Source: Gloeobacter violaceus PCC 7421
GTDB lineage: Bacteria; Cyanobacteriota; Cyanobacteriia; Gloeobacterales; Gloeobacteraceae
NCBI RefSeq assembly: GCF_000011385.1
Contig: NC_005125.1
Coordinates: forward strand, 3,906,001-3,970,000
DNA length: 64,000 nt
Direction of reading: 5' to 3'
In this document: positions 1 to 64,000 of the stretch, piece after piece
Layout of the letters: each line of letters begins with the position of its first letter
Position numbering within the stretch: position 1 is the first letter of the stretch
The notes under the pieces: generated by a model
The model's input: the letters and a program-made list of their open reading frames with translations, nothing else
Databases searched by the model: none
Told to the model about the DNA's origin: nothing
Made by a program: the position numbers and the translations under genes

Positions 1-982
1 GGTGGCGGCCACCCTCTACGGATTTCGCCGCTTCGACCCGCGCGTGCGCATCGCCGGGGTGATCCTCAACCGGGTGGGCTCCGAGCGCCACGCCCAAATC
101 CTCTCTGAGGCTGTGCGCAGCCAGGGTCTCGAACTATTGGGAACCGTCTACAAAGACGAAACGATCGCCCTGCCGCACCGCCACCTGGGATTGGTGCCGG
201 TGGAGGAACTGTCCGACTTTCGGCGCACCCAGCAGCAGTTGGCTGCCCTCGCCGAGCGCTCCTTCGACTGGCAGAAATTGCTGCCGCTGGTGGCCATCCA
301 ACCTACCGCCCCCGCCCCGGCGCGCTGGGAAGCGGAGCCATTGCCGCCGGTGCGCATCGCCGTCGCCCGCGACCGGGCCTTCAGCTTCTACTACCAGGAC
401 AATCTGGAATTGCTCGCGGCCCTGGGGGCGCAGCTGGAGACCTTTTCGCCTTTGGCCGGCGAGTGGCCCGATTGCCGGGGTTACTTGTTGGGAGGCGGTT
501 TTCCCGAGCTGTGCGCGGGCGAACTCAGCGCAAAAACCCGCTTCTGGGAAGGACTGCGGGGGGCGGTGGCCCGTGGGGTGCCCCTCTATGCCGAGTGCGG
601 CGGGTTGATGGTGCTGGGCGAAGCGCTGCGCACCCCCGAGGGCCGCTCCCACCCGATGGCGGGCATCCTGGAGGCCAGTTGCTGGATGGGCAAACGCACG
701 GTACTGGGCTACCGGGTGGCCACGGCTTTGCACAGTTCCTGCGCCGTCGAAGCCGGCAGACAGTTGCGCGGCCACCTGTTTCACCGCTCGCGCATGGAAC
801 CCCAGCCGGGCGCGCCGCTGTGGCAACTCGACGACGATGAGCAAGAAGGCTGGGTGCGCGGCAATCTGCACGCTTCGTATCTGCACCTGCACTGGGGTAC
901 CCAGGCGTGGGCGGCCCGCCGCTTCGTGCGCCGCTGTCTGGCGGTCGCTTTCGAGGGAAAATCCACCCCGGCCCGCTTCTGA
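1..982 (+). CDS. cbiA: cobyrinate a,c-diamide synthase, 5' truncated by window
   Basis: This is the C-terminal 326 residues of the CobB/CbiA glutamine amidotransferase, which amidates the a and c side chains of cobyrinic acid in B12 synthesis. The reading frame is open at the window edge (codons begin at base 2), so the N-terminal ATP-binding part lies outside. What remains is the end of the dethiobiotin-synthetase-like domain (AGVILNRVGSERH) and the class I amidotransferase domain, with GYLLGGGFPEL and the nucleophile elbow YAECGGLM that carries the catalytic Cys. The C-terminus has the expected LHASYLHLHW block. Another B12 gene, cobS, lies 32 kb away on the other strand. Confidence 0.93.
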   Translation, partial: VAATLYGFRRFDPRVRIAGVILNRVGSERHAQILSEAVRSQGLELLGTVYKDETIALPHRHLGLVPVEELSDFRRTQQQLAALAERSFDWQKLLPLVAIQPTAPAPARWEAEPLPPVRIAVARDRAFSFYYQDNLELLAALGAQLETFSPLAGEWPDCRGYLLGGGFPELCAGELSAKTRFWEGLRGAVARGVPLYAECGGLMVLGEALRTPEGRSHPMAGILEASCWMGKRTVLGYRVATALHSSCAVEAGRQLRGHLFHRSRMEPQPGAPLWQLDDDEQEGWVRGNLHASYLHLHWGTQAWAARRFVRRCLAVAFEGKSTPARF

Positions 983-1037
983 AGGCCACCGGTTGATAGG
1001 ATAGTCGCCAAACGGTTTGCGCTGAGCGGAGGCCCGG

Positions 1038-1733
1038 GTGCTCCTATCGATCCTGCGGGAAGTAGTCGCCGATGGCCTGCTCGCCGTGGTGCTGAGCTTT
1101 TTGTTCTGGGCGATGTGGCAGTGCCCGATCGAGCTGACCGCCCTGCTGGTAGTCACGGTGATTGGCGCACTGCGGCTGATGCGGCCCGTATGGGTCAGGC
1201 TCGCCGGTCGGATGCACCTGCGCTTCAACCAGTGGGTGGAGTGGCCTATCTGGCGGCGGGTGGCCTCGGTGCACGAGGCGGGGCACCTCATCGTCGCCCA
1301 CCGCCTTGGGGTGCCGGTCGCAGGCTACGCGCTTACCCCGGCGGCAAGTTACCTCCACCAGCACTGCGGCGCCACTTACTTCCAACACCACCCCGACCCA
1401 GGCGATCCCAAACAGTTGCTGCGCACCCTCACCGTGCTGGTGGCCGGCAAAGTGAGCGAAGAACTGGTGCTCGGTAAGTCGGTGGGAGCCGGTCATGATT
1501 TGCGCACGCTGGCACAGTGGGCTGCGCTCATCGACGCCGGACTCGAAGCCCAGGGCCGTTCCCCCGTGGGTGCCGGGTTTTGGCAGCAGGCCTGCGAGGC
1601 GGAGGCTCGCCAACTGCTCAAAGTCGACGCGCCGCTGATCGAGCAGGTAGCGGACGGCATGCGCCGCCACGTTCCGGTCGACGCGTTGCTGGCGGCGGTC
1701 GACCGCGCCCGGCAGCCGGCGACCTGCGCGTAG
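1038..1733 (+). CDS. membrane M41-type zinc peptidase without AAA domain (FtsH-like)
   Basis: A 231-aa protein with two hydrophobic segments near residues 10-28 and 33-48, then a peptidase domain. HEAGH at about 79-83 is the zinc motif. The segment AGKVSEELVLG followed by GAGHDL (Asp about 154) matches the FtsH pattern in which this Asp is the third zinc ligand. FtsH is normally over 600 aa with an AAA+ ATPase; none is present here, so any proteolysis would not be ATP-driven by this chain. The start is GTG, preceded by GGAGG. It lies 55 bases after cbiA. The substrate is unknown; peptidase activity is inferred from the intact ligands. Confidence 0.75.
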   Translation: MLLSILREVVADGLLAVVLSFLFWAMWQCPIELTALLVVTVIGALRLMRPVWVRLAGRMHLRFNQWVEWPIWRRVASVHEAGHLIVAHRLGVPVAGYALTPAASYLHQHCGATYFQHHPDPGDPKQLLRTLTVLVAGKVSEELVLGKSVGAGHDLRTLAQWAALIDAGLEAQGRSPVGAGFWQQACEAEARQLLKVDAPLIEQVADGMRRHVPVDALLAAVDRARQPATCA

Positions 1734-1753
1734 GTCCGGTTTCGGGGGATACT

Positions 1754-1781
1754 GACACCGGACACCCGACACCCGACACCC
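1754..1781 (+). repeat. four tandem heptamers abutting a start codon
   Basis: GACACCG followed by three copies of GACACCC fills 1754-1781 with no gap. The last base directly precedes the ATG at 1782, where a ribosome binding site would normally lie. It resembles the short tandem heptanucleotide repeats (STRR) described in cyanobacteria. Confidence 0.85.
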
Positions 1782-2336
1782 ATGTTCGAGGTCGAAAAAA
1801 AGTACCGCCTGCCCCGAGCGCAGCGAGACGCCCTGCAACACAAGCTCACTGAGTGCTACGGCCCGCCTCGGGTGCTGCGCGAGGAGGACGTGCACGGGTT
1901 TACCAGCCCCGAGAAGCATTACCTGCGACTGCGTGCAAGCGGCGACAGCCTCAAGCTCATCGCTAAAGGACCGACCCAACTGAGCGCCGACGGCATCCGC
2001 AGCCGCCGGGAGATCGAAGTTCCCCTCTCGCCGCAGGTGCTCGAGGCCGCCCGCTCGCTGGTGCAACTGATCGCCACCGACGCTCTACCCGCTATGCGGC
2101 GGACCCGCTCGGTCTGGAAGCTCGGTGAGGACGCGGAGGTGGTGCTGGATGACCTCGACGCACTGCCTAAAGAACCCTTTGTAGAACTGGAAATCCTGGC
2201 CTCCGACCAGGCGGCGGCCCTCAGCCGACTGCGTACCTGGGAAGAGCGGCTGGGGCTCGACCCCACCTGGCAGGAGGTCAAAAGCTACGCCCAGATTCTT
2301 TCTGAGCTGATTTCTCCCCCTCCGGAGACAGGCTGA
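1782..2336 (+). CDS. CYTH domain protein (inorganic triphosphatase/adenylate cyclase CyaB-like)
   Basis: A 184-aa single-domain CYTH protein. The N-terminus MFEVEKKYRL contains the signature ExExK. Alternating basic and acidic strands follow (HYLRLRASGDSLKLIAKGP, RREIEV, VVLDDLD, FVELEI), as expected for the eight-stranded tunnel that binds triphosphate with divalent metal. In bacteria most stand-alone CYTH proteins are tripolyphosphatases; some are class IV adenylate cyclases or thiamine triphosphatases, and the sequence alone does not decide. The ATG sits directly after four heptamer repeats and has no Shine-Dalgarno sequence, so translation may be weak or unusual. Confidence 0.85.
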   Translation: MFEVEKKYRLPRAQRDALQHKLTECYGPPRVLREEDVHGFTSPEKHYLRLRASGDSLKLIAKGPTQLSADGIRSRREIEVPLSPQVLEAARSLVQLIATDALPAMRRTRSVWKLGEDAEVVLDDLDALPKEPFVELEILASDQAAALSRLRTWEERLGLDPTWQEVKSYAQILSELISPPPETG

Positions 2337-2441
2337 AACCTTCAAAAAAATGTTATGAATAGCTCAGAGAGCCGGAACTCTCAGCGATACTGAGGGGCGT
2401 ACAGGGCTATCCATCCGTCCTGCATTCACGAAGGCGAAACC

Positions 2442-2669
2442 ATGACGACCAACTACGACAAACTGATTCAACAGGAAAAGGCCGAAGCCAAGGAAATTTG
2501 CTCGATCAACGGCGACGGGTCCGCCCAGTGCGCAGCCGCCTGGGACGCTGTCGAAGAAGTGCAGGCAGCCGCCTCCCACGCGGGCGACAAAGACAAAAAG
2601 ATGAATTCTTTGCAGAGCTACTGTGCCGACAATCCCGACGCCGCCGAGTGCCGCATCTACGAAGACTAA
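2442..2669 (+). CDS. cp12: CP12, Calvin cycle regulatory protein
   Basis: A 75-aa acidic protein matching CP12, the disordered linker that joins GAPDH and phosphoribulokinase into an inactive complex in the dark. It has both redox Cys pairs: an N-terminal pair (ICSINGDGSAQC) and the C-terminal hairpin YCADNPDAAECRIYED, which inserts into GAPDH. The central AWDAVEEVQAAASH matches the conserved helix. It is monocistronic, with about 105 bases of untranslated sequence upstream and a strong terminator 16 bases after the stop. Redox control by thioredoxin is family knowledge. Confidence 0.95.
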   Translation: MTTNYDKLIQQEKAEAKEICSINGDGSAQCAAAWDAVEEVQAAASHAGDKDKKMNSLQSYCADNPDAAECRIYED

Positions 2670-2684
2670 ATTTTGCACTATCTC

Positions 2685-2725
2685 AACAACAAGAGGCAGG
2701 AGTGATCCTGCCCCTTGTTGTTTTA
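2685..2725 (+). terminator. intrinsic terminator after CP12
   Basis: AACAACAAGAGGCAGGA at 2685-2701 pairs with TCCTGCCCCTTGTTGTT at 2706-2722 (17 pairs, one mismatch, GTGA loop), followed by TTAAA. It lies between the convergent ends of cp12 and the petN unit and may serve both. Confidence 0.9.
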
Positions 2726-2735
2726 AATGGCATTT

Positions 2736-2900
2736 TCAGCGTTTGGCCTTGCGCCTGCGGGCCGGGGGAGACGCCTGGGGCGCTTTGGGAGCGGCTCGCC
2801 GACGCCTGTCGCGAAAATCAACCCAGGTGATGTAGGCGACACCGCCGGTGATCGCCGCCAGCATCACAAACAGCAACACCACCAGAATCTGTTCGAGCAT
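2736..2900 (-). CDS. small single-span membrane protein downstream of petN
   Basis: A 54-aa protein read from ATG at 2900 to TGA at 2736. Residues 3-25 form one hydrophobic helix; a WVDFRDRRRR motif follows, then a Pro/Ala/Arg-rich basic tail. The layout (short N-terminus, one helix, strongly positive tail) suggests an N-out, C-in membrane protein. It starts 6 bases after the petN stop on the same strand, so it is probably cotranscribed with petN and may be a small subunit or assembly factor of a photosynthetic complex. I do not recognise a named family. Confidence 0.6.
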   Translation of the reverse strand: MLEQILVVLLFVMLAAITGGVAYITWVDFRDRRRRAAPKAPQASPPARRRKAKR

Positions 2901-2906
2901 GCTTGT

Positions 2907-2993
2907 CTAAAAACCGTTGCGTCCCCACACCACCAGCGCGATGGAGACGACGAAAAACGCCAACAGAGCAATCCAGCCAACGGTGGGGTCCAT
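2907..2993 (-). CDS. petN: cytochrome b6f subunit PetN
   Basis: A 28-aa protein with one membrane span and the nearly invariant C-terminus ALVVWGRNGF of PetN, the smallest subunit of the cytochrome b6f complex, at its usual length of 28-29 residues. The N-terminus MDPTVGWIALL matches the family pattern of a short lumenal or stromal end followed by GW. It stands divergent from psaD, about 175 bases apart, which puts two photosynthetic genes around one control region. It is too short for ordinary ORF thresholds. Confidence 0.92.
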   Translation of the reverse strand: MDPTVGWIALLAFFVVSIALVVWGRNGF

Positions 2994-3168
2994 CAAGCAA
3001 TACAGAACGTTACAGACTCATCATGCCACAGTTGCAAACCGGGCAACACACGGCCGATCCATCGACATATTTCTTTACGCCGCCGGTGGTTCGAGCGCCT
3101 GTCGCGCCCTTGCCAGCGCGATCTGGGGCGACCTATCATGACGCAATATCCCGAGGAGAAACCACGCT

Positions 3169-3603
3169 ATGGCGGACGTCAAGGAATTGCCTTTCGGCGG
3201 CAGCACGCCTTTGTTCGGTGGCAGCACCGGGGGATTGCTCCGCAAAGCCCAGATCGAAGAAAAATATCTGATCGTTTGGAACAGCAAAGAGGAGCAGGTC
3301 TTCGAGATGCCGACCGGCGGGGCGGCGACGATGGTCGCCGGCACCAACGTCCTGTACCTGGCGCGCAAGGAGCAGTGCCACGCCCTGCACCGGCAGCTGG
3401 TCTCCACTTTCAAAATTCGCGATTCGAAGATTTACCGGGTCTATCCCAACGGCGAACAGGTGCTGATTTTCCCGATGGACGGCGTCCCCTCGGAGAAGTC
3501 CAATCCCGGTCGCGAGGTGGTCGGTTACGTGCCGCGCAAAATTGGCGACAATCCTAACCCGGTCGATGTCAAGTTCACCGGCAAAGAAACCTTCGACGTG
3601 TAA
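3169..3603 (+). CDS. psaD: photosystem I reaction centre subunit II (PsaD)
   Basis: A 144-aa peripheral PSI subunit on the cytoplasmic side that docks ferredoxin and holds PsaC. Family signatures include the N-terminal [21 protein letters not shown]-like [30 protein letters not shown], and the C-terminal [18 protein letters not shown] that clamps PsaC. The length is usual. GAGGAGAAA precedes the ATG. A hairpin terminator follows within 10 bases, so psaD is a single-gene unit. Confidence 0.97.
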
Positions 3604-3608
3604 AAGCG

Positions 3609-3632
3609 GGGGGCACCCTTCGGTGTGCCCCC
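3609..3632 (+). terminator. hairpin after psaD
   Basis: GGGGGCAC at 3609-3616 pairs with GTGCCCCC at 3625-3632 around a loop with CTTCGG. No long T run follows. It separates psaD from the convergent rfbC-type gene ending at 3640. Confidence 0.75.
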
Positions 3633-3639
3633 GTGCCCA

Positions 3640-4221
3640 TTATTTCTGGTGATACACCGGCAGCCGCTCCGGGTCCGTCTGGTTGAGCGGCAAGTATTTC
3701 TGGTCCTTACCCGAGAGAACAGGGGCCTCCACCGGCCAGGGAATGCCGATGTCCGGATCGTTCCAGAGCACTCCCTGCTCATCCTCGGGATGATAGAAAT
3801 CGCTGCATTTGTAAAGAAATTCCGCCGATTCCGAGAGCACCGCGAAGCCGTGGGCAAAACCGGCCGGAACGTAGATCTGGTGCCTATTTTCGGCGGAGAG
3901 GACCACGCCCGCCCACTGGCCGAAGGTTGGAGAGCCTTTGCGAATGTCAACGGCCACATCGAAGACTTCGCCCTCCACGACCCGGCAGAGTTTGGCCTGG
4001 GGGAAACGCAACTGGTAGTGGAGACCGCGCAGGACGCCCCGCGCCGAACGCGAGCAATTGTCCTGCACGAACTCATCCGGGATTCCCAATTCGGCGAATT
4101 TGGCCCGGTGGTAGGACTCATAAAAATAGCCGCGGGCGTCGCCGAAGACCTTCGGTTCGATCACATAGACGCCCGGAAGCGCGGTTTCGATGCGTTGCAC
4201 CCGACTTTCCCCTGTGTGCAT
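3640..4221 (-). CDS. rfbC: dTDP-4-dehydrorhamnose 3,5-epimerase family protein
   Basis: A 193-aa cupin of the RmlC family, which epimerises C3 and C5 of dTDP-4-keto-6-deoxyglucose toward dTDP-L-rhamnose. Family motifs are present: RGYFYESYHRAKFAELGI, RGVLRGLHYQ with the catalytic His, VVEGEVFDVAVDIRKGSPTF, and YVPAGFAHGF. It is the last gene of the long minus-strand polysaccharide locus, about 83 bases after the nucleotidyltransferase gene. rmlA, rmlB and rmlD are not seen nearby, so either they are elsewhere or this enzyme makes a related deoxysugar. Confidence 0.9.
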   Translation of the reverse strand: MHTGESRVQRIETALPGVYVIEPKVFGDARGYFYESYHRAKFAELGIPDEFVQDNCSRSARGVLRGLHYQLRFPQAKLCRVVEGEVFDVAVDIRKGSPTFGQWAGVVLSAENRHQIYVPAGFAHGFAVLSESAEFLYKCSDFYHPEDEQGVLWNDPDIGIPWPVEAPVLSGKDQKYLPLNQTDPERLPVYHQK

Positions 4222-4304
4222 TTACAGCTGGAGCCTTACCAGATATACCGTAATTTGGCGGCAAGGGAGGATCGGGGTCGGGCGCAGCGCCCACTTCGCA
4301 GCGA

Positions 4305-5288
4305 CTAGAGGTTGGGGATGCCGAGGCAGACGTGCTTGCCGTCGCCCCAGATCGAGCGCACCAGGTCGCCGCTGAGCCGCTCGCCCAGCTGCTCACTCGT
4401 CCACATCACACTGTCGACCACGACCGAGCCGGCACGAATCACGCACCCGTCGCTCACGCAGCTGTAGCCCAGCACCCGCGCCCCTTTTTCGATGGTGCAG
4501 TGGCGGCCGATGAGCGCCTGGTCGGAGATCACCGCCCCCGGTTCGACGACCGTCCCTTCGCCGATGCGCTGGACAATCTCGGGATGGGTCAACAATTCCC
4601 AGTGCGTGTACAGATACTGCGCCAGGGTACCGACATCCGACCAGTAGGCTCCTGTGCGCATCGCAAAGACCGGTGCTCCCTCGGCCACCAGCATCGGAAA
4701 CAGGTCGTTGCCGAAGTCGAAGAAGGTCGCCTCGGGGATGTAATTGAACACCTCCGGCTCCAGCACATAGATGCCGGTGTTGGCCCACCGCGAGCGCTCG
4801 GTGCCCCGGATGGGTTTTTCTTGGAAACTTTCGACTTTGCCGTGACTGTCGCTCACCACAACCCCGAAGCGGCTCGGGTCTCCGACTTCTTTGACGGCCA
4901 TGGTGGCCACGGCGCCGGATTGTTTGTGGAACTGCAGCAGGGCGGTCAGATCCAAATCGGTCATCACGTCGCCGGAGATGACCAGAAAGGGGCCGCCGGC
5001 CAAAAAGTCCGCCTGGCGGCGCACACCGCCCGCGGTGCCCAACAGTTGCTCCTCGCGGGAGTAGCCCAGCGACACCTGGTATTGGGAGCCGTTGCCGAAA
5101 TACTCGCTGATCTTTTCGCCTTTGTAGTGCAGGTTCGCAACGACCTGGTCGAGGCCGTGCTTGCGGCACAGTCCCAGGATGTGGGCCATGACGGGCTTGT
5201 TCATCACGGGCATCAGCGGCTTGGGCAGGGCGTCGGTGAAGGGGCGCAGGCGCGTACCCTTGCCGGCGGCGAGCACGAATGCTTTCAT
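4305..5288 (-). CDS. sugar-1-phosphate nucleotidyltransferase with left-handed helix tail
   Basis: A 327-aa NDP-sugar pyrophosphorylase, starting at MKAFVLAAGKGTRLRPFT (pyrophosphorylase signature) behind GGAGGAAA. Further motifs are PKPLMPVMNKPVMAH, GTAGGVRR, SGDVMTDLD and SWANTGIYVL-like WANTGIYVLEP. Residues from about 240 carry hexapeptide-like repeats (GAVISDQALIGRHCTIEKGA). The family makes GDP-mannose, UDP-glucose or dTDP-glucose; this form is closest in general build to mannose-1-phosphate guanylyltransferase-like proteins, but the nucleotide cannot be fixed by eye. It lies within the polysaccharide locus. Confidence 0.85.
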   Translation of the reverse strand: MKAFVLAAGKGTRLRPFTDALPKPLMPVMNKPVMAHILGLCRKHGLDQVVANLHYKGEKISEYFGNGSQYQVSLGYSREEQLLGTAGGVRRQADFLAGGPFLVISGDVMTDLDLTALLQFHKQSGAVATMAVKEVGDPSRFGVVVSDSHGKVESFQEKPIRGTERSRWANTGIYVLEPEVFNYIPEATFFDFGNDLFPMLVAEGAPVFAMRTGAYWSDVGTLAQYLYTHWELLTHPEIVQRIGEGTVVEPGAVISDQALIGRHCTIEKGARVLGYSCVSDGCVIRAGSVVVDSVMWTSEQLGERLSGDLVRSIWGDGKHVCLGIPNL

Positions 5289-5377
5289 CGGTTTCCTCCA
5301 GGATGTTTGACGGGTAGACAAAGCAAAAACGATGCCAATCTCGCAGGACAGTGGGAAACAGAACAGAAATGCTGTGG

Positions 5378-6577
5378 CTATCGGGTGTCACGGGCAAACA
5401 ACCGCGAGCGCGCCTGCCAGAGCAGGCGTCTGCTGCCGCGGCCTTGATTGGCCACTTGCGCAAAGCGCGGCTCGATAAAGGCGAGCGGGCTCCACAAGCG
5501 CCCGTCGAGGGCCGCTTCTTTGAATGTGGTGGTGGCTCCGGAGCGGCGCTCCAGACAATGGGCATAGGCGGTGAAGCGGCGGCGCAGCGGGCCTGAGATG
5601 GCATACCAGGTGTCGAGCACAGCCCGCAACCCGGCAGGATCGCCGGTGCGCGCGACGTTCCAATCGGCGCTCCCGCCGGTGCGGGCGGCATGGGCGGCCA
5701 CCGCGAGCGCCCCAAAACCGTGGATCACCGGATGGATGCCATGGGCTCCGTCGCGGTAGCTCAGTTCGCGCGTCAGTCCCGGGCGTTCGGGAAAGTCGCA
5801 CCCGGCCAGCGGAGCGTAGTTCATCTGCCGGTAATAATCTTTCAACCCCCCACTCGCATGCGAATAGTACGACTCGAAGCGCGAACGGTCCTGCAGCACC
5901 AGGGCAATCACGTGCGCCTGGGCCACTGCACTCGCCCCCCGGTTGTGCTCCCGACCAAAATCGCGACCCGACCACAGCTGGTCCGCCAATCCCCGCAACC
6001 ATGTGTCGATCGCCTCGCGCTCGGAAGTGCTCAGCTCGTCGCGCACCGCATCATAAGAAGGCAGAGCGCCAAATATCCAGAAGCGCAGGGCGATGTCCCC
6101 CTCGTACCAGCCCGGTTGGTAGGACTGGGTATAATCGCAGCCGCCGGCGACGAACTGGCGCGTGACACCGTCGAAGTTGTCCTGCCAGAGGTCGATCGGT
6201 CCGGCTTCGAGGATGGCTTTCCAGTTGTCGGCGATCCGCTCGCGGTAGGCGTCCAGTTCGCTGTTGTCGGCACCGCCGTATTTGCCCCATTTGAGGGCGA
6301 GGTAGGTGGCTGAGAGCATTTCCTGGGCGGCGGCCATCTGCTGCACCCACGGCGAACGCGTGTGCAAGCAGGTTCTGGGGGTCCGCAAGCCTCCCAGATA
6401 GGTGCTCTGGGCCTCGGATTTGATCGCGGCAAAGACAGGAGAGGTATAAAGTTGCCGGGCTTCGGCCGGGCTCAAGTAGGCCCACCAGCGGCGGGCCGCG
6501 GTGGACGCCGACTGAACCGGGCAGACCAGGAGGGCCCACAATGACAGAAGCAACGGAAGCACCAGGAACAAGCGCAT
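5378..6577 (-). CDS. secreted alginate-lyase-like protein (short paralog)
   Basis: A 399-aa protein with a signal peptide (MRLFLVLPLLLSLWALLV, cleavage near QSA) and an all-helical alpha/alpha-toroid domain like alginate lyases. REHNRGAS and the later HGIHPVIHGFGAL block are where PL5 lyases place their catalytic Asn/His and Tyr/His residues. ATG 6577 is preferred over the in-frame TTG at 6631 because it opens the signal peptide. It is a paralog of the next gene upstream (6671-9277) but lacks the Ig and lectin tail. The central 587 bases are identical to that gene. The substrate is probably the locus's own polysaccharide (inference). Confidence 0.75.
   Translation of the reverse strand: MRLFLVLPLLLSLWALLVCPVQSASTAARRWWAYLSPAEARQLYTSPVFAAIKSEAQSTYLGGLRTPRTCLHTRSPWVQQMAAAQEMLSATYLALKWGKYGGADNSELDAYRERIADNWKAILEAGPIDLWQDNFDGVTRQFVAGGCDYTQSYQPGWYEGDIALRFWIFGALPSYDAVRDELSTSEREAIDTWLRGLADQLWSGRDFGREHNRGASAVAQAHVIALVLQDRSRFESYYSHASGGLKDYYRQMNYAPLAGCDFPERPGLTRELSYRDGAHGIHPVIHGFGALAVAAHAARTGGSADWNVARTGDPAGLRAVLDTWYAISGPLRRRFTAYAHCLERRSGATTTFKEAALDGRLWSPLAFIEPRFAQVANQGRGSRRLLWQARSRLFARDTR
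5772..6358. repeat. perfect 587-bp direct repeat, copy 1
   Basis: Compared line by line with 8460-9046, this tract is identical without gaps (offset 2688). The flanks on both sides diverge at once, although both genes stay homologous. It lies inside the short alginate-lyase-like paralog. Confidence 0.95.
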
Positions 6578-6670
6578 CGGTATAGCCCACGTAGCGACAA
6601 AAAATGGTGCCGCCTCGGCCTCGGTAGCCAAGACGGCGCTTCAACGTTTTCGGTTCTCGTGTGAGCGAGG

Positions 6671-9277
6671 TTACTTGCTGGCGCTCACATCGGTGAAAGC
6701 AGCCGTCGTCAACTCGGCGCTGTCGTGGCTGGTGACGGCCAGACCCATGAACAGGTCCGTCGCCATCGGGATGCTCTGGGTGCCGATCCAGACCCAACTG
6801 CCGCCGTTGCTGGAGTAGTAGCCTTTGATCGTGTCGCCGGTGCGCACCAGTTTGAGCCAGTAGGGCGCTTTGTAGCCGGCGACGGTCTTGGAGCCGCTGT
6901 CTCCGCCGGTCTTGGTCCGGTACTGAAAGGTGATGCCTTTGCTCGGGGTGAGACCGACAAACACGTTGCGGGCACTGGAGGTAAAGCCGTCGCGGATCAT
7001 GATCCCCGCTTTGGCCCAGCTGTCGGTGTTGCCCAGGCTCGAAACGCGCGCCACCAATTGCCCATCGCCCGAGATGGGCTGGTAGACATACATAAAGCCG
7101 TCGGCATCGCCCCAGATGTCCGCCCCGGCGGCTTTGATCGTGAAGGTGTCGCTATCGGGGTTGAACGCCGCATTGCCGGTCAGGCCGACATTGCCGATGT
7201 CTTTAAGTTGCCAGGGAGTCGGCAGCGACACGGTGACACCCACCGCGGCGGAGGTAAACACGGCCCCCCGGTTGTCCGTGGCCACCGCCGCAATCGAATA
7301 CTTGCCCGCCGCCATGCCCTTCCAGCTGAAGTAGTAAGGCGATGTGGTGTCCTGGCCGAGTTTGACGCCGCCGCTGAAAAACTCGACTTGGCTGATTGTG
7401 CCGTCGCTGTCGTCGGCTTCGGCGTGGAGGCTGACCGTCGCGGGAGCCGTTAGCTGGGCGCCGTCCTCCGGATCGACCATATTCGCCGTCGGCGCAGTGT
7501 TGGGTGAGCCGACGCTCAGATCGATTGCACTGGAGGTGATTGTGGCCCCAGTGCTGCTGATCGCCTTTGCCGTCAACGAGTAGCTGCCCGACGGGGGCTT
7601 GACCCAGGTGTAGAAGTAGGGGCTTGCCGAGTCGGAACCGAGTTTGGTGGAACCTTGATAAAATTCCACCTTGCTGATGCTGTCGGAACTGTGGGCGGCC
7701 ACCGCCTGCAGCTTCGCATCCGAACCGCCGGCCACGAACGCCCCGTCGAGGGGTTGTACCAGGTACACCGACAACCCCGAAGGCTGGGAGACCGTGATCG
7801 TCCGGGAGGTGGAATCGGCGGTGACACCCTGGCTGTCGGTCACTTTGGCCTTCAGCGCATAGGTTCCAGCTTCTGCGAGCTTCCAGGTGGCGGAGTAGGG
7901 GCTGGCAAGGTCCTCGCCAATTTTGGTGCTGTCGCGGAAAAACTCGACTTTGCTCACAGTACCGTTATTGTCGCGGGCTTCAGCATTCAGGGTGACCGTG
8001 GCCGGTGCCGTCAATTTTGCGCCGGAGGCGGGCGCGGTCAGCTCGACGGTCGGCTTCTGGTTGGCCAGCCGGTTCTGGGCGTGCAGCGAAGCGCGCTCCT
8101 TTCTCAAGGCGCGCAGGTTGCCCAGTCCCCACGAATCGACATTCTGAAAGCGGGTCTGAAAAAAGGCCAGCGGCGCCCAGACGCGCTCGTCGAGGCTCGT
8201 GTCCTCGAAGCTTTCCGAAGCATCTGTCTCATTTTCCAGACAGACGATATAGGAGTTGAATTCATCGCGCAAGGCCTCTTCGATGTCGTACCAGGTACCC
8301 AGGACACCGGCCAGCAGATTCGGATCCCGGGTGGTGTTGTAGATGTTCCAGTCGACGTTGCCCCCCATGTGCCCCGCGTGGGCGATCACCGCGAGCGCGC
8401 CGAAGCTGTGCATCACCGTTTGCACACCGTGAATACCGTCGCGGCTTGCCAGTTCAGAGGTCAGTCCCGGGCGTTCGGGAAAGTCGCACCCGGCCAGCGG
8501 AGCGTAGTTCATCTGCCGGTAATAATCTTTCAACCCCCCACTCGCATGCGAATAGTACGACTCGAAGCGCGAACGGTCCTGCAGCACCAGGGCAATCACG
8601 TGCGCCTGGGCCACTGCACTCGCCCCCCGGTTGTGCTCCCGACCAAAATCGCGACCCGACCACAGCTGGTCCGCCAATCCCCGCAACCATGTGTCGATCG
8701 CCTCGCGCTCGGAAGTGCTCAGCTCGTCGCGCACCGCATCATAAGAAGGCAGAGCGCCAAATATCCAGAAGCGCAGGGCGATGTCCCCCTCGTACCAGCC
8801 CGGTTGGTAGGACTGGGTATAATCGCAGCCGCCGGCGACGAACTGGCGCGTGACACCGTCGAAGTTGTCCTGCCAGAGGTCGATCGGTCCGGCTTCGAGG
8901 ATGGCTTTCCAGTTGTCGGCGATCCGCTCGCGGTAGGCGTCCAGTTCGCTGTTGTCGGCACCGCCGTATTTGCCCCATTTGAGGGCGAGGTAGGTGGCTG
9001 AGAGCATTTCCTGGGCGGCGGCCATCTGCTGCACCCACGGCGAACGGGTATCCAGGCAGGTCTTAGGTTCACTCAGACCGTTGAGATAGTCGTTGTCCAC
9101 TTCGCTTTTAATCGCGCTGAAACTCGCCGCTTTGTAGAGCAGTTCGGCCTCGGTGGGTGAAAGAAACACCCACCAGTTGCGAGCGGCCGCAGCCGGGCTT
9201 ACCAGAAAAAAAGACAACACAAGTACAATGAATCCGCCCGCGGCCAGACGCCCGGCCCGCGGCTGAAATGTCGGCAT
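6671..9277 (-). CDS. secreted modular alginate-lyase-like protein with three Ig-like repeats and a C-terminal lectin-like domain
   Basis: An 868-aa exported protein. A signal peptide (about 1-32, ending PAAAA) is followed by an alpha/alpha-toroid lyase-like domain (about 33-390, with REHNRGAS). Three Ig-like repeats follow at about 400-490, 500-590 and 595-685, each with a KVEFF/QVEFF-type strand and GS..SPY..W motif typical of Big_9/Big_17 modules. The last part (about 690-868) resembles DUF1349/concanavalin-like lectin domains (KAGIMIRDG, GITFQYRTKTGG, YWLKLVRTGDTIKGYYSSNGG). The build suggests a polysaccharide lyase held on its glycan at the cell surface. Its toroid shares a perfectly identical 587-bp tract with the neighbour. 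Confidence 0.8.
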   Translation of the reverse strand: MPTFQPRAGRLAAGGFIVLVLSFFLVSPAAAARNWWVFLSPTEAELLYKAASFSAIKSEVDNDYLNGLSEPKTCLDTRSPWVQQMAAAQEMLSATYLALKWGKYGGADNSELDAYRERIADNWKAILEAGPIDLWQDNFDGVTRQFVAGGCDYTQSYQPGWYEGDIALRFWIFGALPSYDAVRDELSTSEREAIDTWLRGLADQLWSGRDFGREHNRGASAVAQAHVIALVLQDRSRFESYYSHASGGLKDYYRQMNYAPLAGCDFPERPGLTSELASRDGIHGVQTVMHSFGALAVIAHAGHMGGNVDWNIYNTTRDPNLLAGVLGTWYDIEEALRDEFNSYIVCLENETDASESFEDTSLDERVWAPLAFFQTRFQNVDSWGLGNLRALRKERASLHAQNRLANQKPTVELTAPASGAKLTAPATVTLNAEARDNNGTVSKVEFFRDSTKIGEDLASPYSATWKLAEAGTYALKAKVTDSQGVTADSTSRTITVSQPSGLSVYLVQPLDGAFVAGGSDAKLQAVAAHSSDSISKVEFYQGSTKLGSDSASPYFYTWVKPPSGSYSLTAKAISSTGATITSSAIDLSVGSPNTAPTANMVDPEDGAQLTAPATVSLHAEADDSDGTISQVEFFSGGVKLGQDTTSPYYFSWKGMAAGKYSIAAVATDNRGAVFTSAAVGVTVSLPTPWQLKDIGNVGLTGNAAFNPDSDTFTIKAAGADIWGDADGFMYVYQPISGDGQLVARVSSLGNTDSWAKAGIMIRDGFTSSARNVFVGLTPSKGITFQYRTKTGGDSGSKTVAGYKAPYWLKLVRTGDTIKGYYSSNGGSWVWIGTQSIPMATDLFMGLAVTSHDSAELTTAAFTDVSASK
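8460..9046. repeat. perfect 587-bp direct repeat, copy 2
   Basis: Identical to 5772-6358, in the same orientation and reading frame, inside the toroid domain of the long paralog. Sharp edges against diverged flanks point to gene conversion rather than a recent whole-gene duplication. Confidence 0.95.
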
Positions 9278-9489
9278 AATAGTTCTCGGTGGAATTTGTG
9301 ATTAAATCTGAAAAGATGACTGCCCGAGTGGGTCCATTTTGGAGCCGTCTGAGCGACGTATACTTTCCGGAAGGCGAAGTCCACCGAGATGCTACTTTGC
9401 TCCATCCAACTTATATACCCCCCAAACAGGGGAAATGTACATTCTTGCGCAAATGCAGTTGCCTGTGTTTGCGCGGCGGGTTTGTTTTT

Positions 9490-9515
9490 GAACCCGTGCG
9501 AAGCCGCCCGGGTTC
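9490..9515. other. hairpin in the gap between two secreted-protein genes
   Basis: GAACCCG at 9490-9496 pairs with CGGGTTC at 9509-9515, just after the end of the 9521-11494 gene. No T run follows on the minus strand, so it is a weak terminator candidate. The rest of the gap 9278-9520 is AT-richer and must hold any promoter of the long lyase-like gene; I see no clear promoter motif. Confidence 0.35.
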
Positions 9516-9520
9516 GCCCT

Positions 9521-11494
9521 TCAGTTGGCACTCACCGCAAAGTTGTCGTAGGTGATGGTGATGGCCGGGGCATCCTTGCTGCTGGCAAAAATTCCCGCTT
9601 TGCTTTGGGCGGCGAAGAAGTGACCGACCTGACCGCCCGCCAGGGTGACCGGCGTGGCCAGAGCCACCTGACCGCTGTCCTCGCCGGTGGTGTACACCGC
9701 CCGGTAGGCGGCCTGCACCTGGGCGGCGTTCGGATCGCCCAGCAAAAATAGTTCCAGGTACTGGAGTTTATCGGGATCGCGGATGTAGACGCTCGACCCG
9801 ACATAGACGGGATCGCCTTTGTGCTCGAAGACGAATTGCAGCACCAGGCTGCCGTTGCTGCGCGCCGAGGCGGTCAGCCGGAGGTAGTTGTCCTGGTTAG
9901 GGCCAAGCATGATCCCGGCGCGCTGGTTGGGAATGTTGATCTGGCTCAAGGGTCCCAGCAGGCGGGCGGAGACCTTGAATTTGGTGCTGCGCCCGTCGAA
10001 TTTGAGTTGTAGGCCATTGACCAACGAGTTGGAATCTCCCTCGTTGGTCCCTTCGGTCGAGGTGACCTTGAGGGTGCCGGGATCACCGCGGGTCAGATCG
10101 AGCAGATCGGGGCGGTAGGAATTGGTGGGGGTGTAACCGTCCTGTCCGTTGAGTTGAACATCGGTGAATCCGAGGGTATCGCCGTTGTCGTCGGTGAGCG
10201 TGCCTGCGTAGGTTGAGCTGAAGTAGAGTTTGACGGCCGCGGCGCCCGGAGCGGCGGCCGGCACGGCCGGATCGAGTTCAGCTTGCTCAGGTTTGGCATT
10301 GGTCAACAAAAAGACGGCGTCGTTGTAGTCGAAATTTTTGGTGAACTCGCCGTCGATGCCGTTGTCCTGCGCGGCCAGCCAGGTGTTGGCAAGCAACTGG
10401 CCGTTGCCGTCGCGCACGGGATAGAGCCGCCAGTTGTGCAGTTGATCTGCGCCGTTGAGACTGTCGTCGGTGGAAGATCCGCCGCCGGAGTTCTTGAGCG
10501 AGAAGGCCGCCGAGGGTTTGAAGTCAACGGCATCCTGGCTGGGGACCGTGTTGGTCTTGCTGTAGCTGCCGCTGTTGAACGGCAGAATTTTCAGCAGCAC
10601 CTTCTGGTTTTCGCCACCGCTGAGATCGTCGCTGCCCGGCACCTCCCAGCCCTCCGGCGAGTCGTCTTGCTCCCGGCCAGCGAACTGGTAAAGGTTGCCG
10701 CCGCTGCCCGCCTTCGCTTCCCACCGCTGCGAACCGCCGGCACTGTCGCTGCGGCCGGAGTAACGGGCCAGGGGCCACAGCAACACCGGCCGGTTGGTGT
10801 CGGCGCGCAGCCAGTAGGGCGAGTAGACCTCATCGCCCATTAGGGTTTTCTGCCCGCCGATGTCGCCTTTTTCCGAACCGATGTCGACGGTCCAGCCGAA
10901 AGCCCGGGCAATCTCGGCTAGGGAGTTTTCGTTGTTGCCTTCGAAGTCGTAGGCATTGATCCCGGCCAGGCCGACGACGACTGCCGAGGCTTTCGGATCG
11001 CTGCTTGCGATCGTGAGGGCGGCGTAGCTCTCGCCATCTTCGGTGTGGGTGGGCTGCCCGGAGCTGCGCAAGGTGGCGGTCCGCTGCGGGGCATACTGCA
11101 CCGCGAGGTCGTAGGATGCCCCCGGAGCGAGCGCGAGGGGCAGGGCGGGCGGATCGACCAGGATAAAATCCTCTTCCCGTGTGTGGTCCTTCGAGCGGCC
11201 CGCGACGGCATTGACCATATCCAGCGATTGCCCGAGGCTGAGGCTGTTCACCTGCAGCGTGGCGGTGCCGGTATTGGTGATCCGCACGGTTTTGGCCGGG
11301 CGAATCTCTTCGTTGACGGTGCTGAAGACGAGGCGCCCTTTGACGACATTCGCGTCGGGGGCGAGCGTCTCCACCAGAATCTTGCCGCCGGCGGCGGCCC
11401 TGACAGCCGCCGGCCGGGGCTCGGCAGAACCGGGCACCGCCTGCAGACAGGCCAATAGCGGCACCAGCAAGGTGCAACCCAATCGTTTCAACAT
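9521..11494 (-). CDS. large secreted protein with Ig-like and lectin-like domains
   Basis: A 657-aa exported protein with a signal peptide (about 1-24, ending GSAEP). Residues 45-180 look like an ASH/choice-of-anchor Ig domain (VRITNTGTATLQVNSL, LAPGASYDLAVQYAP). A middle region (about 180-400) holds FTKNFDYNDAVFLLTNA, found in proteins with DUF4114-like segments. The end (about 410-657) resembles DUF1349/laminin-G-like lectin folds (RAGIMLGPNQDNYLRL). No catalytic motif is seen. It has a GGAGAG site before the ATG and sits between the pyruvyltransferase and the lyase-like pair, so a role in binding the secreted glycan is likely (inference). Confidence 0.7.
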   Translation of the reverse strand: MLKRLGCTLLVPLLACLQAVPGSAEPRPAAVRAAAGGKILVETLAPDANVVKGRLVFSTVNEEIRPAKTVRITNTGTATLQVNSLSLGQSLDMVNAVAGRSKDHTREEDFILVDPPALPLALAPGASYDLAVQYAPQRTATLRSSGQPTHTEDGESYAALTIASSDPKASAVVVGLAGINAYDFEGNNENSLAEIARAFGWTVDIGSEKGDIGGQKTLMGDEVYSPYWLRADTNRPVLLWPLARYSGRSDSAGGSQRWEAKAGSGGNLYQFAGREQDDSPEGWEVPGSDDLSGGENQKVLLKILPFNSGSYSKTNTVPSQDAVDFKPSAAFSLKNSGGGSSTDDSLNGADQLHNWRLYPVRDGNGQLLANTWLAAQDNGIDGEFTKNFDYNDAVFLLTNAKPEQAELDPAVPAAAPGAAAVKLYFSSTYAGTLTDDNGDTLGFTDVQLNGQDGYTPTNSYRPDLLDLTRGDPGTLKVTSTEGTNEGDSNSLVNGLQLKFDGRSTKFKVSARLLGPLSQINIPNQRAGIMLGPNQDNYLRLTASARSNGSLVLQFVFEHKGDPVYVGSSVYIRDPDKLQYLELFLLGDPNAAQVQAAYRAVYTTGEDSGQVALATPVTLAGGQVGHFFAAQSKAGIFASSKDAPAITITYDNFAVSAN

Positions 11495-11620
11495 GGCTCG
11501 ACTCTCCTAACGAAATGAATGGGACCCCCGGCCGACACCGGGGCGGGTCAAGGGTGCAGGGCAAAACTCGGACAGGCTGTCGCCGCGCTCGGCATCGACA
11601 CGGTGGAGGGGTTGGGCGCT

Positions 11621-12727
11621 TCAGCCCAGCGCCGGCCGGTAGAGCACTGCGGCCGGGTGGGGGCGCGGGAGCAAAATCGGTCTGGCGCTGGTCAGAGCCT
11701 GTCGCAAAAAAGCTTTTGACCCGGCGATGCGCTCTTCAAGCCGCGGGTTGACGGCGGTGTAATCGAGATCTCCAAAATCGACCACCGGTTCGGATTGGGC
11801 GTCGATCATCCGCTCGGCGAGGCCGAGGTTGTGCAGCAAGTCGCCGATCTTGGCCGCCTTGTTCTTGGAAATAAAAGTGTAGAAAGGTTTGCGGAAGATT
11901 ATCGAGAAGATCGTGCCGTGGAAGGTGTCGGTGAAGACGAACCGGGCACCGGCAAAACCATTGATCCACTCTACCGGGCCGGCGCCGATCAGGTTCTGGT
12001 CGGCGATGCGGTGCTCGAAGCCCACCGAGACAATTTTCAATCCCCGCACTTTTGCCAGGGCCAGGATCGATTGCTCCTCGGGCCGCGACATCGGACCCAT
12101 CTTGTAGATGAGCAGATAATTGCCCGCCGTCGGCTGCGCGAGGAATTCGCCATAATCGACCAGAAAAGTCGGATCGAGCACGTGGGTCGAGGTGAACCCG
12201 CATTCGCGCTCGACAAGACCGGCGGTATTGGCGTCGCGCACCGAAAGTGCCCAGAAGTCTGCCAACAGGTCGCGTATGGCCCCCTGGCGCTCCCCGAGCG
12301 TCCGGGTATAACCGGCGCTCGCCGCGTAGCTGATTTTGCGTGTCGTGCGCCCATCGACAAAGTCGAGAAAGAACGACGGGTCGTACCCACGAAAGGCGTC
12401 GATGCACCAGATTTGATCGCTGCCGCAGATCACCGCGTCGTACTGCCCGTGGCGGCGCTTCAGCTGTTCGCGCGTGTAGCAGGTCTTCGCACCCAGACGC
12501 ATCTGCGAGCGCAAGAAGGCGCTCATCTTCCAGGCCTTTTGCAGGTTGCTGAGCACCGGCCGGCCGGGCAGAAACTCTTTGAGGTAGTACTTGACCGCTG
12601 CGGTCGGTTGATAGTCGATGATTTCGACTGCGTGTCCCTGGCGGCTCAGGCTCTTCCACAGCGCATACGTCTGCAGAGTGGCGCCGTAGTTGGTAGTGTG
12701 GTGGAACGTGACAATCCCGATTTTCAT
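11621..12727 (-). CDS. polysaccharide pyruvyl transferase family protein
   Basis: A 368-aa protein of the PF04230 family, which transfers pyruvate from phosphoenolpyruvate to sugars as ketals (CsaB, WcaK, EpsO type). It opens with MKIGIVTFHHTTNYGATLQTY, the family N-terminus. It also has VICGSDQIW and FVFTDTFHGTIFSIIFRKPF, the conserved D.FH.....I segment. ATG 12727 is chosen over a start 33 bases upstream because CGAGGGATC lies just before it. It is followed by the secreted lectin-like gene and preceded by a MurB-like gene, 36 bases away. Confidence 0.88.
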   Translation of the reverse strand: MKIGIVTFHHTTNYGATLQTYALWKSLSRQGHAVEIIDYQPTAAVKYYLKEFLPGRPVLSNLQKAWKMSAFLRSQMRLGAKTCYTREQLKRRHGQYDAVICGSDQIWCIDAFRGYDPSFFLDFVDGRTTRKISYAASAGYTRTLGERQGAIRDLLADFWALSVRDANTAGLVERECGFTSTHVLDPTFLVDYGEFLAQPTAGNYLLIYKMGPMSRPEEQSILALAKVRGLKIVSVGFEHRIADQNLIGAGPVEWINGFAGARFVFTDTFHGTIFSIIFRKPFYTFISKNKAAKIGDLLHNLGLAERMIDAQSEPVVDFGDLDYTAVNPRLEERIAGSKAFLRQALTSARPILLPRPHPAAVLYRPALG

Positions 12728-12763
12728 GCTGTGTGATCCCTCGAAAAGAATGCAAAACAACCG

Positions 12764-13603
12764 CTAATCGACTTCAATCACTTCGAGGTCGATCTTTTTG
12801 AAACTTAGATAATGCAGGACTTTGGCAACTTTGATCAAAGTGAGAATCGGAGCGCTGCTGCTGGATTTGTTCAATATCCAGTTGCTCGTCTTCGAAGAAA
12901 AGTAAGCATCACCAATGCGCAGACCGCGCAGGCGGTTCATGATCGGGTAGCTCGCGTACTTGAAGACCGTGCCGCAGTTGGGCAGGGTATTATCCTGGTG
13001 TTCTTTGGCCCACTGCCGCCTCTCGGTGAGCGGATTGTGCTCGAAGTGCGCCGCGTCGAAGCGCAGAACCGCACTGAGGATCAAGCTGCGCTGGATACCG
13101 GTGAACATCGTCCTGCGGTAACCCCGTTGGATCTCAGCGTTCGAGAGGGTCTGCACCGCACCTTCGTGAACGTAAGTGACGCTTTCGACAAAATCGTAGA
13201 TCGTGCAGTGGTGGGTTTTGCCCCGGCCGGCGTTCATCGCGAGCGCCCCACCGATCGAAGCGGGCACCGAGGCCAGGTAGTAAAACGAATCGAGGGCGTG
13301 CTGATAGCAATAGTTCAGCACTTCGTTGATCTGCACGGTCGAGGACACTTCCACCCGACCGTCGCCCAGCGATCGAATCGTTCTGGGCAGGCTGTTTTTG
13401 AGCACCAGCGAGCGCACCGAGGGGCGGGCAAACAGGGTATTGGAGCCGTTGCCCAGAATATAAACCCGGGCGCTGTGTCCGTCCGCCCACCGGCAGTACT
13501 CGGCGAATTCTTCGGCGCTTTTGAATTCACCGTAGCGCTCGAAGTGGTGGTGGGTTCGGAACGTCGAAAGTTGGCTGGTGTCGAAGGCAGTAACGGCGAC
13601 CAT
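12764..13603 (-). CDS. MurB-like FAD-binding protein in polysaccharide locus
   Basis: A 279-aa homolog of UDP-N-acetylenolpyruvoylglucosamine reductase. The FAD-binding elements are present: YILGNGSNTLFA (the LGGGSN loop), then ASVPASIGGALAMNAGRG (the IPG.VGGA..N.GA motif). The C-terminal domain has NCGTVFKYAS where MurB has G-S-x-F-K-N-P, so the catalytic Ser is replaced by Thr. The typical MurB is 290-340 aa, so this one is short. True murB should be elsewhere with mur genes; this copy lies between Wzx and the pyruvyltransferase. It may reduce an enolpyruvyl (or related) group on an exopolysaccharide sugar, which is inference. Confidence 0.75.
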   Translation of the reverse strand: MVAVTAFDTSQLSTFRTHHHFERYGEFKSAEEFAEYCRWADGHSARVYILGNGSNTLFARPSVRSLVLKNSLPRTIRSLGDGRVEVSSTVQINEVLNYCYQHALDSFYYLASVPASIGGALAMNAGRGKTHHCTIYDFVESVTYVHEGAVQTLSNAEIQRGYRRTMFTGIQRSLILSAVLRFDAAHFEHNPLTERRQWAKEHQDNTLPNCGTVFKYASYPIMNRLRGLRIGDAYFSSKTSNWILNKSSSSAPILTLIKVAKVLHYLSFKKIDLEVIEVD

Positions 13604-13630
13604 ATGCAAGGCACTCCAAAATAACGACGC

Positions 13631-15100
13631 TTAAGACGGCGCCCGGCTGCCCGCACCGAGCGGCACCAACAGGCGCGCATAATCGAGGGCACGCGCGAAC
13701 AGATCCGGCGCGCTCAGCCGCAGGGCGAGGGCGTAGACCGCCGCCCCGACGACACTGGCCAGGGTGAGCAGCGCCGGCGGCGGCAGCACGCTCCCAAACA
13801 ACACCCGGACGGCCCAGACGGTACAGACCACGCCCAGCGAACTGACCAGGGCCGGGGCGAATTGGCGCAGGTACTTGCCCAGATCGATGGGCATCAACCG
13901 GTTGACCGCCCAGAGGGCCACCGGCGAGAGCAAGTAGACCCTGACGACGTAGGCGGCGGCCACCGCCACGATCCCCCAGGGCACGGCGACGGCAAAAGTG
14001 ACCACTCCGACGATGGAGTTAAGCACATTGAGCCACAGCCGCCAGGACGGCTTGCCCATCGCCATGAGCACCGTGCCGTTGAAGAAGAACACCGACTGCT
14101 GGATGCCGACCAACGAGAGCACCTGCATCACCGGCACACTGGCGGTCCATTGCTCGCCGAACAAGACCGCGACCAGTTCGGGGGCGAGAACGGCGACCCC
14201 CAGAAAGGCCGGAAAGGAGATGAGACTGGTAAACTGCGTAACGGTGTAAAAGGCCGAGAGGAGTCGCTCCGGCGCGTGCTGCAGCCGTGAGAACGTCGGT
14301 AGGGCCACCTGGGTGGTGGTCGCCGTCAAAAGCTGGGTCATCGCCAGCAGAATGTTATAGGCAATGGTGTAGTAGCCCAGGGCCACCGGACCGAGAAAGT
14401 AGCCAATCAAAAAACTGTCGGCGCGCCGGTTGAAGAAGTTGGACAAGTTGAACGCCGTCACGTTGACCCCAAAGCTGAGCAGTTCGCCGAGGTGCCTGAG
14501 CGAGACGGCAAAACCCGGCCGCCACGAACTCACCTGCCACAGGGTCACCACCCCGATCAATTGGCTGACCAGTTGCTGTCCCACCAGGCTCCAGACACCG
14601 CAGCCGCTCAGTGCCATGGCGATGCCGACGATCCCGCCGACGGCAGTGGCGATCAAGGAGCGAATGGCCAGGGACTTGAAGGCGAATTCGCGCGTCAGAA
14701 TGCCCTGCTGCACAGCGTTGAACGAGCCGATGAACAGGCTGAACGAGAGCCAGCAGACCACCGGACCCACCCGCGGCTCGTGGAAAAAGTTCGCCACCGG
14801 ACCGCTGCTGGCGAAGCACAGCGCGGTCAGCAGTGTCCCCACCGCCAGGTTGGCCCAGAAGGCCGTATCCAGGTGGGCTTTTTCGAGCTGCGACCTCTGG
14901 ACGATCGCCTGGGGCAGACCCTGTTCCAGGAAAATCTGGACAAAGGAGACGAAGATGGCTGCAAGGGCGACCAGGCCAAAGGCTTCCGGCCCCAGCAGGC
15001 GGGCCAGCACAAAGTAGACACCCAGCGAAATACCCTGGCTGCCCAGGTTGCGGATGGCAGACCAACCCACACCTTTGACGGCTTTCTGGCGCAAGTTCAT
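13631..15100 (-). CDS. wzx: Wzx-type polysaccharide flippase
   Basis: A 489-aa polytopic membrane protein of the polysaccharide transporter (PST/MVF) family, which flips lipid-linked repeat units across the plasma membrane. It starts at MNLRQKAVKGVGWSAIRNLG, a typical beginning, and has the LARLLGPEAFGLVALA segment of the RfbX/lipopolysaccharide biosynthesis family. About 12-14 hydrophobic segments run to the end. The ATG overlaps the stop of the preceding hydroxylase gene (ATGA, 15097-15100), so the two are translationally coupled. Confidence 0.88.
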   Translation of the reverse strand: MNLRQKAVKGVGWSAIRNLGSQGISLGVYFVLARLLGPEAFGLVALAAIFVSFVQIFLEQGLPQAIVQRSQLEKAHLDTAFWANLAVGTLLTALCFASSGPVANFFHEPRVGPVVCWLSFSLFIGSFNAVQQGILTREFAFKSLAIRSLIATAVGGIVGIAMALSGCGVWSLVGQQLVSQLIGVVTLWQVSSWRPGFAVSLRHLGELLSFGVNVTAFNLSNFFNRRADSFLIGYFLGPVALGYYTIAYNILLAMTQLLTATTTQVALPTFSRLQHAPERLLSAFYTVTQFTSLISFPAFLGVAVLAPELVAVLFGEQWTASVPVMQVLSLVGIQQSVFFFNGTVLMAMGKPSWRLWLNVLNSIVGVVTFAVAVPWGIVAVAAAYVVRVYLLSPVALWAVNRLMPIDLGKYLRQFAPALVSSLGVVCTVWAVRVLFGSVLPPPALLTLASVVGAAVYALALRLSAPDLFARALDYARLLVPLGAGSRAPS

Positions 15101-16155
15101 TTGAGGGAAGGCTCCTTCGAGGGGACAGGCAGCACCGGGGCGGCCATTTTCGGCGGAGGACGCCGTGCGGGCAATAGCGATCCGGCCGTGCGCATCCAGG
15201 TGCGGCCCAGATCGTGGATTGGCAGCCACAAAAAGGCGAACAGGTTGCGGTGCAACCGCTCGCCGTCCTCGCCGATACCGAGGGCCGGGGGCTCGGCCGG
15301 CGGTTTGGCGTAGGTGCCAAAGAGCACGTCCCACACCGACAGCAGCGAGCCGAAATTCTTGCCGTGGTAAATCGTGTCGGCTCCGTGGTGGCACTGGTGC
15401 ACAGCGGGCGAGACGAACAGGTAATCGAGCCAGCCGAAGCTGGTGTAAAAAGGCATGTGGATCCAGATATTGCGCGCTTTGTCGAGGACTTTGTAAATGG
15501 CGAAATAGATCGTCGCCTCCCCCACCGGCGTGCCCAAAGGCAACAGCAGAGCAAAAGGAATCCAATCGAGCAGCGCGTAGGTGGGGATAATCGATCGATC
15601 CCGGTTGTAGACGGCAAAGACCAGATTGAACGACGTCGGCGAGTGGTGGATCTTGTGGAGGTCCCAGAGCAGCCGGCTGTGCTTGATGCGGTGGGAGGCA
15701 TACAAAATCAGATCGAACAGCGCGATGTAGAACACCAGCGCCAGCAAGGTGCCCCCAAAGGAGCGGTGACCCAAAGCGGCCAGGGTCCACTGCTCCGGGT
15801 AGAACTGATGCAGAAACTGGGCGACCGCGCCCTGGGTGACCCGGCGGCCCTGATCGCCCAGGGCGGTGGCCCAGCCCACGATGCCCACCATCCCCAGAGC
15901 CATCAGCCCCAATTCGACCCGAAACGAGGGCGTCAGTTGGTGGGCCTGGCGCAGGTCGGCCCAAATTTTTGGCCAGCTGTGCGTGCGGGCGACGTGCACC
16001 TGCAGCACCAGGATCGCGCTGGCGATCGCCAGCGGCAGGGCCAGCAGCGCCGCCATCTTGAGGGGGAAAAAATGATCGGTAGCCCAGCCCAGCCAGTGGA
16101 TCGCTTCGGCAAATTCGGGCGGCAGAAAAGGCAGGACGCGCGCGAGCGGGTTCAT
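15097..16155 (-). CDS. sterol desaturase/fatty acid hydroxylase superfamily membrane protein
   Basis: A 352-aa membrane di-iron protein. The His-box set is present: HRIKHS, then HKIHHS, and HQCHHG, in an eight-His arrangement within four or so membrane segments. Members hydroxylate or desaturate lipids with O2. Here it sits between the PssE-like glycosyltransferase and Wzx, overlapping wzx by four bases, so it may modify the lipid carrier, a lipid part of the glycan or a membrane lipid needed for export. This placement is unusual and the substrate is not known. ATG 16155 is preferred over TTG 16161. Confidence 0.8.
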   Translation of the reverse strand: MNPLARVLPFLPPEFAEAIHWLGWATDHFFPLKMAALLALPLAIASAILVLQVHVARTHSWPKIWADLRQAHQLTPSFRVELGLMALGMVGIVGWATALGDQGRRVTQGAVAQFLHQFYPEQWTLAALGHRSFGGTLLALVFYIALFDLILYASHRIKHSRLLWDLHKIHHSPTSFNLVFAVYNRDRSIIPTYALLDWIPFALLLPLGTPVGEATIYFAIYKVLDKARNIWIHMPFYTSFGWLDYLFVSPAVHQCHHGADTIYHGKNFGSLLSVWDVLFGTYAKPPAEPPALGIGEDGERLHRNLFAFLWLPIHDLGRTWMRTAGSLLPARRPPPKMAAPVLPVPSKEPSLK

Positions 16156-16229
16156 GGGCAATGCTCAAAAAGTGTGGAACGGCGGTAATCGGGACTGGAT
16201 AAGCAGGCAACCTTGCCGGGAAGGCCCCT

Positions 16230-16706
16230 CTAGCCGAAGCGCAGCACCAGGTGGTCGGCCAGCGAAGGGGCTTTGAACAATTCGCCTTCGAAGGGGGCGG
16301 GCGGCTGCAGGATATAGCGCGCCAGTTCGGTGCGGCTGGTGCAGTGGGGCACACCGAGGCGGGCGACGGCCTGGGCAAAGAGCAACTGGTGATCGTCGAT
16401 GTGCTCGCCGTGGCGCTTCAGCCGCGGCAGCAGGACAAAGCGCGCCCCGAGGCGGGCCAGCATGCGGGCGGAACCTTGCCCGGCGTGGGAGACCACCAGC
16501 GAAGAACGGCGCACCGCCTCCTGCATCTCGCCGATTTCGAGCGAATAGATCGCCGTCACCAGCGGATGCATGGGCCGAGTGGGGGTGGTCTCTCCGTGCT
16601 GCAGCAGTACCGGTTCGTCGATCACCCCCTGCGCCAACAGTTCATCGATCCAGCGCACCAAGCGATCGAACGGAAAAAACTGCGTCCCCAGCGTCACCAG
16701 AATCAT
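16230..16706 (-). CDS. PssE/Alg13-like glycosyltransferase catalytic subunit
   Basis: A 158-aa protein matching the C-terminal half of GT28 enzymes. MILVTLGTQFFPFDRLV is the family start, and VVSHAGQGSARMLARLGARFVLLPR matches the UDP-sugar binding region. Bacterial PssE pairs with a PssD membrane partner, as Alg13 pairs with Alg14. The ATG overlaps the stop of that partner gene (ATGA at 16703-16706), supporting a two-chain enzyme that adds an early sugar to the lipid-linked unit. Confidence 0.85.
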   Translation of the reverse strand: MILVTLGTQFFPFDRLVRWIDELLAQGVIDEPVLLQHGETTPTRPMHPLVTAIYSLEIGEMQEAVRRSSLVVSHAGQGSARMLARLGARFVLLPRLKRHGEHIDDHQLLFAQAVARLGVPHCTSRTELARYILQPPAPFEGELFKAPSLADHLVLRFG

Positions 16707-17152
16707 ATTGCTACTCCCATGTAACGGGCGCGCGGGTAGCGCACAGTGCACTCGGGCCACTGCACGTACAATTCATCGACGAGGTTGTAGATGAGTTTGC
16801 CGCTCAGGCTCAGATCCTCCGCGCGGGAGATGCTCTCGATAAAGACGGTCTTGATCCCAAGCAGCTTGCCCGCCAACACGAAGGGCACCGCCAGACCGGC
16901 ACCGGTGGAGACGATCAGCTCCGGCCGACTCCGGCGCAGGATGGCCAGGGCCTTGCCAAAATTGGCGAAGGCCCGCCAGACTTCGCGAGCCTCCTGCTTG
17001 ATCACCCAGTGCACCTGTTCTTTTTCCTGCAACTGCAGGGTATCGAAGCGCTCGTAGGTGACCCACTCGCGTTGGTGGGCCGACCAGAACTTGCGCAACG
17101 ACTGCATCGTCGCAAAATGCCCACCCGGATTGCAGACCAGCAGTATCTTCAC
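16703..17152 (-). CDS. PssD/Alg14-like glycosyltransferase partner subunit
   Basis: A 149-aa protein of the Alg14 family, starting GTG with GAGGAGG upstream. MKILLVCNPGGHFATMQSL is the family N-terminus; LIVSTGAGLAVPFVLAGKLLGIKTVFIES is the core and membrane-associated segment. It recruits the catalytic PssE-like chain, encoded next with a 4-base overlap. In rhizobia the pair adds glucuronate to the lipid-linked glucose; whether that sugar is used here is not shown, although a UDP-glucose dehydrogenase in the same locus would supply UDP-glucuronate. Confidence 0.87.
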   Translation of the reverse strand: MKILLVCNPGGHFATMQSLRKFWSAHQREWVTYERFDTLQLQEKEQVHWVIKQEAREVWRAFANFGKALAILRRSRPELIVSTGAGLAVPFVLAGKLLGIKTVFIESISRAEDLSLSGKLIYNLVDELYVQWPECTVRYPRARYMGVAI

Positions 17153-17200
17153 CGCAACCTCCTCGCAGATTAGAAATACTATTTTGCAAGCCGAACGGTT

Positions 17201-18337
17201 CTACTTCAGACTGTCGTAGATGAGTTCCAGCTTTTTGGCCTGTTTGCGAATATCGAACATCTCGCAGGCGAACTCGCGGGCACGGCGCCCCATCGTCCGG
17301 GCCAGGGCGCGGTCGGCCAACAGGGTTTCGAGCCGCTCGGCAAGTGCTGCGCTGTCGCGCTCGGGGACCAAAAATCCGGTCTGGCCGTCCAGGACCGCTT
17401 CGGGGATGCCGCCGTGGCGGGTGGAGACCACCGGTACGGCACAGGCCGCCGCCTCGTTGAAGACGATGCCGAGCGCTTCGCTGTCGCCGTCGCGGGCGGT
17501 CTGGCTGGGCAGAGCAAAGATCTCCGCCCCGCGCATCCAGCGCAAGATTTCGGCGTGGGGCAAGGCTCCTAAAAAACGCACCCGTCCCGCGAGCCTGAGG
17601 GCGGCGCTTTGCGCGTGCAACTGGCGGGTGAGGGCACCGGTACCCACCTGCACCAGCGAGACGTCGGGGTGGCGATGGGCGATGCGGGCGAAGGCGGCAA
17701 GCAACGTGTCGAGGCCCTTTTTCTCGGTGTGCCGCCCGACGCAGAGAATATAGCGCTCGGCGGGCCGCTCGCAGCCGGGGGCAAATTTGGCGGTGTCCAC
17801 CCCGATGTAGTGCTGGACGACACGCTCCGCCGGGTAGCCGCCCGCTATCAACTTCGCTCTGATAAAGCGGGAGACGGCGATGAAGCCCGCCGCCTTGCGC
17901 TGCAATTGCCGCTCGTGCAGCATCAGCTGATAGAACAGCGGGCTGCGAAAGGCCAGCCAGTTGCGCTTCACGGTAATGTCGTAGCCGTGAAAGGTCACCA
18001 GCAGCGGAATGGCCAGTTGCTCGGCCAGAGGCAGGCTGTAGATGCCGTCCGGTCCGAAGTGGGCGTGCAGCAGATCCAATCGTCCAAAATCGCGGCCTTC
18101 AAATAAGCGCGGCGAGCGGGTGAGCAAAAACAGCGCCTGGCGCAGCCCCCACCGGTCGCGCCGGTTGAGGGCGACGCTCGGGAAGGCGGCGTTTGCCAGC
18201 TGCGTGCACAGAATGAACGTCGGCCGGTAGCGCACCAGGCTGCTGGCCTGTTCGGTGATGAACGCTTCGGAGGCGAGCGGGTAGACCCGGCGGTAAATAC
18301 CCACTTCGCGGAGCCTGGACTGGGTTTTGGTCAGCAT
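17201..18337 (-). CDS. GT4-family glycosyltransferase
   Basis: A 378-aa GT-B glycosyltransferase. The N-terminal half has LHAHFGPDGIYSLPLAEQL and FHGYDITVK, seen in colanic-acid-type transferases (WcaL/AmsK). The C-terminal half has ILCVGRHTEKKGLDTLLAAF and the nucleotide-sugar motif SEALGIVFNEAAACAVPVV with the EX7E glutamates, then GGIPEAVLDGQTGFLVP. It is soluble or peripheral at the inner membrane. It lies 23 bases after the next GT4 gene, in the same operon. Confidence 0.87.
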   Translation of the reverse strand: MLTKTQSRLREVGIYRRVYPLASEAFITEQASSLVRYRPTFILCTQLANAAFPSVALNRRDRWGLRQALFLLTRSPRLFEGRDFGRLDLLHAHFGPDGIYSLPLAEQLAIPLLVTFHGYDITVKRNWLAFRSPLFYQLMLHERQLQRKAAGFIAVSRFIRAKLIAGGYPAERVVQHYIGVDTAKFAPGCERPAERYILCVGRHTEKKGLDTLLAAFARIAHRHPDVSLVQVGTGALTRQLHAQSAALRLAGRVRFLGALPHAEILRWMRGAEIFALPSQTARDGDSEALGIVFNEAAACAVPVVSTRHGGIPEAVLDGQTGFLVPERDSAALAERLETLLADRALARTMGRRAREFACEMFDIRKQAKKLELIYDSLK

Positions 18338-18360
18338 CGGGGCGATTCTCTGTCGGTGGG

Positions 18361-19563
18361 TCAGCGGCGGGTGAGCGACGGGACGGGACGGTCCTCGCCG
18401 GCGGCCAGATTCGTAAGGGCCAACAGACGGCGGGCGTAGTGGACGGCGCTGCAGTTTTGTTCTACCCATCGCCGACCGCGGGCCAGCCGCTCGGGGGTGG
18501 CGGGGTCGCTCGCCACGGTGAGAATGGTCCGGGCGACCTGGGCGGGATCGGCGGGATCCGCCGTCCACTCGGGGGCGAAGTGGTGAAGAATTTCCTGGAT
18601 ACCGCCGCTGTTGCTGCCCACGACGGGCACCCCGCAGGCCACCGCCTCCGCCACCGTCCGCCCGAACGGCTCGCGCGGGGCGAGGGTGACCACGACATCG
18701 GCGCACTGGAAGTACCGCTCGATGGCGGTGGTGCGCGGCAGCACCGTAAAGCGATCGCCGACCCCCTCGTGGGCGGCCTGCTCGATGAGCAGTTGCGTCT
18801 GCACCTTGCCGGGGGACAAATCGTCGCCGACCACCACCCCGTGGTAGTGTCGGTCGGCGGCTTTGAGGCTGGCCAGCACCCGCGGCAGGGCGCGCAGGTT
18901 CTTGTCGTTCATCCGGCCTGCGGAGCTGATGCGCGAAGGGGTAAGCATCAACCGCACCCCCGGGCGGAGGATAGGCAGCAGTTCCGGCGGTACAACCGGG
19001 ACAGGCCGGCAGCTGAAGCGCTCGGTGTCGATAGGCGGGTGCAAAATTCCTTCGATCCGAGGCATGAGCGCCCGCACGTGCTTGGCGGTATAGAGCGAGT
19101 TGCAGATCACCCGGGGGGCGAGCAACGCGAAGGTCAGTCGGCGCGCCCAGAAACCCAACGGCTGAAAAGAAAGGGCCAGATCGTGGCAGGAGTGCAGCAC
19201 CAGCCTGCCGCTCAAGCGCAGGCGCAAAGCCACCGAGGCGAGCAAGGGCAGCATGCGCCGATCCACCCAGTGCTCCAACAGCAGCGGGTGATCGCTGGGC
19301 TGGGCCATCGCCCACCCAAGGGCGTCGAGCCAGAAGCGCGGTTGGTCCGCCGAGGGCAGGGCCACCACGCAGGTGTGCCCCCGTTCCTGAAGGTACTGCT
19401 CCATAAACGAGCCGGCGCGGACCAGCACACAGAGCTGTCCTTCGGCGCGGACCGCTCGAAATCCCGTCAAGATTGCCTCCAGCGTCACCATCGTGCCGCC
19501 GAGCGAATCGCAATAACCAGGCAGGATCAACAATTTGCGTGGTAGGGCCGAGGGTTTATCCAC
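18361..19563 (-). CDS. GT4-family glycosyltransferase
   Basis: A 400-aa GT-B transferase. The C-terminal half has the EX7E region in APREPFGRTVAEAVACGVPVV, then GSNSGGIQEILHHF; the N-terminal half has LPGYCDSLGGTMVTLEAILTGF. I place the start at GTG 19563 because AGGAGGAACCCGCC precedes it; GTGGATAA then overlaps the polymerase stop by 8 bases. An ATG at 19614 would give 17 more residues. The donor and acceptor are unknown; it builds the repeat unit before export. Confidence 0.83.
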   Translation of the reverse strand: MDKPSALPRKLLILPGYCDSLGGTMVTLEAILTGFRAVRAEGQLCVLVRAGSFMEQYLQERGHTCVVALPSADQPRFWLDALGWAMAQPSDHPLLLEHWVDRRMLPLLASVALRLRLSGRLVLHSCHDLALSFQPLGFWARRLTFALLAPRVICNSLYTAKHVRALMPRIEGILHPPIDTERFSCRPVPVVPPELLPILRPGVRLMLTPSRISSAGRMNDKNLRALPRVLASLKAADRHYHGVVVGDDLSPGKVQTQLLIEQAAHEGVGDRFTVLPRTTAIERYFQCADVVVTLAPREPFGRTVAEAVACGVPVVGSNSGGIQEILHHFAPEWTADPADPAQVARTILTVASDPATPERLARGRRWVEQNCSAVHYARRLLALTNLAAGEDRPVPSLTRR

Positions 19564-20917
19564 GGCGGGTTCCTCCTGGGGAAGAAGTGGAAGGTGTGTA
19601 GACCGTAGCTGCAAGCAAAATGAGCATGCCCACCAGCTCGGAGCCGAAGACCATCAGCGGCGAGAGCAATACCAGCAGCAGCAACAGCCCGAAGCTCGAA
19701 AGCGGCCGTCCGCGGCGGGTGCGAAAAAACCACCAGCACAGCGCCGACCAGAAGAGGACAAACAGGGCCGTGCCCAGTACCCCGGAGCGGTAGAGCAGAT
19801 TGCCCAAAATAAAACTATGGCTGCCCACCCGGCCCAGGCTGAAGGAGGAAAACACCGGCTCGCCCGGCTCGGTGTGGCCGGTCCACAGCTCATCGGGGAT
19901 ACGATCGAGGGTACGCTCGTAGATGAGCATGCGCACGCGGGTCGAACCGGCCCGAAAGTCGTTGGCCGCTTCGACGGTGCCGACGGTCGTGTCGACTAGA
20001 AAATTGGTCACCGGCGGCACCGCCAGGCAGGTAAAGCCCAGCGCTGCCACCAGTATGCACAAAAGTGCCGGGCCGCGCTCTTTACCCAGTGAAACCGCGT
20101 AGCGCAACAGCAGCACCAGCGGCATCGCCAGCAGCACCGCCCGCGAGCCGCTGAGCAGCAGCAGGAACAAACTGCCGCCCAAAAGCGCCAGCGACCAGAG
20201 GCGATTTTTCAGATCCAGGGCGACCAGCACCAGATACCCCGCCACCAGCCCAAAGATTTCCGGGGTCAAAAAGAAGAACATGTAGCGGGTCAACCCGGCG
20301 AAGGCCCGATCCCCGGCGCTGTAGAAGTACAGGTAGTTCGCCTTGCCGCTGCCCTCGCCGTAATCGTGAAAGTCGTAGTCGGTGGGTTTGTCGTTGAGGG
20401 TGGCAAGCAGCGTGCGCGGCGGGGTAAAGCTGGGCTCCCCCAGGACAAAGTGAAAGACCAACCAGATCAAGACCATCTGCAGGACGCTCACCGAAAGTGC
20501 CCAGGCAGCCACCGGGAAGCGGACTTTGACGCCGCTGCCCTGGACGCACCAGAGCAGCAGAGCCGGCATCACATAAAACAGTACCGTCTGCAGAATGAAA
20601 CCAGGCGCGAGGGTGCCGCCCAGGGCGGGAAAGAGCAACAGATAACCGGCGAAGGCCAGCAGGGCCACCACCGCCGGACTCGGACGCCCAAAGGGCCAGC
20701 GGCCCTCCCGGCGAATGGTGACATACAGCACCCCCGCCAGGGTCAAAGCGGGCATATAGCGGTACAGACCGCTCACCCACCAGGCCGGCAGCAGGGCGAT
20801 ATAGAGCATCACCAGCCGCTCGGCGGCAGAGAGCATCGACCAGCTGATCCCCAGACCCGGCAGTTTGATCTCCTGCCAGGGCCGGCGGCGGATGGCGGTG
20901 GAGACGGCCTGGTTCAT
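19556..20917 (-). CDS. wzy: O-antigen ligase/polymerase-like membrane protein (Wzy-type)
   Basis: A 453-aa protein with about 11 hydrophobic segments and a large soluble loop near residues 150-215, the usual build of Wzy polymerases and WaaL-like ligases (O-antigen_lig family). The short motif LLLSGSRAVLLAMP contains the SR.A. pattern common near the catalytic loop. Beside Wzx, Wza and Wzc homologs it is best read as the polymerase of the repeat units. It starts in a 4-base overlap (ATGA) with the Wzc-like gene and ends in an 8-base overlap with the next glycosyltransferase. Confidence 0.8.
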   Translation of the reverse strand: MNQAVSTAIRRRPWQEIKLPGLGISWSMLSAAERLVMLYIALLPAWWVSGLYRYMPALTLAGVLYVTIRREGRWPFGRPSPAVVALLAFAGYLLLFPALGGTLAPGFILQTVLFYVMPALLLWCVQGSGVKVRFPVAAWALSVSVLQMVLIWLVFHFVLGEPSFTPPRTLLATLNDKPTDYDFHDYGEGSGKANYLYFYSAGDRAFAGLTRYMFFFLTPEIFGLVAGYLVLVALDLKNRLWSLALLGGSLFLLLLSGSRAVLLAMPLVLLLRYAVSLGKERGPALLCILVAALGFTCLAVPPVTNFLVDTTVGTVEAANDFRAGSTRVRMLIYERTLDRIPDELWTGHTEPGEPVFSSFSLGRVGSHSFILGNLLYRSGVLGTALFVLFWSALCWWFFRTRRGRPLSSFGLLLLLVLLSPLMVFGSELVGMLILLAATVYTPSTSSPGGTRRG

Positions 20918-22965
20918 GGGGCCACCTCGAGGCTCTGCCGCCCATAGCGCCCGTAACTGTAGCGGTAGCCCTCCTGGCGGGTCGTCACGTCGTTGACCAC
21001 CAGCCCCACCAGACGAGCATTGTGGCGGACGAGGCGATCGAGGCTCTCACTCACCGCGTCGCGGCCGCTCACCCCGGGGCGGACGACAAACAAGACGTTG
21101 CGCACCGCCGGGATCATCAAGGCCGCCTCACTGGTCAGGCTGATGGGGGGGCTATCCACCAGCACGTAGTCGTAGCCGTCCGTCTGCACATCGTCGAGGT
21201 AACGTTCGAAACCACCCTGGACGAAAAAGGCGGTCGAGGTGTCCTCGATGGCGAGCGCCGGTACCAGATCGAGATCGGCAATGACCGAGACGGGCTCCGC
21301 CTGGGTTCCCTCCACCTGGGGACCATGGCCCAGCAGACGGCTGAGGCTCGCCTGGCGAAAATCGGCATCGACGAGCAGCACCCGAAAACCCATTTCCGCC
21401 AGGGCGTTGGCCAGCCCGAGGGTGAGGGTCGTCTTGCCTTCCCCGGCGGTGGAACTGGTGATCATCAGCCGCCGGTTGGGCAGATCCATCAGGCTGACGG
21501 TGGAGGCGAGCTGCCGCGATTCGAGCCGGGGCGGATCGCCCGACGGCAACAAGCCCTTGGTGCGGGGCAGGCGCGCGAGCACCGGCAATTCGACACTTTG
21601 CAGGTCCTTGGGGCCCAGGAGCGGATTGATCGCTTCTTTGCGCAAGATCAGTCCCAGGCTGCCGAAGACGGCGGCGACCAGCCCGCCCAGGGCGATAAGC
21701 AGCGTCCTCGGGTTGGCTTCTTTCGGGTTGGAGTAGGCTTTATCGAGCACTTCGATATCCGGGAAGGCGTTGAAGGCGCTCAGGCGGGCCTGCTGCATCT
21801 GGGCGACGATCGCTTTGTAGGCCGCCTCCGCCAGTTCGTAGCGCCGCTGCAGATCCAGCAAGGTCGCCTGGCGGGTCGAGATGGCGCTCAGCCGCTCGGT
21901 GGCTTGCTCGATGGTGCGGCCCAACTGGGCGCTCTGGCGTGAGCGGGCCTCGGCGGCGCGCTCGGCTTCAAGCAGCGACAAAATTAAGTCGATGCGGCTG
22001 TCGCGGTTGCCGCCGCCGGCGAGCGAATCGTCCAGGGCACGCTCGGTGCGGCTTGCCGGAACAACCTTCGCCAACAGCTCGCGCAGCGAGCGTTGCAGTT
22101 CCTCGCGCTGCACCAGCAGCGACTGCACCCGGGCGTGTTTTTCGGTGTAGAGCCCCCTGGCCTCCGCCAGGGCCGTATCGAGGGAGCTGAGTTTCAGGCG
22201 CATCGCCTGGTACTCTTTGCTCTCCCCCAGGCGCAGGGCGCGCATCGCCTGGGGGGCATCCATGCCCAGGCGGGCGGTGAGCATCTGGGCGCGCGCTTTA
22301 TCGGCGGTGCCCTCGGCGACGGCCTGGGCTTGGCTGGTGGTCAGAGAACTGATCACCCCCACCAACCCGCCGGTCTGCTGATCGGTATTGACCAGTCCGG
22401 TCGAACGCTTGAAGCGGGCCAGGGCAGCTTCCGCCCGGGTCAGTTCGCGGCGGGCGCGATCGAGTTCTTTTTGCGACAGTGTGTCGCGCGAAGCTGCGTA
22501 GGCATTGCGCAACTCCTCCAGCCGGGCCACGTAGGAGCGTACCACCAGGTCCGCCCGCGCCTCGGCAACCTCGGGCGCATTGCCTTTGGCTTCCACCGCC
22601 AGGATCGTCGTCTGGCTTTGGGGAACGGCCTTGAACAACTTCTCATAGCTACCCAGTTGCGGATATTTCTCGCGCTGCGGGTCGGCCTGCCAGGCTTTGG
22701 AGAGTACCTCGCTGCTGGTCAGAATTGCCGATTGCACCTTGAGGGCGTTCACTTCACTCGAAAACGACGTGCCGGTCTCGCGCACTTCGCCCAAAGCCCC
22801 GAGGCTGATTTCCGCATTTTTGTTGGTACTGGGGAGGATGATCCGGGTGGTGGCCGTCCAGGTGCGCGGGTAGTAGCAGGCCACCCCGATCGTGGCTGCC
22901 AGCACCAGGCCATTGAGCACCAGCAACGGCCGCCAGTGCCGCTTGAGAACCTGAATTACGTGCAT
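20914..22965 (-). CDS. wzc: Wzc-like chain-length determinant and bacterial tyrosine kinase
   Basis: A 683-aa inner-membrane protein. A Wzz domain lies at about 1-110, with membrane spans near 15-37 and 450-470, and long coiled coils at about 190-430. The cytoplasmic kinase (about 500-683) has Walker A STAGEGKTT, Walker A' VLLVDADFRQ and Walker B YDYVLVDSPP. The C-terminus carries a tyrosine cluster, YRYSYGRYGRQ, the usual autophosphorylation site. It controls polymer length together with the Wzy-like and Wza-like proteins encoded on either side. Confidence 0.93.
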   Translation of the reverse strand: MHVIQVLKRHWRPLLVLNGLVLAATIGVACYYPRTWTATTRIILPSTNKNAEISLGALGEVRETGTSFSSEVNALKVQSAILTSSEVLSKAWQADPQREKYPQLGSYEKLFKAVPQSQTTILAVEAKGNAPEVAEARADLVVRSYVARLEELRNAYAASRDTLSQKELDRARRELTRAEAALARFKRSTGLVNTDQQTGGLVGVISSLTTSQAQAVAEGTADKARAQMLTARLGMDAPQAMRALRLGESKEYQAMRLKLSSLDTALAEARGLYTEKHARVQSLLVQREELQRSLRELLAKVVPASRTERALDDSLAGGGNRDSRIDLILSLLEAERAAEARSRQSAQLGRTIEQATERLSAISTRQATLLDLQRRYELAEAAYKAIVAQMQQARLSAFNAFPDIEVLDKAYSNPKEANPRTLLIALGGLVAAVFGSLGLILRKEAINPLLGPKDLQSVELPVLARLPRTKGLLPSGDPPRLESRQLASTVSLMDLPNRRLMITSSTAGEGKTTLTLGLANALAEMGFRVLLVDADFRQASLSRLLGHGPQVEGTQAEPVSVIADLDLVPALAIEDTSTAFFVQGGFERYLDDVQTDGYDYVLVDSPPISLTSEAALMIPAVRNVLFVVRPGVSGRDAVSESLDRLVRHNARLVGLVVNDVTTRQEGYRYSYGRYGRQSLEVAP

Positions 22966-22978
22966 GGTTGTTTCTCCG

Positions 22979-23950
22979 TCAGCGGATAAAGGCGCGAAGC
23001 ATGAATCCCAAAGGATTGAGCAGGGGGCTGAGCATGTCCAAAAAGCCCATCGTGTTCTGGGAAGGACCGGCGGTGATCGCAATCGCGTCGCCGTCCCACA
23101 AGGGCGGGTCGCTCTCACCGCCCATCACTCCGGCAATGTCGTAGGAGGTCACCTCGCGCTTGCCTTCGACCGGGTCGCGGCGGATGAGCGCCACTTTGCG
23201 GCCCTCGCGCAGGTAGGATTCTCCTGAGATGCCGGCAGCGGTCAGCGCCCCCGATAGGGTCGTGCCGGGTTTGACCTTCACCGGTCCCTGGTTTTCGCGC
23301 GCGTCGGTGCCGGAGACGTAGACGGTAATTTCTGCCGGGGTCAGTTGGGTGGCGACGTGCAGGACCGGCGCCTGACCGGCGGCGAGCCGATCGATAATGA
23401 CGCGGTCGCCGTAGATCACCGGGGCGTCCTGCCCGGGGGGCAGGACCAGCGACTGGCCCGCGCGCTCCAGGCGGATGCGCGACAGGTCCGCGTCCGGCCG
23501 CACGCCGCCCGCGCTCTGGATGGCGTTGAAGACCGTCCGCGAGGAAGCGCCGCTCGGGGTGTCGCCGTTGGCTTTGACGGTAATCAGCCCCGGCCGGTAG
23601 ACGGCTCCGGCGACATCGACGTTGATTGGGCTGACACCAATCAGGCGCACGGTCACCTCGGGCACCTTGAAGTACTCGCGCAGGCGCTCGGTGATCTCCT
23701 GTTGCAGTTCGACCTCCTCGCGGCCAGCAGCTGCAATGCTGCCCAGGCGGTAGATAAAGATGTTGCCGTCGGCGCCGACCAGGTAGCCTTCATCGCCGCG
23801 GCCGCCTCTTTGGGAACTGAATTCTTCGCCGTTGGTGACGATCACCGAGATCCGGTCGAAGGCGCTGAGGGTGCTTGCGACGGCTCCGGGAGCCAGGCAG
23901 GCGCCGCCCAGCACACCGGCGAGCAGAGCGGCAGCAAAGCGTTTGACCAT
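22979..23950 (-). CDS. wza: polysaccharide export protein with SLBB domains (Wza-like)
   Basis: A 323-aa exported protein. The signal peptide (about 1-25) has CLAPGAVAS near its end. A poly-export domain follows (DEGYLVGADGNIFIYRLGSI), then SLBB beta-grasp repeats (INVDVAGAVYRPGLITV, GGVRPDADLSRIRLERAG, and a second set at about 215-300). It forms the periplasmic/outer-membrane channel for the polymer. There is no classical lipobox Cys at the predicted cleavage site, unlike E. coli Wza. It lies 13 bases upstream of the Wzc-like gene. Confidence 0.88.
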   Translation of the reverse strand: MVKRFAAALLAGVLGGACLAPGAVASTLSAFDRISVIVTNGEEFSSQRGGRGDEGYLVGADGNIFIYRLGSIAAAGREEVELQQEITERLREYFKVPEVTVRLIGVSPINVDVAGAVYRPGLITVKANGDTPSGASSRTVFNAIQSAGGVRPDADLSRIRLERAGQSLVLPPGQDAPVIYGDRVIIDRLAAGQAPVLHVATQLTPAEITVYVSGTDARENQGPVKVKPGTTLSGALTAAGISGESYLREGRKVALIRRDPVEGKREVTSYDIAGVMGGESDPPLWDGDAIAITAGPSQNTMGFLDMLSPLLNPLGFMLRAFIR

Positions 23951-24004
23951 GACTGTTCCTCATGAATAAATGAAGCGGTTGGGTGGTTCGTCCTGGCGGA
24001 AAGT

Positions 24005-25063
24005 TCAGGAGCTTTTTCCCGAAGACGCCTGCGCACCGAACAGCCGCGAGCGCACATAGCCCTGCAACCCGAGGCGCAACAGCCCCCGGGACTGCTCGGG
24101 CGGCAACAGCACACAACCGAGGCGCTGGGCGAGTCTGGCGAGTGCTTCGGCCGGCTTGCGCCGCAGTGCGGCAAATTCCTGCAGCGACAACCAGCAAATT
24201 CCGAAGGCATCGCTCCAGGAGCCGCCGCCGCTTTCGAGGGCCTTGAAGCCCCGATAATCTCCGTCGCAGCGGATGTCGAAGCGCTCCGCCAATCCCGAGT
24301 CGCGGGCAGCGGTGTTGATGCAGACGCAGGTGTCCTCGCGCTGCTGGAGCAGGTAGGGCAGGTTGTCGCTGCGGGCGCGCCGGTTCTTGCCGTGCACCCG
24401 GTAGTACATCAGCTGGTCGGCGATCCCGCCCACCTGGCCATAAAAAGGCACCGTCGCCGTCAGATAGGTATCCGCGGCGCGCGGACGCTTGGGGATGGGC
24501 AGCACCTGTTCGAGCACCACCCGCCGATAGCTCAGTCCGGAGGTGATCCCCCAACCGTAGCGGCCCCAGCGCAACAGCAGCGTGCGGATATCGCCGCGGG
24601 TGAAGCGCCGCACCGGGTTGCGGCCCATCGGCCGGCCGTCGATGTCGACGGAAATCCAGTTGTGGGCAAGCTGCACCCATTCGGGGTGCTCGGCAAAAGC
24701 CCGCACGACCCGGGCAACTTTTTCGCGGTGAAAGTAATCGTCCGCGTCCAAAAAGCAGACAATCTCGCCGCGGGCCTCGGCCAGTCCGCTGTTGAAGGCT
24801 GCGCCTTGGCCGCCGTTTTGCTGAAAGACGGCCCTCAGCCTGCCGCTGTACGCACCGATGACTTGGCGGGAGTCGTCGGTGGAACCATCGTCTACCACGA
24901 TGAGTTCGATGTTGCGATAGGTCTGCTCCAGGACGCTGTCGATCGCTTCACCGACGAAGCGGCCGTAGTTGTAATTGCAGATGAGCACGCTGACCAGCGG
25001 TTCGCCGCCACTGGAAGGTGGCCGATGGACTACCGGAAAGCGCGCTTGCCTAAATATCGTCAT
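24005..25063 (-). CDS. GT2-family glycosyltransferase
   Basis: A 352-aa GT-A enzyme. The first 220 residues show PLVSVLICNYNYGRFVGEAI, then IELIVVDDGSTDDS (nucleotide-binding DD), GQGAAFNSGLAEARGEIV and FLDADDYF with the DxD metal site. The C-terminal 130 residues are not recognised. It is soluble or membrane-associated and probably adds a sugar to the lipid-linked unit. ATG 25063 is chosen because upstream in-frame sequence overlaps the ugd gene. The gap to ugd is 26 bases. Confidence 0.88.
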   Translation of the reverse strand: MTIFRQARFPVVHRPPSSGGEPLVSVLICNYNYGRFVGEAIDSVLEQTYRNIELIVVDDGSTDDSRQVIGAYSGRLRAVFQQNGGQGAAFNSGLAEARGEIVCFLDADDYFHREKVARVVRAFAEHPEWVQLAHNWISVDIDGRPMGRNPVRRFTRGDIRTLLLRWGRYGWGITSGLSYRRVVLEQVLPIPKRPRAADTYLTATVPFYGQVGGIADQLMYYRVHGKNRRARSDNLPYLLQQREDTCVCINTAARDSGLAERFDIRCDGDYRGFKALESGGGSWSDAFGICWLSLQEFAALRRKPAEALARLAQRLGCVLLPPEQSRGLLRLGLQGYVRSRLFGAQASSGKSS

Positions 25064-25089
25064 GGATTTCGCTCCCTTGATGCCTGTGG

Positions 25090-26478
25090 CTAGCGACCGA
25101 CGCCCGAGTAACGCATACCCGCCTGTACCACCTGCTGCGGGTCGAGGCAGTTGCGCGCGTCGATGACTACCGGCTGGCGCAGTCCCGCCGCCACCACCCC
25201 CAGATTCACCCGCGTATACTCGGGCCACTCGGTCATCACCAACAGCGCATCGGCCCCCTGGACAGCCTCCAGAGCACTACCCGCCACTTGCAAGTCCGGC
25301 AGTTGACCTTGCACCTGGGCCGCCGTCACCACCGGGTCGTGGGCCACCACCCGGCAACCGAGATTCAATAGATGCTCCGCCACCGCCAACGCCGGCGCGC
25401 AACGGATGTCGTCGGTGTGCGGTTTGAAGGCCAATCCCCACAGCGCCACCGTCCGACCCTTGAGAATGCGCAGCTCCCGCTGCAATTTCTCGATCACCAG
25501 TTGGCGCTGGTGCTCGTTGACCGACAAGGTCGCCTTCAGCAACTCGCAGTCGTGGCCATACTCAGCCGCCGTCGAGACCAGGGCCGAGACGTCTTTTGGA
25601 AAGCACGAACCGCCCCAGCCCGCCCCGGCGTTCAGAAACGAGCGGCCGATGCGCTTGTCGAGTCCGATCGCTTCAGCAATGCGGGTGACATCGGCACCGA
25701 CCCGTTCGCAGATGTTGGCGATTTCGTTGATGAAGCTGATTTTGGTGGCCAGAAAGGCGTTGGCGGCGTACTTGATCATCTCGGCGGAGGCCAAGTCCGT
25801 CACCACCATCGGCACCGGCTCGCGATCGGCTTGCTCGGGGGCAAGCCAGTAAGCGTAGAGCTTGCGCATGACGGCGATCGCTTTGACATCTTCCGCACCG
25901 ATGACGATGCGGTCGGGGTTGAAGGTGTCCCAGACGGCACTGCCTTCACGCAAAAATTCCGGGTTGCTCGCCACACTGAAGTTCGGCGGCTCCCCAGGCG
26001 AGAGCACCGCCAGACCGTTACCCGTGTAGTGGCTGCTTCCGGCGGTGGCGGCGGCGAGGTTCGCGCCGTCTTCGACCAGCATGCGCACCCAGTTACCGGA
26101 GCCCACCGGCACGGTCGATTTATTCACCACCACCCGAAAGCGTCCGTCGAGGTGGGCGCCGATCGCGCGGGCCACGGCGCGCACGGCAGAAAGATCCGGT
26201 GAGCCGTCCGCCCTGGAGGGGGTACCGACGGTGATGAAGACCACATCGCTCGGGCGAACGGTCTCGGCCATCTCGGTGGTGAACTGCAGCTGCCCCGTAG
26301 CGACGGCGGCGGCGACCAACGCGTCGAGCCCGGGTTCGTAGATGGGCATGACGCCCTGGCGCAAGCCTTCGACTTTGGCGGTGTTGTTGTCCATGCACAC
26401 GACATGATGGCCGATGGTGGCCAGGCAGGCGCCTGTGACCAGGCCGACGTAACCGGTGCCGATAACCCCTACTTTCAT
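25090..26478 (-). CDS. ugd: UDP-glucose 6-dehydrogenase
   Basis: A 462-aa enzyme that oxidises UDP-glucose to UDP-glucuronate with two NAD+. The Rossmann start MKVGVIGTGYVGLVTGACLA, VVNKSTVPVGSG, ASNPEFLREGSAVWDTF and GAGWGGSCFPKDVSAL with the catalytic Cys are all present; the C-terminal domain has VALWGLAFKPHTDDIR. It supplies an acidic sugar to the exopolysaccharide, which fits the alginate-lyase-like enzymes in this locus (these act on uronate polymers in the known families). Confidence 0.96.
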   Translation of the reverse strand: MKVGVIGTGYVGLVTGACLATIGHHVVCMDNNTAKVEGLRQGVMPIYEPGLDALVAAAVATGQLQFTTEMAETVRPSDVVFITVGTPSRADGSPDLSAVRAVARAIGAHLDGRFRVVVNKSTVPVGSGNWVRMLVEDGANLAAATAGSSHYTGNGLAVLSPGEPPNFSVASNPEFLREGSAVWDTFNPDRIVIGAEDVKAIAVMRKLYAYWLAPEQADREPVPMVVTDLASAEMIKYAANAFLATKISFINEIANICERVGADVTRIAEAIGLDKRIGRSFLNAGAGWGGSCFPKDVSALVSTAAEYGHDCELLKATLSVNEHQRQLVIEKLQRELRILKGRTVALWGLAFKPHTDDIRCAPALAVAEHLLNLGCRVVAHDPVVTAAQVQGQLPDLQVAGSALEAVQGADALLVMTEWPEYTRVNLGVVAAGLRQPVVIDARNCLDPQQVVQAGMRYSGVGR

Positions 26479-26538
26479 GGATGCTCCTTGCGATGGGCAT
26501 AAATAATGTGGACACGGACAAATCAGGTCGGCTCGCTG

Positions 26539-26973
26539 TCAGGCAGGGTCGTCAGAAAGCCCAGGCCCAATTTCGCGCTCGTGCACCGACAATTCGAGAA
26601 GTTTGTAGCGGTGAATATCGGTGCAGGTGCCGAACCAGCGGATCACCAGGCCGTCGCCGTCGTAGACCGGTCGAGCCAGCAGCAGATGCCAGCGGTAAAC
26701 ACCGTCGCGGCGCCTCAGGCGGTAGTCCAACCGGTAAGGTTCGCCGACCCGCACCGCGGCTTGCCAATGCACCATCCATCGGCCCAGATCCTCCGGGTGC
26801 ACCACCGAGCGCCAGCCCGAGCCCCGCAGTTGTTCCAGGTTCAGACCGGTAAACTCCAAGCAGCGGCCGTTGCCGCACTCGAAGCAGCCGTCCGCACGCG
26901 CCATCCAACTGATTTGCGGAATGCATTCAAGCAGATAGCGGGTGCGCCAATCGCCGGGTTGCACATCGTTCAT
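26539..26973 (-). CDS. stand-alone PAS domain protein
   Basis: A 144-aa protein made of one PAS_3-type domain: IPQISWMARADGCFECGNGRCLEFTG-like N-terminal strands, GSGWRSVVHPEDLGRW, YRLDYRLRRRDGVYRWHL and IRWFGTCTDIHRYK. No kinase, cyclase or DNA-binding domain is attached. It is encoded between the priming transferase (12 bases upstream) and ugd, so it may act as a partner that senses a ligand or redox state for the locus. It resembles the third PAS domain of the histidine kinase near 41.6 kb. Confidence 0.78.
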   Translation of the reverse strand: MNDVQPGDWRTRYLLECIPQISWMARADGCFECGNGRCLEFTGLNLEQLRGSGWRSVVHPEDLGRWMVHWQAAVRVGEPYRLDYRLRRRDGVYRWHLLLARPVYDGDGLVIRWFGTCTDIHRYKLLELSVHEREIGPGLSDDPA

Positions 26974-26985
26974 GGCAGGTTTTTC

Positions 26986-27645
26986 CTAGTAGGCGCCTTT
27001 TTTAGCCAACACCACGACAACGGTTTGCCAGAGAATCGCCAGATCCTGGCTGAGGCACCAGTTGTCGATATATTCGAGATCCAGTTGCAACATCTGCTCA
27101 AAGCTCAGCTCACTGCGGCCGCGCACCTGCCACAGGCCGGTGATTCCCGGCCGGACCGATTGGCGCAAAGCGAGGCGCTTGCTGTCAAAACCGGCGCCGG
27201 CTTTGCGGCAGTCGCGCTCCTGCAGCGGTCGCGGTCCCACCAGGCTCATCTCGCCTGCCAGCACATTGAGCAGTTGCGGCAACTCGTCAAGGCTGGTGCG
27301 CCGCAGGAACTGGCCCAGACGGGTGATGCGCGGGTCGTCTTTCATCTTGAAAAGCACTCCGCCTTCCGATTCGTTGAACTGCTCCAAGCGACTCAGTTGG
27401 GCCTCCGCGTCGATGACCATCGTCCGGAACTTCCAGACGCGAAAGGTCCGGCCGCCCAGGCCTCGACGTCCCTGGCGGAAAAACACCGGACCGGGCGAAT
27501 CGAGACGAATGGCCACGGCGATGCAGGCAAACACGGGCGCCAGCAACACCAGGCCCACCAGGGCCGCCAACGTATCGAGAAGGCGCTTGTTCGCCGGCGA
27601 GGGAGCAAAGCCGCGCAACTCGGATTTGCGTGTGAGAATTTCCAT
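26986..27645 (-). CDS. undecaprenyl-phosphate sugar transferase (priming enzyme)
   Basis: A 219-aa member of the bacterial sugar transferase family (PF02397). It has one N-terminal hydrophobic helix (RLLDTLAALVGLVLLAPVFA), SPGPVFFRQGRRGLGGRTF, KFRTM, DPRITRLGQFLRRTSLDELPQ, LVGPRPL and VRPGITGLWQVRGRS. This is the short, monotopic type that transfers a sugar phosphate to undecaprenyl phosphate and so starts each repeat unit. It is the first gene of the minus-strand locus, so the promoter should lie in 27646-27709 or upstream. Confidence 0.92.
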   Translation of the reverse strand: MEILTRKSELRGFAPSPANKRLLDTLAALVGLVLLAPVFACIAVAIRLDSPGPVFFRQGRRGLGGRTFRVWKFRTMVIDAEAQLSRLEQFNESEGGVLFKMKDDPRITRLGQFLRRTSLDELPQLLNVLAGEMSLVGPRPLQERDCRKAGAGFDSKRLALRQSVRPGITGLWQVRGRSELSFEQMLQLDLEYIDNWCLSQDLAILWQTVVVVLAKKGAY

Positions 27646-27709
27646 GGGATGTGTGAGAGTACAGTAATTATCAATACCTAGCCCTACTCGATGCGCCTGC
27701 CGTTTCGGG

Positions 27710-28003
27710 CTACGCTGCGGAGCTTTCCCGCGCAAAGCGTGTGTCGAGCACACTGCAGATGCGCCGCCAGACACCGCTGTCCTGCCATTGGCGAAAATAC
27801 GCATACACCGTGGGCCACGGCGGCAGATCGGCCGGAAGTTGCCGCCAGGGGCAGCCCGTCATCTCTTTGTAAAAGATGGCGCTCACGACGGCGCGGGTGT
27901 CGGCGGAGCGCGGCCGGCCGCCGAACCTGGCAGGCGGAATGTACGACGCAATCAACTGCCACTGATATTCCGACAGATCAAAAAGGTACGCTTGGGTTTG
28001 CAT
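27710..28003 (-). mobile_element. IS5-type transposase remnant (DUF4096 domain only)
   Basis: A 97-aa reading frame matching the N-terminal DUF4096 part of IS5-group transposases: LSEYQWQLIASYIPP, GGRPRSADTRAVVSAIFY, and GCPWRQLPADLPPWPTVYAYF. The DDE nuclease domain that should follow is absent; only 64 bases separate the stop from the priming transferase. The start has GGAGGAAAT upstream. No terminal inverted repeats or target duplication were found. It could be an immobile fragment or a first ORF of a two-ORF element that lost the second. Confidence 0.7.
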
Positions 28004-28180
28004 GGCGATTTCCTCCAAGGCAAAAACAGCAAAAAACCGCCTGTTCGGGGCGGCATTGGGCATCAAAATGTCCAACTGCAAGGGCGGTGTCGAGAGAAAG
28101 AGCCGTCGGCTGACTCCCCTTCGGCAAAAGAGATTTCCGGCGCACTTCTGGAACCCCATCCATGCGGATGCAAGTTCCCT

Positions 28181-28230
28181 CCTGCCGGTCCAGCGCACTC
28201 AGCTGGTGTTCAATCTGAACCGACGAGGAT
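28181..28230. repeat. imperfect repeat, copy A
   Basis: Shares CAGCGCACTCA and GGTGTTCAATCTG in the same order, followed by a similar CGACGA/GGACGA segment, with copy B at 29121-29168. Copy A lies between the transposase remnant and the zinc-ribbon gene. Confidence 0.55.
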
Positions 28231-28268
28231 ACCGAGAATTCAAGAAGTGCGAACTAGTCTTGCCCAAA

Positions 28269-28670
28269 TCAGGATAAATACCGCTGCAGCAGGCGTGGGC
28301 TGGCCTGCCGGCTGTGGCGCAGCGTGTAGGCGCTGACGGAGGGATTGATGTGGTCGGGGTCGATCGTGAGCTTCGTCTTTTTCCACTCCGAGGCCTCCGG
28401 TAGCCGGGAACGCACCGTTCCATCGGCAAGGCGCTCGATGTGAAGCCATAATCGGCCGTGCTCCGGACAGTAGAATTCCTCGATCCAACTGCGGTCCGGG
28501 GTGACCTTTTGGGCCTCGGTTTTCGCAGCATCGGCGTCGGGAGCATCGGCGTCCGCGCTCTCCTCCGACTGCAAATAAAACTTCTGGCTGTTGAGGCGAT
28601 GAACGCGCTGTCCGCAATAGGGACACTTGGCGGCGAGGGCTCGGGCGTAGTGCGCTCTTTTTCCGGGCAT
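28269..28670 (-). CDS. hypothetical zinc-ribbon protein
   Basis: A 133-aa protein, not assigned to a named family. MPGKRAHYARALAAKCPYCG begins it, with CPYCG near 16-20 and FYCPEHG near 70, which could form one C2CH/C4 zinc site. The residues between are acidic and low in complexity (DADAPDADAAKTEA), and the C-terminal half is basic. AGGAGTAGTC precedes the ATG. It is read away from an AT-rich gap of about 540 bases. Possible nucleic-acid binding is only a guess from the zinc ribbon. Confidence 0.6.
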   Translation of the reverse strand: MPGKRAHYARALAAKCPYCGQRVHRLNSQKFYLQSEESADADAPDADAAKTEAQKVTPDRSWIEEFYCPEHGRLWLHIERLADGTVRSRLPEASEWKKTKLTIDPDHINPSVSAYTLRHSRQASPRLLQRYLS

Positions 28671-29211
28671 GACTACTCCTCGTGTCGGAAAGGGACAAAT
28701 GGCCAATCTTTTACGTGGCAATTCAATCAACGTCTGGGACAAAAAATCGATGCCGCGTTCGCTCGCCAATAGGCAGTAACGGCGCATGCTTTGCAAGACA
28801 GGCATCGCCCAAATCTGGCATGCAAGTCGATAAAATTTCGCAAAGACTGTCGAAGAGCGGGTTGGAATCCTATGCCAACTATGCCTGTCTCCTTGCGATA
28901 ATACTGAATCAATAAATCGCGTTTTGTCCAGTACTATAGCGAAGTTAGCACCTAAGTACTATTCTTTGCCGGTGTTTGTGAAGTGCCAACGACTGAGGGT
29001 AATTAGTTTGGCAAGAAAACAACCGAATGATTTAACTCTATGGATTGGTTTGCAAACTATTGGAGTGAACGCTTGCGCCGAGCCTATCGAGCAGAAAATC
29101 TGCCGAAAGCTTCGGTCAACTTGCCTGCCCAGCGCACTCAAAGGTGTTCAATCTGGGCGGACGAAGCAACGGTTATAGACGACAGGGTCCCACCGAGAGG
29201 AGGGTTCTGCG
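28671..29211. other. AT-richer gap with no convincing gene
   Basis: Base composition drops clearly compared with the rest of the window. Short overlapping frames exist on the plus strand (for example 28924-29178 and 29040-29249), but none has a clear ribosome site or family match. The gap must hold the promoter of the zinc-ribbon gene and of the small frames starting at 29212. Copy B of the imperfect repeat lies at 29121-29168. Confidence 0.5.
29121..29168. repeat. imperfect repeat, copy B
   Basis: Second copy of the element at 28181-28230, same orientation. It lies about 45 bases upstream of the 49-codon reading frame at 29212. Confidence 0.55.
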
Positions 29212-29361
29212 ATGATGACGGCCCAGTCGACGGATGCAAAATGCGATGATTTATCGGCCGAACCGCCTGCAACGCAGTTCAACACAGGCTATGGACAGCC
29301 CCCTGGGGCGGGACTTTTAGCGACAGCAAGCCATCCGCGGCCAAAAATAAATTATACCTGA
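29212..29361 (+). CDS. small 49-aa reading frame with a perfect Shine-Dalgarno
   Basis: ATG 29212 is preceded by AGGAGG at 29198-29203 with 8 bases spacing, the best ribosome site in this stretch. The peptide is rich in Ala, Pro, Thr and Gly, has one Cys (residue 11) and no membrane segment. After its TGA an open +1 frame continues (29351-29541), so it may be the first half of a frameshifted gene. I recognise no family. Codon use is mixed and less GC-rich than in the neighbours. Confidence 0.4.
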   Translation: MMTAQSTDAKCDDLSAEPPATQFNTGYGQPPGAGLLATASHPRPKINYT

Positions 29362-29541
29362 CACGTCTGCGGCTCCTCCTGCAGTGCAGCAGGCCCAACA
29401 CAAAGGCGCTGCCCATCAGAACAAAGAAGCCGATGTAGACCGATTAGAAACAAACGGAGTAGGAAGTTATCTAGGAATCCTCGGCGCACAACACACCTCT
29501 TACGTTTTGGAAGGACACGGAGCAATCACAGAACATGCGTA
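29351..29541 (+). other. open +1 frame continuing the small gene (possible frameshift)
   Basis: In the frame one base ahead of the 29212 gene, 63 sense codons run from 29351 to a TAG ending at 29541. The product is hydrophilic and then contains NGVGSYLGILGAQHTSYVLEG. There is no good start of its own, but it lines up with the 49-aa frame if one base in the A-rich CCAAAAATAAATT is skipped. It could be the back half of a broken or programmed-frameshift gene. It overlaps the next frame by 7 bases. Confidence 0.3.
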
Positions 29542-29777
29542 GGAAGGCAGATCAACAAGGTGTTGCCAGTAAATACAAGACAGTTTGTAATGCAACGAAG
29601 AAAACAGATGGACTCGATCTAGCTCCTGTTCAAGAAGTAATCGATGAATTAACCAATAAAAACTTGCACAGGCTGTATCGGGTGACCTCGGCAGAAACCG
29701 CAGCTTTCACTGGGCGATTTGAACTTGCCTATGGAACAATACTTAAGCAACATACGCAAGCTTGTCCAGTCTTTTAG
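29535..29777 (+). CDS. hypothetical 80-aa protein before a terminator
   Basis: A soluble, slightly basic protein with no recognised domain; the middle (DLAPVQEVIDELTNKNLHRL) looks helical. Codon use is AT-rich, unlike the surrounding chromosome. The start ATG overlaps the end of the preceding open frame, with GGAG 12 bases upstream. A convincing intrinsic terminator begins 2 bases after the stop, which supports real transcription of this region. Confidence 0.45.
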   Translation: MRRKADQQGVASKYKTVCNATKKTDGLDLAPVQEVIDELTNKNLHRLYRVTSAETAAFTGRFELAYGTILKQHTQACPVF

Positions 29778-29779
29778 TG

Positions 29780-29817
29780 AAAATGGTACTTATAGGCCAA
29801 TACCATTTTCTGTTTTT
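29780..29817 (+). terminator. intrinsic terminator of the small-ORF island
   Basis: AAAATGGTA at 29780-29788 pairs perfectly with TACCATTTT at 29801-29809, followed by CTGTTTTT. It ends the plus-strand unit that starts near 29212. Confidence 0.85.
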
Positions 29818-29893
29818 AAAGTAAGAGGGAACACCCGGGGGAGGCGATCGTGGGGGAGGTGCGTACGGCGGACGCGACCGATACGCGCGGCTC

Positions 29894-31219
29894 TCAGGCC
29901 ACACCGGTATCTTTGGCGGAGGCCCTGTTCTCACTGGCATCGACACAGGCGGCCAGGGTAATGTCGCCGGTGACGTTGACCACGGTTCTGCACATGTCGA
30001 GAATGCGGTCCACCCCCAGAATGATGCCGATGCCTTCGGCAGGCACTCCGACTGTCTGCAGCACCAGAACCACCAGGGGCAGCGAGCCGCCGGGAACGCC
30101 CGCCGTGCCCACCCCGGCCAGGATAGACAAGAGCACGACGGTCAATTGTTGGCCAATGGTCAATTCCACACCGTAGAACTGGGCAAGAAACAAAACCGTG
30201 ATTCCTTCGTACAAAGCTGTACCATTTTGGTTGGCGGTCGAGCCGACGGTCAGCACGAAGTTGGCGATGTCGCGGTTGAGTTTGAGTTCGTTGGAACTGA
30301 CGCGGATGGCCGTGGGCAGCGTGGCATTGGAGGAGCTGGTGGAGAAAGCCGTCAGCATCACCTCGCGGATGCTTTGAAAGAATTTGAGCGGATTGAGGCG
30401 AGCGAAAAAACGAACGATAAGACCGTAGGTGACAAACTGGTGGATGGCAAGGGCAGCGATCACCACCAGCACGTACTTGAGCAACACCAGGATGACTTCA
30501 AAACCGAGCTGGGAGGCTGTTGTGAAGATAAGGGCCGCCACGCCGTAGGGTGCGAGGTTCATGGCAAATTCGATGATCTTCATGATCACGTCGTAGAGCC
30601 CCTGTAACCCTTGCACCAGGGGTGCGGTGCGCCGGGGATCGCTCACGGCAAGCGCCACACCGAAGACTACCGAAAAGAACATCACCGACAGCAACCCGCC
30701 GCCGCGGTATTCGGGATCAAAGGCGTAGACCGCATCGGCAAGCGGGTTGCGGGGAATAATTTCGACCAGCGTCTGGATCGGTGTCTTCGCCTCGCCTGCG
30801 GAGGTGACGATTCCCGAAACTTTTTCGTTATTGCTAAGGGCACCAATCAGCGCGGTGCGGCTCTGTTCAGATAGACCCACACCCGGCTTGACGGTATTGA
30901 CCAACGTCAGGCCGATGAGCACCGAGATGCCGGTAATCACGACCGTAAACAGCAGTGTCTTGAGGCCGATGCGGCCGATTTTTTTGATGTCGCCGAGATC
31001 GGCTATTCCCAGCACGATGGCGGTGAAAATCAAAGGGATAACGATCATAAAGATCGAGCGCAAAAAGATCTGGCCCGCCGGGTAGGCGACGTTGGCCACC
31101 ACCCACTGCACGCGCGGGTCACCGGGCAGCACAATGTTGCACAGCAGCCCCAGCCCCAGCCCGACGGCCAGACCGATAAATATACGCGTATGCAGAGGCA
31201 TTCCGGCTTCGCGGTTCAT
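29894..31219 (-). CDS. dicarboxylate/amino acid:cation symporter (DAACS, GltP/DctA type)
   Basis: A 441-aa inner-membrane symporter for glutamate or C4-dicarboxylates with H+ or Na+. The family signatures are present: FLRSIFMIVIPLIFTAIVLG, TAFSTSSSNATLPTAI (serine-rich re-entrant loop HP1), TVGSTANQNGTALYEG (the TM7 NMDGT-like region, here NQNGT), GVPGGSLPLVVLVL (HP2) and GVDRILDMCRTVVNVTGD (TM8 substrate site with the Asp and Arg/Thr). The substrate is not fixed by eye. It is monocistronic, with the arginase-like gene upstream on the same strand. Confidence 0.93.
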   Translation of the reverse strand: MNREAGMPLHTRIFIGLAVGLGLGLLCNIVLPGDPRVQWVVANVAYPAGQIFLRSIFMIVIPLIFTAIVLGIADLGDIKKIGRIGLKTLLFTVVITGISVLIGLTLVNTVKPGVGLSEQSRTALIGALSNNEKVSGIVTSAGEAKTPIQTLVEIIPRNPLADAVYAFDPEYRGGGLLSVMFFSVVFGVALAVSDPRRTAPLVQGLQGLYDVIMKIIEFAMNLAPYGVAALIFTTASQLGFEVILVLLKYVLVVIAALAIHQFVTYGLIVRFFARLNPLKFFQSIREVMLTAFSTSSSNATLPTAIRVSSNELKLNRDIANFVLTVGSTANQNGTALYEGITVLFLAQFYGVELTIGQQLTVVLLSILAGVGTAGVPGGSLPLVVLVLQTVGVPAEGIGIILGVDRILDMCRTVVNVTGDITLAACVDASENRASAKDTGVA

Positions 31220-31272
31220 AGGTCATCCCAATGCTGGGCACAGCATGGCGTCCGCGGATAGCCGCCGTCAAG

Positions 31273-32118
31273 TCAGCCTCGGCCGCCGTAAAACTTGTAG
31301 CCGACGATCTTGTGCAACAGACGGGCGAGGGGGGCACTGGCGGCCGGGGAAGCCTCGGCGCCAAAGCCGCTCAGGTCGCAGGCCACCACTGCGTGGCGCT
31401 CGAAAAGCGCGCGCAAAAGCCGCAGCAGCGCGAACCAACCCAGTCCGCCGGGCTCGGGGTGCTCGGCCATCGCCGCCATCGGAGCGTCGAGGCCGCCGAT
31501 GTCGATGCTCAAATAGAGCGGGCGTTCGGGTTCAATCGCTGCGAGCACTTCGGGCACATCCCAACTTTGGGCCTCCGGGCAGTGGGCGCGAAATTGCCGG
31601 GACCAGAAGATGCGGTGGCGATCCTGGCCCTGGGCTTCGTACCAATCCCATTCCGCACGGCTGAGGGAGCGGACCCCCACCTGCACCACCGGCAACCCCC
31701 AGTCTCCGAGTCGGGCCGCCAGGCACCAGGGGCCGTAGGGATCGCCTTCGACCTCGCTGCGCAGTTGGGCGTGGGCGGCCACCTGCACCACGGCCAGATC
31801 GCGGTGGCGCTTCCAGGCGGCCCGCACCGCTCCGAGGCTGAGGGTGCGCTCCCCCGCCAGCACTAGGGCAAACTGTCGGTGGTCGAGCACAATCCCGACC
31901 GCCTGCTCGGCATTGGCAAAGGGCGGCTCGTCCCAAAAGGCGCGCATCGCATCGATGCCGACCGCGAACGGATCGGCGCGCAATTCTTCATCGAATGCTT
32001 CGATGACCAGGCTGGCCTCCAGCACAGCCTGGATACCCTGGGCTGCCTCCGGCCCTCCCTCAGAAACCACCGGGATCAACACCACTTTCGCCCGGCGCGC
32101 GGCACTCGCCTGGACCAT
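31273..32118 (-). CDS. arginase-family protein with degenerate metal site
   Basis: A 281-aa ureohydrolase-fold protein. The fold is clear from VVQVAAHAQLR, VVQVGVRSLSRAEWDWY, LYLSIDIGGLDAP and HPEPGGLGWFALLRLL. The binuclear manganese ligands are mostly gone: GGDHS is GERTL, DAHxD is AAHAQ, and SxDxD is SIDIG. Only one His and one Asp remain, so arginase or agmatinase activity is unlikely. It may be a regulatory or binding paralog. ATG 32118 is used, behind TAGGAGC. Catalytic loss is inferred from family knowledge. Confidence 0.78.
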   Translation of the reverse strand: MVQASAARRAKVVLIPVVSEGGPEAAQGIQAVLEASLVIEAFDEELRADPFAVGIDAMRAFWDEPPFANAEQAVGIVLDHRQFALVLAGERTLSLGAVRAAWKRHRDLAVVQVAAHAQLRSEVEGDPYGPWCLAARLGDWGLPVVQVGVRSLSRAEWDWYEAQGQDRHRIFWSRQFRAHCPEAQSWDVPEVLAAIEPERPLYLSIDIGGLDAPMAAMAEHPEPGGLGWFALLRLLRALFERHAVVACDLSGFGAEASPAASAPLARLLHKIVGYKFYGGRG

Positions 32119-32240
32119 GCTCCTACCCTCGTCGATAACGCCCAAAGCCTAGCAGTTTGGGCGGTACCAATTCTCTGTTTTGTGGATAACATCCTTGCAA
32201 AACGGTGTTAAAATACTTGGAATTAAAAATGCCTTAACGT

Positions 32241-32663
32241 ATGTTCACTCCTAACAAGCCTGTATTGCAGGATACCGATGCCAAGGAAGTACTGCACTCC
32301 TTTGGGTTCGAGTTCAATTCCAGCCGGTTGGGGATCGTGCTGGCCGACTGGGAGGTGGAGTACGGGCGCGAGTGGATACTGCTCGCCATCGTCGAATCGC
32401 TGCACCAGGGCCGCTACAAACTGACCTCTGTCGGTCAAATTTTGCGTTGCTGGCAGCGGCGCGGTCAACCTCGCCTCAGTTTCGATCGCGAATTTCAGCG
32501 CCTGGTGCTCAAGGAAGTCTGGCAGCCGATCGTCACTCCGGTAAGCGATGCGCCTGCCGATGAACCGCTCTTCTCTACCGGGTTCGCAGCGACGGGTCAC
32601 GTCACCACTGCGCGCAGCGAACGCAAACTCAGGGCGTTGGCGGGATTGTCCCAGGTCGGTTAG
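32241..32663 (+). CDS. conserved cyanobacterial hypothetical, DnaD-like helical region
   Basis: A 140-aa protein. Residues 37-90 (WEVEYGREWILLAIVESLHQ, then SVGQILRCWQRRG) look like the DnaD/DnaB_2-type helical domain found in replication initiation proteins; such short proteins occur widely in cyanobacteria. No enzymatic motif is seen. About 120 AT-rich bases upstream would hold the promoter. Its TAG stop shares bases with the TAA stop of cobS on the other strand (TTAG, 32660-32663). Confidence 0.65.
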   Translation: MFTPNKPVLQDTDAKEVLHSFGFEFNSSRLGIVLADWEVEYGREWILLAIVESLHQGRYKLTSVGQILRCWQRRGQPRLSFDREFQRLVLKEVWQPIVTPVSDAPADEPLFSTGFAATGHVTTARSERKLRALAGLSQVG

Positions 32664-33388
32664 ACGAGGGTGGCAAGCACCAGCGCCACCGCCTCCCCCA
32701 CTTCGATCACCGCTCCGTAGGTGTCGCCGGTGTGGCCGCCGAAGCGGCGGGCGACGAGCGCTCCGCCCAGCAGGGCACCGAGTGCCCCTCCGATTCCGGC
32801 GGCAAGGGCCACCGCCGGGTACACGCTCCCCAGGGCGATCAGGCTCGCCAGCCACCAGGCAGTACCGAACCAGCCGTCGGCGGGCCAGTGGGTGTTGTCC
32901 TTCAAGAACTTGCCCTTGCCTTCGCTTTTGAGATAGGGAAACCAACCGATGGTGACCAGTTGTCCCCAGCGGGCGGAGACCGCCGCGAGCACCAGGGCCG
33001 CGGGGGCGGCAGCACCGGCCAGATCGGCCAGGGCAGAGGTCTTGGCGGCCAACAGGGCAACGGCGGCCATCACCCCGAAGGCACCCACGGCGCTGTCGGC
33101 CATGGCGGCAAGACGCCGCTCGGGGCCTGCGGCCCAACCGTCGGCGGTGTCGATGAGCCCGTCGAGGTGCAGCCCGCCGGTGATCCACAACCCCGCCACG
33201 ACCGCAAGCAGCGCGGCCAGGTGGGCTGCAAACCCCAGCGCCAACAGCAGCGCGTACACCCCGGCGTTCAGGCCGCCCACCACCAGGCCCACCGCCGGCA
33301 GCCAGCGGGCGATGCGATCGAAGGACACCGGGCCCAGGGGCAATGGTAAAGCGGTATAGAACAACAAAGCGGCAAGCCAGTCGCGCAT
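32660..33388 (-). CDS. cobS: adenosylcobinamide-GDP ribazoletransferase (cobalamin synthase)
   Basis: A 242-aa polytopic membrane enzyme that joins adenosylcobinamide-GDP with alpha-ribazole in the last steps of B12 synthesis. It has FYTALPLPLGP at the N-terminus and ITGGLHLDGLIDTADGWAAG, the signature DG/D-rich motif, then GAFGVMAAVALL. About six hydrophobic segments follow. Together with cbiA at the window start it indicates de novo cobamide (probably pseudocobalamin) synthesis, but the two genes are not linked. Confidence 0.93.
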   Translation of the reverse strand: MRDWLAALLFYTALPLPLGPVSFDRIARWLPAVGLVVGGLNAGVYALLLALGFAAHLAALLAVVAGLWITGGLHLDGLIDTADGWAAGPERRLAAMADSAVGAFGVMAAVALLAAKTSALADLAGAAAPAALVLAAVSARWGQLVTIGWFPYLKSEGKGKFLKDNTHWPADGWFGTAWWLASLIALGSVYPAVALAAGIGGALGALLGGALVARRFGGHTGDTYGAVIEVGEAVALVLATLV

Positions 33389-33483
33389 TGGATCAGGGCA
33401 AAGGTCAGGTTACAGTGTCTCCTGTGCAGGCCCGTTCGACTACCGGGCGGTAAAATTGGGTAAATATTCTCTGGTGGCGCCCT

Positions 33484-34056
33484 TTGGATTTGACGGCCTT
33501 GCAACAGACCCTGGCAGTGGCCGGCGGCACCCTCAGCGAGATGGCCCCCGGCCAGTGGCAGATCGAAACCGGTCAGTGGCGGCTGTTGGTGCTCACCAGC
33601 GTCGAGCGCGACTGGCTGCGGATGATGATTCCGCTGGTGCCCCAGGAGGAGGCGATGCCTCTGGCCGCGCAGCTGTTGGAAGCCAATTTTGACCGCACCC
33701 GCGAGGCGCGCTTTGCCTTTCAGAACGGTTTGTTATGGGGCATGTACCAGCACCGCCTCTCCACGATCGGCAGCGAAGATCTCCTAGCGGCCGTCGAGCA
33801 ACTGCAACAACTGCACGATCGGGGGTTCCAGCAAGCTTTTGAAGATTTGGCCGACGCCAAGCTGCGCCAGATCGTGGTGGCCCTGCAGGACCAGGCCAAG
33901 ACCCTCGAAGAGGCGTTGCAACTACTGGAGCGGCTCTACGACGAAGGGGTGCTCGGCACCTTGCAGTCGACGCGCGAGGACCGCGAGCTGACGCTGCAGG
34001 TCTGGCGGTTGAAGTTGACGCGCCTGTGGCACGAAGCCGACTCACCGCAAAACTAG
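33484..34056 (+). CDS. conserved hypothetical protein, YbjN/secretion-chaperone-like fold
   Basis: A 190-aa acidic soluble protein. The first 120 residues (QWQIETGQWRLLVLTSVERDWLRMMIPL pattern of strands, then helical RFAFQNGLLWGMYQHRLS) resemble the YbjN/type III chaperone-like fold in cyanobacterial proteins. A helix-rich tail follows. The start is a TTG behind GGTGG; an ATG at 33541 is the alternative. It lies just before the LysM gene (3 bases apart), so the two are probably cotranscribed. Function unknown. Confidence 0.6.
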   Translation: MDLTALQQTLAVAGGTLSEMAPGQWQIETGQWRLLVLTSVERDWLRMMIPLVPQEEAMPLAAQLLEANFDRTREARFAFQNGLLWGMYQHRLSTIGSEDLLAAVEQLQQLHDRGFQQAFEDLADAKLRQIVVALQDQAKTLEEALQLLERLYDEGVLGTLQSTREDRELTLQVWRLKLTRLWHEADSPQN

Positions 34057-34059
34057 CCG

Positions 34060-34659
34060 ATGGAATGGGCCTGGGGTGTGGCGATTGGGGTGGGGGCGGC
34101 GCTGGCCCAGGTGCAGCCGGAGGCAGCCTGCGGCGGCTTGCCCATTGAAACTTACACTGCCGCCAGGGGCGAGAGCGCCGCTTCGATCGCCCGCGCCCGC
34201 GCCCTTAAGCTCGAAACCGTGCTGGGGGCGAACCCCGCCATCCAGAAGCGGCCCGTGCGCAACGGCGACGCGCTGGTGATCTTGCCGCGCGACGGCATCT
34301 TGTACCGTCCGGAGCCGGGCGAAGGCTTCCCGGAGGTAGCGGCGCGCTTTCGCGTGCGCGGCGAGGTGCTTTTTGAGCTGAACGGCTGCCGGATGGGCGA
34401 GCGGCTTTTTGTGCCCGGGGTGCTCTGGAAGCCACCTGCCGCACCCATGCCCGATTCGCCGCCGCCCGCTGCTGCGAAAGGCGTTCCGACTTTATTGCAA
34501 TTGCCGCCGCCGCCTGCGCTACCGCCGCTGCCCAGGCGACCGCCGCCAAAAAATAAAGCGCGCAGCCGTGTATCGATGACCGTGCCGTGGTTCGCTCGAC
34601 AACATGTTAAGATCTGGCAAACCTTGTACAGCACTGCTCTAACATCCATATATGGGTAA
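34060..34659 (+). CDS. secreted LysM-like protein with Pro-rich tail
   Basis: A 199-aa protein with a signal peptide (WAWGVAIGVGAALAQ, about 1-17). Two LysM-like units follow: ETYTAARGESAASIARAR with NPAIQKRPVRNGDALVIL, and YRPEPGEGFPEVAARFRVRG with LNGCRMGERLFVPG. They would bind peptidoglycan glycan chains. Residues 125-175 are very rich in Pro, like a wall-spanning linker, and no catalytic domain follows. The last 8 bases overlap the HNH gene. Confidence 0.65.
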   Translation: MEWAWGVAIGVGAALAQVQPEAACGGLPIETYTAARGESAASIARARALKLETVLGANPAIQKRPVRNGDALVILPRDGILYRPEPGEGFPEVAARFRVRGEVLFELNGCRMGERLFVPGVLWKPPAAPMPDSPPPAAAKGVPTLLQLPPPPALPPLPRRPPPKNKARSRVSMTVPWFARQHVKIWQTLYSTALTSIYG

Positions 34660-35149
34660 AGTGCTCGTTCTCAATGCTTCGTACGAACCGCTGAATATTA
34701 CCAGTTGGCGTCGGGCGGTGGTGCTGTTGCTCAAAGAGAAGGCGGAGCAGGTCGAGCACAACGGCAGGATCCTCAAAAGCAGTTTTCCGCTTCCCACGGT
34801 GATCCGCCTGAGGCAGTACGTACAGGTCCCTTATAAAGAAATTCCCCTCACCCGCCGCAACGTGTTGCACCGCGACGGTCACACCTGCCAGTACTGCGGC
34901 TCCAAAGAGGATCTCACCATCGACCACGTCGTGCCCCGGTCGAAGGGGGGAGAGGACGCCTGGGAGAACGTGACAACCGCCTGCGTGCGCTGCAACATCA
35001 AAAAAGGCAACCGCACCCCCAAGGAGGCGGCCATGCCCCTGACCACCATGCCGCGCCGGCCCCATAGTTCGTTGCACTTCGAGATCACCAAACACCTGCG
35101 CGGCGGCATTAACGAAGAGTGGCGCAAGTACGTGATCGGCATGTCATAG
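34652..35149 (+). CDS. HNH endonuclease family protein
   Basis: A 165-aa protein of the HNH type common in cyanobacteria. MGKVLVLNASYEPLNITSWRR is the typical start. The nuclease core (about 70-120) has CQYCGSKEDLTIDHVVPRSKGG, then ENVTTACVRCNIKKGNRTP, giving two CxxC zinc pairs and the DHVVP/N/K catalytic arrangement. It is not next to methylase or toxin genes. The role is unknown; DNA nicking or repair is a family-based guess. The stop overlaps the convergent M23 gene by 6 bases. Confidence 0.88.
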   Translation: MGKVLVLNASYEPLNITSWRRAVVLLLKEKAEQVEHNGRILKSSFPLPTVIRLRQYVQVPYKEIPLTRRNVLHRDGHTCQYCGSKEDLTIDHVVPRSKGGEDAWENVTTACVRCNIKKGNRTPKEAAMPLTTMPRRPHSSLHFEITKHLRGGINEEWRKYVIGMS

Positions 35150-36016
35150 CGCCGGAACAGGCGGCGCTTCGCCCAGGTACGGGCTCGGATCGACCGCCTG
35201 AGCGTCGAGGTAGACCGTGTAGTGCAAGTGGGTGCCGGTGGAGCGGCCGGTGCTGCCCATGCGGCCCACCACTTCGCCGCGCCCCACGCTGTCGCCTGCA
35301 CGCACTTCGAGGCGCGAAAGGTGGGCGTAAAGCGTTTCAAAGCCGTAGCCGTGATCGATGACGATATGCTGACCCCAGCCGTTACCCCAGCCCGCCCGGC
35401 TCACCCGGCCGGGGGCGGTGGCGCGAATGGGCAGACCGTAGGGGCCGGCAAAATCGAGGCCACTGTGCAATTCGACGCCACCCATCACCGGATCGCGGCG
35501 CGGCCCGAAGCCCGAGGTAAGGCGGGCACCCACCACGGGTAATCCCGCCGGGCGGGCGGAGCGCTCCGCCAGGGCCAGGGCGATCGTCTTTTTGGCGCGC
35601 ATCGCCTTTGAGAGTTTGTCGAGGCGCAAATTGGCGATCGAAAGCATCATTCCCGCTCCGGCCCCCGGTTCGGCGCCGCCCGCTCCGCCCTGTCCGGTAG
35701 CGTCGATGGTGGGGGCGAGGTTCGCCTGGCGCTGCAAAGAGCGCACCTCCGCTTCGAGTTGCTCGAGCTTACCCAATAGGCGGCCCGCCTGCACCTCGAG
35801 TGCCGCGTTGCGCTCGCGCTCACTGGTCACCGTGCGCTCAAAGCCGCTCACGGTGCGCTCGAAATGGTTAAGCGCCAGACGCACTCCCGCAACAAGCCCC
35901 ACCAGCGCCAGCACCGCCGCGCATACTGCCGCCGCCGGCCTCACGTCGGTGATCACCGGTTCGCGCCCTGGACGGGCTATGCGGATCGACCAGTGCTCGG
36001 GATGACGGGGCTCCAT
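35144..36016 (-). CDS. membrane-anchored M23 peptidase (LytM/NlpD type)
   Basis: A 290-aa protein with a short cytoplasmic part, one membrane span (AAAVCAAVLALVGLVAGVRLAL), a coiled coil (about 60-110) and a C-terminal M23 domain. The zinc motif is HSGLDFAG (HxxxD), with HLHYTV (HxH) near 275, and GFGPRRDP precedes it. The ligands are intact, so it is probably a peptidoglycan endopeptidase acting in the periplasm. AGGAGGAAA precedes ATG 36016. It is divergent from the PsaZ-like gene. Confidence 0.9.
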   Translation of the reverse strand: MEPRHPEHWSIRIARPGREPVITDVRPAAAVCAAVLALVGLVAGVRLALNHFERTVSGFERTVTSERERNAALEVQAGRLLGKLEQLEAEVRSLQRQANLAPTIDATGQGGAGGAEPGAGAGMMLSIANLRLDKLSKAMRAKKTIALALAERSARPAGLPVVGARLTSGFGPRRDPVMGGVELHSGLDFAGPYGLPIRATAPGRVSRAGWGNGWGQHIVIDHGYGFETLYAHLSRLEVRAGDSVGRGEVVGRMGSTGRSTGTHLHYTVYLDAQAVDPSPYLGEAPPVPAL

Positions 36017-36196
36017 ATTTTCCTCCTGAACTTTGCTTGCCAAACTGCTCAGGGGAGCATGCCACAGGCGGCGGTACCGGGTCAAGAGCGCAGTCGCCGG
36101 GCTGGCGCGTCGGCTTCTTAACAAGTTGTAAAGCAGACGGCCTGCGCCGCCCGAGGCGCTATACTCTGAGGCTGAAGCACCGGCAGGAGGTCTACC

Positions 36197-36304
36197 ATGC
36201 AGTCCTACAACGTGTTCCCGGCCCTGGTGATCATCACCACCCTGGTGGTGCCCTTTATGGCGGCGGCGGCATTGCTTTTTATCATCGAGCGCGACCCGTC
36301 CTAG
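36197..36304 (+). CDS. psaZ: 35-aa photosystem I-type small membrane protein (PsaI/PsaZ-like)
   Basis: A single-span peptide with MQSYNVFPALVII, a Pro in mid-helix and the end LLFIIERDPS. PsaI proteins end in a similar LLFLYIE segment, and Gloeobacter photosystem I has a unique subunit, PsaZ, in place of PsaI. AGGAGG lies 7 bases before the ATG. The gene ends tail-to-tail with murD, sharing CTAG for both stops. The family call rests on pattern and on recalled knowledge of Gloeobacter PSI; the symbol is tentative. Confidence 0.62.
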   Translation: MQSYNVFPALVIITTLVVPFMAAAALLFIIERDPS

Positions 36305-37626
36305 CTTGCGAGCGCGGCGATCAGGGCGCGGAAGCGATCGCCCCGCTCCTCAAAATTGCGAAATTGATCGAAGCTGGCGCAGGCGGGTGAAAACAGCACG
36401 CACTGTGCCCCTTGGGCGCGGGCCTGCTCGAAAGCCATAGGCACCGCCCGCTCCAGGGTATGGGCTGTGTAGACGGCCCGATAATCTTGTGCTCGAAGCC
36501 ACTTTTCAAACAGCGGCGCCGCTTCGCCGATGAGGACCACGGACGCACAGCGCTCGGCGATGGCCCGGAGCCACGGTCCGCTTTCGCCGGTTTTGGCCTG
36601 ACCGCCGGCGATGAGCACGCTCGGGGCCGGGACGGCGGTGAGCCCTACCAGAGCGGCGTCGTAGTTGGTGGCCTTCGAATCGTTGATAAAGCGCACTCCC
36701 CGGTATTCGCCCACTGCTTCAAGGCGATGGGGCACCCCTATAAAGCTCGCCACACCCGAGGCAATCGCTGCGTCGCCGACTCCCGTCAGATGACAGGCGG
36801 CCACGGCCATCAGCACGTTTTGCAAGTTGTGCGCCCCGGGCAGGCGCACGGCGCTCACCGGCAGTACAGGCCGGTTTTCGATGCAAATGTCTTTCCCGGC
36901 GAGACTGACCGCCGCCGGAGCTTGCGTAGACGTCCACCAGGCGTCGGGCCAGGCGGAGCGTCGGGCCCCCAGGTAGGCGTCGTCACCGTTGAGCACGGCG
37001 CGCCGGGCTTGCATCAGCAACCCGGCTTTGATCGCCGCGTAGCGCTCCAGGGTACCGTGGCGATTGAGGTGGTCGGGAGTAAAGGTCGTCCACACCGCCA
37101 CCTCCGGGCGTATCCCCTGAGCGCTTTCGATCTGAAAGCTGCTCAATTCAGCGACGATCCAGTCGTAATCTTCGGGCTCCAGCAGCAAGTCGGTGACGGG
37201 ACGGCCGATGTTGCCGCAGACCGGTGCCCGCAAACCGGCCGTCTTGAGGATGTGGCCAACCAGGGCGGTGGTGGTCGTCTTGCCGTTGGTGCCCGTCACA
37301 CAAAGCCACCGGCGATGCGAGAGCGATTCCCAGGCAAGGCCCACCTCGCCGGTCACCGTGACTCCCCGCGCCCGCGCCGCCACCAAGCCCGGATGATCCC
37401 AACGCACCCCGGGGCTCACCACCACCAGGCTCAAATCCGGCTCCTCGGGCACGAATTCCCGGCCGAGCACCGCCTCGACACCGAACGGAGCCAATGCCCC
37501 GGCAACTACCCGCAATGCCTCGCTGTCGCGGCCATCCCAGAGCACTACCCGTCTTCCCCCAAGCGCCAACCACCGCGCCGCCGCCTGCCCGGATTTGCCC
37601 GCTCCGACCACCGCTACCGCCGCCAT
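36301..37626 (-). CDS. murD: UDP-N-acetylmuramoyl-L-alanine--D-glutamate ligase
   Basis: A 441-aa Mur ligase adding D-Glu to UDP-MurNAc-L-Ala in the cytoplasm. The N-terminal Rossmann part AVVGAGKSGQAAARWL, the ATP loop CVTGTNGKTTTTALV, AELSSFQIES, HLNRHGTLERYAAIK, and FINDSKATNYDAA are all typical. The start at ATG 37626 follows GAGGTGG. It is not in a mur cluster. It ends in a shared CTAG with the small photosystem gene and is divergent from perR, with 131 bases between. Confidence 0.96.
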   Translation of the reverse strand: MAAVAVVGAGKSGQAAARWLALGGRRVVLWDGRDSEALRVVAGALAPFGVEAVLGREFVPEEPDLSLVVVSPGVRWDHPGLVAARARGVTVTGEVGLAWESLSHRRWLCVTGTNGKTTTTALVGHILKTAGLRAPVCGNIGRPVTDLLLEPEDYDWIVAELSSFQIESAQGIRPEVAVWTTFTPDHLNRHGTLERYAAIKAGLLMQARRAVLNGDDAYLGARRSAWPDAWWTSTQAPAAVSLAGKDICIENRPVLPVSAVRLPGAHNLQNVLMAVAACHLTGVGDAAIASGVASFIGVPHRLEAVGEYRGVRFINDSKATNYDAALVGLTAVPAPSVLIAGGQAKTGESGPWLRAIAERCASVVLIGEAAPLFEKWLRAQDYRAVYTAHTLERAVPMAFEQARAQGAQCVLFSPACASFDQFRNFEERGDRFRALIAALAS

Positions 37627-37701
37627 AAAGGGCACCACCTCGCACCATCGCCACGCCAGTGTACGGGTATTTTTGCCAACCGATCTTGACACACTCTCAA
37701 A

Positions 37702-37716
37702 TTAGATCTATTCTAA
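37702..37716. promoter_or_regulatory. candidate PerR/Fur box upstream of perR
   Basis: TTAGATCTATTCTAA is a 7-1-7 imperfect palindrome in an AT-rich stretch, matching the PerR-type consensus at about 10 of 14 specified positions. It lies 41 bases before the perR start, so it suggests autoregulation; murD is divergent from the same region. Confidence 0.5.
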
Positions 37717-37757
37717 ATTTGTAATCGCAAACCCGGCCCTTTGCCGGGACAGGCAAG

Positions 37758-38183
37758 ATGGTCGACCCCGCAGTGCTACTTGAGCAAAAAGGTCTGAAGG
37801 TCACCCCCCAGCGCTACGCGATTTTGCGTTTTTTGCAGCAGACCGAGGACCACCCCACCGCCGATCAGTTGGTCGAGCAACTCAACCGCAATTTGCCGAT
37901 GACCTCGCGGGCTACCGTCTACAACACCCTCAGCACCCTGCGCGATGTCGGGCTGGTGCGCGAAGTCACCCACGAGGCGGGGGTGCTGCGTTACGACGCC
38001 AACATCGAACCCCACCATCACTTTATTTGCCGCGTGTGCGGGCGCTTCGACGATATCGATTGGCAGTCGTTCCGGTCGCTGGATCTCAGCCCGATCGCCG
38101 CGCGCTATCCGCACATCGAAAATGTCGAAGTGATCGTGCGCGGCGTTTGCCGCCAATGCCAGGCCACCAGCCACGGCCAGTAA
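37758..38183 (+). CDS. perR: Fur-family peroxide-type regulator (PerR-like)
   Basis: A 141-aa metal-dependent repressor. The winged helix is GLKVTPQRYAILRFLQ, then TSRATVYNTLSTLRDVGLV. The metal sites include HHHFICRVCG and CRQCQ (structural zinc, CxxC pairs) plus His/Asp in the hinge. The HPTADQL segment is typical. It lies 112 bases before a rubrerythrin gene on the same strand, with a terminator between, and has a palindrome resembling a PerR box upstream. Assignment to PerR rather than Fur rests on that neighbour and box. Confidence 0.85.
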   Translation: MVDPAVLLEQKGLKVTPQRYAILRFLQQTEDHPTADQLVEQLNRNLPMTSRATVYNTLSTLRDVGLVREVTHEAGVLRYDANIEPHHHFICRVCGRFDDIDWQSFRSLDLSPIAARYPHIENVEVIVRGVCRQCQATSHGQ

Positions 38184-38197
38184 TCCACTATTCCCAG

Positions 38198-38222
38198 AAG
38201 GTCGCCCAGGCGACCTTTTTTC
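38198..38222 (+). terminator. intrinsic terminator after perR
   Basis: AAGGTCGC at 38198-38205 pairs with GCGACCTT at 38210-38217 (loop CCAG) and runs into six T. Confidence 0.9.
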
Positions 38223-38243
38223 AGGGACCAGTCATAGAACGAT

Positions 38244-38255
38244 TCTTATTTAAGA
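38244..38255. promoter_or_regulatory. AT-rich inverted repeat upstream of rubrerythrin
   Basis: TCTTA-TT-TAAGA (38244-38255) lies 41 bases before the rubrerythrin ATG. It could be an operator for the PerR-like regulator encoded just upstream, though it fits the usual PerR box only partly. Confidence 0.35.
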
Positions 38256-38295
38256 CTTGTTCTAGTTTGCAACGCCATACACCAGGGAGATAACC

Positions 38296-38781
38296 ATGAC
38301 CACCACCAACGGCAACACCAGCAAGACCCAGGAAAACCTGCACTCCGCCTTCGCAGGCGAGTCGATGGCCAACCGCAAGTATCTCTACTTCGCCTCGGTC
38401 GCCCGCGAATTGGGCAACGAAGAGGTGGCCAAACTTTTTGAGAAGACCGCTGAGGAGGAGACCGGCCACGCCTTTGCCCACCTGCGCCTGGTTCATCCGC
38501 CCGGCACCCTGACGGTGGAGAAGCTCCTGGAGCTGGCGGCCGAGGGCGAGCTGTACGAGACCAACGAGATGTACCCGACCTTTCAGCAGGAGGCGGTTAC
38601 CGAGCACGAGCAGGCGGCGGCGGCGGAATTCGCCGAGCAGGCCGAGGAGTCGCGCGAGCATGCCGAGCGCTTCTTGAAGATGCTCAAGCGCGCCTCCAAG
38701 CAGTTCGGCGCCCTCGGTGCCGTCGAGAAGGCCCACGCCCAGCGCTACCTTGACGCCCTCGAAGCGGTCCGCCAGGGTTAA
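38296..38781 (+). CDS. rubrerythrin (di-iron peroxidase, no rubredoxin domain)
   Basis: A 161-aa ferritin-like protein. The di-iron Glu/His ligands appear in AFAGESMANRKYLYFA, EKTAEEETGHAFAHL, QQEAVTEHEQAAAAEFA and EESREHAERFLKML. The C-terminal rubredoxin domain of classical rubrerythrin (about 190 aa) is absent, so it resembles sulerythrin or cyanobacterial rubrerythrins, which reduce H2O2. It follows perR and has an inverted repeat upstream, which suggests peroxide-responsive control. Confidence 0.93.
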   Translation: MTTTNGNTSKTQENLHSAFAGESMANRKYLYFASVARELGNEEVAKLFEKTAEEETGHAFAHLRLVHPPGTLTVEKLLELAAEGELYETNEMYPTFQQEAVTEHEQAAAAEFAEQAEESREHAERFLKMLKRASKQFGALGAVEKAHAQRYLDALEAVRQG

Positions 38782-38815
38782 CCCCCCATTCGATAGCTAC
38801 ACCTCTTCTGTTGGT

Positions 38816-38844
38816 CCCGGTGGCTTTGAGCCGCCGGGGCTTTT
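38816..38844 (+). terminator. intrinsic terminator after rubrerythrin
   Basis: CCCGGTGGCT at 38816-38825 pairs with AGCCGCCGGG at 38829-38838 (one G-U pair), then GCTTTTATTT. The T tract overlaps the last codon of the convergent desaturase gene. Confidence 0.85.
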
Positions 38845-39910
38845 ATTTGCGGCCCCTTACGACCCGGGCGCGTTTGATGGGCAGATGATAGCCCTCCGGA
38901 CCGCTCAGGTGGCAGGTGGTGACGATCGATTTGAGATACGGCCAGGTGAAGCGCGCCTCGTGCACGTACTCCGGCCAGCGGGCTTTGAGGGCGGCGTGGG
39001 CCTCGTCGAGGTGATAGTACGGGATCGCCGTCGAGAGGTGGTGGGGGATGTGCACGCCAATGCGGTAGGCCACCAGTTCGACCCACCAGGGGTACTCGCA
39101 GTGGACCGTGCCGAACAGTTGCGCCTTCAGCGGCGTCCACTCGCCCTCCGGGAAGTAGGGAATGTCCGGATGGTTGTGGTGGATAAGGGTGAAGGTGCTC
39201 AGCCAGAAGTGAAAGACCAGCCACGGCAGCACCCAGTAACTGAGCACCCCCCCAAAACCGGTGAGCCAGAACAAGCCCGGTAGGGCGACCGCTGCAAACA
39301 CGACGTTCACTGCAATCGAAAAGCGCGCCTCGGGCCGCTCCTGGGGGAGGAATTTCTTTTGGTCGTAGTGGAAGATGAACAGATGAATGACCGAGGCGAA
39401 CCACCAGGCCCAGGTGTGGACATGCCGATAAAAAAACCGGTTGAAGTCGTTCATACCCGCGTAAGTCTCGGGGGCGATCGTCCGCCAGCTGTTGTCGTTG
39501 TCCTGGTGGTTGGTCCAGGCGTGGTGGCGGTTGTGCATGATCCGCCAGCTGTGAAACGGGTAGAGCGTCGGCAGCAGCAGCCCATGGCCCACCAGCGCAT
39601 TGAGCCTGCGGTAGGGCGAGAAGGACTGGTGACCACAGTCGTGGGCCAGCACGAAGTTGCCCCACAGCACCGTGCCGATCCACACCCAAAAGAGCGGCGC
39701 CAGCCAGATCGGAGAGACGGCAAAAAGCGCGTAAGAACCGGCCAGAACCCCCAGGTGCAGGACCACCGCCCCCAGGCCGCGCAGGGTGTCGCGCTCGAAG
39801 CATTTTTTGGGAATGGTACTGAGCACCTCGCGGTAGGTCACCCGCTCCAGTTGGCGCAGTAACTTGCGGTTGTGCGTGCGGATGCCCGCCGCCGGCGTAT
39901 CGATCGTCAA
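38843..39910 (-). CDS. desA: acyl-lipid desaturase (DesA/omega type)
   Basis: A 355-aa membrane desaturase introducing a double bond (delta-12 or omega-3) in membrane lipids, using ferredoxin. The three His boxes are HDCGHQSF, HNRHHAWTN and HIPHHLS. Membrane segments lie around 45-85 and 200-240. The start is TTG 39910 behind AAGAGGAG. The TGA of a small, apparently frameshifted reading frame ends 3 bases before it. DesA and DesB are close in sequence; I favour DesA without being sure of regiospecificity. Confidence 0.9.
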   Translation of the reverse strand: MTIDTPAAGIRTHNRKLLRQLERVTYREVLSTIPKKCFERDTLRGLGAVVLHLGVLAGSYALFAVSPIWLAPLFWVWIGTVLWGNFVLAHDCGHQSFSPYRRLNALVGHGLLLPTLYPFHSWRIMHNRHHAWTNHQDNDNSWRTIAPETYAGMNDFNRFFYRHVHTWAWWFASVIHLFIFHYDQKKFLPQERPEARFSIAVNVVFAAVALPGLFWLTGFGGVLSYWVLPWLVFHFWLSTFTLIHHNHPDIPYFPEGEWTPLKAQLFGTVHCEYPWWVELVAYRIGVHIPHHLSTAIPYYHLDEAHAALKARWPEYVHEARFTWPYLKSIVTTCHLSGPEGYHLPIKRARVVRGRK

Positions 39911-39913
39911 CGC

Positions 39914-40127
39914 TCACTCCTCTTGCGGTTGCTTGACCCCGAAAGCTGGGCACAGCGCAGTGAGCCTCCGGCCGCCGAAGCGGCGAAAGCGCCACGAACC
40001 CGAACGTTCAGGATAGGGATGGAAGCTGTCGGCCCAGCCGACGTAGACCCGCAGTGACCTTGCCCTCCGCTTGCAAAGAGTACTCCCGCGGGTGCGGCAG
40101 GTTGCAGGTCAGGCAGATTCTTAAGAT
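39914..40127 (-). pseudogene. small reading frame, apparently frameshifted, before desaturase
   Basis: On the minus strand one frame reads CLTCNLPHPREYSLQAEGK and a frame one base away continues RVYVGWADSFHPYPERSG and on to a TGA at 39914-39916. Joined by a single-base correction near 40055 they give a coherent basic protein of about 70 residues with a CxxC. No ATG, GTG or TTG start is clear for the first part. It ends 3 bases before the desaturase TTG, so coupling is possible. It may be a broken gene or a sequencing slip. Confidence 0.3.
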
Positions 40128-40129
40128 CT

Positions 40130-40149
40130 ATTGCGATAGTATCAGCAAT
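40130..40149. promoter_or_regulatory. inverted repeat in the gap between kinase and desaturase
   Basis: ATTGCGATAGTATCAGCAAT has matching ends (ATTGC/GCAAT) and near-matching GATA/TATC inside. It lies upstream of the small frame and the desaturase and could be an operator. The rest of 39911-40194 shows nothing else I can support. Confidence 0.3.
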
Positions 40150-40194
40150 CGGCGGTACAACCAACCATCCGACGCATCGATCGGGCCTATCGAT

Positions 40195-42906
40195 TTAGGC
40201 CGCAAGGCCACCCTCGGCGCGATCCCCGCCCGGCCGCCGCCGGGGCAGGCGGACAGCAAATAAAGCCCCCCGGCCGGGGCCGTCGCTGTGGGCGGTGACG
40301 GTGCCGCCGTGCAGTTCGACCAGGTGGCGCACGATCGCCAGACCCAGTCCAAGACCGCCGAAGGCACGGGTGTTGGAGCCGTCGGCCTGGCGGAAGCGCT
40401 CAAAGATGTAGGGCAAAGCTTCAGGGGTAATCCCCACGCCGCTGTCGCGCACACTGAGCAGCGCACTGGCGCCGTCGGCTGCGAGGCGCACGTCGATGCG
40501 ACCGCCCTCGGGGGTGAATTTGATCGCATTGGACAGCAGATTCCAGACCACCTGCTGCAGCCGGGCCGGGTCGCCGCTAACCGAGGCCGCTTCAGCATCG
40601 AGGGTGCAGTGCAGGGCAATGTGCTTGGCCTCCGAGGCCAGGCACACCGAGTCGAGGGCTTCCTCGATCACCGCCGCGAGATCGAGCGGTCGCACGTCGA
40701 GCTTGAGCTTGCCGGTAATGATCCGCGAGACATCGAGGATGTCTTCGATGAGCTGGTTTTGAGCCCGGCCGTTGCGCTCGATGGTCTCAAGCGCCCGCGC
40801 CTGGGACTCGGCATCGAGCTTGCGCCGCCGGAGGATTTGGGTCCAGCCCAAAATGGCGTTGAGCGGGGTGCGCAGTTCGTGGCTGACGGTGGCCAGAAAC
40901 TCGTCTTTGATCCGGTTGGCCTCCCAGGCCTGATGGTAGAGCCGGGCATTGTCGATGGCGATGGCCGCGTGGCAGGCCAGGTCTTCGGCTAGGGCCAGAT
41001 CCGTCCGGCCGTAGCGGCGTCCGGAGTCGGACATCACCAGGGTGATAGCGCCGAAGGTGCGGCCGCGGGCGGTCAGCGGCACCAGCAGCGCCGCGCTGAA
41101 GCCGGCTTTGCGCAACAGCTCCAGATGCTCCGGGCTGCGGGCGATGGCGATGAGCAGTTCGTCGGTAATTTTCGGGTAGAATTCCGAACGCCCAGTGCGC
41201 AGGACATTGGCGACCCCGCTTGCCTCCCGCGGGTCGAAGGGGTAGCGTCGCTGCAACTCACGGATCTGGAGCGCTTTTTGGGCATCGACGTGGGCGATGA
41301 CCAACTTTTCGATGCCGCCGTCTTCGGACACCATGTCCACCGAGCACCAGTCGGCCAGCAGCGGCACCGTCAACTGGGCTACGCGATCGAGCGTCACGGT
41401 GTAATCGAGCGAGGAAGCCAGAATCGAGGCGGCCTCCGCCAAAAAGCGCTGGGCCTGCTCGCGGGCGGCTAATTCGGCTGCCGCCCGCTTTTGATCGTCG
41501 ATGTCGGTGGAGGTGCCGAACCACTTGACGATCTGTCCTTCGCGGTCGCGCATCGGCAACGCCCGGCCCAGGTGCCAGCGGTAAGCGCCGTCGCCCGCCC
41601 GCCGAAAGCGGTATTCGATCTCGTAGGAGCTACCGGTGGCCACTGCCTGCCGCCAGTATTTCAGACAGCGATCTAGATCTTCCGGGTGCAGTACCGGCTG
41701 CCACCCCCAGCCCTCGCTCTGCTGGGGGGTGAGGCCCGTGTAGTCGTACCAGCGCCGGTTGTAGTAGTCGAGGGCACCGTCGGGCCGGGCAGTCCAGACG
41801 ATCTGCGGAATCGACTCGGCCAGAAAACGATAATGTTCATCGGTGCTGCGCACGCGCGCTTCGAGATTTTTCGATTCGCTGAGGTCGAGGGTGCAGCCCA
41901 CCACCCGGATGGCCCGGCCGTCGGGGGCGCGGCGGACAACGCCGCGGTCGCAAACGTTGATGTGGTGGCCCTGGCGATTGCGGACCCGGTACTCGATGGC
42001 GTAGTTCGGCATTTCCGCGTCTTGAAGAGCAGCCCAGACTTCTGCGTTGGCGCGCTCCCGGTCGTCGGGATGAATCTGCTCCGCCCACCAGAGGTGGGCA
42101 GGTTCGCTGATTTCCTCGGCGTTGTAGCCCAGCAGCTCGAGCAGACCGTAGGCGTGCTCGACGCGGTTCGCCTCGAGATCCCAGTCGTAAACCAAACAGC
42201 CCGCCGCCTTCGCCGCCAGTTGAAACCGTTCATTCGCCCGCTCCAGGTCCGCCCGGGCGCGCCGGTGTCCTCCCAGATCGAAGACAAAGCAGGCGACCCT
42301 CTCTCCGCCTTCAAGCAGCGTGGCACCGATGAGAATCGGTACACGGCGTCCGTCTTTGTGGATGTACTCCTTCTCGTAGGGCCGACACGCGCCGGTGCTC
42401 GCCAGTTCGGCCATGGCCTGCTCGTCGCGCTCGCGATACTCCGGCGGGGTCATCTGCGCCCAACGCACCCGGCCCGCCGCCAGTTCTTCGCGGTTGTAGC
42501 CCACCAATTGCAAAAAAGCGTCGTTGGCCTCGACGATCATTCCTGCGCAGTCTCCAAAGCCGATGGCAATCAGATTCTCCGCGACCAGCTGCCGAAAGCG
42601 CGCCTCGCTGCGGCACAAGGCGGTCTCCACCCGGTGGCGCTCGGCGGCTTCGCCGCGGGCCTGCTCCAGTTCGCGACGCAATTGCTCGTTCTGCCGCTCC
42701 AGATCCAGAACCCGCCGCTCCAAACTCGAATCGTCCGGCTCCTCAGCGCGGGCAAATTGCTCGACAATCTCCGAGCGCGAGATCCCGCGCTCCGCCGCCT
42801 GCCGCCGCAACCGTTCCCAGGCGGTCGCCGTGAGCGATAGATTCACCCGTTGCTTGCACTCCCCGGCCCAGTGTTGGATAAATTTGCCCGTCGCTGCGCG
42901 CTTCAT
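40195..42906 (-). CDS. sensor histidine kinase with N-terminal ribbon-helix-helix domain, three PAS and a GAF
   Basis: A 903-aa soluble kinase. Residues about 18-54 ([19 protein letters not shown], then [13 protein letters not shown]) look like a ribbon-helix-helix DNA-binding domain. A coiled coil follows (60-100), then PAS domains near 100-225, 230-350 and 360-480, a GAF near 500-650, HisKA ([17 protein letters not shown]) and HATPase_c ([25 protein letters not shown]). No membrane segment or receiver domain is present. A GTG at 42927 would add 7 residues. A CGTATACG palindrome at 42931-42938 lies just upstream and could be its own binding site. Confidence 0.88.
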
Positions 42907-43005
42907 GACGCTCACTACGCCGTCCACATTCGTATACGTAGACGGTCCACCCTCAATATTGGGCGAAGAGCAAACTATCGAAATCTTTCTCCAGCGGGAG
43001 TTTGC

Positions 43006-43404
43006 TCAAGCGAGCGGTTCGGCAAAGACCAGACGGTAGCAGTCCGGATCGTAGATCGTGATTTCGCGTAGGCCCCAGGGCTGATCGCGCGGCTCGCCCA
43101 CGATATCCGCACCGTGGGCGAGCGCTTGCTCGGCGATGGGCTCGACGCCGCGGCCTGCCGCCCAAAAAGTCACCGAGAAGCCGATTCCGCGCTCGCCCTC
43201 CAGCCGGACAGCCGGATCTTGCTCGAGCAAGACAATCTCGGCGTTGGGTGCCCAGCGCAGGCGGGCGCGCACCGGCAGGCCGTCGCTTCCGGGCAGCGTC
43301 GAGACCACCTCGAAACCGAGGGCATCCCTGTACCATCGCAGCGACTCCGCAAGGCTGGTGACCGTGAGCGCGGCCAAAGTGCCGCTGCTGGAGTAGATGT
43401 CCAT
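43006..43404 (-). CDS. glyoxalase/VOC superfamily protein
   Basis: A 132-aa protein with the paired beta-alpha-beta-beta-beta modules of the vicinal oxygen chelate fold: LTVTSLAESLRWYRDALGFEVV, LRWAPNAEIVLLEQD, then ALAHGADIVGEPRDQPWGLREITIYDPDCYRLVF. It is probably a metal-binding lyase or resistance-type protein; the substrate is unknown. A GTG start at 43416 would overlap the mraY stop; ATG 43404 is used. It lies 5 bases after mraY. Confidence 0.8.
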   Translation of the reverse strand: MDIYSSSGTLAALTVTSLAESLRWYRDALGFEVVSTLPGSDGLPVRARLRWAPNAEIVLLEQDPAVRLEGERGIGFSVTFWAAGRGVEPIAEQALAHGADIVGEPRDQPWGLREITIYDPDCYRLVFAEPLA

Positions 43405-43408
43405 CGGT

Positions 43409-44461
43409 TCAGGCACTGGGTGGCCATCCTGTATGCAGCCACCAGGTGAGCAGGGCCAACGACGCCCCCGCCAGATAAAAGCGGGCCACCACCTGGGTCT
43501 CGTGCAGACCGCCCAGTTCGAAGTGGTGGTGCAGCGGGGCCATGCGCAGCAGGCGCTTGCCCTTGCCGTCCGGTCCCTTGGTGGCTTTGAAGTAACCGAC
43601 CTGGGCGATCACCGAGAGGGCTTCGACCACAAAGACCCCCCCCACAAGGGCAAGGGCGACCAGTTGACCACTCAAGACTGCCACCGCCGCGAGCGCTCCG
43701 CCGATGGCGAGCGAGCCGGTGTCGCCCATGAAGACCGTGGCCTTGTGGCGATTGTGGACCAAAAACCCCAGGCAGGCGCCGGCCAGGGCGAAGCAGAGCA
43801 CCGCGAGCGCCGGGTGGGTAGCGATCACAATCAACCCGAGGACGGTGGCGGCGATGGCGCCGGTTCCCCCCGCCAGACCGTCCAGGCCGTCGGTGATGTT
43901 GACGGCATTGGCGGTGCCGGTGAGGGCTAAAAGCGCCAGCGGCCAGAACAAAATCCCCAACTCTCCCAGGCCGAAAGTGGCGGTGCCGTGGCCGCTCAGG
44001 CCATGAAAAAGGCAAAAAGCCACCCCGGCGCCAATCAGCAGCAGCATCTTCTGGCGGGGGGTAATGCCGTTATTCGACTGCCGGCGGATGATCTGAAAAT
44101 CGTCGATCCAGCCTACCAACCCGTAGGAGGTGGCCAGGGCGACGGCGGCGATCAGTTCCGGATTCCAGCCGGCAAAGGCAAAGGGCACCACCAGCGCCCA
44201 GGGAATAAAAAAGATCCCCCCCATCGTCGGGGTGCCCGCTTTTTTGAGGTGCGACCGGGGGCCGTCCTCGCGGATGAATTGCCGCGCCTTCCAGCGTCGC
44301 AGTAAAGGCACGGCCGCGAAGCCGGTGAGGGCCACCAGCAGCAGCGTGAGGCCGAATACAACCAGTTGGGCAGGAGCGAGCCAGGCGATGGCGGCGCTGA
44401 CGATAGCGCCCGCCGCGAGGGCGGAGAGCCAGCCTGTAGGAGGGCGTGAAACCAGTTCCAT
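43409..44461 (-). CDS. mraY: phospho-N-acetylmuramoyl-pentapeptide transferase
   Basis: A 350-aa inner-membrane enzyme that makes lipid I. It shows [29 protein letters not shown] (DD motif), [32 protein letters not shown] and [15 protein letters not shown], the MraY signatures including the catalytic Asp residues and HHH loop. About ten membrane segments are visible. It is not in a dcw cluster here; the VOC gene follows it closely. Confidence 0.97.
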
Positions 44462-44514
44462 GGTGTGGATTGGGGTTGGCGCTAGGCTAGAAGGCAGCGC
44501 CTTACATCATATTT

Positions 44515-45723
44515 ATGATTTCCGTCGAAGAAGCACAAGCGCTCATCCTCGAAGCGGTGGAGGTCGGCGCCCCCGAGCGGGTCGATCTGCTGGCTGCCTG
44601 CAGCCGGGTGCTCGCCGAGACCATCCTGGCGCGCACAGATTTTCCGCCCTACGACAACTCGGCGATGGACGGTTACGCGGTGCGCTCCGCCGATACCGGT
44701 TTTGGGAAGCTGCAAGTGGTTGAAACGATCGCGGCGGGCCGGATGCCCACCCATCCCCTCGCCGAGGGGCAGGCCGCCCGGATCATGACCGGGGCGGTGC
44801 TCCCTGAGGGCTCCGACGCGGTTCTCATTCAAGAAGAAGCCCGCCTGGAGGGAGACACCCTCACGTTTGAAAAGCTCCCTGCCCCCGGAGCGAACGTGCG
44901 CTACCGCGGCGCCTTTCACAAAGCGGGCTCACCCCTGATGCCGCCGGGTACAGTCCTGCAGCCGGGCGAAATTGCCCTTTTGGCGGCGGCCCAGCGCGCC
45001 TTCGTACTCACCCACCGCCCGCCCGCAGTGGCGATCGTCTCGACGGGGGACGAACTGGTGGGTATCGACGGGGTGCTCGCAGGGGCGCGCATCGTTGATT
45101 CCAACCAGTACGGCCTCGTCGCCCAGGTGCGCGAGGCGGGGGGCGATCCCCGGGCGTTGGGCATCGCCCCCGACGATCCCGAGGCAATCCGCATGCGCTT
45201 GCTGGCTGCCCTGGATGCCGATTTTGTGCTGCTCTCGGGCGGGGCGAGCGTCGGGCAATTTGACTACACCCCACAGGTGCTCGAAGCGTTGGGTGCGCAG
45301 GTGGTGCTCTACAAGATCAACATGAAGCCGGGCAAACCGCTGATGTTCGCCCGGCTGGGCAGCCGACTCATCTGGGGCCTGCCCGGCAACCCGGTCTCGT
45401 CGCTGTTTTGCTTCTGGCAGTTTGTGCGGCCCGCCATCCGCAAATTCATGGGCTACCCGCCCGAGCGCTGGCGTTACCCGGTGGTAACGGCGCAACTGAA
45501 AGCGCCGGTGCGCTCGAAGGGCGACCGGCGCGCCTACCTGCGCGGCCAATTGGCCCTCGAAGCCGGTGTCTGGCGCTTTGCTCCGTACCGCACCGACAAC
45601 TCCGGCGACCTGGTGAGCCTGCTTGGCATCAACGCCTTTGCCTGGCTGGAAGCCGGGGTGACGGGTGCCTGCGAAGGGGAGACGGTGCCGGTTTTGGTGG
45701 TAGGCGAACTGGTGAACCGCTGA
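44515..45723 (+). CDS. moeA: molybdopterin molybdenumtransferase
   Basis: A 402-aa MoeA, which inserts molybdate into adenylated molybdopterin in the cytoplasm. Domain order: MoeA_N (PYDNSAMDGYAVRSAD, ARIMTGAVLPEGSDAVLIQE), then the MogA-like domain (VAIVSTGDELV, RIVDSNQYGL, VLLSGGASVGQFDY, WGLPGNPVSSLFCFWQFVRP), and a C-terminal barrel. It is divergent from mraY with a 53-base gap. It points to Mo-enzymes such as nitrate reductase elsewhere. Confidence 0.96.
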   Translation: MISVEEAQALILEAVEVGAPERVDLLAACSRVLAETILARTDFPPYDNSAMDGYAVRSADTGFGKLQVVETIAAGRMPTHPLAEGQAARIMTGAVLPEGSDAVLIQEEARLEGDTLTFEKLPAPGANVRYRGAFHKAGSPLMPPGTVLQPGEIALLAAAQRAFVLTHRPPAVAIVSTGDELVGIDGVLAGARIVDSNQYGLVAQVREAGGDPRALGIAPDDPEAIRMRLLAALDADFVLLSGGASVGQFDYTPQVLEALGAQVVLYKINMKPGKPLMFARLGSRLIWGLPGNPVSSLFCFWQFVRPAIRKFMGYPPERWRYPVVTAQLKAPVRSKGDRRAYLRGQLALEAGVWRFAPYRTDNSGDLVSLLGINAFAWLEAGVTGACEGETVPVLVVGELVNR

Positions 45724-45728
45724 AAGCT

Positions 45729-46421
45729 CTAGCCCAGGTGGCTGCTCAAAAATGTGAGGGTACGGCCGTTGGCCAGCTCGGCGGCTTCCTTTTGATAGGT
45801 GGTGCCGTCCACGCGGGCAAAGGCGTGGCCCAGACCTGGATAGAGATAGGTGGTGATGAGCGGATTTTGCGCCACGGCATCCAGAATGCGCCCCCGGGCG
45901 GCCGGGGCGACCAGTTCGTCCTCCCCGGCGATATGCAACAGCAGTGGCCGGGAAATGTTGCCCACTTCCTCCAGGTTGCGTTCGATACCGACGCCGTAGT
46001 AGCTGACGTTGGCATCGGCGTCGGAGCGGGTGGCCATCAGATACGCGAGTTTGCCTCCCAGGCAGTAGCCCACCGTGCCCACCTTGCCGGTGCAGCCTTC
46101 CAGTTGGCGGACGGCACCGAGGGCGGCAATCAGATCCGTGACGCCCAGATCTTCGTCGTAGGCGTTGTAGAGTCCAAAGGCTTTTTCGAGATCGCTGCCC
46201 TGGTCAATCAGTTCAACTCCCGGCTCCAGCCGCCAGAACAAATCCGGCACCACGGCGATGTAGCCCGCCCGGGCAAAGGCGTCGGCGATGGCCCGCATCG
46301 TGGCGTTGATGCCAAATATTTCCTGGATGACCACCAGGCCGGGGCCGAAGCCCGCACCCGGTCTGGCCACGTAGGCGCCGAAGCTGCCGTCCTTCGAGTC
46401 GATGGTGATGCGCTCCGCCAT
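45729..46421 (-). CDS. dienelactone hydrolase family protein
   Basis: A 230-aa alpha/beta hydrolase. The catalytic Cys is in VGTVGYCLGGKLA; the acid is probably Asp in HIAGEDELV, and the base is His in YPGLGHAFA. VVIQEIFGIN after the first strand matches the oxyanion region of dienelactone hydrolase. Members hydrolyse cyclic dienelactones or other esters; the natural substrate here is unknown. ATG 46421 follows GGGGGAG. It converges with moeA, 5 bases apart. Confidence 0.88.
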   Translation of the reverse strand: MAERITIDSKDGSFGAYVARPGAGFGPGLVVIQEIFGINATMRAIADAFARAGYIAVVPDLFWRLEPGVELIDQGSDLEKAFGLYNAYDEDLGVTDLIAALGAVRQLEGCTGKVGTVGYCLGGKLAYLMATRSDADANVSYYGVGIERNLEEVGNISRPLLLHIAGEDELVAPAARGRILDAVAQNPLITTYLYPGLGHAFARVDGTTYQKEAAELANGRTLTFLSSHLG

Positions 46422-46561
46422 GCTGTTGGTCTCCCCCACTTCCTAACCAATCTTCCGGGTGGCCGCTAGCCGATCCGCCGATGGTATCCGTCTCCACGGT
46501 ACGACAAGCTTGAAGTACAGGACAGCCACCAGCCTGTCTCACTCGCATTGCGGAGCCCACC

Positions 46562-47485
46562 ATGACTTCACCGACAGGTGCTTTGCTAGCTTTTTCCAAC
46601 GCCCTGGCTGATACCGTCGAAGCGGCCGGCCGGGCGGTGGTCGCCGTCGACACCCACGCGCGCAGCACGCCCAGCGGCGTGCTCTGGCGCGAAGGGGTTG
46701 TCGTCACCGCCGACCACCTGCTCAAGCGCGACGACGAAATAACGGTCACTTTGCACGATGGGCGCACGGTGGCAGCAACGCTGGCCGGGCGCGATCCCGG
46801 CACCGATCTGGCGGTGTTGCGCTTGGCGGACGCCCCCGCCCCCGAGGTGCCCTTTGGCGATGCCCAACTGCTCAAAGTCGGGCATCTGGCTCTCGCCCTC
46901 GCCCGCCCGGGCGAGCACGGCCTGAGTGCCAGCCTCGGCACCGTCTGCAACGTGGGCGGTCCCTGGCGCACCTGGCGCGGCGGACAGATCGACCGGCTCA
47001 TCCGCCTGGATCTGAGCTTGTTTCCGGGATTTTCCGGCGGCGCCCTGGTGGACACCGAAGGCCGCATCGTCGGGATCAACACCGCCGCGCTCTCGCGCAG
47101 CACCGGGATCGCCATTCCGGCCGCCACCGTCGATCGGGTGGTGGACCAGCTGCTGGCCACCGGGCGGGTCGCCCGCGGCTATCTGGGCATCGGCATGCAG
47201 CCGGTGCGCCTGCCCGACAGCCTGCGCGCCACCCTCAATTTGCCCGGTACGGGTGCGGTGATCGTCGTCAACCTCGAAGCGGACGCCCCCGCCGAGCGCG
47301 CCGGTGTGCTGCTGGGCGATGTATTCATCGGGATCGACGGCCACACCGTCGGGGACACCGAGGAGGTGCTGGCCCTGTTGACCCCCGAGCGGGTCGGCAA
47401 GAGCGTACCGGTGCAGATCGTCCGGGGCGGTCAGCTGGTCGAGGTGTCCGTCACTGTCGGCGAACGGCTGCGGAGAGGGACGTGA
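46562..47485 (+). CDS. HtrA/Deg-type serine protease with PDZ domain
   Basis: A 307-aa trypsin-like protease. His in VVTADHLLKR, Asp in RDPGTDLAVLR and Ser in FPGFSGGALVDTEGRIVGINT form an intact triad, with GFSGG in place of the usual GNSGG. A PDZ domain (about 205-300) follows: RGYLGIGMQPVRLP, LLGDVFIGIDGHTV. No signal peptide or membrane anchor is seen, so it may be cytoplasmic. A LuxR-type regulator gene follows within about 70 bases, which suggests joint control. Confidence 0.87.
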   Translation: MTSPTGALLAFSNALADTVEAAGRAVVAVDTHARSTPSGVLWREGVVVTADHLLKRDDEITVTLHDGRTVAATLAGRDPGTDLAVLRLADAPAPEVPFGDAQLLKVGHLALALARPGEHGLSASLGTVCNVGGPWRTWRGGQIDRLIRLDLSLFPGFSGGALVDTEGRIVGINTAALSRSTGIAIPAATVDRVVDQLLATGRVARGYLGIGMQPVRLPDSLRATLNLPGTGAVIVVNLEADAPAERAGVLLGDVFIGIDGHTVGDTEEVLALLTPERVGKSVPVQIVRGGQLVEVSVTVGERLRRGT

Positions 47486-47558
47486 ATACCCGGCACCCAG
47501 AGCAAGCAGAAAGTCTGGAGGCGGCAGGATTTTGGATCGCCTGCGGGCGGAGTGCGGC

Positions 47559-48224
47559 ATGATTCGGGTGGCGGTGGCGGCCGATGCTGCTGTCGTGCGC
47601 GCCGGGCTGGCCGCCCTGGTTGCGGCCAGCCCGGATCTGACTGTTGTCGGTCACCCCGTTTCCCTCGCCGAGCTGCCGCAACTCTTGGAGGAACTGCAGC
47701 CCGAGGTCGTGCTGGTCGACCTCGAAGATGACGCCGACGATGCAGTGCTCGACTGGCTTCCCGGTCTTGTCCCATCTCCAATCGAAGGAGAGGGCGTCCC
47801 GGCTGTCTCTTTGGTCATCCTCACCGAGGAAACCGCAGGAAGCTGGATGGCCGAGGTGCTGCGCTCCGGCGTGCGTGCCCTGCTGCCGCGCACCGCCACC
47901 GCCGGTGAGATCACCGCCGCAATCACAGCGGCAGCGGGTGCGCTGGTGGCGATTCATCCCGACTTGCTGGGTGCGATGCTTTGCGCTCTACCCGGCCAGC
48001 CGCGCCCACCCACCGAAGCGCCCGAACAGCCCCTCACACCGCGCGAAGTGGAGGTGCTCTCGATGCTCGCCGAGGGCCTCGGCAACAAAACCATCGCCCG
48101 CCGCCTGCAAATTTCCGAACACACCGTCAAATTTCACATCGGCTCGATTTTCGGCAAGCTCGAGGCCACAAGCCGCACCGAAGCTGTCACCCTGGGCGTC
48201 AGGCGGGGACTGATTATGCTCTAG
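47559..48224 (+). CDS. NarL/FixJ-type response regulator
   Basis: A 221-aa regulator. The receiver domain has MIRVAVAADAAVVRAGLAAL, the phosphoacceptor region VVLVDLEDDADD and VRALLPRTATAGE, in which the usual Lys before the dimer face is Arg, so signalling may be atypical. The LuxR HTH (LTPREVEVLSMLAEGLGNKT, HTVKFHIGSIFGKL) is complete. ATG 47559 follows GCGGAG; an in-frame TTG lies 27 bases upstream. It is the second gene after the HtrA-like protease. The stop shares CTAG with the next gene on the other strand. Confidence 0.86.
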   Translation: MIRVAVAADAAVVRAGLAALVAASPDLTVVGHPVSLAELPQLLEELQPEVVLVDLEDDADDAVLDWLPGLVPSPIEGEGVPAVSLVILTEETAGSWMAEVLRSGVRALLPRTATAGEITAAITAAAGALVAIHPDLLGAMLCALPGQPRPPTEAPEQPLTPREVEVLSMLAEGLGNKTIARRLQISEHTVKFHIGSIFGKLEATSRTEAVTLGVRRGLIML

Positions 48225-48625
48225 CGGGTCGGTTGGGTCGTTCCCTGGGCGTTGGTCGGCGCGAGCGTACCGCCGCTGGTGGCGGTGAAGTTGAAGTTTG
48301 GTGTCGGGGCGGGCAGGCCCGAGTAGACGCCGTTACTGAGAGCATTGGTGCCGGGAACGATCGTGCCATTGGAGTTGTAGACGCCGCTGGAGCTCAGACC
48401 GTTGTAGGTCGGCCCCGGCTGCACCGGACCGGCGTAGACGGGAGGAGCGGTCGAGACGGTCGAATTGATAAAAAGCGCGGCCGTCGTGCTGGTCGTGGTA
48501 CCGGTCGTGGTGGTCGTGCCGGCGGCGTTCGTTGCACCCGGCGTGGTGGTGATCTGGGCCGAGGCGGTGACAGGCACCAGCAGCGCCCCTGCCAGGACAA
48601 ACACCAGAGTGTACACCGTTCGCAT
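48221..48625 (-). CDS. secreted Thr/Asn-rich hypothetical protein
   Basis: A 134-aa exported protein with a clear signal peptide (TLVFVLAGALLVPVTASAQ). The mature part is low in complexity: a Thr-rich stretch with repeats of TTTTTGTTTSTT, then Pro/Gly/Asn-rich sequence with turns. No domain is recognised; it may be a surface or matrix component. It overlaps the response regulator tail-to-tail (CTAG, 48221-48224). Confidence 0.65.
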   Translation of the reverse strand: MRTVYTLVFVLAGALLVPVTASAQITTTPGATNAAGTTTTTGTTTSTTAALFINSTVSTAPPVYAGPVQPGPTYNGLSSSGVYNSNGTIVPGTNALSNGVYSGLPAPTPNFNFTATSGGTLAPTNAQGTTQPTR

Positions 48626-48748
48626 CTTCGTCGCTCCCTGCGCACGTGGGTAGAGACATTCTTGCACACCCCGCGGCAAGCGAACAAAGCCAGGCACTGC
48701 TGTTCCCCAGCAGAATCACTGCACAATTTTGCCTGCTCCTGTCGAAGC

Positions 48749-50152
48749 TCAATCTTGATCGGCCTGACCGGCGGCGCGCAGGTATTCCGCGCCGATGAGG
48801 GCGCACAGCATCCACCAGACCACCTGCACCGACGGGCGGAACCAGACGGTATCGGTCAGACCGTTGACCAACAGCCCGACCACCGCACAGGTGGCGGCAG
48901 CACACCAGAGCGCCCCGACCGGTTCCGCACGCCGCACCCAGACAGTGAAGCCCTGCACCAACATGGCGCTTGCCAGCCACAGAAAAGCCAGAAGCCCGAC
49001 GATCCCCAATTCGACCGTAAGTTCGAGCACGATCGAATAGGCGCTCAGCGCATCGAATTTGGGGCGCTGGAAAAACGGATAAATCGCTTCGAAAGTCAGG
49101 TTGCCGGGGCCGATACCGGTGAGCGGGTAGGCGCGGATCATCTCGAAGACCGCACCCCAAACGGTGATCCGAAAGTTGTTGCTCGAATCGTCGCGGCCGT
49201 CGAAGATGCTCAAAGCCCGCTCGCCCACCGCCGGTACCGCCACCACCGCCACCACCAGGGCGGCTGCCACCGTCCCCAGGATCACCACCGGCACCCAGAG
49301 CCGCCACTCGGGCTTCAGCCGCTCGGCCAACCACGGCCACAGCAGAACCGCCAGCACCAGAACGGTTGCCGTCAGAGCGATCCAGCCGCCGCGCGAGTAG
49401 GTGAGCACCAGACAAAGCGCCCCCGCCCCGGCGGCAAGGGCGGCCATCGCCTTGGCTGCCCAGTTTTTCCAAACCAGCGCCCCCACCACCCCGAGCGGGA
49501 TCGCGGCGATCAGATAGGCCGCAAGCAGATTCGGGTTGCCCAGAAAACTGTAAACGCGCGTAGTGTCCGCGAGGGGGGACTCGGGATCCACCCAGGTGGC
49601 CAGGGGCGGGGCACCGTTCACGTACTGCAATAACCCATAGATCGATACCGGCAGGGTGGCTGCCAGGTAAGTGCCCACCGCCAGGGTACGATAAAGCGGC
49701 TTTTGCAGCAGGTGCGCTCCCAGAGCAAAGCCCGCCGCGTACAGAGTCATCTTCAACCAGCCATCCAGGCTCGACAGCAATCGCGGCGAGCCGATCAGCG
49801 CCACCCAGCCGCTCAGCCAAAAGGCCGATACCGGCAAAGCGAGCGGCGAGAGCGGCCGGGCGCGCACGCAGAAAAGCAGGACCACCAAAGCAAGACCCAC
49901 GGCCAGCACCGCACCCACCGCCGCCGTGGGCACAAAAGGCGAAATCAACAGCAGCAGGCAGAACACTCCCATGGCCACCGGCTCCGCCACCCGCGCCGCC
50001 ATGCCGCTTGCGGCCCAGTGCAGCAGCCATTGCTGCACCCGGCCCGGCAAGCTCGCCCGCCACCAGCGCTGAAGCGGCGCATCCGCAAATGCCAGAGATT
50101 CAAGAAATCCCCAGACAAAACTGCCGGTGGTCCAATGCTGCACTACGGCCAT
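48749..50152 (-). CDS. ictB: IctB-like O-antigen ligase family membrane protein
   Basis: A 467-aa protein with about 11-12 membrane segments. The pattern SFLGNPNLLAAYLIAAIPL, LTYSRGGWIALTAT and PLTGIGPGNLTFEAIYPFFQ matches cyanobacterial IctB, an O-antigen-ligase-family protein first linked to inorganic carbon accumulation; its exact function is still uncertain. It contains the S-R-G-G-W motif and a large periplasmic loop. ATG 50152 behind GAAGGGG is preferred over a longer start. It is divergent from the PFL-like gene, 170 bases apart. Confidence 0.8.
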   Translation of the reverse strand: MAVVQHWTTGSFVWGFLESLAFADAPLQRWWRASLPGRVQQWLLHWAASGMAARVAEPVAMGVFCLLLLISPFVPTAAVGAVLAVGLALVVLLFCVRARPLSPLALPVSAFWLSGWVALIGSPRLLSSLDGWLKMTLYAAGFALGAHLLQKPLYRTLAVGTYLAATLPVSIYGLLQYVNGAPPLATWVDPESPLADTTRVYSFLGNPNLLAAYLIAAIPLGVVGALVWKNWAAKAMAALAAGAGALCLVLTYSRGGWIALTATVLVLAVLLWPWLAERLKPEWRLWVPVVILGTVAAALVVAVVAVPAVGERALSIFDGRDDSSNNFRITVWGAVFEMIRAYPLTGIGPGNLTFEAIYPFFQRPKFDALSAYSIVLELTVELGIVGLLAFLWLASAMLVQGFTVWVRRAEPVGALWCAAATCAVVGLLVNGLTDTVWFRPSVQVVWWMLCALIGAEYLRAAGQADQD

Positions 50153-50253
50153 GCCCCTTCCGAATGATTCTAAACAAAGGTACTGCAAGGAAGTGGACTT
50201 GCGCAGGGGGCATGGCGGCAAAATTGCTGCCCCAACCCCAGGGATCACTAAGA

Positions 50254-50267
50254 AATAAGAACTTATT
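50254..50267. promoter_or_regulatory. inverted repeat upstream of the PFL-like gene
   Basis: AATAAG-AA-CTTATT lies in an unusually AT-rich stretch about 55 bases before ATG 50323 and about 100 bases from the divergent ictB-like gene. It is a candidate operator for one or both genes. Confidence 0.4.
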
Positions 50268-50322
50268 CAAACCGATTTCAAATTTCTTCAAATTACGTTG
50301 GGAAGCCGGTCGCTTCGGGGCG

Positions 50323-51546
50323 ATGTTCTCGATACTGGGGGCATCGGTTGCGCTGGTTCCTACGGTGTCGAGAGCTGTGCCCAAACCTATACCCGCCGAT
50401 CCCTGGCAGGGCTTCCGACCAGGCAACTGGCAGGTGCGCACCGATGTCGAAAATTTTATTGCCGCCAACTGCGACCCCTACCTGGGCGACGACAGCGATT
50501 TGACCGGTCCGACCGAGCGCACCCAGGCGCTCTGGGTGCAGGCGCAGATGCTTCAGCAGGCGGCGCGGGCCACCGCCCGGCGCAGTGCCGGTCCAGGCGG
50601 AACCCCGGCAGGCGCGTTCGGCGCCGACTACCTCGATCGGCGCGAAGAACTGATCTATGGCCTGATCGATCCGCTCGATGTCGAGCAGCTGCCGGTGGGG
50701 AGCGATTGTCGGCAGTTGGCCCTGTACGGGTCGGAGCGATTGCGCCGATTGGGCATGCAGTTGGGGGCCGTCGAGACGGTCGAAGCGCTCGCCGGTTGCT
50801 ACGGCCTCGATATCGGCAGACCGGCGGCCACCGCCCAGCAGGCTATCCAGTGGACGTATCTGGCGCTGTTGGCCACCCGCGATCCGCTTTTTGGCCGGCG
50901 CCGTAGCGTCACTGGTCTCGACACGTTTTTTGATGTTTACTTCCAGCGCGACCTCGCTCGCGGTTTGTTGGTCGAAGAAGAAGCCCAGGAACTGGTAGAC
51001 GACCTGATGATCAAGTTGCGGTTGCCCCAGCCGACGCTGAGCGAACTGTACCTGCCCCTGGCTGCGGGCGTAGACCCAGAAGGCAGGCCGCTGGTCACCC
51101 GCACCGACTTTCGATTCGTCAACACCTGTTACAACCTGGGACCGGCCGCCGAACCGCACCTGCTGGTGCTCTGGTCGGCGGCCTTGAGCGGGGCGTTCCG
51201 GCGCTTCTGCGGCGAGGTGACCATCGACACCAGTTCGCTGCGCTACGCCAGAGCACTACCGCTGCCGCAGACGGGTCTGGCCCACACTTTCAGTCCCGAC
51301 GCTTTGGGCGCCACCCGCACCGAGCAAGTCGAGAACCTGGGCCTTTGGCTCGACGGGCAACCGGAAGGCGATCACCTGGGAATCAACGTCTTTGGCCGTG
51401 AAGCATTGCTTTCGACCCTTACCCGTCCCAACAAGTTTGCCCATCTGACCGTGCAACTTGCCGAAGGGGCGGTAGATCTGCACAGCCTCAGCCCGCTCGG
51501 ACGGCGCCAGGTACTTCTACAATTGCTGGGAAGCTTCGAAAGGTAA
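50323..51546 (+). CDS. internally deleted pyruvate formate-lyase homolog (probable pseudoenzyme)
   Basis: A 407-aa protein clearly homologous to PflB (about 760 aa). FRPGNWQVRTDVENFIAANC with GDDSDLTGPTERTQALW matches the PFL N-terminus; RRSVTGLDTFFDVYFQRDL, TRTDFRFVNTCYNLGP and VTIDTSSLRY match the middle; GDHLGINVFGREALLSTL matches the end. After TIDTSSLRYAR the chain jumps to HTFSPDALG, skipping about 230 residues with the Cys418-Cys419 pair. The radical loop reads VQLAEGAVDLHSL where PFL has RVSGYAVRFNSL, so Gly734 is Glu. The N-terminus has a hydrophobic stretch that could be a leader. Neither catalysis nor radical storage seems possible. Confidence 0.85.
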   Translation: MFSILGASVALVPTVSRAVPKPIPADPWQGFRPGNWQVRTDVENFIAANCDPYLGDDSDLTGPTERTQALWVQAQMLQQAARATARRSAGPGGTPAGAFGADYLDRREELIYGLIDPLDVEQLPVGSDCRQLALYGSERLRRLGMQLGAVETVEALAGCYGLDIGRPAATAQQAIQWTYLALLATRDPLFGRRRSVTGLDTFFDVYFQRDLARGLLVEEEAQELVDDLMIKLRLPQPTLSELYLPLAAGVDPEGRPLVTRTDFRFVNTCYNLGPAAEPHLLVLWSAALSGAFRRFCGEVTIDTSSLRYARALPLPQTGLAHTFSPDALGATRTEQVENLGLWLDGQPEGDHLGINVFGREALLSTLTRPNKFAHLTVQLAEGAVDLHSLSPLGRRQVLLQLLGSFER

Positions 51547-51551
51547 GGCGC

Positions 51552-52691
51552 GTGGATCCAACGCTGGCGGTCGGGCTGATCAGCGGCACTTCGCTAGACG
51601 GCATGGACGGGGCACTGGTAGAAATTGCAGGCAGCGCGCAGCAGCCGGCGGTAACAACCCTTGCCACGCTCGCCTTACCTTACCCGGCAGGGCTGCGCGG
51701 GCGGCTGTTGCATCTGGCGGAGGGCAAACCCGTTCCAGTGGCCGAGGTGAGTGCGCTGCACCGCGATGTCGCCCTCGCCTTTGCGGACTGCGCCCTGCAA
51801 CTTATCGAGCAGGCGGGCTTTCGCTGCGGGCAGATCGCCTGCATCGGCTCCCATGGCCAGACCGTTCATCACCAGCCCCCGGCCGACAACGCAGCGGGAC
51901 ACACGTTGCAGTTGGGCGACGGCGCCTGGATCGCCGAGCGCACCGGGGTGACGACCGTGGGCAACTTTCGCACCCGCGACATGGCGGCGGGTGGCCAGGG
52001 TGCCCCACTGGTGCCGATCCTCGACTATTTGCTGTTGCGCGACGCCCGGCGCGACCGCTGCATCCAGAATCTGGGCGGTATTGCCAATGTCACCTACTTG
52101 CGCGCCGGGGGCGGCCCTGAGGAAGTGATCGCCTTCGACACCGGCCCGGCCAATCTGCTCATCGACGGCACCGTGCAGATTGCCCTGGGCGAACCCTTCG
52201 ACCGGGGCGGCAGCCTGGCGCTGCAAGGCACGGTCGACCGGGACTGCCTGGAGCGGTGGCTGGCCGATCCGTACTTTCGCCGGCCGCCCCCCAAATCGAC
52301 CGGCCGCGAGTACTTCGGCTACGCGCGCGCCCGGCGGCTGGCCGAGGAGAGCGCTCATCTGCCGGTGGCCGACCGGGTGGCGACGGTGAGCGAACTGACC
52401 GTGCGCTCGATCGAACGGGCCTACCGCGATTTTTTGCCCCGGCTTCCCGATGAGGTGTTCCTGTGCGGGGGCGGGGCACGCAACGGCTATATCCGCGCGC
52501 GCCTCGGGCGATTGCTCGCCCCGGCGCGCGTCGCCGTCAGCGACGAAGCCGGCATCGATCCGGACTTCAAAGAGGCGATGGCCTTTGCGCTGCTCGCCTG
52601 GTTACGCTGTACCGGGGCGCCGGGGAATTTGCCCGCGGTGACCGGGGCCGGGCGGGCGGTTCCCCTGGGCGACGTGCATCCCGCCGGGTAA
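51552..52691 (+). CDS. anmK: anhydro-N-acetylmuramic acid kinase
   Basis: A 379-aa kinase that opens and phosphorylates 1,6-anhydroMurNAc during peptidoglycan recycling. The family begins with VGLISGTSLDGMDGALVEI (ATP site); CIGSHGQTVHHQP, TVGNFRTRDMAAGGQGAPLVP, NLGGIANVTYL, FDTGPANLLID and FLCGGGARNGYI follow. The GTG start lies 5 bases after the PFL-like stop, so the two genes are likely cotranscribed. Length is normal. Confidence 0.95.
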   Translation: MDPTLAVGLISGTSLDGMDGALVEIAGSAQQPAVTTLATLALPYPAGLRGRLLHLAEGKPVPVAEVSALHRDVALAFADCALQLIEQAGFRCGQIACIGSHGQTVHHQPPADNAAGHTLQLGDGAWIAERTGVTTVGNFRTRDMAAGGQGAPLVPILDYLLLRDARRDRCIQNLGGIANVTYLRAGGGPEEVIAFDTGPANLLIDGTVQIALGEPFDRGGSLALQGTVDRDCLERWLADPYFRRPPPKSTGREYFGYARARRLAEESAHLPVADRVATVSELTVRSIERAYRDFLPRLPDEVFLCGGGARNGYIRARLGRLLAPARVAVSDEAGIDPDFKEAMAFALLAWLRCTGAPGNLPAVTGAGRAVPLGDVHPAG

Positions 52692-52716
52692 AGTATCAAG
52701 TAAAGGATTGTGGTCT

Positions 52717-53304
52717 ATGGGTCGCCACCAGGTTCCCTATGTTCTAGTTACCGAAACGGCCCAGCTGTCGGAACTGGTCGATCGCTGGCAGACCCGCAAA
52801 GTCCTCGCCGTCGACACCGAAACGGCCCACTGGCACCAGGTGAGTACCGGCAAGAACCGCGTATCGCTGCTGCAGGTCTGGGACGGGACGAGCGAGGCGG
52901 TCTCGGTGATCGATTGCTTCGCGGTGGACCTCACAGCCTTTGTCGAGAAGACCATGCGCAACTGGGAAATTGTCAAGCTCATCCACAACGCTCCCTACGA
53001 CCTGGCCTACCTGGGAGGAGCCGCCCAAGCGCGCTCGGTGGTCTGCACGCTGCAGATGGCGCGGTCGATCCCCACATCCAGACGCGGTGCCCTCGAGCGC
53101 AATTCCCTCAAAGCCCTGAGCGCACACTTTTTGGGCATCGAACTGGACAAGCGCTACCAGGCGAGCAACTGGGCCCTCAGGCCGCTCACGGCCGAACAGC
53201 TCGATTACGCCGCCCTCGACCCGTGGGTGACCTTTCACATCTGGGAGCACATGCGGGCGCTGGTGGAGCCTGAGAACGAAGGCTTCGAGGGGTTGCTGGT
53301 GTGA
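52717..53304 (+). CDS. RNase D-like 3'-5' exonuclease (DEDDy)
   Basis: A 195-aa exonuclease domain without the HRDC domain of full RNase D. The catalytic residues are visible: Asp33 and Glu35 in VDTETAHW, Asp95 in HNAPYDLAYLG, Tyr164 and Asp168 in QLDYAALDPW. It probably trims RNA 3' ends, though related domains act on DNA. An in-frame GTG 9 bases upstream is the alternative start. The stop overlaps the chaperonin start (GTGA at 53301-53304), so the two are translationally coupled. Confidence 0.87.
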   Translation: MGRHQVPYVLVTETAQLSELVDRWQTRKVLAVDTETAHWHQVSTGKNRVSLLQVWDGTSEAVSVIDCFAVDLTAFVEKTMRNWEIVKLIHNAPYDLAYLGGAAQARSVVCTLQMARSIPTSRRGALERNSLKALSAHFLGIELDKRYQASNWALRPLTAEQLDYAALDPWVTFHIWEHMRALVEPENEGFEGLLV

Positions 53305-54818
53305 CCGCCGAGGGACACCTGAAGGTGCTGCGCACCAATATTGCCGCCGTGCGGGCGATCGTCGAGACCGTGGCGGGCACCCTGGGGCCGAAGGGCCTCG
53401 ACGTGTTGCTGGTGGACGATGCGGGCCGCATGACCCTCACCAACGACGGCGTCGAAATCCTCGGGCAGCTCGACGCCCAGCATCCGGCCGCCCGCCTGGT
53501 CATCCAGGTGGCCGAGGCCCAGGACCGCAGCGTCGGCGACGGCACCACCACCGCCACGGTCCTGGCTGGGGCGCTGCTCGATGCTTGCCTGGAGCGCGTC
53601 GAGCAGGGCATCGCCATCAATGCGCTGATCGCGGGTCTGCGCGCCGGGGTGCAAGCGGCCCTCGACGCTCTGCGCAGCGCCGCTGTGCCTGTCACGGACC
53701 TGGCCGATCCGCGGGTGCCGGCTGTCACCCGCATCGCCGCGCGCGGCGACGAGGCCATTGCCCGGATCGTCTGGGAGGCGGCGAACCACATCGGCTTCGA
53801 GCGCCTGCGCGCCGGGCGCGTGCGCCTCGGCGAACTGGTCAGCTCCCGCGTGGGCGAATCCCACCGCTGGATCGAAGGCCTGGTCCTTGCCAAGCAGCCG
53901 CTGCAGTTGCCGCCGGAGGGTTTTTCCCGGACTGGGGGCGTGCTGGTACTTTCTGACCCCTTCGAATCCGAGAGCTTCGATGCCCAGGTGCTCGCCACCG
54001 AGGGGGGGTTTGCCCGCTACCTCGAAGCCCAGGAGCAGTTGCGCCGCCGGGTGCAGGTCCTCGTCGAGGCTGGGGTGGTGCTGTTGGTGTGCGAAAAGAG
54101 CATTTCCCCAACGGCCGAACCGCTCTTGGCCGAGGCGGGGATCGTGGCCCTGCAGCGAATCCTGCGCCGCGACAGCGAGCGGACGGCCGGCTTCAGCGGC
54201 GCGGTGCCGGTGCGCCAGGGCCAGCTGGCCCGGGGGGCGACCGCCCTGGCCCCGGTATTGGGCAAGGCGACGGTGCGCTACGAACGCCCTTCCCAGAAGC
54301 TCGTCCTCAGCGCCGGGGGTGGGGAGCCCCTGGCGGCGATGATCGTCGGTGCGGTGAGCGCCGAGGTGGCCGCCGAACTGGAGCGCGTCGCCGTCGACGC
54401 CTGCAGCGCGCTGCAGGCCGCCCTCACCTCGGGGGTGGTGACGGGCGGCGGGGTGGCGGAACTGGCGAGCCGCCGGGCGGTGAGCGCCCTGGCTGCGCGC
54501 ACCGAGGGGGTGGTGCGCTACGGCATCGAGGCGGTGGCCGCCGCCCTGCGCAGGCCCCTGGAGCAGATCGTGAGCAACAGTGGCTATTCGGCCCTCGAAA
54601 AAGTTGCCCAGTTGGAGGCGATGCACCAGCGCACCGCCAACCCGCACCTGGGCATCGACTGCGAGAACGGCGAGGTGGTCGATCTGTGGCAAGCCGGGGT
54701 GATCGACCCGCTGGCGGTCAAGACCTGCGCCCTCGAAGCGGCGGCCGAAATCGCCGAACGCATCCTGCGCATCCAGACCGTCGTGCGCCGCCGCGAAACT
54801 CCTCCCGGGGGCGCTTGA
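53301..54818 (+). CDS. archaeal-type (group II/III) chaperonin, TCP-1/cpn60 family
   Basis: A 505-aa chaperonin closer to thermosome/CCT than to GroEL. LGPKGLDVLLVDD (28-40), LTNDGVEILGQLD (47-58), HPAARLVIQVAEAQD and VGDGTTTATVLAG (78-90) follow the group II pattern. The apical region has a helical insertion (FARYLEAQEQLRRRVQVLVE), like a built-in lid. The ATPase end reads GGGVAELASR, and VVDLWQAGVIDPLAVKT closes it. There is no GGM tail. It starts in a GTGA overlap with the RNase D-like gene. Similar TCP-1/cpn60 proteins occur in some cyanobacteria; the client and partner are unknown. Confidence 0.88.
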   Translation: MTAEGHLKVLRTNIAAVRAIVETVAGTLGPKGLDVLLVDDAGRMTLTNDGVEILGQLDAQHPAARLVIQVAEAQDRSVGDGTTTATVLAGALLDACLERVEQGIAINALIAGLRAGVQAALDALRSAAVPVTDLADPRVPAVTRIAARGDEAIARIVWEAANHIGFERLRAGRVRLGELVSSRVGESHRWIEGLVLAKQPLQLPPEGFSRTGGVLVLSDPFESESFDAQVLATEGGFARYLEAQEQLRRRVQVLVEAGVVLLVCEKSISPTAEPLLAEAGIVALQRILRRDSERTAGFSGAVPVRQGQLARGATALAPVLGKATVRYERPSQKLVLSAGGGEPLAAMIVGAVSAEVAAELERVAVDACSALQAALTSGVVTGGGVAELASRRAVSALAARTEGVVRYGIEAVAAALRRPLEQIVSNSGYSALEKVAQLEAMHQRTANPHLGIDCENGEVVDLWQAGVIDPLAVKTCALEAAAEIAERILRIQTVVRRRETPPGGA

Positions 54819-54877
54819 ATTGCCCAAAAAATAGGCGAAGATCGACTCTACCAGGCGTCAAAGGATCCTAGCGCGCT

Positions 54878-55267
54878 ATGTCGCGGCTCAACCCGGTGCA
54901 AGTGGCGGCACTTGTCACCCTTCCAGTGCTGCTCGGCTGTGGAATGGCTCTCGCCCAACCCAAAGCGATCCGCAACGGCGAAGTGCGCGTCGGCAACAAG
55001 ACCCCCTACCCGGTGCGAGTGGTCGTGACCAAGGCGGACGGCTCGCTCGAAGGCGCTTTTTGGGATTTTGCCCCCGGCGAAGGGGGTACCGAGGGGATCC
55101 GTCTGGCCCTGGCCGACCGGCCGATTGTGCTGGGCGAAGGGGACGTGATCACCATCTTTACGGTGGACGGTTCGCGCCGCTACTGGGGGCCGAGCATCAT
55201 CGGCCGCACCAACGCCCCGTTCTGGGACGCCAAGCGCCGATTGTGGACCACGGTGCTCAGGCCCTAG
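54878..55267 (+). CDS. hypothetical secreted protein
   Basis: A 129-aa protein with a signal peptide (VAALVTLPVLLGCGMALAQ); the LLGCG could also be read as a lipobox, though the position favours ordinary cleavage after ALA. The mature part is a beta-rich domain (EVRVGNKTPYPVRVVVTKAD, AFWDFAPGEGG, YWGPSIIGRTN) with no family I recognise. It ends one base before the stop of the convergent HExxH gene. Confidence 0.62.
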   Translation: MSRLNPVQVAALVTLPVLLGCGMALAQPKAIRNGEVRVGNKTPYPVRVVVTKADGSLEGAFWDFAPGEGGTEGIRLALADRPIVLGEGDVITIFTVDGSRRYWGPSIIGRTNAPFWDAKRRLWTTVLRP

Positions 55268-55642
55268 CTATCGCCAGCGCAGCGAGTGGGCGAAGGTCTC
55301 AGCCCACAGCTGCGCCTCCGCATAGTCGATCATCCCCCAGTACAAAGATGAGGAGACGGTGCGCGCATAGCGCTCGGGGTGCACTTTGAGGCCGTGGCGC
55401 GCCAGTTCGTACATCTCGCGCTCGTAGCCCATCCGCTCGATGCGCCAGCGAAAGCGCACATCGAAGGTATAGAGCCAGCAGAAGCGCACCAGCCCGAGGG
55501 CGCGTTGCTGGCGGTGGTGGACGCGCTCGTGGGCGAGGATCGCCTCCCGGTAGATGGGGTGCCAGCGGTCAAAGTCTGGAGGCACAAAGACAACGGGCGT
55601 CAGCGCCAGACAAAACCCGAACGGCCAGCGCACCAGGTGCAT
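55268..55642 (-). CDS. small HExxH protein (minimal metalloprotease-like)
   Basis: A 124-aa protein with HERVHH at residues 38-43, an HExxH zinc motif, and two Glu residues in GYEREMYEL (74 and 76) that could be the third ligand, as in gluzincins. Residues 6-24 are hydrophobic and could be a membrane anchor. It resembles minimal BlaR1/Peptidase M56-like cores, but it is too short for a normal peptidase, so activity is uncertain. It is encoded 2 bases after the DUF3288 gene, in the same strand cluster. Confidence 0.6.
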   Translation of the reverse strand: MHLVRWPFGFCLALTPVVFVPPDFDRWHPIYREAILAHERVHHRQQRALGLVRFCWLYTFDVRFRWRIERMGYEREMYELARHGLKVHPERYARTVSSSLYWGMIDYAEAQLWAETFAHSLRWR

Positions 55643-55644
55643 CG

Positions 55645-55917
55645 TCAGAACCAGTCTTCCTGGGAAGCGTCGGAGTTGCGGTAGACAGGGCGGCTGGTGT
55701 GGATAAGCCGGGTGCGCTCAAAGAGTGCTTCCTCGGTGAGCTGCCAGGTCTTCAGCATTCCCTGCAGGTCGCGCTGAATGTCCTCGGCCCCCGGAAAGCC
55801 CCGATAGCGAATCAACAGCCGCGCCAGTTCGGCCAGAGGGTAATCGCCAGGTGCGTCCTGCATCAGCTGGTTCACAGCCTGGCGGTCTTTGTGGTACTGC
55901 GGATGGGTCTGGTGCAT
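55645..55917 (-). CDS. DUF3288 family protein
   Basis: A 90-aa cyanobacterial protein of unknown function. The family pattern is MHQTHPQYHKDRQAVNQLM, followed by LAELARLLIRYRGFPGAEDI, and GMLKTWQLTEEALFERTR. It is soluble and helical. It lies 5 bases after the aldo/keto reductase gene and 2 bases before the HExxH gene, so the three are probably cotranscribed. Confidence 0.85.
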   Translation of the reverse strand: MHQTHPQYHKDRQAVNQLMQDAPGDYPLAELARLLIRYRGFPGAEDIQRDLQGMLKTWQLTEEALFERTRLIHTSRPVYRNSDASQEDWF

Positions 55918-55922
55918 GGTGC

Positions 55923-57041
55923 TCAACCCCACAAGCGTTTGCGTTCGCCCTGGTGCAGCATCTGGTGGGTTTGCCCCAGCAGGGCGGGAATATCGAGGCC
56001 GACCGGACAGCGCGGCAGGCAATCGCCGCACTCGGTGCAGCCGTTGGCCTTGGTGCCGGGAAACCAGTGGCCGGCATTGCCGAACATGTTATAGCGGTAG
56101 CGGGCAAAGTCGTCCATCTCGAAGCCCACCGCCAGATTGCGCAACCGCAGCACCTCGGGAATATGGATGGCTTCGGGACAGGGAAGGCACTGGTAGCACT
56201 GCTCGCAGGCCGAAGGGATCTCGCGGAACTGCCGGTCGAGGCGGGCAATAATCGCCGCTTCCGCTTCGCTGAGGGGGCCGCCCATGTCGGCCACCACCAG
56301 GTGCGGCGCAAATTCGGCCGGATTTGCCGCCCCTAGACTCAACGTGTGTACCCGCGGATCACAGAGCAAAAAGCGGTGGTTGACGGCGATGGGCGTGTAG
56401 GGAGCACACAGCTCAACCAAGCGGGCCGGCGGTTTGAACAGCTGCCCGCCTTTGTCGGTGGGCGAGATGATAAACACGCCCATGTCGAGGCGGTGGGCCA
56501 GCTCGATGGCCGGGGCGTTGCGCTGGTTGAAGTAGTAATAGTGCAAATTGACCGATTCGAATTCGCCCGTGGCGATCGTGTCGAGAATCAGTGGGAGCGG
56601 GCCGTGGGTGGAAAAGCCCAAATGGCCGATGAGCCCCTCGGCCACGGCCCGGCGGATGGCCTCCAGGCAGCCGTTCTTGCGCACCGACAGCTCCAGATGT
56701 TCGCGGGTGTTGATCCCGTGCAGGTCGAAGATGTCGATGCGGTCGATCCCCATGCGGCTGAGAGATTCTTCGATCTGCCGGCGCATCGTCTCGCCGTCCG
56801 GGGTGGGCGGGATCTTGGTGGTGACGTAGACTTTGTCGCGAGGCACACCGGCTCGAAAGGCCGCCCCCAAAAATTTTTCGCTCTCGCCGTAGCCCCGGGC
56901 CGTCTCCAGGTGGTTGATCCCCAATCGCACCGCTTCTTTGACGGTATTCACGGCGTTTTCTTTGGAGTCGAGGTAGCGCATCGCCCCGAAGGTGAACACC
57001 GACAGGCGCAGATCGGTTTTGCCGAAGCGACGGTAAAGCAC
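55923..57041 (-). CDS. aldo/keto reductase with C-terminal 4Fe-4S domain
   Basis: A 372-aa protein. The AKR barrel (about 1-285) has RFGKTDLRLSVFTFGAMRYL, HLETARGYGESEKFLG with the catalytic Asp-like/Tyr region, and VTTKIPPTPDGETMRRQIEE. The C-terminal part has CEQCYQCLPCP and CTECGDCLPRCPVGLDIP, two Cys clusters for iron-sulfur binding. Such proteins are oxidoreductases of unknown substrate, likely linked to ferredoxin or NADPH. The start is GTG 57041. Confidence 0.88.
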   Translation of the reverse strand: MLYRRFGKTDLRLSVFTFGAMRYLDSKENAVNTVKEAVRLGINHLETARGYGESEKFLGAAFRAGVPRDKVYVTTKIPPTPDGETMRRQIEESLSRMGIDRIDIFDLHGINTREHLELSVRKNGCLEAIRRAVAEGLIGHLGFSTHGPLPLILDTIATGEFESVNLHYYYFNQRNAPAIELAHRLDMGVFIISPTDKGGQLFKPPARLVELCAPYTPIAVNHRFLLCDPRVHTLSLGAANPAEFAPHLVVADMGGPLSEAEAAIIARLDRQFREIPSACEQCYQCLPCPEAIHIPEVLRLRNLAVGFEMDDFARYRYNMFGNAGHWFPGTKANGCTECGDCLPRCPVGLDIPALLGQTHQMLHQGERKRLWG

Positions 57042-57098
57042 GCGGAGCGATCCCGATGGTTCTTACCTAATGTATGCGACCCTCGGCCGTTCGGGAAT

Positions 57099-57647
57099 TT
57101 AGGGGCTGCCGACCACCATGGCCCGCGCCAGCGCTTGGGCTTTGGATTCGCCCTCCCAAAGCGCCACCAGCTTCAGCGCAAAATCGAGCGCGGTTCCGAC
57201 ACCCCGGCTGGTGACGATCCGCCCGTCTACGACCACGCTGGTCTCCAGGTACTCGCCGACGGTCAGTTCGGGGCGTACCGAGGGGTAACTGGTAGCACGC
57301 GCCCCGGCGAGCAGACCTGCGTCCGAGAGCACCGTCGGGGCGGCACAGATGGCCGCGGTCCACCGCTCGGCGGCGCGCATCTCCAAAAGCAATTTGCGGA
57401 CGCGCTCGTCGGCGCGCAGCCTGGCCACCCCCGGTCCGCCCGGCAGCACCACTGCGTCAAAGGTAAGGGGATTGATCTCATCCAGTCGCGTATCAGCCAC
57501 CAAGGTGATCCCGTGGGAACCCTGCACCGCGAGGTCCGCCAGGGCGGCCACCGTCACCTCGATGTCCGCGCGCCTGAGCACGTCGATAATCGTCACCGCT
57601 TCGATTTCTTCGAAGCCCTCCGCCAAAGGCACGAGCACCTTGATCAT
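57099..57647 (-). CDS. DJ-1/PfpI family protein (YajL/ThiJ-like)
   Basis: A 182-aa class I amidotransferase-like fold protein. PLAEGFEEIEAVTIIDVLRR carries the conserved Glu, and WTAAICAAPTVLSDAGLLAG the nucleophile-elbow Cys. VVVDGRIVTSRGVGTALDFAL closes the fold. It is most like YajL/DJ-1, which are linked to glyoxal detoxification or chaperone roles. It is encoded about 30 bases after yraN on the same strand. Confidence 0.93.
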   Translation of the reverse strand: MIKVLVPLAEGFEEIEAVTIIDVLRRADIEVTVAALADLAVQGSHGITLVADTRLDEINPLTFDAVVLPGGPGVARLRADERVRKLLLEMRAAERWTAAICAAPTVLSDAGLLAGARATSYPSVRPELTVGEYLETSVVVDGRIVTSRGVGTALDFALKLVALWEGESKAQALARAMVVGSP

Positions 57648-57676
57648 CAGGGTCTCCCAAGCGCTGCGGCTCGATC

Positions 57677-58057
57677 CTAGCGCCCGCTGCCTTCAAAAGC
57701 ACCGGCGATATAGGCCACCAACCGCACGCCACCGCCCGGGTCGCGCCCCACCAGCGCCACGTCGAAGCGGCACACGGAGCGCGCCAATTCGGGGTGCGCA
57801 GCCAGGAAGAGCGCCGCGGCCAGAAGCAGCCGCCGCTGTTTGACCGCCCCCACCGCCTCCCATCCGGCGCTGTCCCAACTGTTGCCCCCGCGGGCTTTGA
57901 CCTCGACGAAGCAGAGCACCCCACCCAGCCGAACTACCAAGTCGATCTCGCCCCCCCGGCAGCGCCAGCGCCGAGCGAGCACCAGCCCTCCCTGCGCCGC
58001 CAGGTGGTCGGCCACCCATATTTCTGCCTGTAAAGCGAAGCGGTGCCGCCGATCCAT
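57677..58057 (-). CDS. yraN: YraN family UPF0102 endonuclease-like protein
   Basis: A 126-aa restriction-endonuclease-fold protein. The core is CRGGEIDLVVRLGGVLCFVEVKAR (read as GEIDLV, then FVEVKAR), giving the D...ExK nuclease signature, with WEAVGAVKQRRLLLAA in the second half. It is a conserved bacterial protein without settled function, possibly a nuclease in recombination. It is divergent from the DUF3120 gene, with 64 bases between. Confidence 0.92.
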   Translation of the reverse strand: MDRRHRFALQAEIWVADHLAAQGGLVLARRWRCRGGEIDLVVRLGGVLCFVEVKARGGNSWDSAGWEAVGAVKQRRLLLAAALFLAAHPELARSVCRFDVALVGRDPGGGVRLVAYIAGAFEGSGR

Positions 58058-58121
58058 CGCATACCCGGGGAGGGGATGCGGTACAGTATCCCTGCGGCCC
58101 CGGTCCAGCGGCGCTTTTTAG

Positions 58122-58919
58122 ATGACGCCGGACACTATCCCGCCGCCGGACAACAGATTCGATGCGCTGGAACGTGAGACCAATGTTAAGCTTGGTTACG
58201 AAAGACCCCAACCTGTAAAGCCCGTGCTCCTACTCGACCGCCTCGTCGCCGCTCCGCTCGCTTTGCAGCCTTCCCGCTGGCAGGTGTTTGCCGTATCGGT
58301 CTTTTTGGTGTCGGTGCCGGTGTTCTTCCAGGCGCCCCTGGTGCGGGTCGCCCCGGCGGTGAGTTTGCTTGCGACTTTGGGTTGGTTGGGATTCAGCCTG
58401 TGGCTGTGGGCGCGCACGCGCTTTCAGGTCTGGGGCGACTTGTTGTTCGGCTTTACGCTCAGCTGGTGGGCGGGCAGCCTGTACTGGGGCTGGCTGCGCA
58501 CCGACCCGATGCTGCATCTGCCGGTGGAGGCGATTCCGGTGCCCATTGCCCTGGCGGCCCTGGCCTTCGGTTACTTCCGGGTGGGCAGTTTGTTTTTTCT
58601 CGGTTCGTTCTTGGGCACCTGCATCACAGATTTTTACTGCATGGCGGTGGGCTTGATGCCCTGGTGGGAGCGAATGATGGTGGCCGAGGACAGCGGCGTC
58701 GATCTGGTGCGGGTGCTGCCCGCCGCTCTTGCGCAGATGCACACCCCTCTGGGTGCTGTGACGGCCGCCGGGACATGCCTGGTGCTGATGGCCATTACCA
58801 CGTGGGCAACGCGTTCGCGGGAGTTGCACTGGTGGGCTTTTGGCGGTGCGGTCTTCAGCACGCTGCTGGTGGATGGCTTGTTCTGGGCCTCGGTGAATCT
58901 TTTCCTGCTAGGATCCTGA
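58122..58919 (+). CDS. DUF3120 membrane protein
   Basis: A 265-aa protein with about six membrane segments after a 50-residue soluble N-terminus. The cyanobacterial/plastid family pattern is seen in PSRWQVFAVSVFLVSVPVFF, FTLSWWAGSLYWGWLRTDP, EAIPVPIALAALAF and LGSFLGTCITDFYCMAVGLMPWW-like sequence. Function unknown; a thylakoid- or plasma-membrane role is likely from its distribution. A lipoprotein gene follows 22 bases later, so the two may be cotranscribed. Confidence 0.82.
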   Translation: MTPDTIPPPDNRFDALERETNVKLGYERPQPVKPVLLLDRLVAAPLALQPSRWQVFAVSVFLVSVPVFFQAPLVRVAPAVSLLATLGWLGFSLWLWARTRFQVWGDLLFGFTLSWWAGSLYWGWLRTDPMLHLPVEAIPVPIALAALAFGYFRVGSLFFLGSFLGTCITDFYCMAVGLMPWWERMMVAEDSGVDLVRVLPAALAQMHTPLGAVTAAGTCLVLMAITTWATRSRELHWWAFGGAVFSTLLVDGLFWASVNLFLLGS

Positions 58920-58941
58920 AGGTTTTTTGCTGAAGGTTCCT

Positions 58942-59367
58942 ATGCGGTTGGGGTATCTGGTGGCGCCGCTGGTGCTGGCGCTGGTGGTGGGTTGTTCCGA
59001 TGGCAGCGTGCAAGTGCGCACCCCGCTGCAGGGGCAGATCACCGTTACCTCCGAGCGCGACGCCCAAAAAGCCTCGCGGGCGTTGCTCTACAAAATCGAC
59101 GAGTCGGTGGCCGAAATCGAGAACACCAACCTCAAGTTGAAGCGCGCCGTCGGCTCCACCAAGCAGGCCGAGCGCGGCGCCCTGTTGGAGCAAAAGAAAA
59201 CCCTCGATGAAGAGGTACGCAAGGAACTGCAGGAGTTTCTCGCCTACTACCAGAGGGTGCAGCAGGCAGGTTGGAATTTGCAGCCTTTTGACGACGCCCG
59301 CTATTTTTACTACAGCTACCGCTACCCCGACTTGCTGCTCAAAGCAGGGCAAAAAGCCGCGTCCTGA
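58942..59367 (+). CDS. putative lipoprotein with coiled coil (PsbQ/Psb27-size)
   Basis: A 141-aa protein with a lipoprotein signal peptide (LGYLVAPLVLALVVGC, Cys about 18). The mature part has a coiled coil with KASRALLYKIDESVAEIENT and QKKTLDEEVRKELQEF, and a Tyr-rich end (ARYFYYSYRYPDLLL). It is the size of lumenal photosystem lipoproteins, but no specific match is seen. ATG 58942 behind GAAGG is preferred over a TTG 15 bases upstream. Confidence 0.65.
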   Translation: MRLGYLVAPLVLALVVGCSDGSVQVRTPLQGQITVTSERDAQKASRALLYKIDESVAEIENTNLKLKRAVGSTKQAERGALLEQKKTLDEEVRKELQEFLAYYQRVQQAGWNLQPFDDARYFYYSYRYPDLLLKAGQKAAS

Positions 59368-59378
59368 TTCAACAACAG

Positions 59379-59642
59379 CTAGGCGCGGGTGCTCGTTTGC
59401 TCTCTGAGGGTGCGCTGCAGATCTTTGATTTCCTGAATAGTCTTGCCTGGGACCTGCACCCGCGCACTTTTTTCAAGCACGTTCGTGTAGGGATGGCGCA
59501 CCAGAAAAAGTTCGCCGGCCGTCCAGGATCTCGTCTGTATCTCGCCCGAATAGACAATCGGGGCAGGTTCAGCAAAACTGGCAGCGGCGGATAGAGCCAG
59601 CCATGCCACTGCCGGGGCAACCGTCAGCAATGCGCGTTTCAT
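59379..59642 (-). CDS. small secreted hypothetical protein
   Basis: An 87-aa protein with a signal peptide (TVAPAVAWLALSAAASFAEP). The mature 65 residues contain FLVRHPYTNVLEKSARVQVP and a short amphipathic end, with no recognised domain. It converges with the preceding lipoprotein gene (12-base gap) and is divergent from the glycosyltransferase at 59895. It is probably periplasmic. Confidence 0.55.
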   Translation of the reverse strand: MKRALLTVAPAVAWLALSAAASFAEPAPIVYSGEIQTRSWTAGELFLVRHPYTNVLEKSARVQVPGKTIQEIKDLQRTLREQTSTRA

Positions 59643-59836
59643 CAGCTTCTCAACTCCTGAAGTGCTGGTGGGTGTAGCCCGAACCCGGACACGCGCTCGG
59701 GGTGCGCCGCGGGCCACAGGCTTCGGTCGGCAAAGTCCGAACTCTCGACTTCGCTGTTTTTTCCAGCTAAGCATTCGATTGTGAAGAACCTGGAAAGAGC
59801 AGCAATCTCCGTTGCCCCGTGTTGGATTGACAGATT

Positions 59837-59866
59837 GCACCTTGATAATAAGAATCCGTATAAATG
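59837..59866 (+). promoter_or_regulatory. candidate promoter for the UGT-type glycosyltransferase
   Basis: TTGCAC (59837-59842) and TATAAA (59861-59866), 18 bases apart, lie just upstream of the GTG at 59895 in an AT-rich stretch. The rest of the gap 59643-59894 is GC-rich toward the small secreted gene and shows no other feature. Confidence 0.4.
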
Positions 59867-59894
59867 GAGTTGACGTCGTTGTACAGCTATCCCA

Positions 59895-61166
59895 GTGATT
59901 AAGCGGATTGTCCTGGTCACCTACGGTTCGCTGGGGGATCTGCACCCGTTCCTGGCGGTCGCCCTCGGTCTGCAGGGGCGTGGTCATGACGTCGTGCTCG
60001 CCACTTCGCAGAACTACCGCGCCAGGGTGGAGGAGGAGGGGATCGCCTTTCAGCCGGTGCCCCCGGATCTGGGTCTGCTCGAAGACGATCCGCAGGCTAT
60101 CCGCAGATCGATGGATCTGCGCACGGGTACCGAATTTGTGGTGCGCTCGCTGTTTTTGCCTTATCTGGAGCAAAGTTACGAGAGCCTGCTCGCGGTTTGC
60201 GACGGAACGGATCTGATTGTCGGTCACCCTCTGGCCTTCGCGGTGCCGATTGTGGCGCAGAAGCTGGGCATCCGGTGGCTGTCGGTGGGCCTGCAGCCGA
60301 TGGGCTTTTTGTCGTGCTACGACCCGCCGGTGCTGCCGATCGCACCCTGGCTTGCGCAGTTAAGGTTTCTCGGACCGCTTCCCTACGCCGTTTTATTTCG
60401 GCTGTTGGAGGGGGTGGCCGACGGCTGGCTTGCTCCGATCGAGAACCTGCGCCGCCGGGCCGGCCTGCCCAAAAGCGAGCGGCACCCGCTGATGCACCCC
60501 TTTTCGCCCCACGGCACACTGGCCTGGTTTTCGCGGGTGCTGGCCGAGCCGCAACCGGACTGGCCGCCCAGAACGCAGGTGACGGGGTTTCCTTTTTATG
60601 ACCGCGCCGAACCGGGGCAGAGCGGCCTGGACGCGGGGCTTGCGCAGTTTCTCGATGCCGGGGAGCCGCCCGTCGTATTCACCCTGGGGTCGGCCGCTGT
60701 TTGGGTTGCGGGGAACTTCTACCAAGAAAGCGCGGCGGCAGCGGAGGCGCTGCAGTTGCGGGCAGTGCTGCTGGTGGGCCGCAATCCGAAAATCGATTTT
60801 CCCGACCTCGCCTCTTCGCGCATCCATGTGGGCGAGTACGCGCCCTATTCGGAGCTGTTCGGGCGTTCCCTCGCCGTTGTGCACCAGGGGGGCATCGGCA
60901 CCACCGCCCAAGTCCTGCGCGCCGGTCGACCGATGGTGGTTGTACCCTTCAGCCACGATCAGCCCGACAACGCCGAACGCGCCCGTCGCCTTGGGGTGGC
61001 CCGCGTTATTGCCCGTCGGTCCTACGAAGGGAAGCGCGTTGCCCGCACCCTCGGAGAGTTGGTGCAGGACCAGTCGGCTTTTAAAAAAGCGACAGCGGTG
61101 GCGAGCCGCATCCAGAGCGAAGACGGCGTCGCGGGAGCGTGCAACGCCATCGAAGCGTTGCTATGA
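59895..61166 (+). CDS. UGT-type glycosyltransferase (GT1/GT28, macrolide-type)
   Basis: A 423-aa GT-B glycosyltransferase. The N-terminal half starts VLVTYGSLGDLHPFLAVALG; the C-terminal half has VVFTLGSAAVWVAGNFY, then VHQGGIGTTAQVLRAGRPMVVVPFSHDQPDNA, the nucleotide-sugar signature of the family (the HxGxGT and DQxxNA parts). It resembles enzymes acting on sterols, carotenoids or macrolides; the acceptor is unknown. The start is GTG 59895. A candidate promoter lies just upstream. Confidence 0.9.
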   Translation: MIKRIVLVTYGSLGDLHPFLAVALGLQGRGHDVVLATSQNYRARVEEEGIAFQPVPPDLGLLEDDPQAIRRSMDLRTGTEFVVRSLFLPYLEQSYESLLAVCDGTDLIVGHPLAFAVPIVAQKLGIRWLSVGLQPMGFLSCYDPPVLPIAPWLAQLRFLGPLPYAVLFRLLEGVADGWLAPIENLRRRAGLPKSERHPLMHPFSPHGTLAWFSRVLAEPQPDWPPRTQVTGFPFYDRAEPGQSGLDAGLAQFLDAGEPPVVFTLGSAAVWVAGNFYQESAAAAEALQLRAVLLVGRNPKIDFPDLASSRIHVGEYAPYSELFGRSLAVVHQGGIGTTAQVLRAGRPMVVVPFSHDQPDNAERARRLGVARVIARRSYEGKRVARTLGELVQDQSAFKKATAVASRIQSEDGVAGACNAIEALL

Positions 61167-61484
61167 CCATTCGGTGCTTGGCAAGACAGTCTGTGGACCC
61201 CCTTCGGGTTCCCCGCCTCCCCGCCTCGCGGGTGTACCCCTCCCGACACCCCACCGGACTCGACGGCCCGGTGGGCGGGAGGGTTCGGTGGGTGGGATGG
61301 GCGGACGTTTCCGGTGCGTGCACGCTTTGCGTGGCAACTGCGCCGAGAAGCTTGGCTGGGGACGATACGGCAAGCTTGCCGATGGCCGGGGCGGTGGCGG
61401 TCAAGGCCGGGAGCAACCCGGTAAGCCGGAGGGTCGGCAGTTCTCTTGCCGAGCCTTTGCGCGCCTGTCTCTGCGGATTCGACA
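61167..61484. other. GC-rich gap with several inverted repeats, no gene seen
   Basis: Between the convergent glycosyltransferase and LysR genes lie 318 bases with little coding signal. CCCTCCCG and CCCACCGG near 61225-61247 can pair with CCGGTGGGCGGGAGGG near 61268-61283, and GGGTGT/ACACCC and AAGCTTG/CAAGCTT pairs also occur. It could hold terminators, a structured RNA or a repeat element. No tRNA or known RNA is recognised. Confidence 0.4.
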
Positions 61485-62399
61485 TCATTCAAGCCTTGGC
61501 TGCAGTTCCGCGAGGTACTGTTTCAAAAAGTCGACTACAACCCGCACCTTGTAGGGCAGAAAGGTCCAGCTCGGATAAATCAGCCAGGCGGCAGTCTCAA
61601 AATCCGTCGCACTCGCCCGATACGCCGGAAACAAGTCCACCAGCCGCCCCTGGGCGATATCTTCGTCGATGAGCCAGTGGGCCAACAGCGCCGGTCCCAT
61701 GCCCGCCAGGGTACATTCACGCAGCGCGAGCGCGTTGGAGATGACGATATCGCCGTCGACGGGCACTTCGCTCACGATTCCCTCGGCATCCCGGAAGCGC
61801 CACTGCGAGCGAAATTCCGGCAGGGCAAAAAGTAGACACCTGTGGGCAGGTAATTCGGCGGGATCGCGCAGGGAGTGTGCCCGCTGCAGATAAGCCGGAC
61901 TCGCACACACTCGGTAGTGCGTGTCGAACCATTTGACGCGGACCCCGTCGCCCGGGACCGCAGGTCCCAGGCGGATCGCCAGGTCGATGCGCTCGCCTAC
62001 CAGATCGAGCTTCGCATCCGTGAGCAGCAGTTCGAGCCTGAGTTGCGGGAATGACGAGCGCAATTGCGGCAGCAGCGGCACCAGGCATCTTTGACCAAAA
62101 GCCACCGAGGCAGTGAGGCGCAATGTGCCGATAGGACCGGTACTGAGGACCAGGACTGCTTCGCGCGCGCGGTCCAGTTCGTCCACCAGAGGCTCGATGC
62201 GGCCCAGGTAGCGCTCCCCGGCTTCGGTCAGGGCGAGCCGCCGGGTGGTGCGTTGCAACAGACGCACACCCAGATCGTGCTCCAGCGAAGCCACCGCCCG
62301 CGACACCAGCGACGGATCGATACGGCGGTCTCTGGCGACGGCGGCAAAGCTGCCGCGACGGGTCACCTCGACAAACAGACGCAACGCTTCGGTTTCCAT
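61485..62399 (-). CDS. LysR-family transcriptional regulator
   Basis: A 304-aa regulator. The N-terminal HTH (LRLFVEVTRRGSFAAVARDR, SLVSRAVASLEHDLGVRLL, RLALTEAGERYL) is typical, followed by the effector-binding domain. The form, with VCASPAYLQR and ALRECTLAGMGPALL-type motifs, resembles CrgA/DsdC-like regulators. It is divergent from a 6-phosphogluconate-dehydrogenase-family gene 96 bases away, which is the likely target. Confidence 0.92.
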   Translation of the reverse strand: METEALRLFVEVTRRGSFAAVARDRRIDPSLVSRAVASLEHDLGVRLLQRTTRRLALTEAGERYLGRIEPLVDELDRAREAVLVLSTGPIGTLRLTASVAFGQRCLVPLLPQLRSSFPQLRLELLLTDAKLDLVGERIDLAIRLGPAVPGDGVRVKWFDTHYRVCASPAYLQRAHSLRDPAELPAHRCLLFALPEFRSQWRFRDAEGIVSEVPVDGDIVISNALALRECTLAGMGPALLAHWLIDEDIAQGRLVDLFPAYRASATDFETAAWLIYPSWTFLPYKVRVVVDFLKQYLAELQPRLE

Positions 62400-62403
62400 T
62401 GCT

Positions 62404-62427
62404 GCATTAGCTGCACGAATACAATGC
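62404..62427. promoter_or_regulatory. candidate LysR operator
   Basis: GCATT (62404-62408) and AATGC (62423-62427) form an inverted pair around a 14-base spacer, in the divergent gap between the LysR and dehydrogenase genes. The centre is 69 to 80 bases from the dehydrogenase start. It is a plausible but unproven regulator site. Confidence 0.3.
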
Positions 62428-62495
62428 TTGGATCCTAGTTTATTTGTCTGCATGCACAGGATTAGGATGGCTTCGAGAAGCAACGGAGCAAGCAC

Positions 62496-63368
62496 ATGTC
62501 GAAAGCCGCCGTTTTGGGAATGGGTGCCATGGGCTCGCGTATGGCCGCAGCGCTACTGAAGGCAGGTCATCAAGTGACCGTCTGGAACCGCAATTCGCAG
62601 AAAACCGCTCCGCTAGCCGAAATGGGAGCAAAAGCCGCCCAGACTCCTCGGGCGGCCGTGGAGGAAGTCGATTTTGCCGTTTGCATGGTCCGCGACGACG
62701 CGGCCTCGCGCTTCGTCTGGCTCGATTTTGAGACCGGGGCGCTTGCAGGTCTTCCGGCAGATGCTGTGGCCATCGAAAGCTCGACGCTGAGTGTCGCCGG
62801 GGTGCAGGAGCTTGCTGAACACTTCCAGGCAAGGGGGAAGACTTTGCTGGACGCTCCGGTCTCGGGCTCCCGGCCCCAGGCGGAGGCGGGGCAGCTGATT
62901 TTTCTTGTCGGCGGCGACGCCGGTGCGGTTGCGAAGGCGGGACCGATACTAAACGCCATGGGTGGGACAGTCCACCACGCCGGACCGCTTGGCAACGGGG
63001 CTGCCGTCAAGCTTGCAATCAACGCCCTGTTAGGAGTACAGGTGGCGGCCATGGGCGAACTGATCGCACTGCTGCGCCACTGTGGGATCGACGAGGTCCG
63101 GGCTGTCGAAATCATTGGCTCGACCTCCGTTTGCAGCCCCGCGGCCAGAGGTGCCGCAAGCGCTATGGCAGTGGGCAATTACGCGCCCTTATTTCCAAGC
63201 GCCCTGATGGAGAAAGATCTCGGTTACTTGCAGAATATGGCTGCAGCGCACCGGGCGCGCGCTCCGCTGACCCAAGCTGCCCGAAGCGTATTTGGCGAAG
63301 CGATGAGCCGGGGGTACGGCGAAGACAACATGACCGGTGTAGCCCAGCTGTACTGGCAAGGACCGTGA
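62496..63368 (+). CDS. NAD-binding dehydrogenase of the 3-hydroxyisobutyrate/6PGDH family
   Basis: A 290-aa beta-hydroxyacid dehydrogenase. The Rossmann start AAVLGMGAMGSRMAAALLKAG is followed by VTVWNRN (NADP-type Arg), LDAPVSGSRPQAEAGQLIFLVGG (substrate loop) and GNGAAVKLAINALLGVQVAA with the catalytic Lys. Relatives reduce succinic semialdehyde, glyoxylate or related acids (GLYR-type). The divergent LysR gene probably controls it. Confidence 0.92.
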   Translation: MSKAAVLGMGAMGSRMAAALLKAGHQVTVWNRNSQKTAPLAEMGAKAAQTPRAAVEEVDFAVCMVRDDAASRFVWLDFETGALAGLPADAVAIESSTLSVAGVQELAEHFQARGKTLLDAPVSGSRPQAEAGQLIFLVGGDAGAVAKAGPILNAMGGTVHHAGPLGNGAAVKLAINALLGVQVAAMGELIALLRHCGIDEVRAVEIIGSTSVCSPAARGAASAMAVGNYAPLFPSALMEKDLGYLQNMAAAHRARAPLTQAARSVFGEAMSRGYGEDNMTGVAQLYWQGP

Positions 63369-63399
63369 GCAGCGGTTGGAGACCAACAAAGAAGATGTT

Positions 63400-63711
63400 T
63401 TAAGGCCGTTTGCCGGCCGAGCTTGTGATCCAATCAGCTACATCATCGACGACAACCTGCACGACGTGACTGCTCGTCAGGTACTCCGAGGGCAAAATCT
63501 GGCCCTCGCCCGCCATGAACAGGTGGTTGAGCTGCGAGTAAAGGTTGAACTTGACGTTCGACCGCCCAGCCAGAGCCTGTTTCCAAAGCTCGAAATCGGT
63601 GCGGGTCACCTGGTAATCGCGTTCGCCCTGGAGAATGAGCATTGGAGTTTTCAGAGTGCGGGCGGCGGCGAGCGGGTCGTAGGCGCGCAAATCCGGCCAA
63701 TCGCGCCGCAA
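63400..63711 (-). pseudogene. C-terminal fragment of an alpha/beta hydrolase
   Basis: About 103 codons encode only the last third of an alpha/beta hydrolase: AARTLKTPMLILQGERDYQVT supplies the acid strand, and YSQLNHLFMAGEG the His region. The codon just before the first TTG is an in-frame TGA, and the nucleophile domain is missing. The neighbour 32 bases upstream is a different esterase. This looks like a remnant left by deletion, though a short functional protein cannot be excluded. Confidence 0.6.
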
Positions 63712-63743
63712 TCAGCGCGTCGGCAGGCCGCCTGAGGCATGGT

Positions 63744-64000
63744 TTACTGAATTTTACCCGCCCTCAGACCGAGGGTGTGCTGCAAAAAGTCCCGCACAAG
63801 CTCGATTTCGGCCTGGTTGATCTGATGTCCCATGGCAAATTCGTGGTACTGCACCGGGAAACCTTTACCGGCCAGGGCGGCGGCGGCGGCCTGGCCGGCC
63901 CGCACCGGGATGATCGGATCCTGACTGCCGTGGGCGATCAGGACAGCCGGCGGGGCGAGATCCCGGGGACGCTTCGCCCAGAGCGCCTCAGGCTCGAATA
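63744..64000 (-). CDS. serine esterase/phospholipase-like hydrolase, cut by window end
   Basis: The C-terminal 85 codons of an alpha/beta hydrolase of the carboxylesterase/phospholipase family: VLIAHGSQDPIIPVRAGQAA carries the catalytic Asp, and YHEFAMGHQINQAEIELV the catalytic His. The nucleophile Ser lies beyond 64000. The stop is TAA at 63744-63746. It lies next to the hydrolase fragment at 63400. Confidence 0.8.
   Translation of the reverse strand, partial: FEPEALWAKRPRDLAPPAVLIAHGSQDPIIPVRAGQAAAAALAGKGFPVQYHEFAMGHQINQAEIELVRDFLQHTLGLRAGKIQ

Follow-up and report, generated by a model that had tools for sequence, protein, structure and literature searches.

Group III chaperonins have been described chiefly from Firmicutes, where their genes lie nearly always within the dnaK operon (one exception has been reported; PMC5635000), and a partnership with DnaK has been proposed on the strength of this location. 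They are marked by the absence of the nucleotide-sensing loop (PMC5635000). Two structures serve for comparison. The first is that of Ch-CPN from Carboxydothermus hydrogenoformans (PDB 5x9u and 5x9v; PMC5635000). The second is that of the reconstructed group III ancestor ACIII (PDB 9rwq; PMC12696368), a laboratory reconstruction rather than a natural protein, among whose inputs cyanobacterial sequences may be found. The molecule name of entry 9rwq reads 'Ancestral Group II Chaperonin (ACII)' whereas its title gives ACIII; the sequence behaves as group III. The chaperonin class discussed here is already known and, judged from the dating of the group III ancestor, the 2025 data set probably had cyanobacterial members (PMC12696368).

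We have analyzed a chaperonin gene of Gloeobacter violaceus PCC 7421 and its neighbors, within a window of 64,000 nucleotides (the whole stretch of DNA under study) from a genome that forms a single contig of 4,659,019 bases. The features are collected in Table 1. The exonuclease and chaperonin reading frames lie where the first-pass annotation had placed them, overlapping through a common GTGA. Within this, the TGA at 53302-53304 ends the exonuclease, and the GTG at 53301 is the sole in-frame start for the chaperonin downstream of the preceding stop. The exonuclease begins with ATG, an alternative TTG being possible at 52708. On the other side, 59 nt separate the chaperonin stop from the downstream open reading frame.

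Table 1. Features of the chaperonin locus, in positions of the window
Feature	Position	Strand	Details
anmK, anhydro-N-acetylmuramic acid kinase	51552-52691	+	PF03702, E 5e-109; not part of the core
DEDDy 3'-5' exonuclease gene	52717-53304	+	195 aa; PF01612, E 2.7e-27
Candidate SD-like GAGGGG	53287-53292	+	within the exonuclease gene, 8 nt ahead of the chaperonin start
GTGA stop/start overlap	53301-53304	+	exonuclease TGA with chaperonin GTG; from the sequence
Group III chaperonin gene	53301-54818	+	505 aa; PF00118 (Cpn60/TCP-1), E 5e-115
Exported beta-sandwich protein gene	54878-55267	+	129 aa; signal-peptide-like start

Its sequence and modeled structure identify the chaperonin as a bacterial member of group III, and not as GroEL. 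It had been assigned to the group II/III type from the motifs LGPKGLD, NDGVEIL and GDGTTT. These are present and are conserved across nine homologues, with LGPEGLD and NDGIEIL as the only variants, and the assignment can be narrowed to group III. The proteins of the order Gloeobacterales are 36-41% identical to Ch-CPN over their length, compared with 25-32% for group II chaperonins and 24-28% for GroEL, and like Ch-CPN they retain GDGTTT and the catalytic Asp residues. Among PDB sequences the highest-scoring match is ACIII (532 bits); Ch-CPN follows at 318 bits, and no natural thermosome exceeds 194 bits. The alignment shows that the six-residue nucleotide-sensing loop of thermosomes is missing in all nine Gloeobacterales proteins as in Ch-CPN, while it is present in every group II protein aligned. 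A three-residue deletion in the lid region is likewise common to all nine and Ch-CPN, and the Arg of the AARG/AGRG motif is aligned between them. In all, 31 alignment columns join the Gloeobacterales proteins with Ch-CPN against group II, with 9 and 12 columns for the two alternatives.

The predicted structure (pLDDT 79, low near residues 26-59) is in agreement. With Foldseek, group III crystal structures match best; Ch-CPN is the best natural structural match, with correspondence of fold over the whole chain. With VIA-align the best matches are ACIII and the closed structures of Ch-CPN, ACIII being at the top with Z 40.3 over 325 residues. In a maximum-likelihood tree the nine Gloeobacterales chaperonins form one clade (support 99/99), split from GroEL at 100/100 and from group II at 100/99. 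The host genome has two separate GroEL genes elsewhere and, together with the split in the tree, these rule out a GroEL (group I) paralogue.

Could the protein instead be a group II thermosome, taken directly from archaea? A topology that joins the Gloeobacterales proteins to group II and leaves Ch-CPN outside is not rejected (AU p 0.083), in a tree where Ch-CPN is the sole natural group III reference and a joint clade with the Gloeobacterales proteins is thus left open. Against this stand the missing loop that all aligned group II proteins possess, and the closer approach of Ch-CPN in identity, in signature columns and in fold. We give hardly any credence to a thermosome origin, and treat the protein as group III in what follows.

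The chaperonin is present in all nine Gloeobacterales genomes, which span six genera and three families. Using thresholds placed far away from GroEL scores, it was absent from the 379 other genomes sampled in the class, and from 385 others in the phylum sample. It is stably carried by a single order rather than recently gained by a strain. A single scan of genome contigs for group III relatives yielded only Aphanocapsa lilacina, whose locus is near-identical; a search of plasmids returned haloarchaeal thermosomes, and one of IMG/VR returned chaperonins at no more than 34% identity. Many of the IMG/VR contigs (L068-L110) encode full-length chaperonins with 24-31% identity to Ch-CPN, and the best of these viral proteins are closer to group II/III than to GroEL.

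The Gloeobacterales gene differs from Ch-CPN in having a cyanobacterial host and other neighbor genes, and from the published group III genes in lying outside the dnaK operon, which is the usual location of group III but not a structural criterion for it. In none of the nine genomes does a DnaK gene adjoin the chaperonin. The distance is approximately 525 kb in G000, and the closest case is approximately 10 kb in G072; the gene concerned in G072 (contig C114, 33000-34754) is a third DnaK gene, and shares a contig with the chaperonin, downstream of which it lies. A group III chaperonin that is divergent and intact, and that lies apart from dnaK in an entire cyanobacterial order, shows that linkage to this operon can be dispensed with. 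These proteins also bring a second bacterial branch to bear on the disputed origin of group III, as an ancient lineage or as a gene transferred from archaea. In the open literature, a coverage outside which the founding group III paper falls, we found no description of the distribution in Gloeobacterales, no account of a non-dnaK location there, and none of the conserved exported neighbor discussed below.

The upstream gene encodes a stand-alone DEDDy 3'-5' exonuclease, in which D33, E35, D95, Y164 and D168 of exo motifs I-III are kept. The first-pass annotation called it RNase D-like; this stands as regards the DEDDy superfamily, but the name is loose as the C-terminal part of RNase D is lacking. 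The protein is not RNase D itself: it consists of the catalytic domain only, with the C-terminal HRDC domain(s) missing, and scores 68.5 bits with the NCBIfam rnd model against a cut-off of 299. NrnC/diDNase was rejected, forming a separate clade (99/96), with a distinct NrnC-type gene present in Gloeobacterales genomes. PolA was also rejected, the exonuclease standing apart from PolA domains in the tree, with a separate PolA-type domain in these genomes. The RNA-trimming role that had been proposed for the enzyme is possible but unproven.

The closest relatives of the exonuclease are cyanobacterial DEDDy proteins of about 310 or 870 aa, which form its sister clade (95/89) and have the same DEDDy motifs. 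Most of them bear long C-terminal extensions, whereas the Gloeobacterales protein is domain-only, and carries a short insertion that follows exo motif I. All the Gloeobacterales exonucleases, whether linked to the chaperonin or not, group together (99/98), and NrnC and PolA domains fall outside this clade. The gene was therefore inherited within the order, and then moved beside the chaperonin or left it.

How far does the pairing of exonuclease and chaperonin hold? The two genes overlap by 4 nt in all six Gloeobacteraceae genomes, from three genera (G000, G013, G061, G033, G072 and G104). The contig of G104 opens partway through the exonuclease gene, but the C-terminus of the protein (ATYRVWEHMRLLVEPED...) can still be read. 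The overlap reads GTGA in four genomes of the same genus and ATGA in the other two, and is kept down to about 63% protein identity although the flanking sequence has diverged. Clearly this is no oddity of a single strain. Synteny of the pair was found within this family and is missing beyond it, the pairing being absent from all three Gloeobacterales genomes outside the Gloeobacteraceae (G083, G094 and G047). A 4-nt overlap is ordinary in kind (by rough gene calls, one is possible in 3 of the 39 co-directional neighbor pairs in the window), but its preservation in six genomes is more than accident, and argues that the coupling matters for expression. The conclusion is that coupling of exonuclease and chaperonin is an operon arrangement at the level of the family. 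The anmK gene was considered as an equally tight partner and rejected; it is the upstream co-directional neighbor in five of the six Gloeobacteraceae, but is unlinked in G104, as it is in G083, G094 and G047.

The first-pass annotation had read the coupling as a sign that both proteins act on a common substrate, for instance an RNA-protein complex; in its fuller form this would make them a functional module coupled for stoichiometry. The constancy of the overlap in six genomes with diverged flanks is in its favor, as is the contrast with anmK. However, the exonuclease is retained elsewhere in G083 and G094 with other neighbors (a haem-dependent-demethylase-like gene in G083, a nearby HEAT-repeat gene in G094) and no such exonuclease was found in G047, a draft genome that is 94% complete. 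The chaperonin persists in all three, and this weakens the idea of a shared substrate. Overlaps of this kind are moreover common, and the role of the enzyme on RNA is putative. We consider a common-substrate module very unlikely.

Two observations concern the surroundings of the unlinked genes. In G094 the exonuclease gene (L030:6398-6976) overlaps the next gene, an 86-aa open reading frame at 6973-7233, by 4 nt, so the exonuclease is found ahead of different partner genes. The place of the exonuclease directly ahead of the chaperonin is taken, in the family to which G083 and G094 belong, by a DUF2949 gene, at gaps of 5 and 0 nt; the DUF2949 loci are at about 7000-7225 of L025, and upstream of the chaperonin on the reverse of L024.

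Downstream of the chaperonin the picture is different. A homologue of the exported protein gene directly follows the chaperonin in all nine Gloeobacterales genomes, and among the links of the cluster (PFL-like protein to anmK, anmK to exonuclease, exonuclease to chaperonin, chaperonin to beta protein) only the last is kept throughout. The chaperonin thus has its older and more widespread connection with the downstream exported protein rather than with the exonuclease. In G094, G083 and G047 the start of the beta-protein gene overlaps the chaperonin stop, through ATGA in the first two and GTGA in the third, and in the same three genomes the beta protein has two tandem domains. Gloeobacteraceae show no overlap here, the two genes being separated by about 60 nt.

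The exported protein matched no Pfam family. It is predicted to adopt a small beta-sandwich fold (pLDDT 80), and its N-terminus resembles an ordinary Sec signal. It is a clear member of a cyanobacterial family of exported or membrane-anchored proteins (alignment A1) with a domain of about 100 aa and the motif RVGN-T...WDFAPGEG...DGSRRYWGP. Members of this family are present in 192 of 291 genomes of the class, mostly in the absence of a chaperonin of this type, and its neighbors were varied across twelve inspected genomes; only in Gloeobacterales was it seen to adjoin a chaperonin. Kinship with the beta domain of pVHL is not claimed, as the scores of this best PDB match (Z 7.7, rmsd 3.2 over 84 residues, Foldseek E 3e-3) lie within the range where unrelated sandwiches meet.

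Might chaperonin and exported protein then be the true functional pair, with the exonuclease a late arrival that sets expression? The beta protein, or proteins that partner it, could be handled by the chaperonin ahead of export; alternatively, a single envelope process could employ both the chaperonin and the exported protein. Such a pair would account for the one link that survives across three families and six genera, and for the stop/start overlap in three genomes that lack the exonuclease coupling, two of which have the DUF2949 gene 0-5 nt ahead. It fits less well with a family found mostly where there is no such chaperonin, among varied neighbors, or with the gap in Gloeobacteraceae, and a Sec-like N-terminus would lead us to expect export in an unfolded state, with no passage through a closed chamber. 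A true pair of this kind is unlikely, yet the pairing is better supported by synteny than the shared-substrate idea. A more elaborate version, that the thylakoid-less Gloeobacterales use a DnaK-detached group III chaperonin and an exported beta-domain protein as a dedicated module, to which one family added the exonuclease ahead for control of expression, strikes us as unlikely. The order-wide pair is nonetheless the part worth following, and a constant neighbor provides a testable lead on the cellular role of the chaperonin.

Our preferred reading is that this is a group III folding chamber, coupled to an exonuclease at the level of one family, with independent activities for the two proteins; taken as a whole we regard this as probable. 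Most likely the chaperonin is a conventional chamber of its group that lies outside the dnaK operon, with its translation tied to whichever gene lies upstream. It would assemble as an ATP-driven double ring, closed by its built-in lid, and fold cytosolic proteins. In Gloeobacteraceae its gene forms part of a short co-directional cluster behind that of the stand-alone exonuclease, and ribosomes terminating at the exonuclease TGA may re-initiate on the overlapping GTG or ATG, such that chaperonin output would follow how strongly the upstream gene is transcribed and translated. The exonuclease would trim some nucleic-acid 3' end, and each of the two proteins most likely works without the other. 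Against independence counts the persistence of the overlap in three genera, which could stem from a functional tie. The link with the beta protein may arise through co-regulation or some functional tie.

As to heat-shock control, no CIRCE element was found in the window, and the region gave no match to sigma-70-type promoter or terminator patterns or to an Rfam family; these negative results say little. At the upstream end of the cluster, positions 50254-51543 encode a 430-aa protein that matches pyruvate formate-lyase (PF02901) in part only and has weak C-terminal similarity to GrcA; this PFL-like protein is found in just five of the nine genomes of the order.
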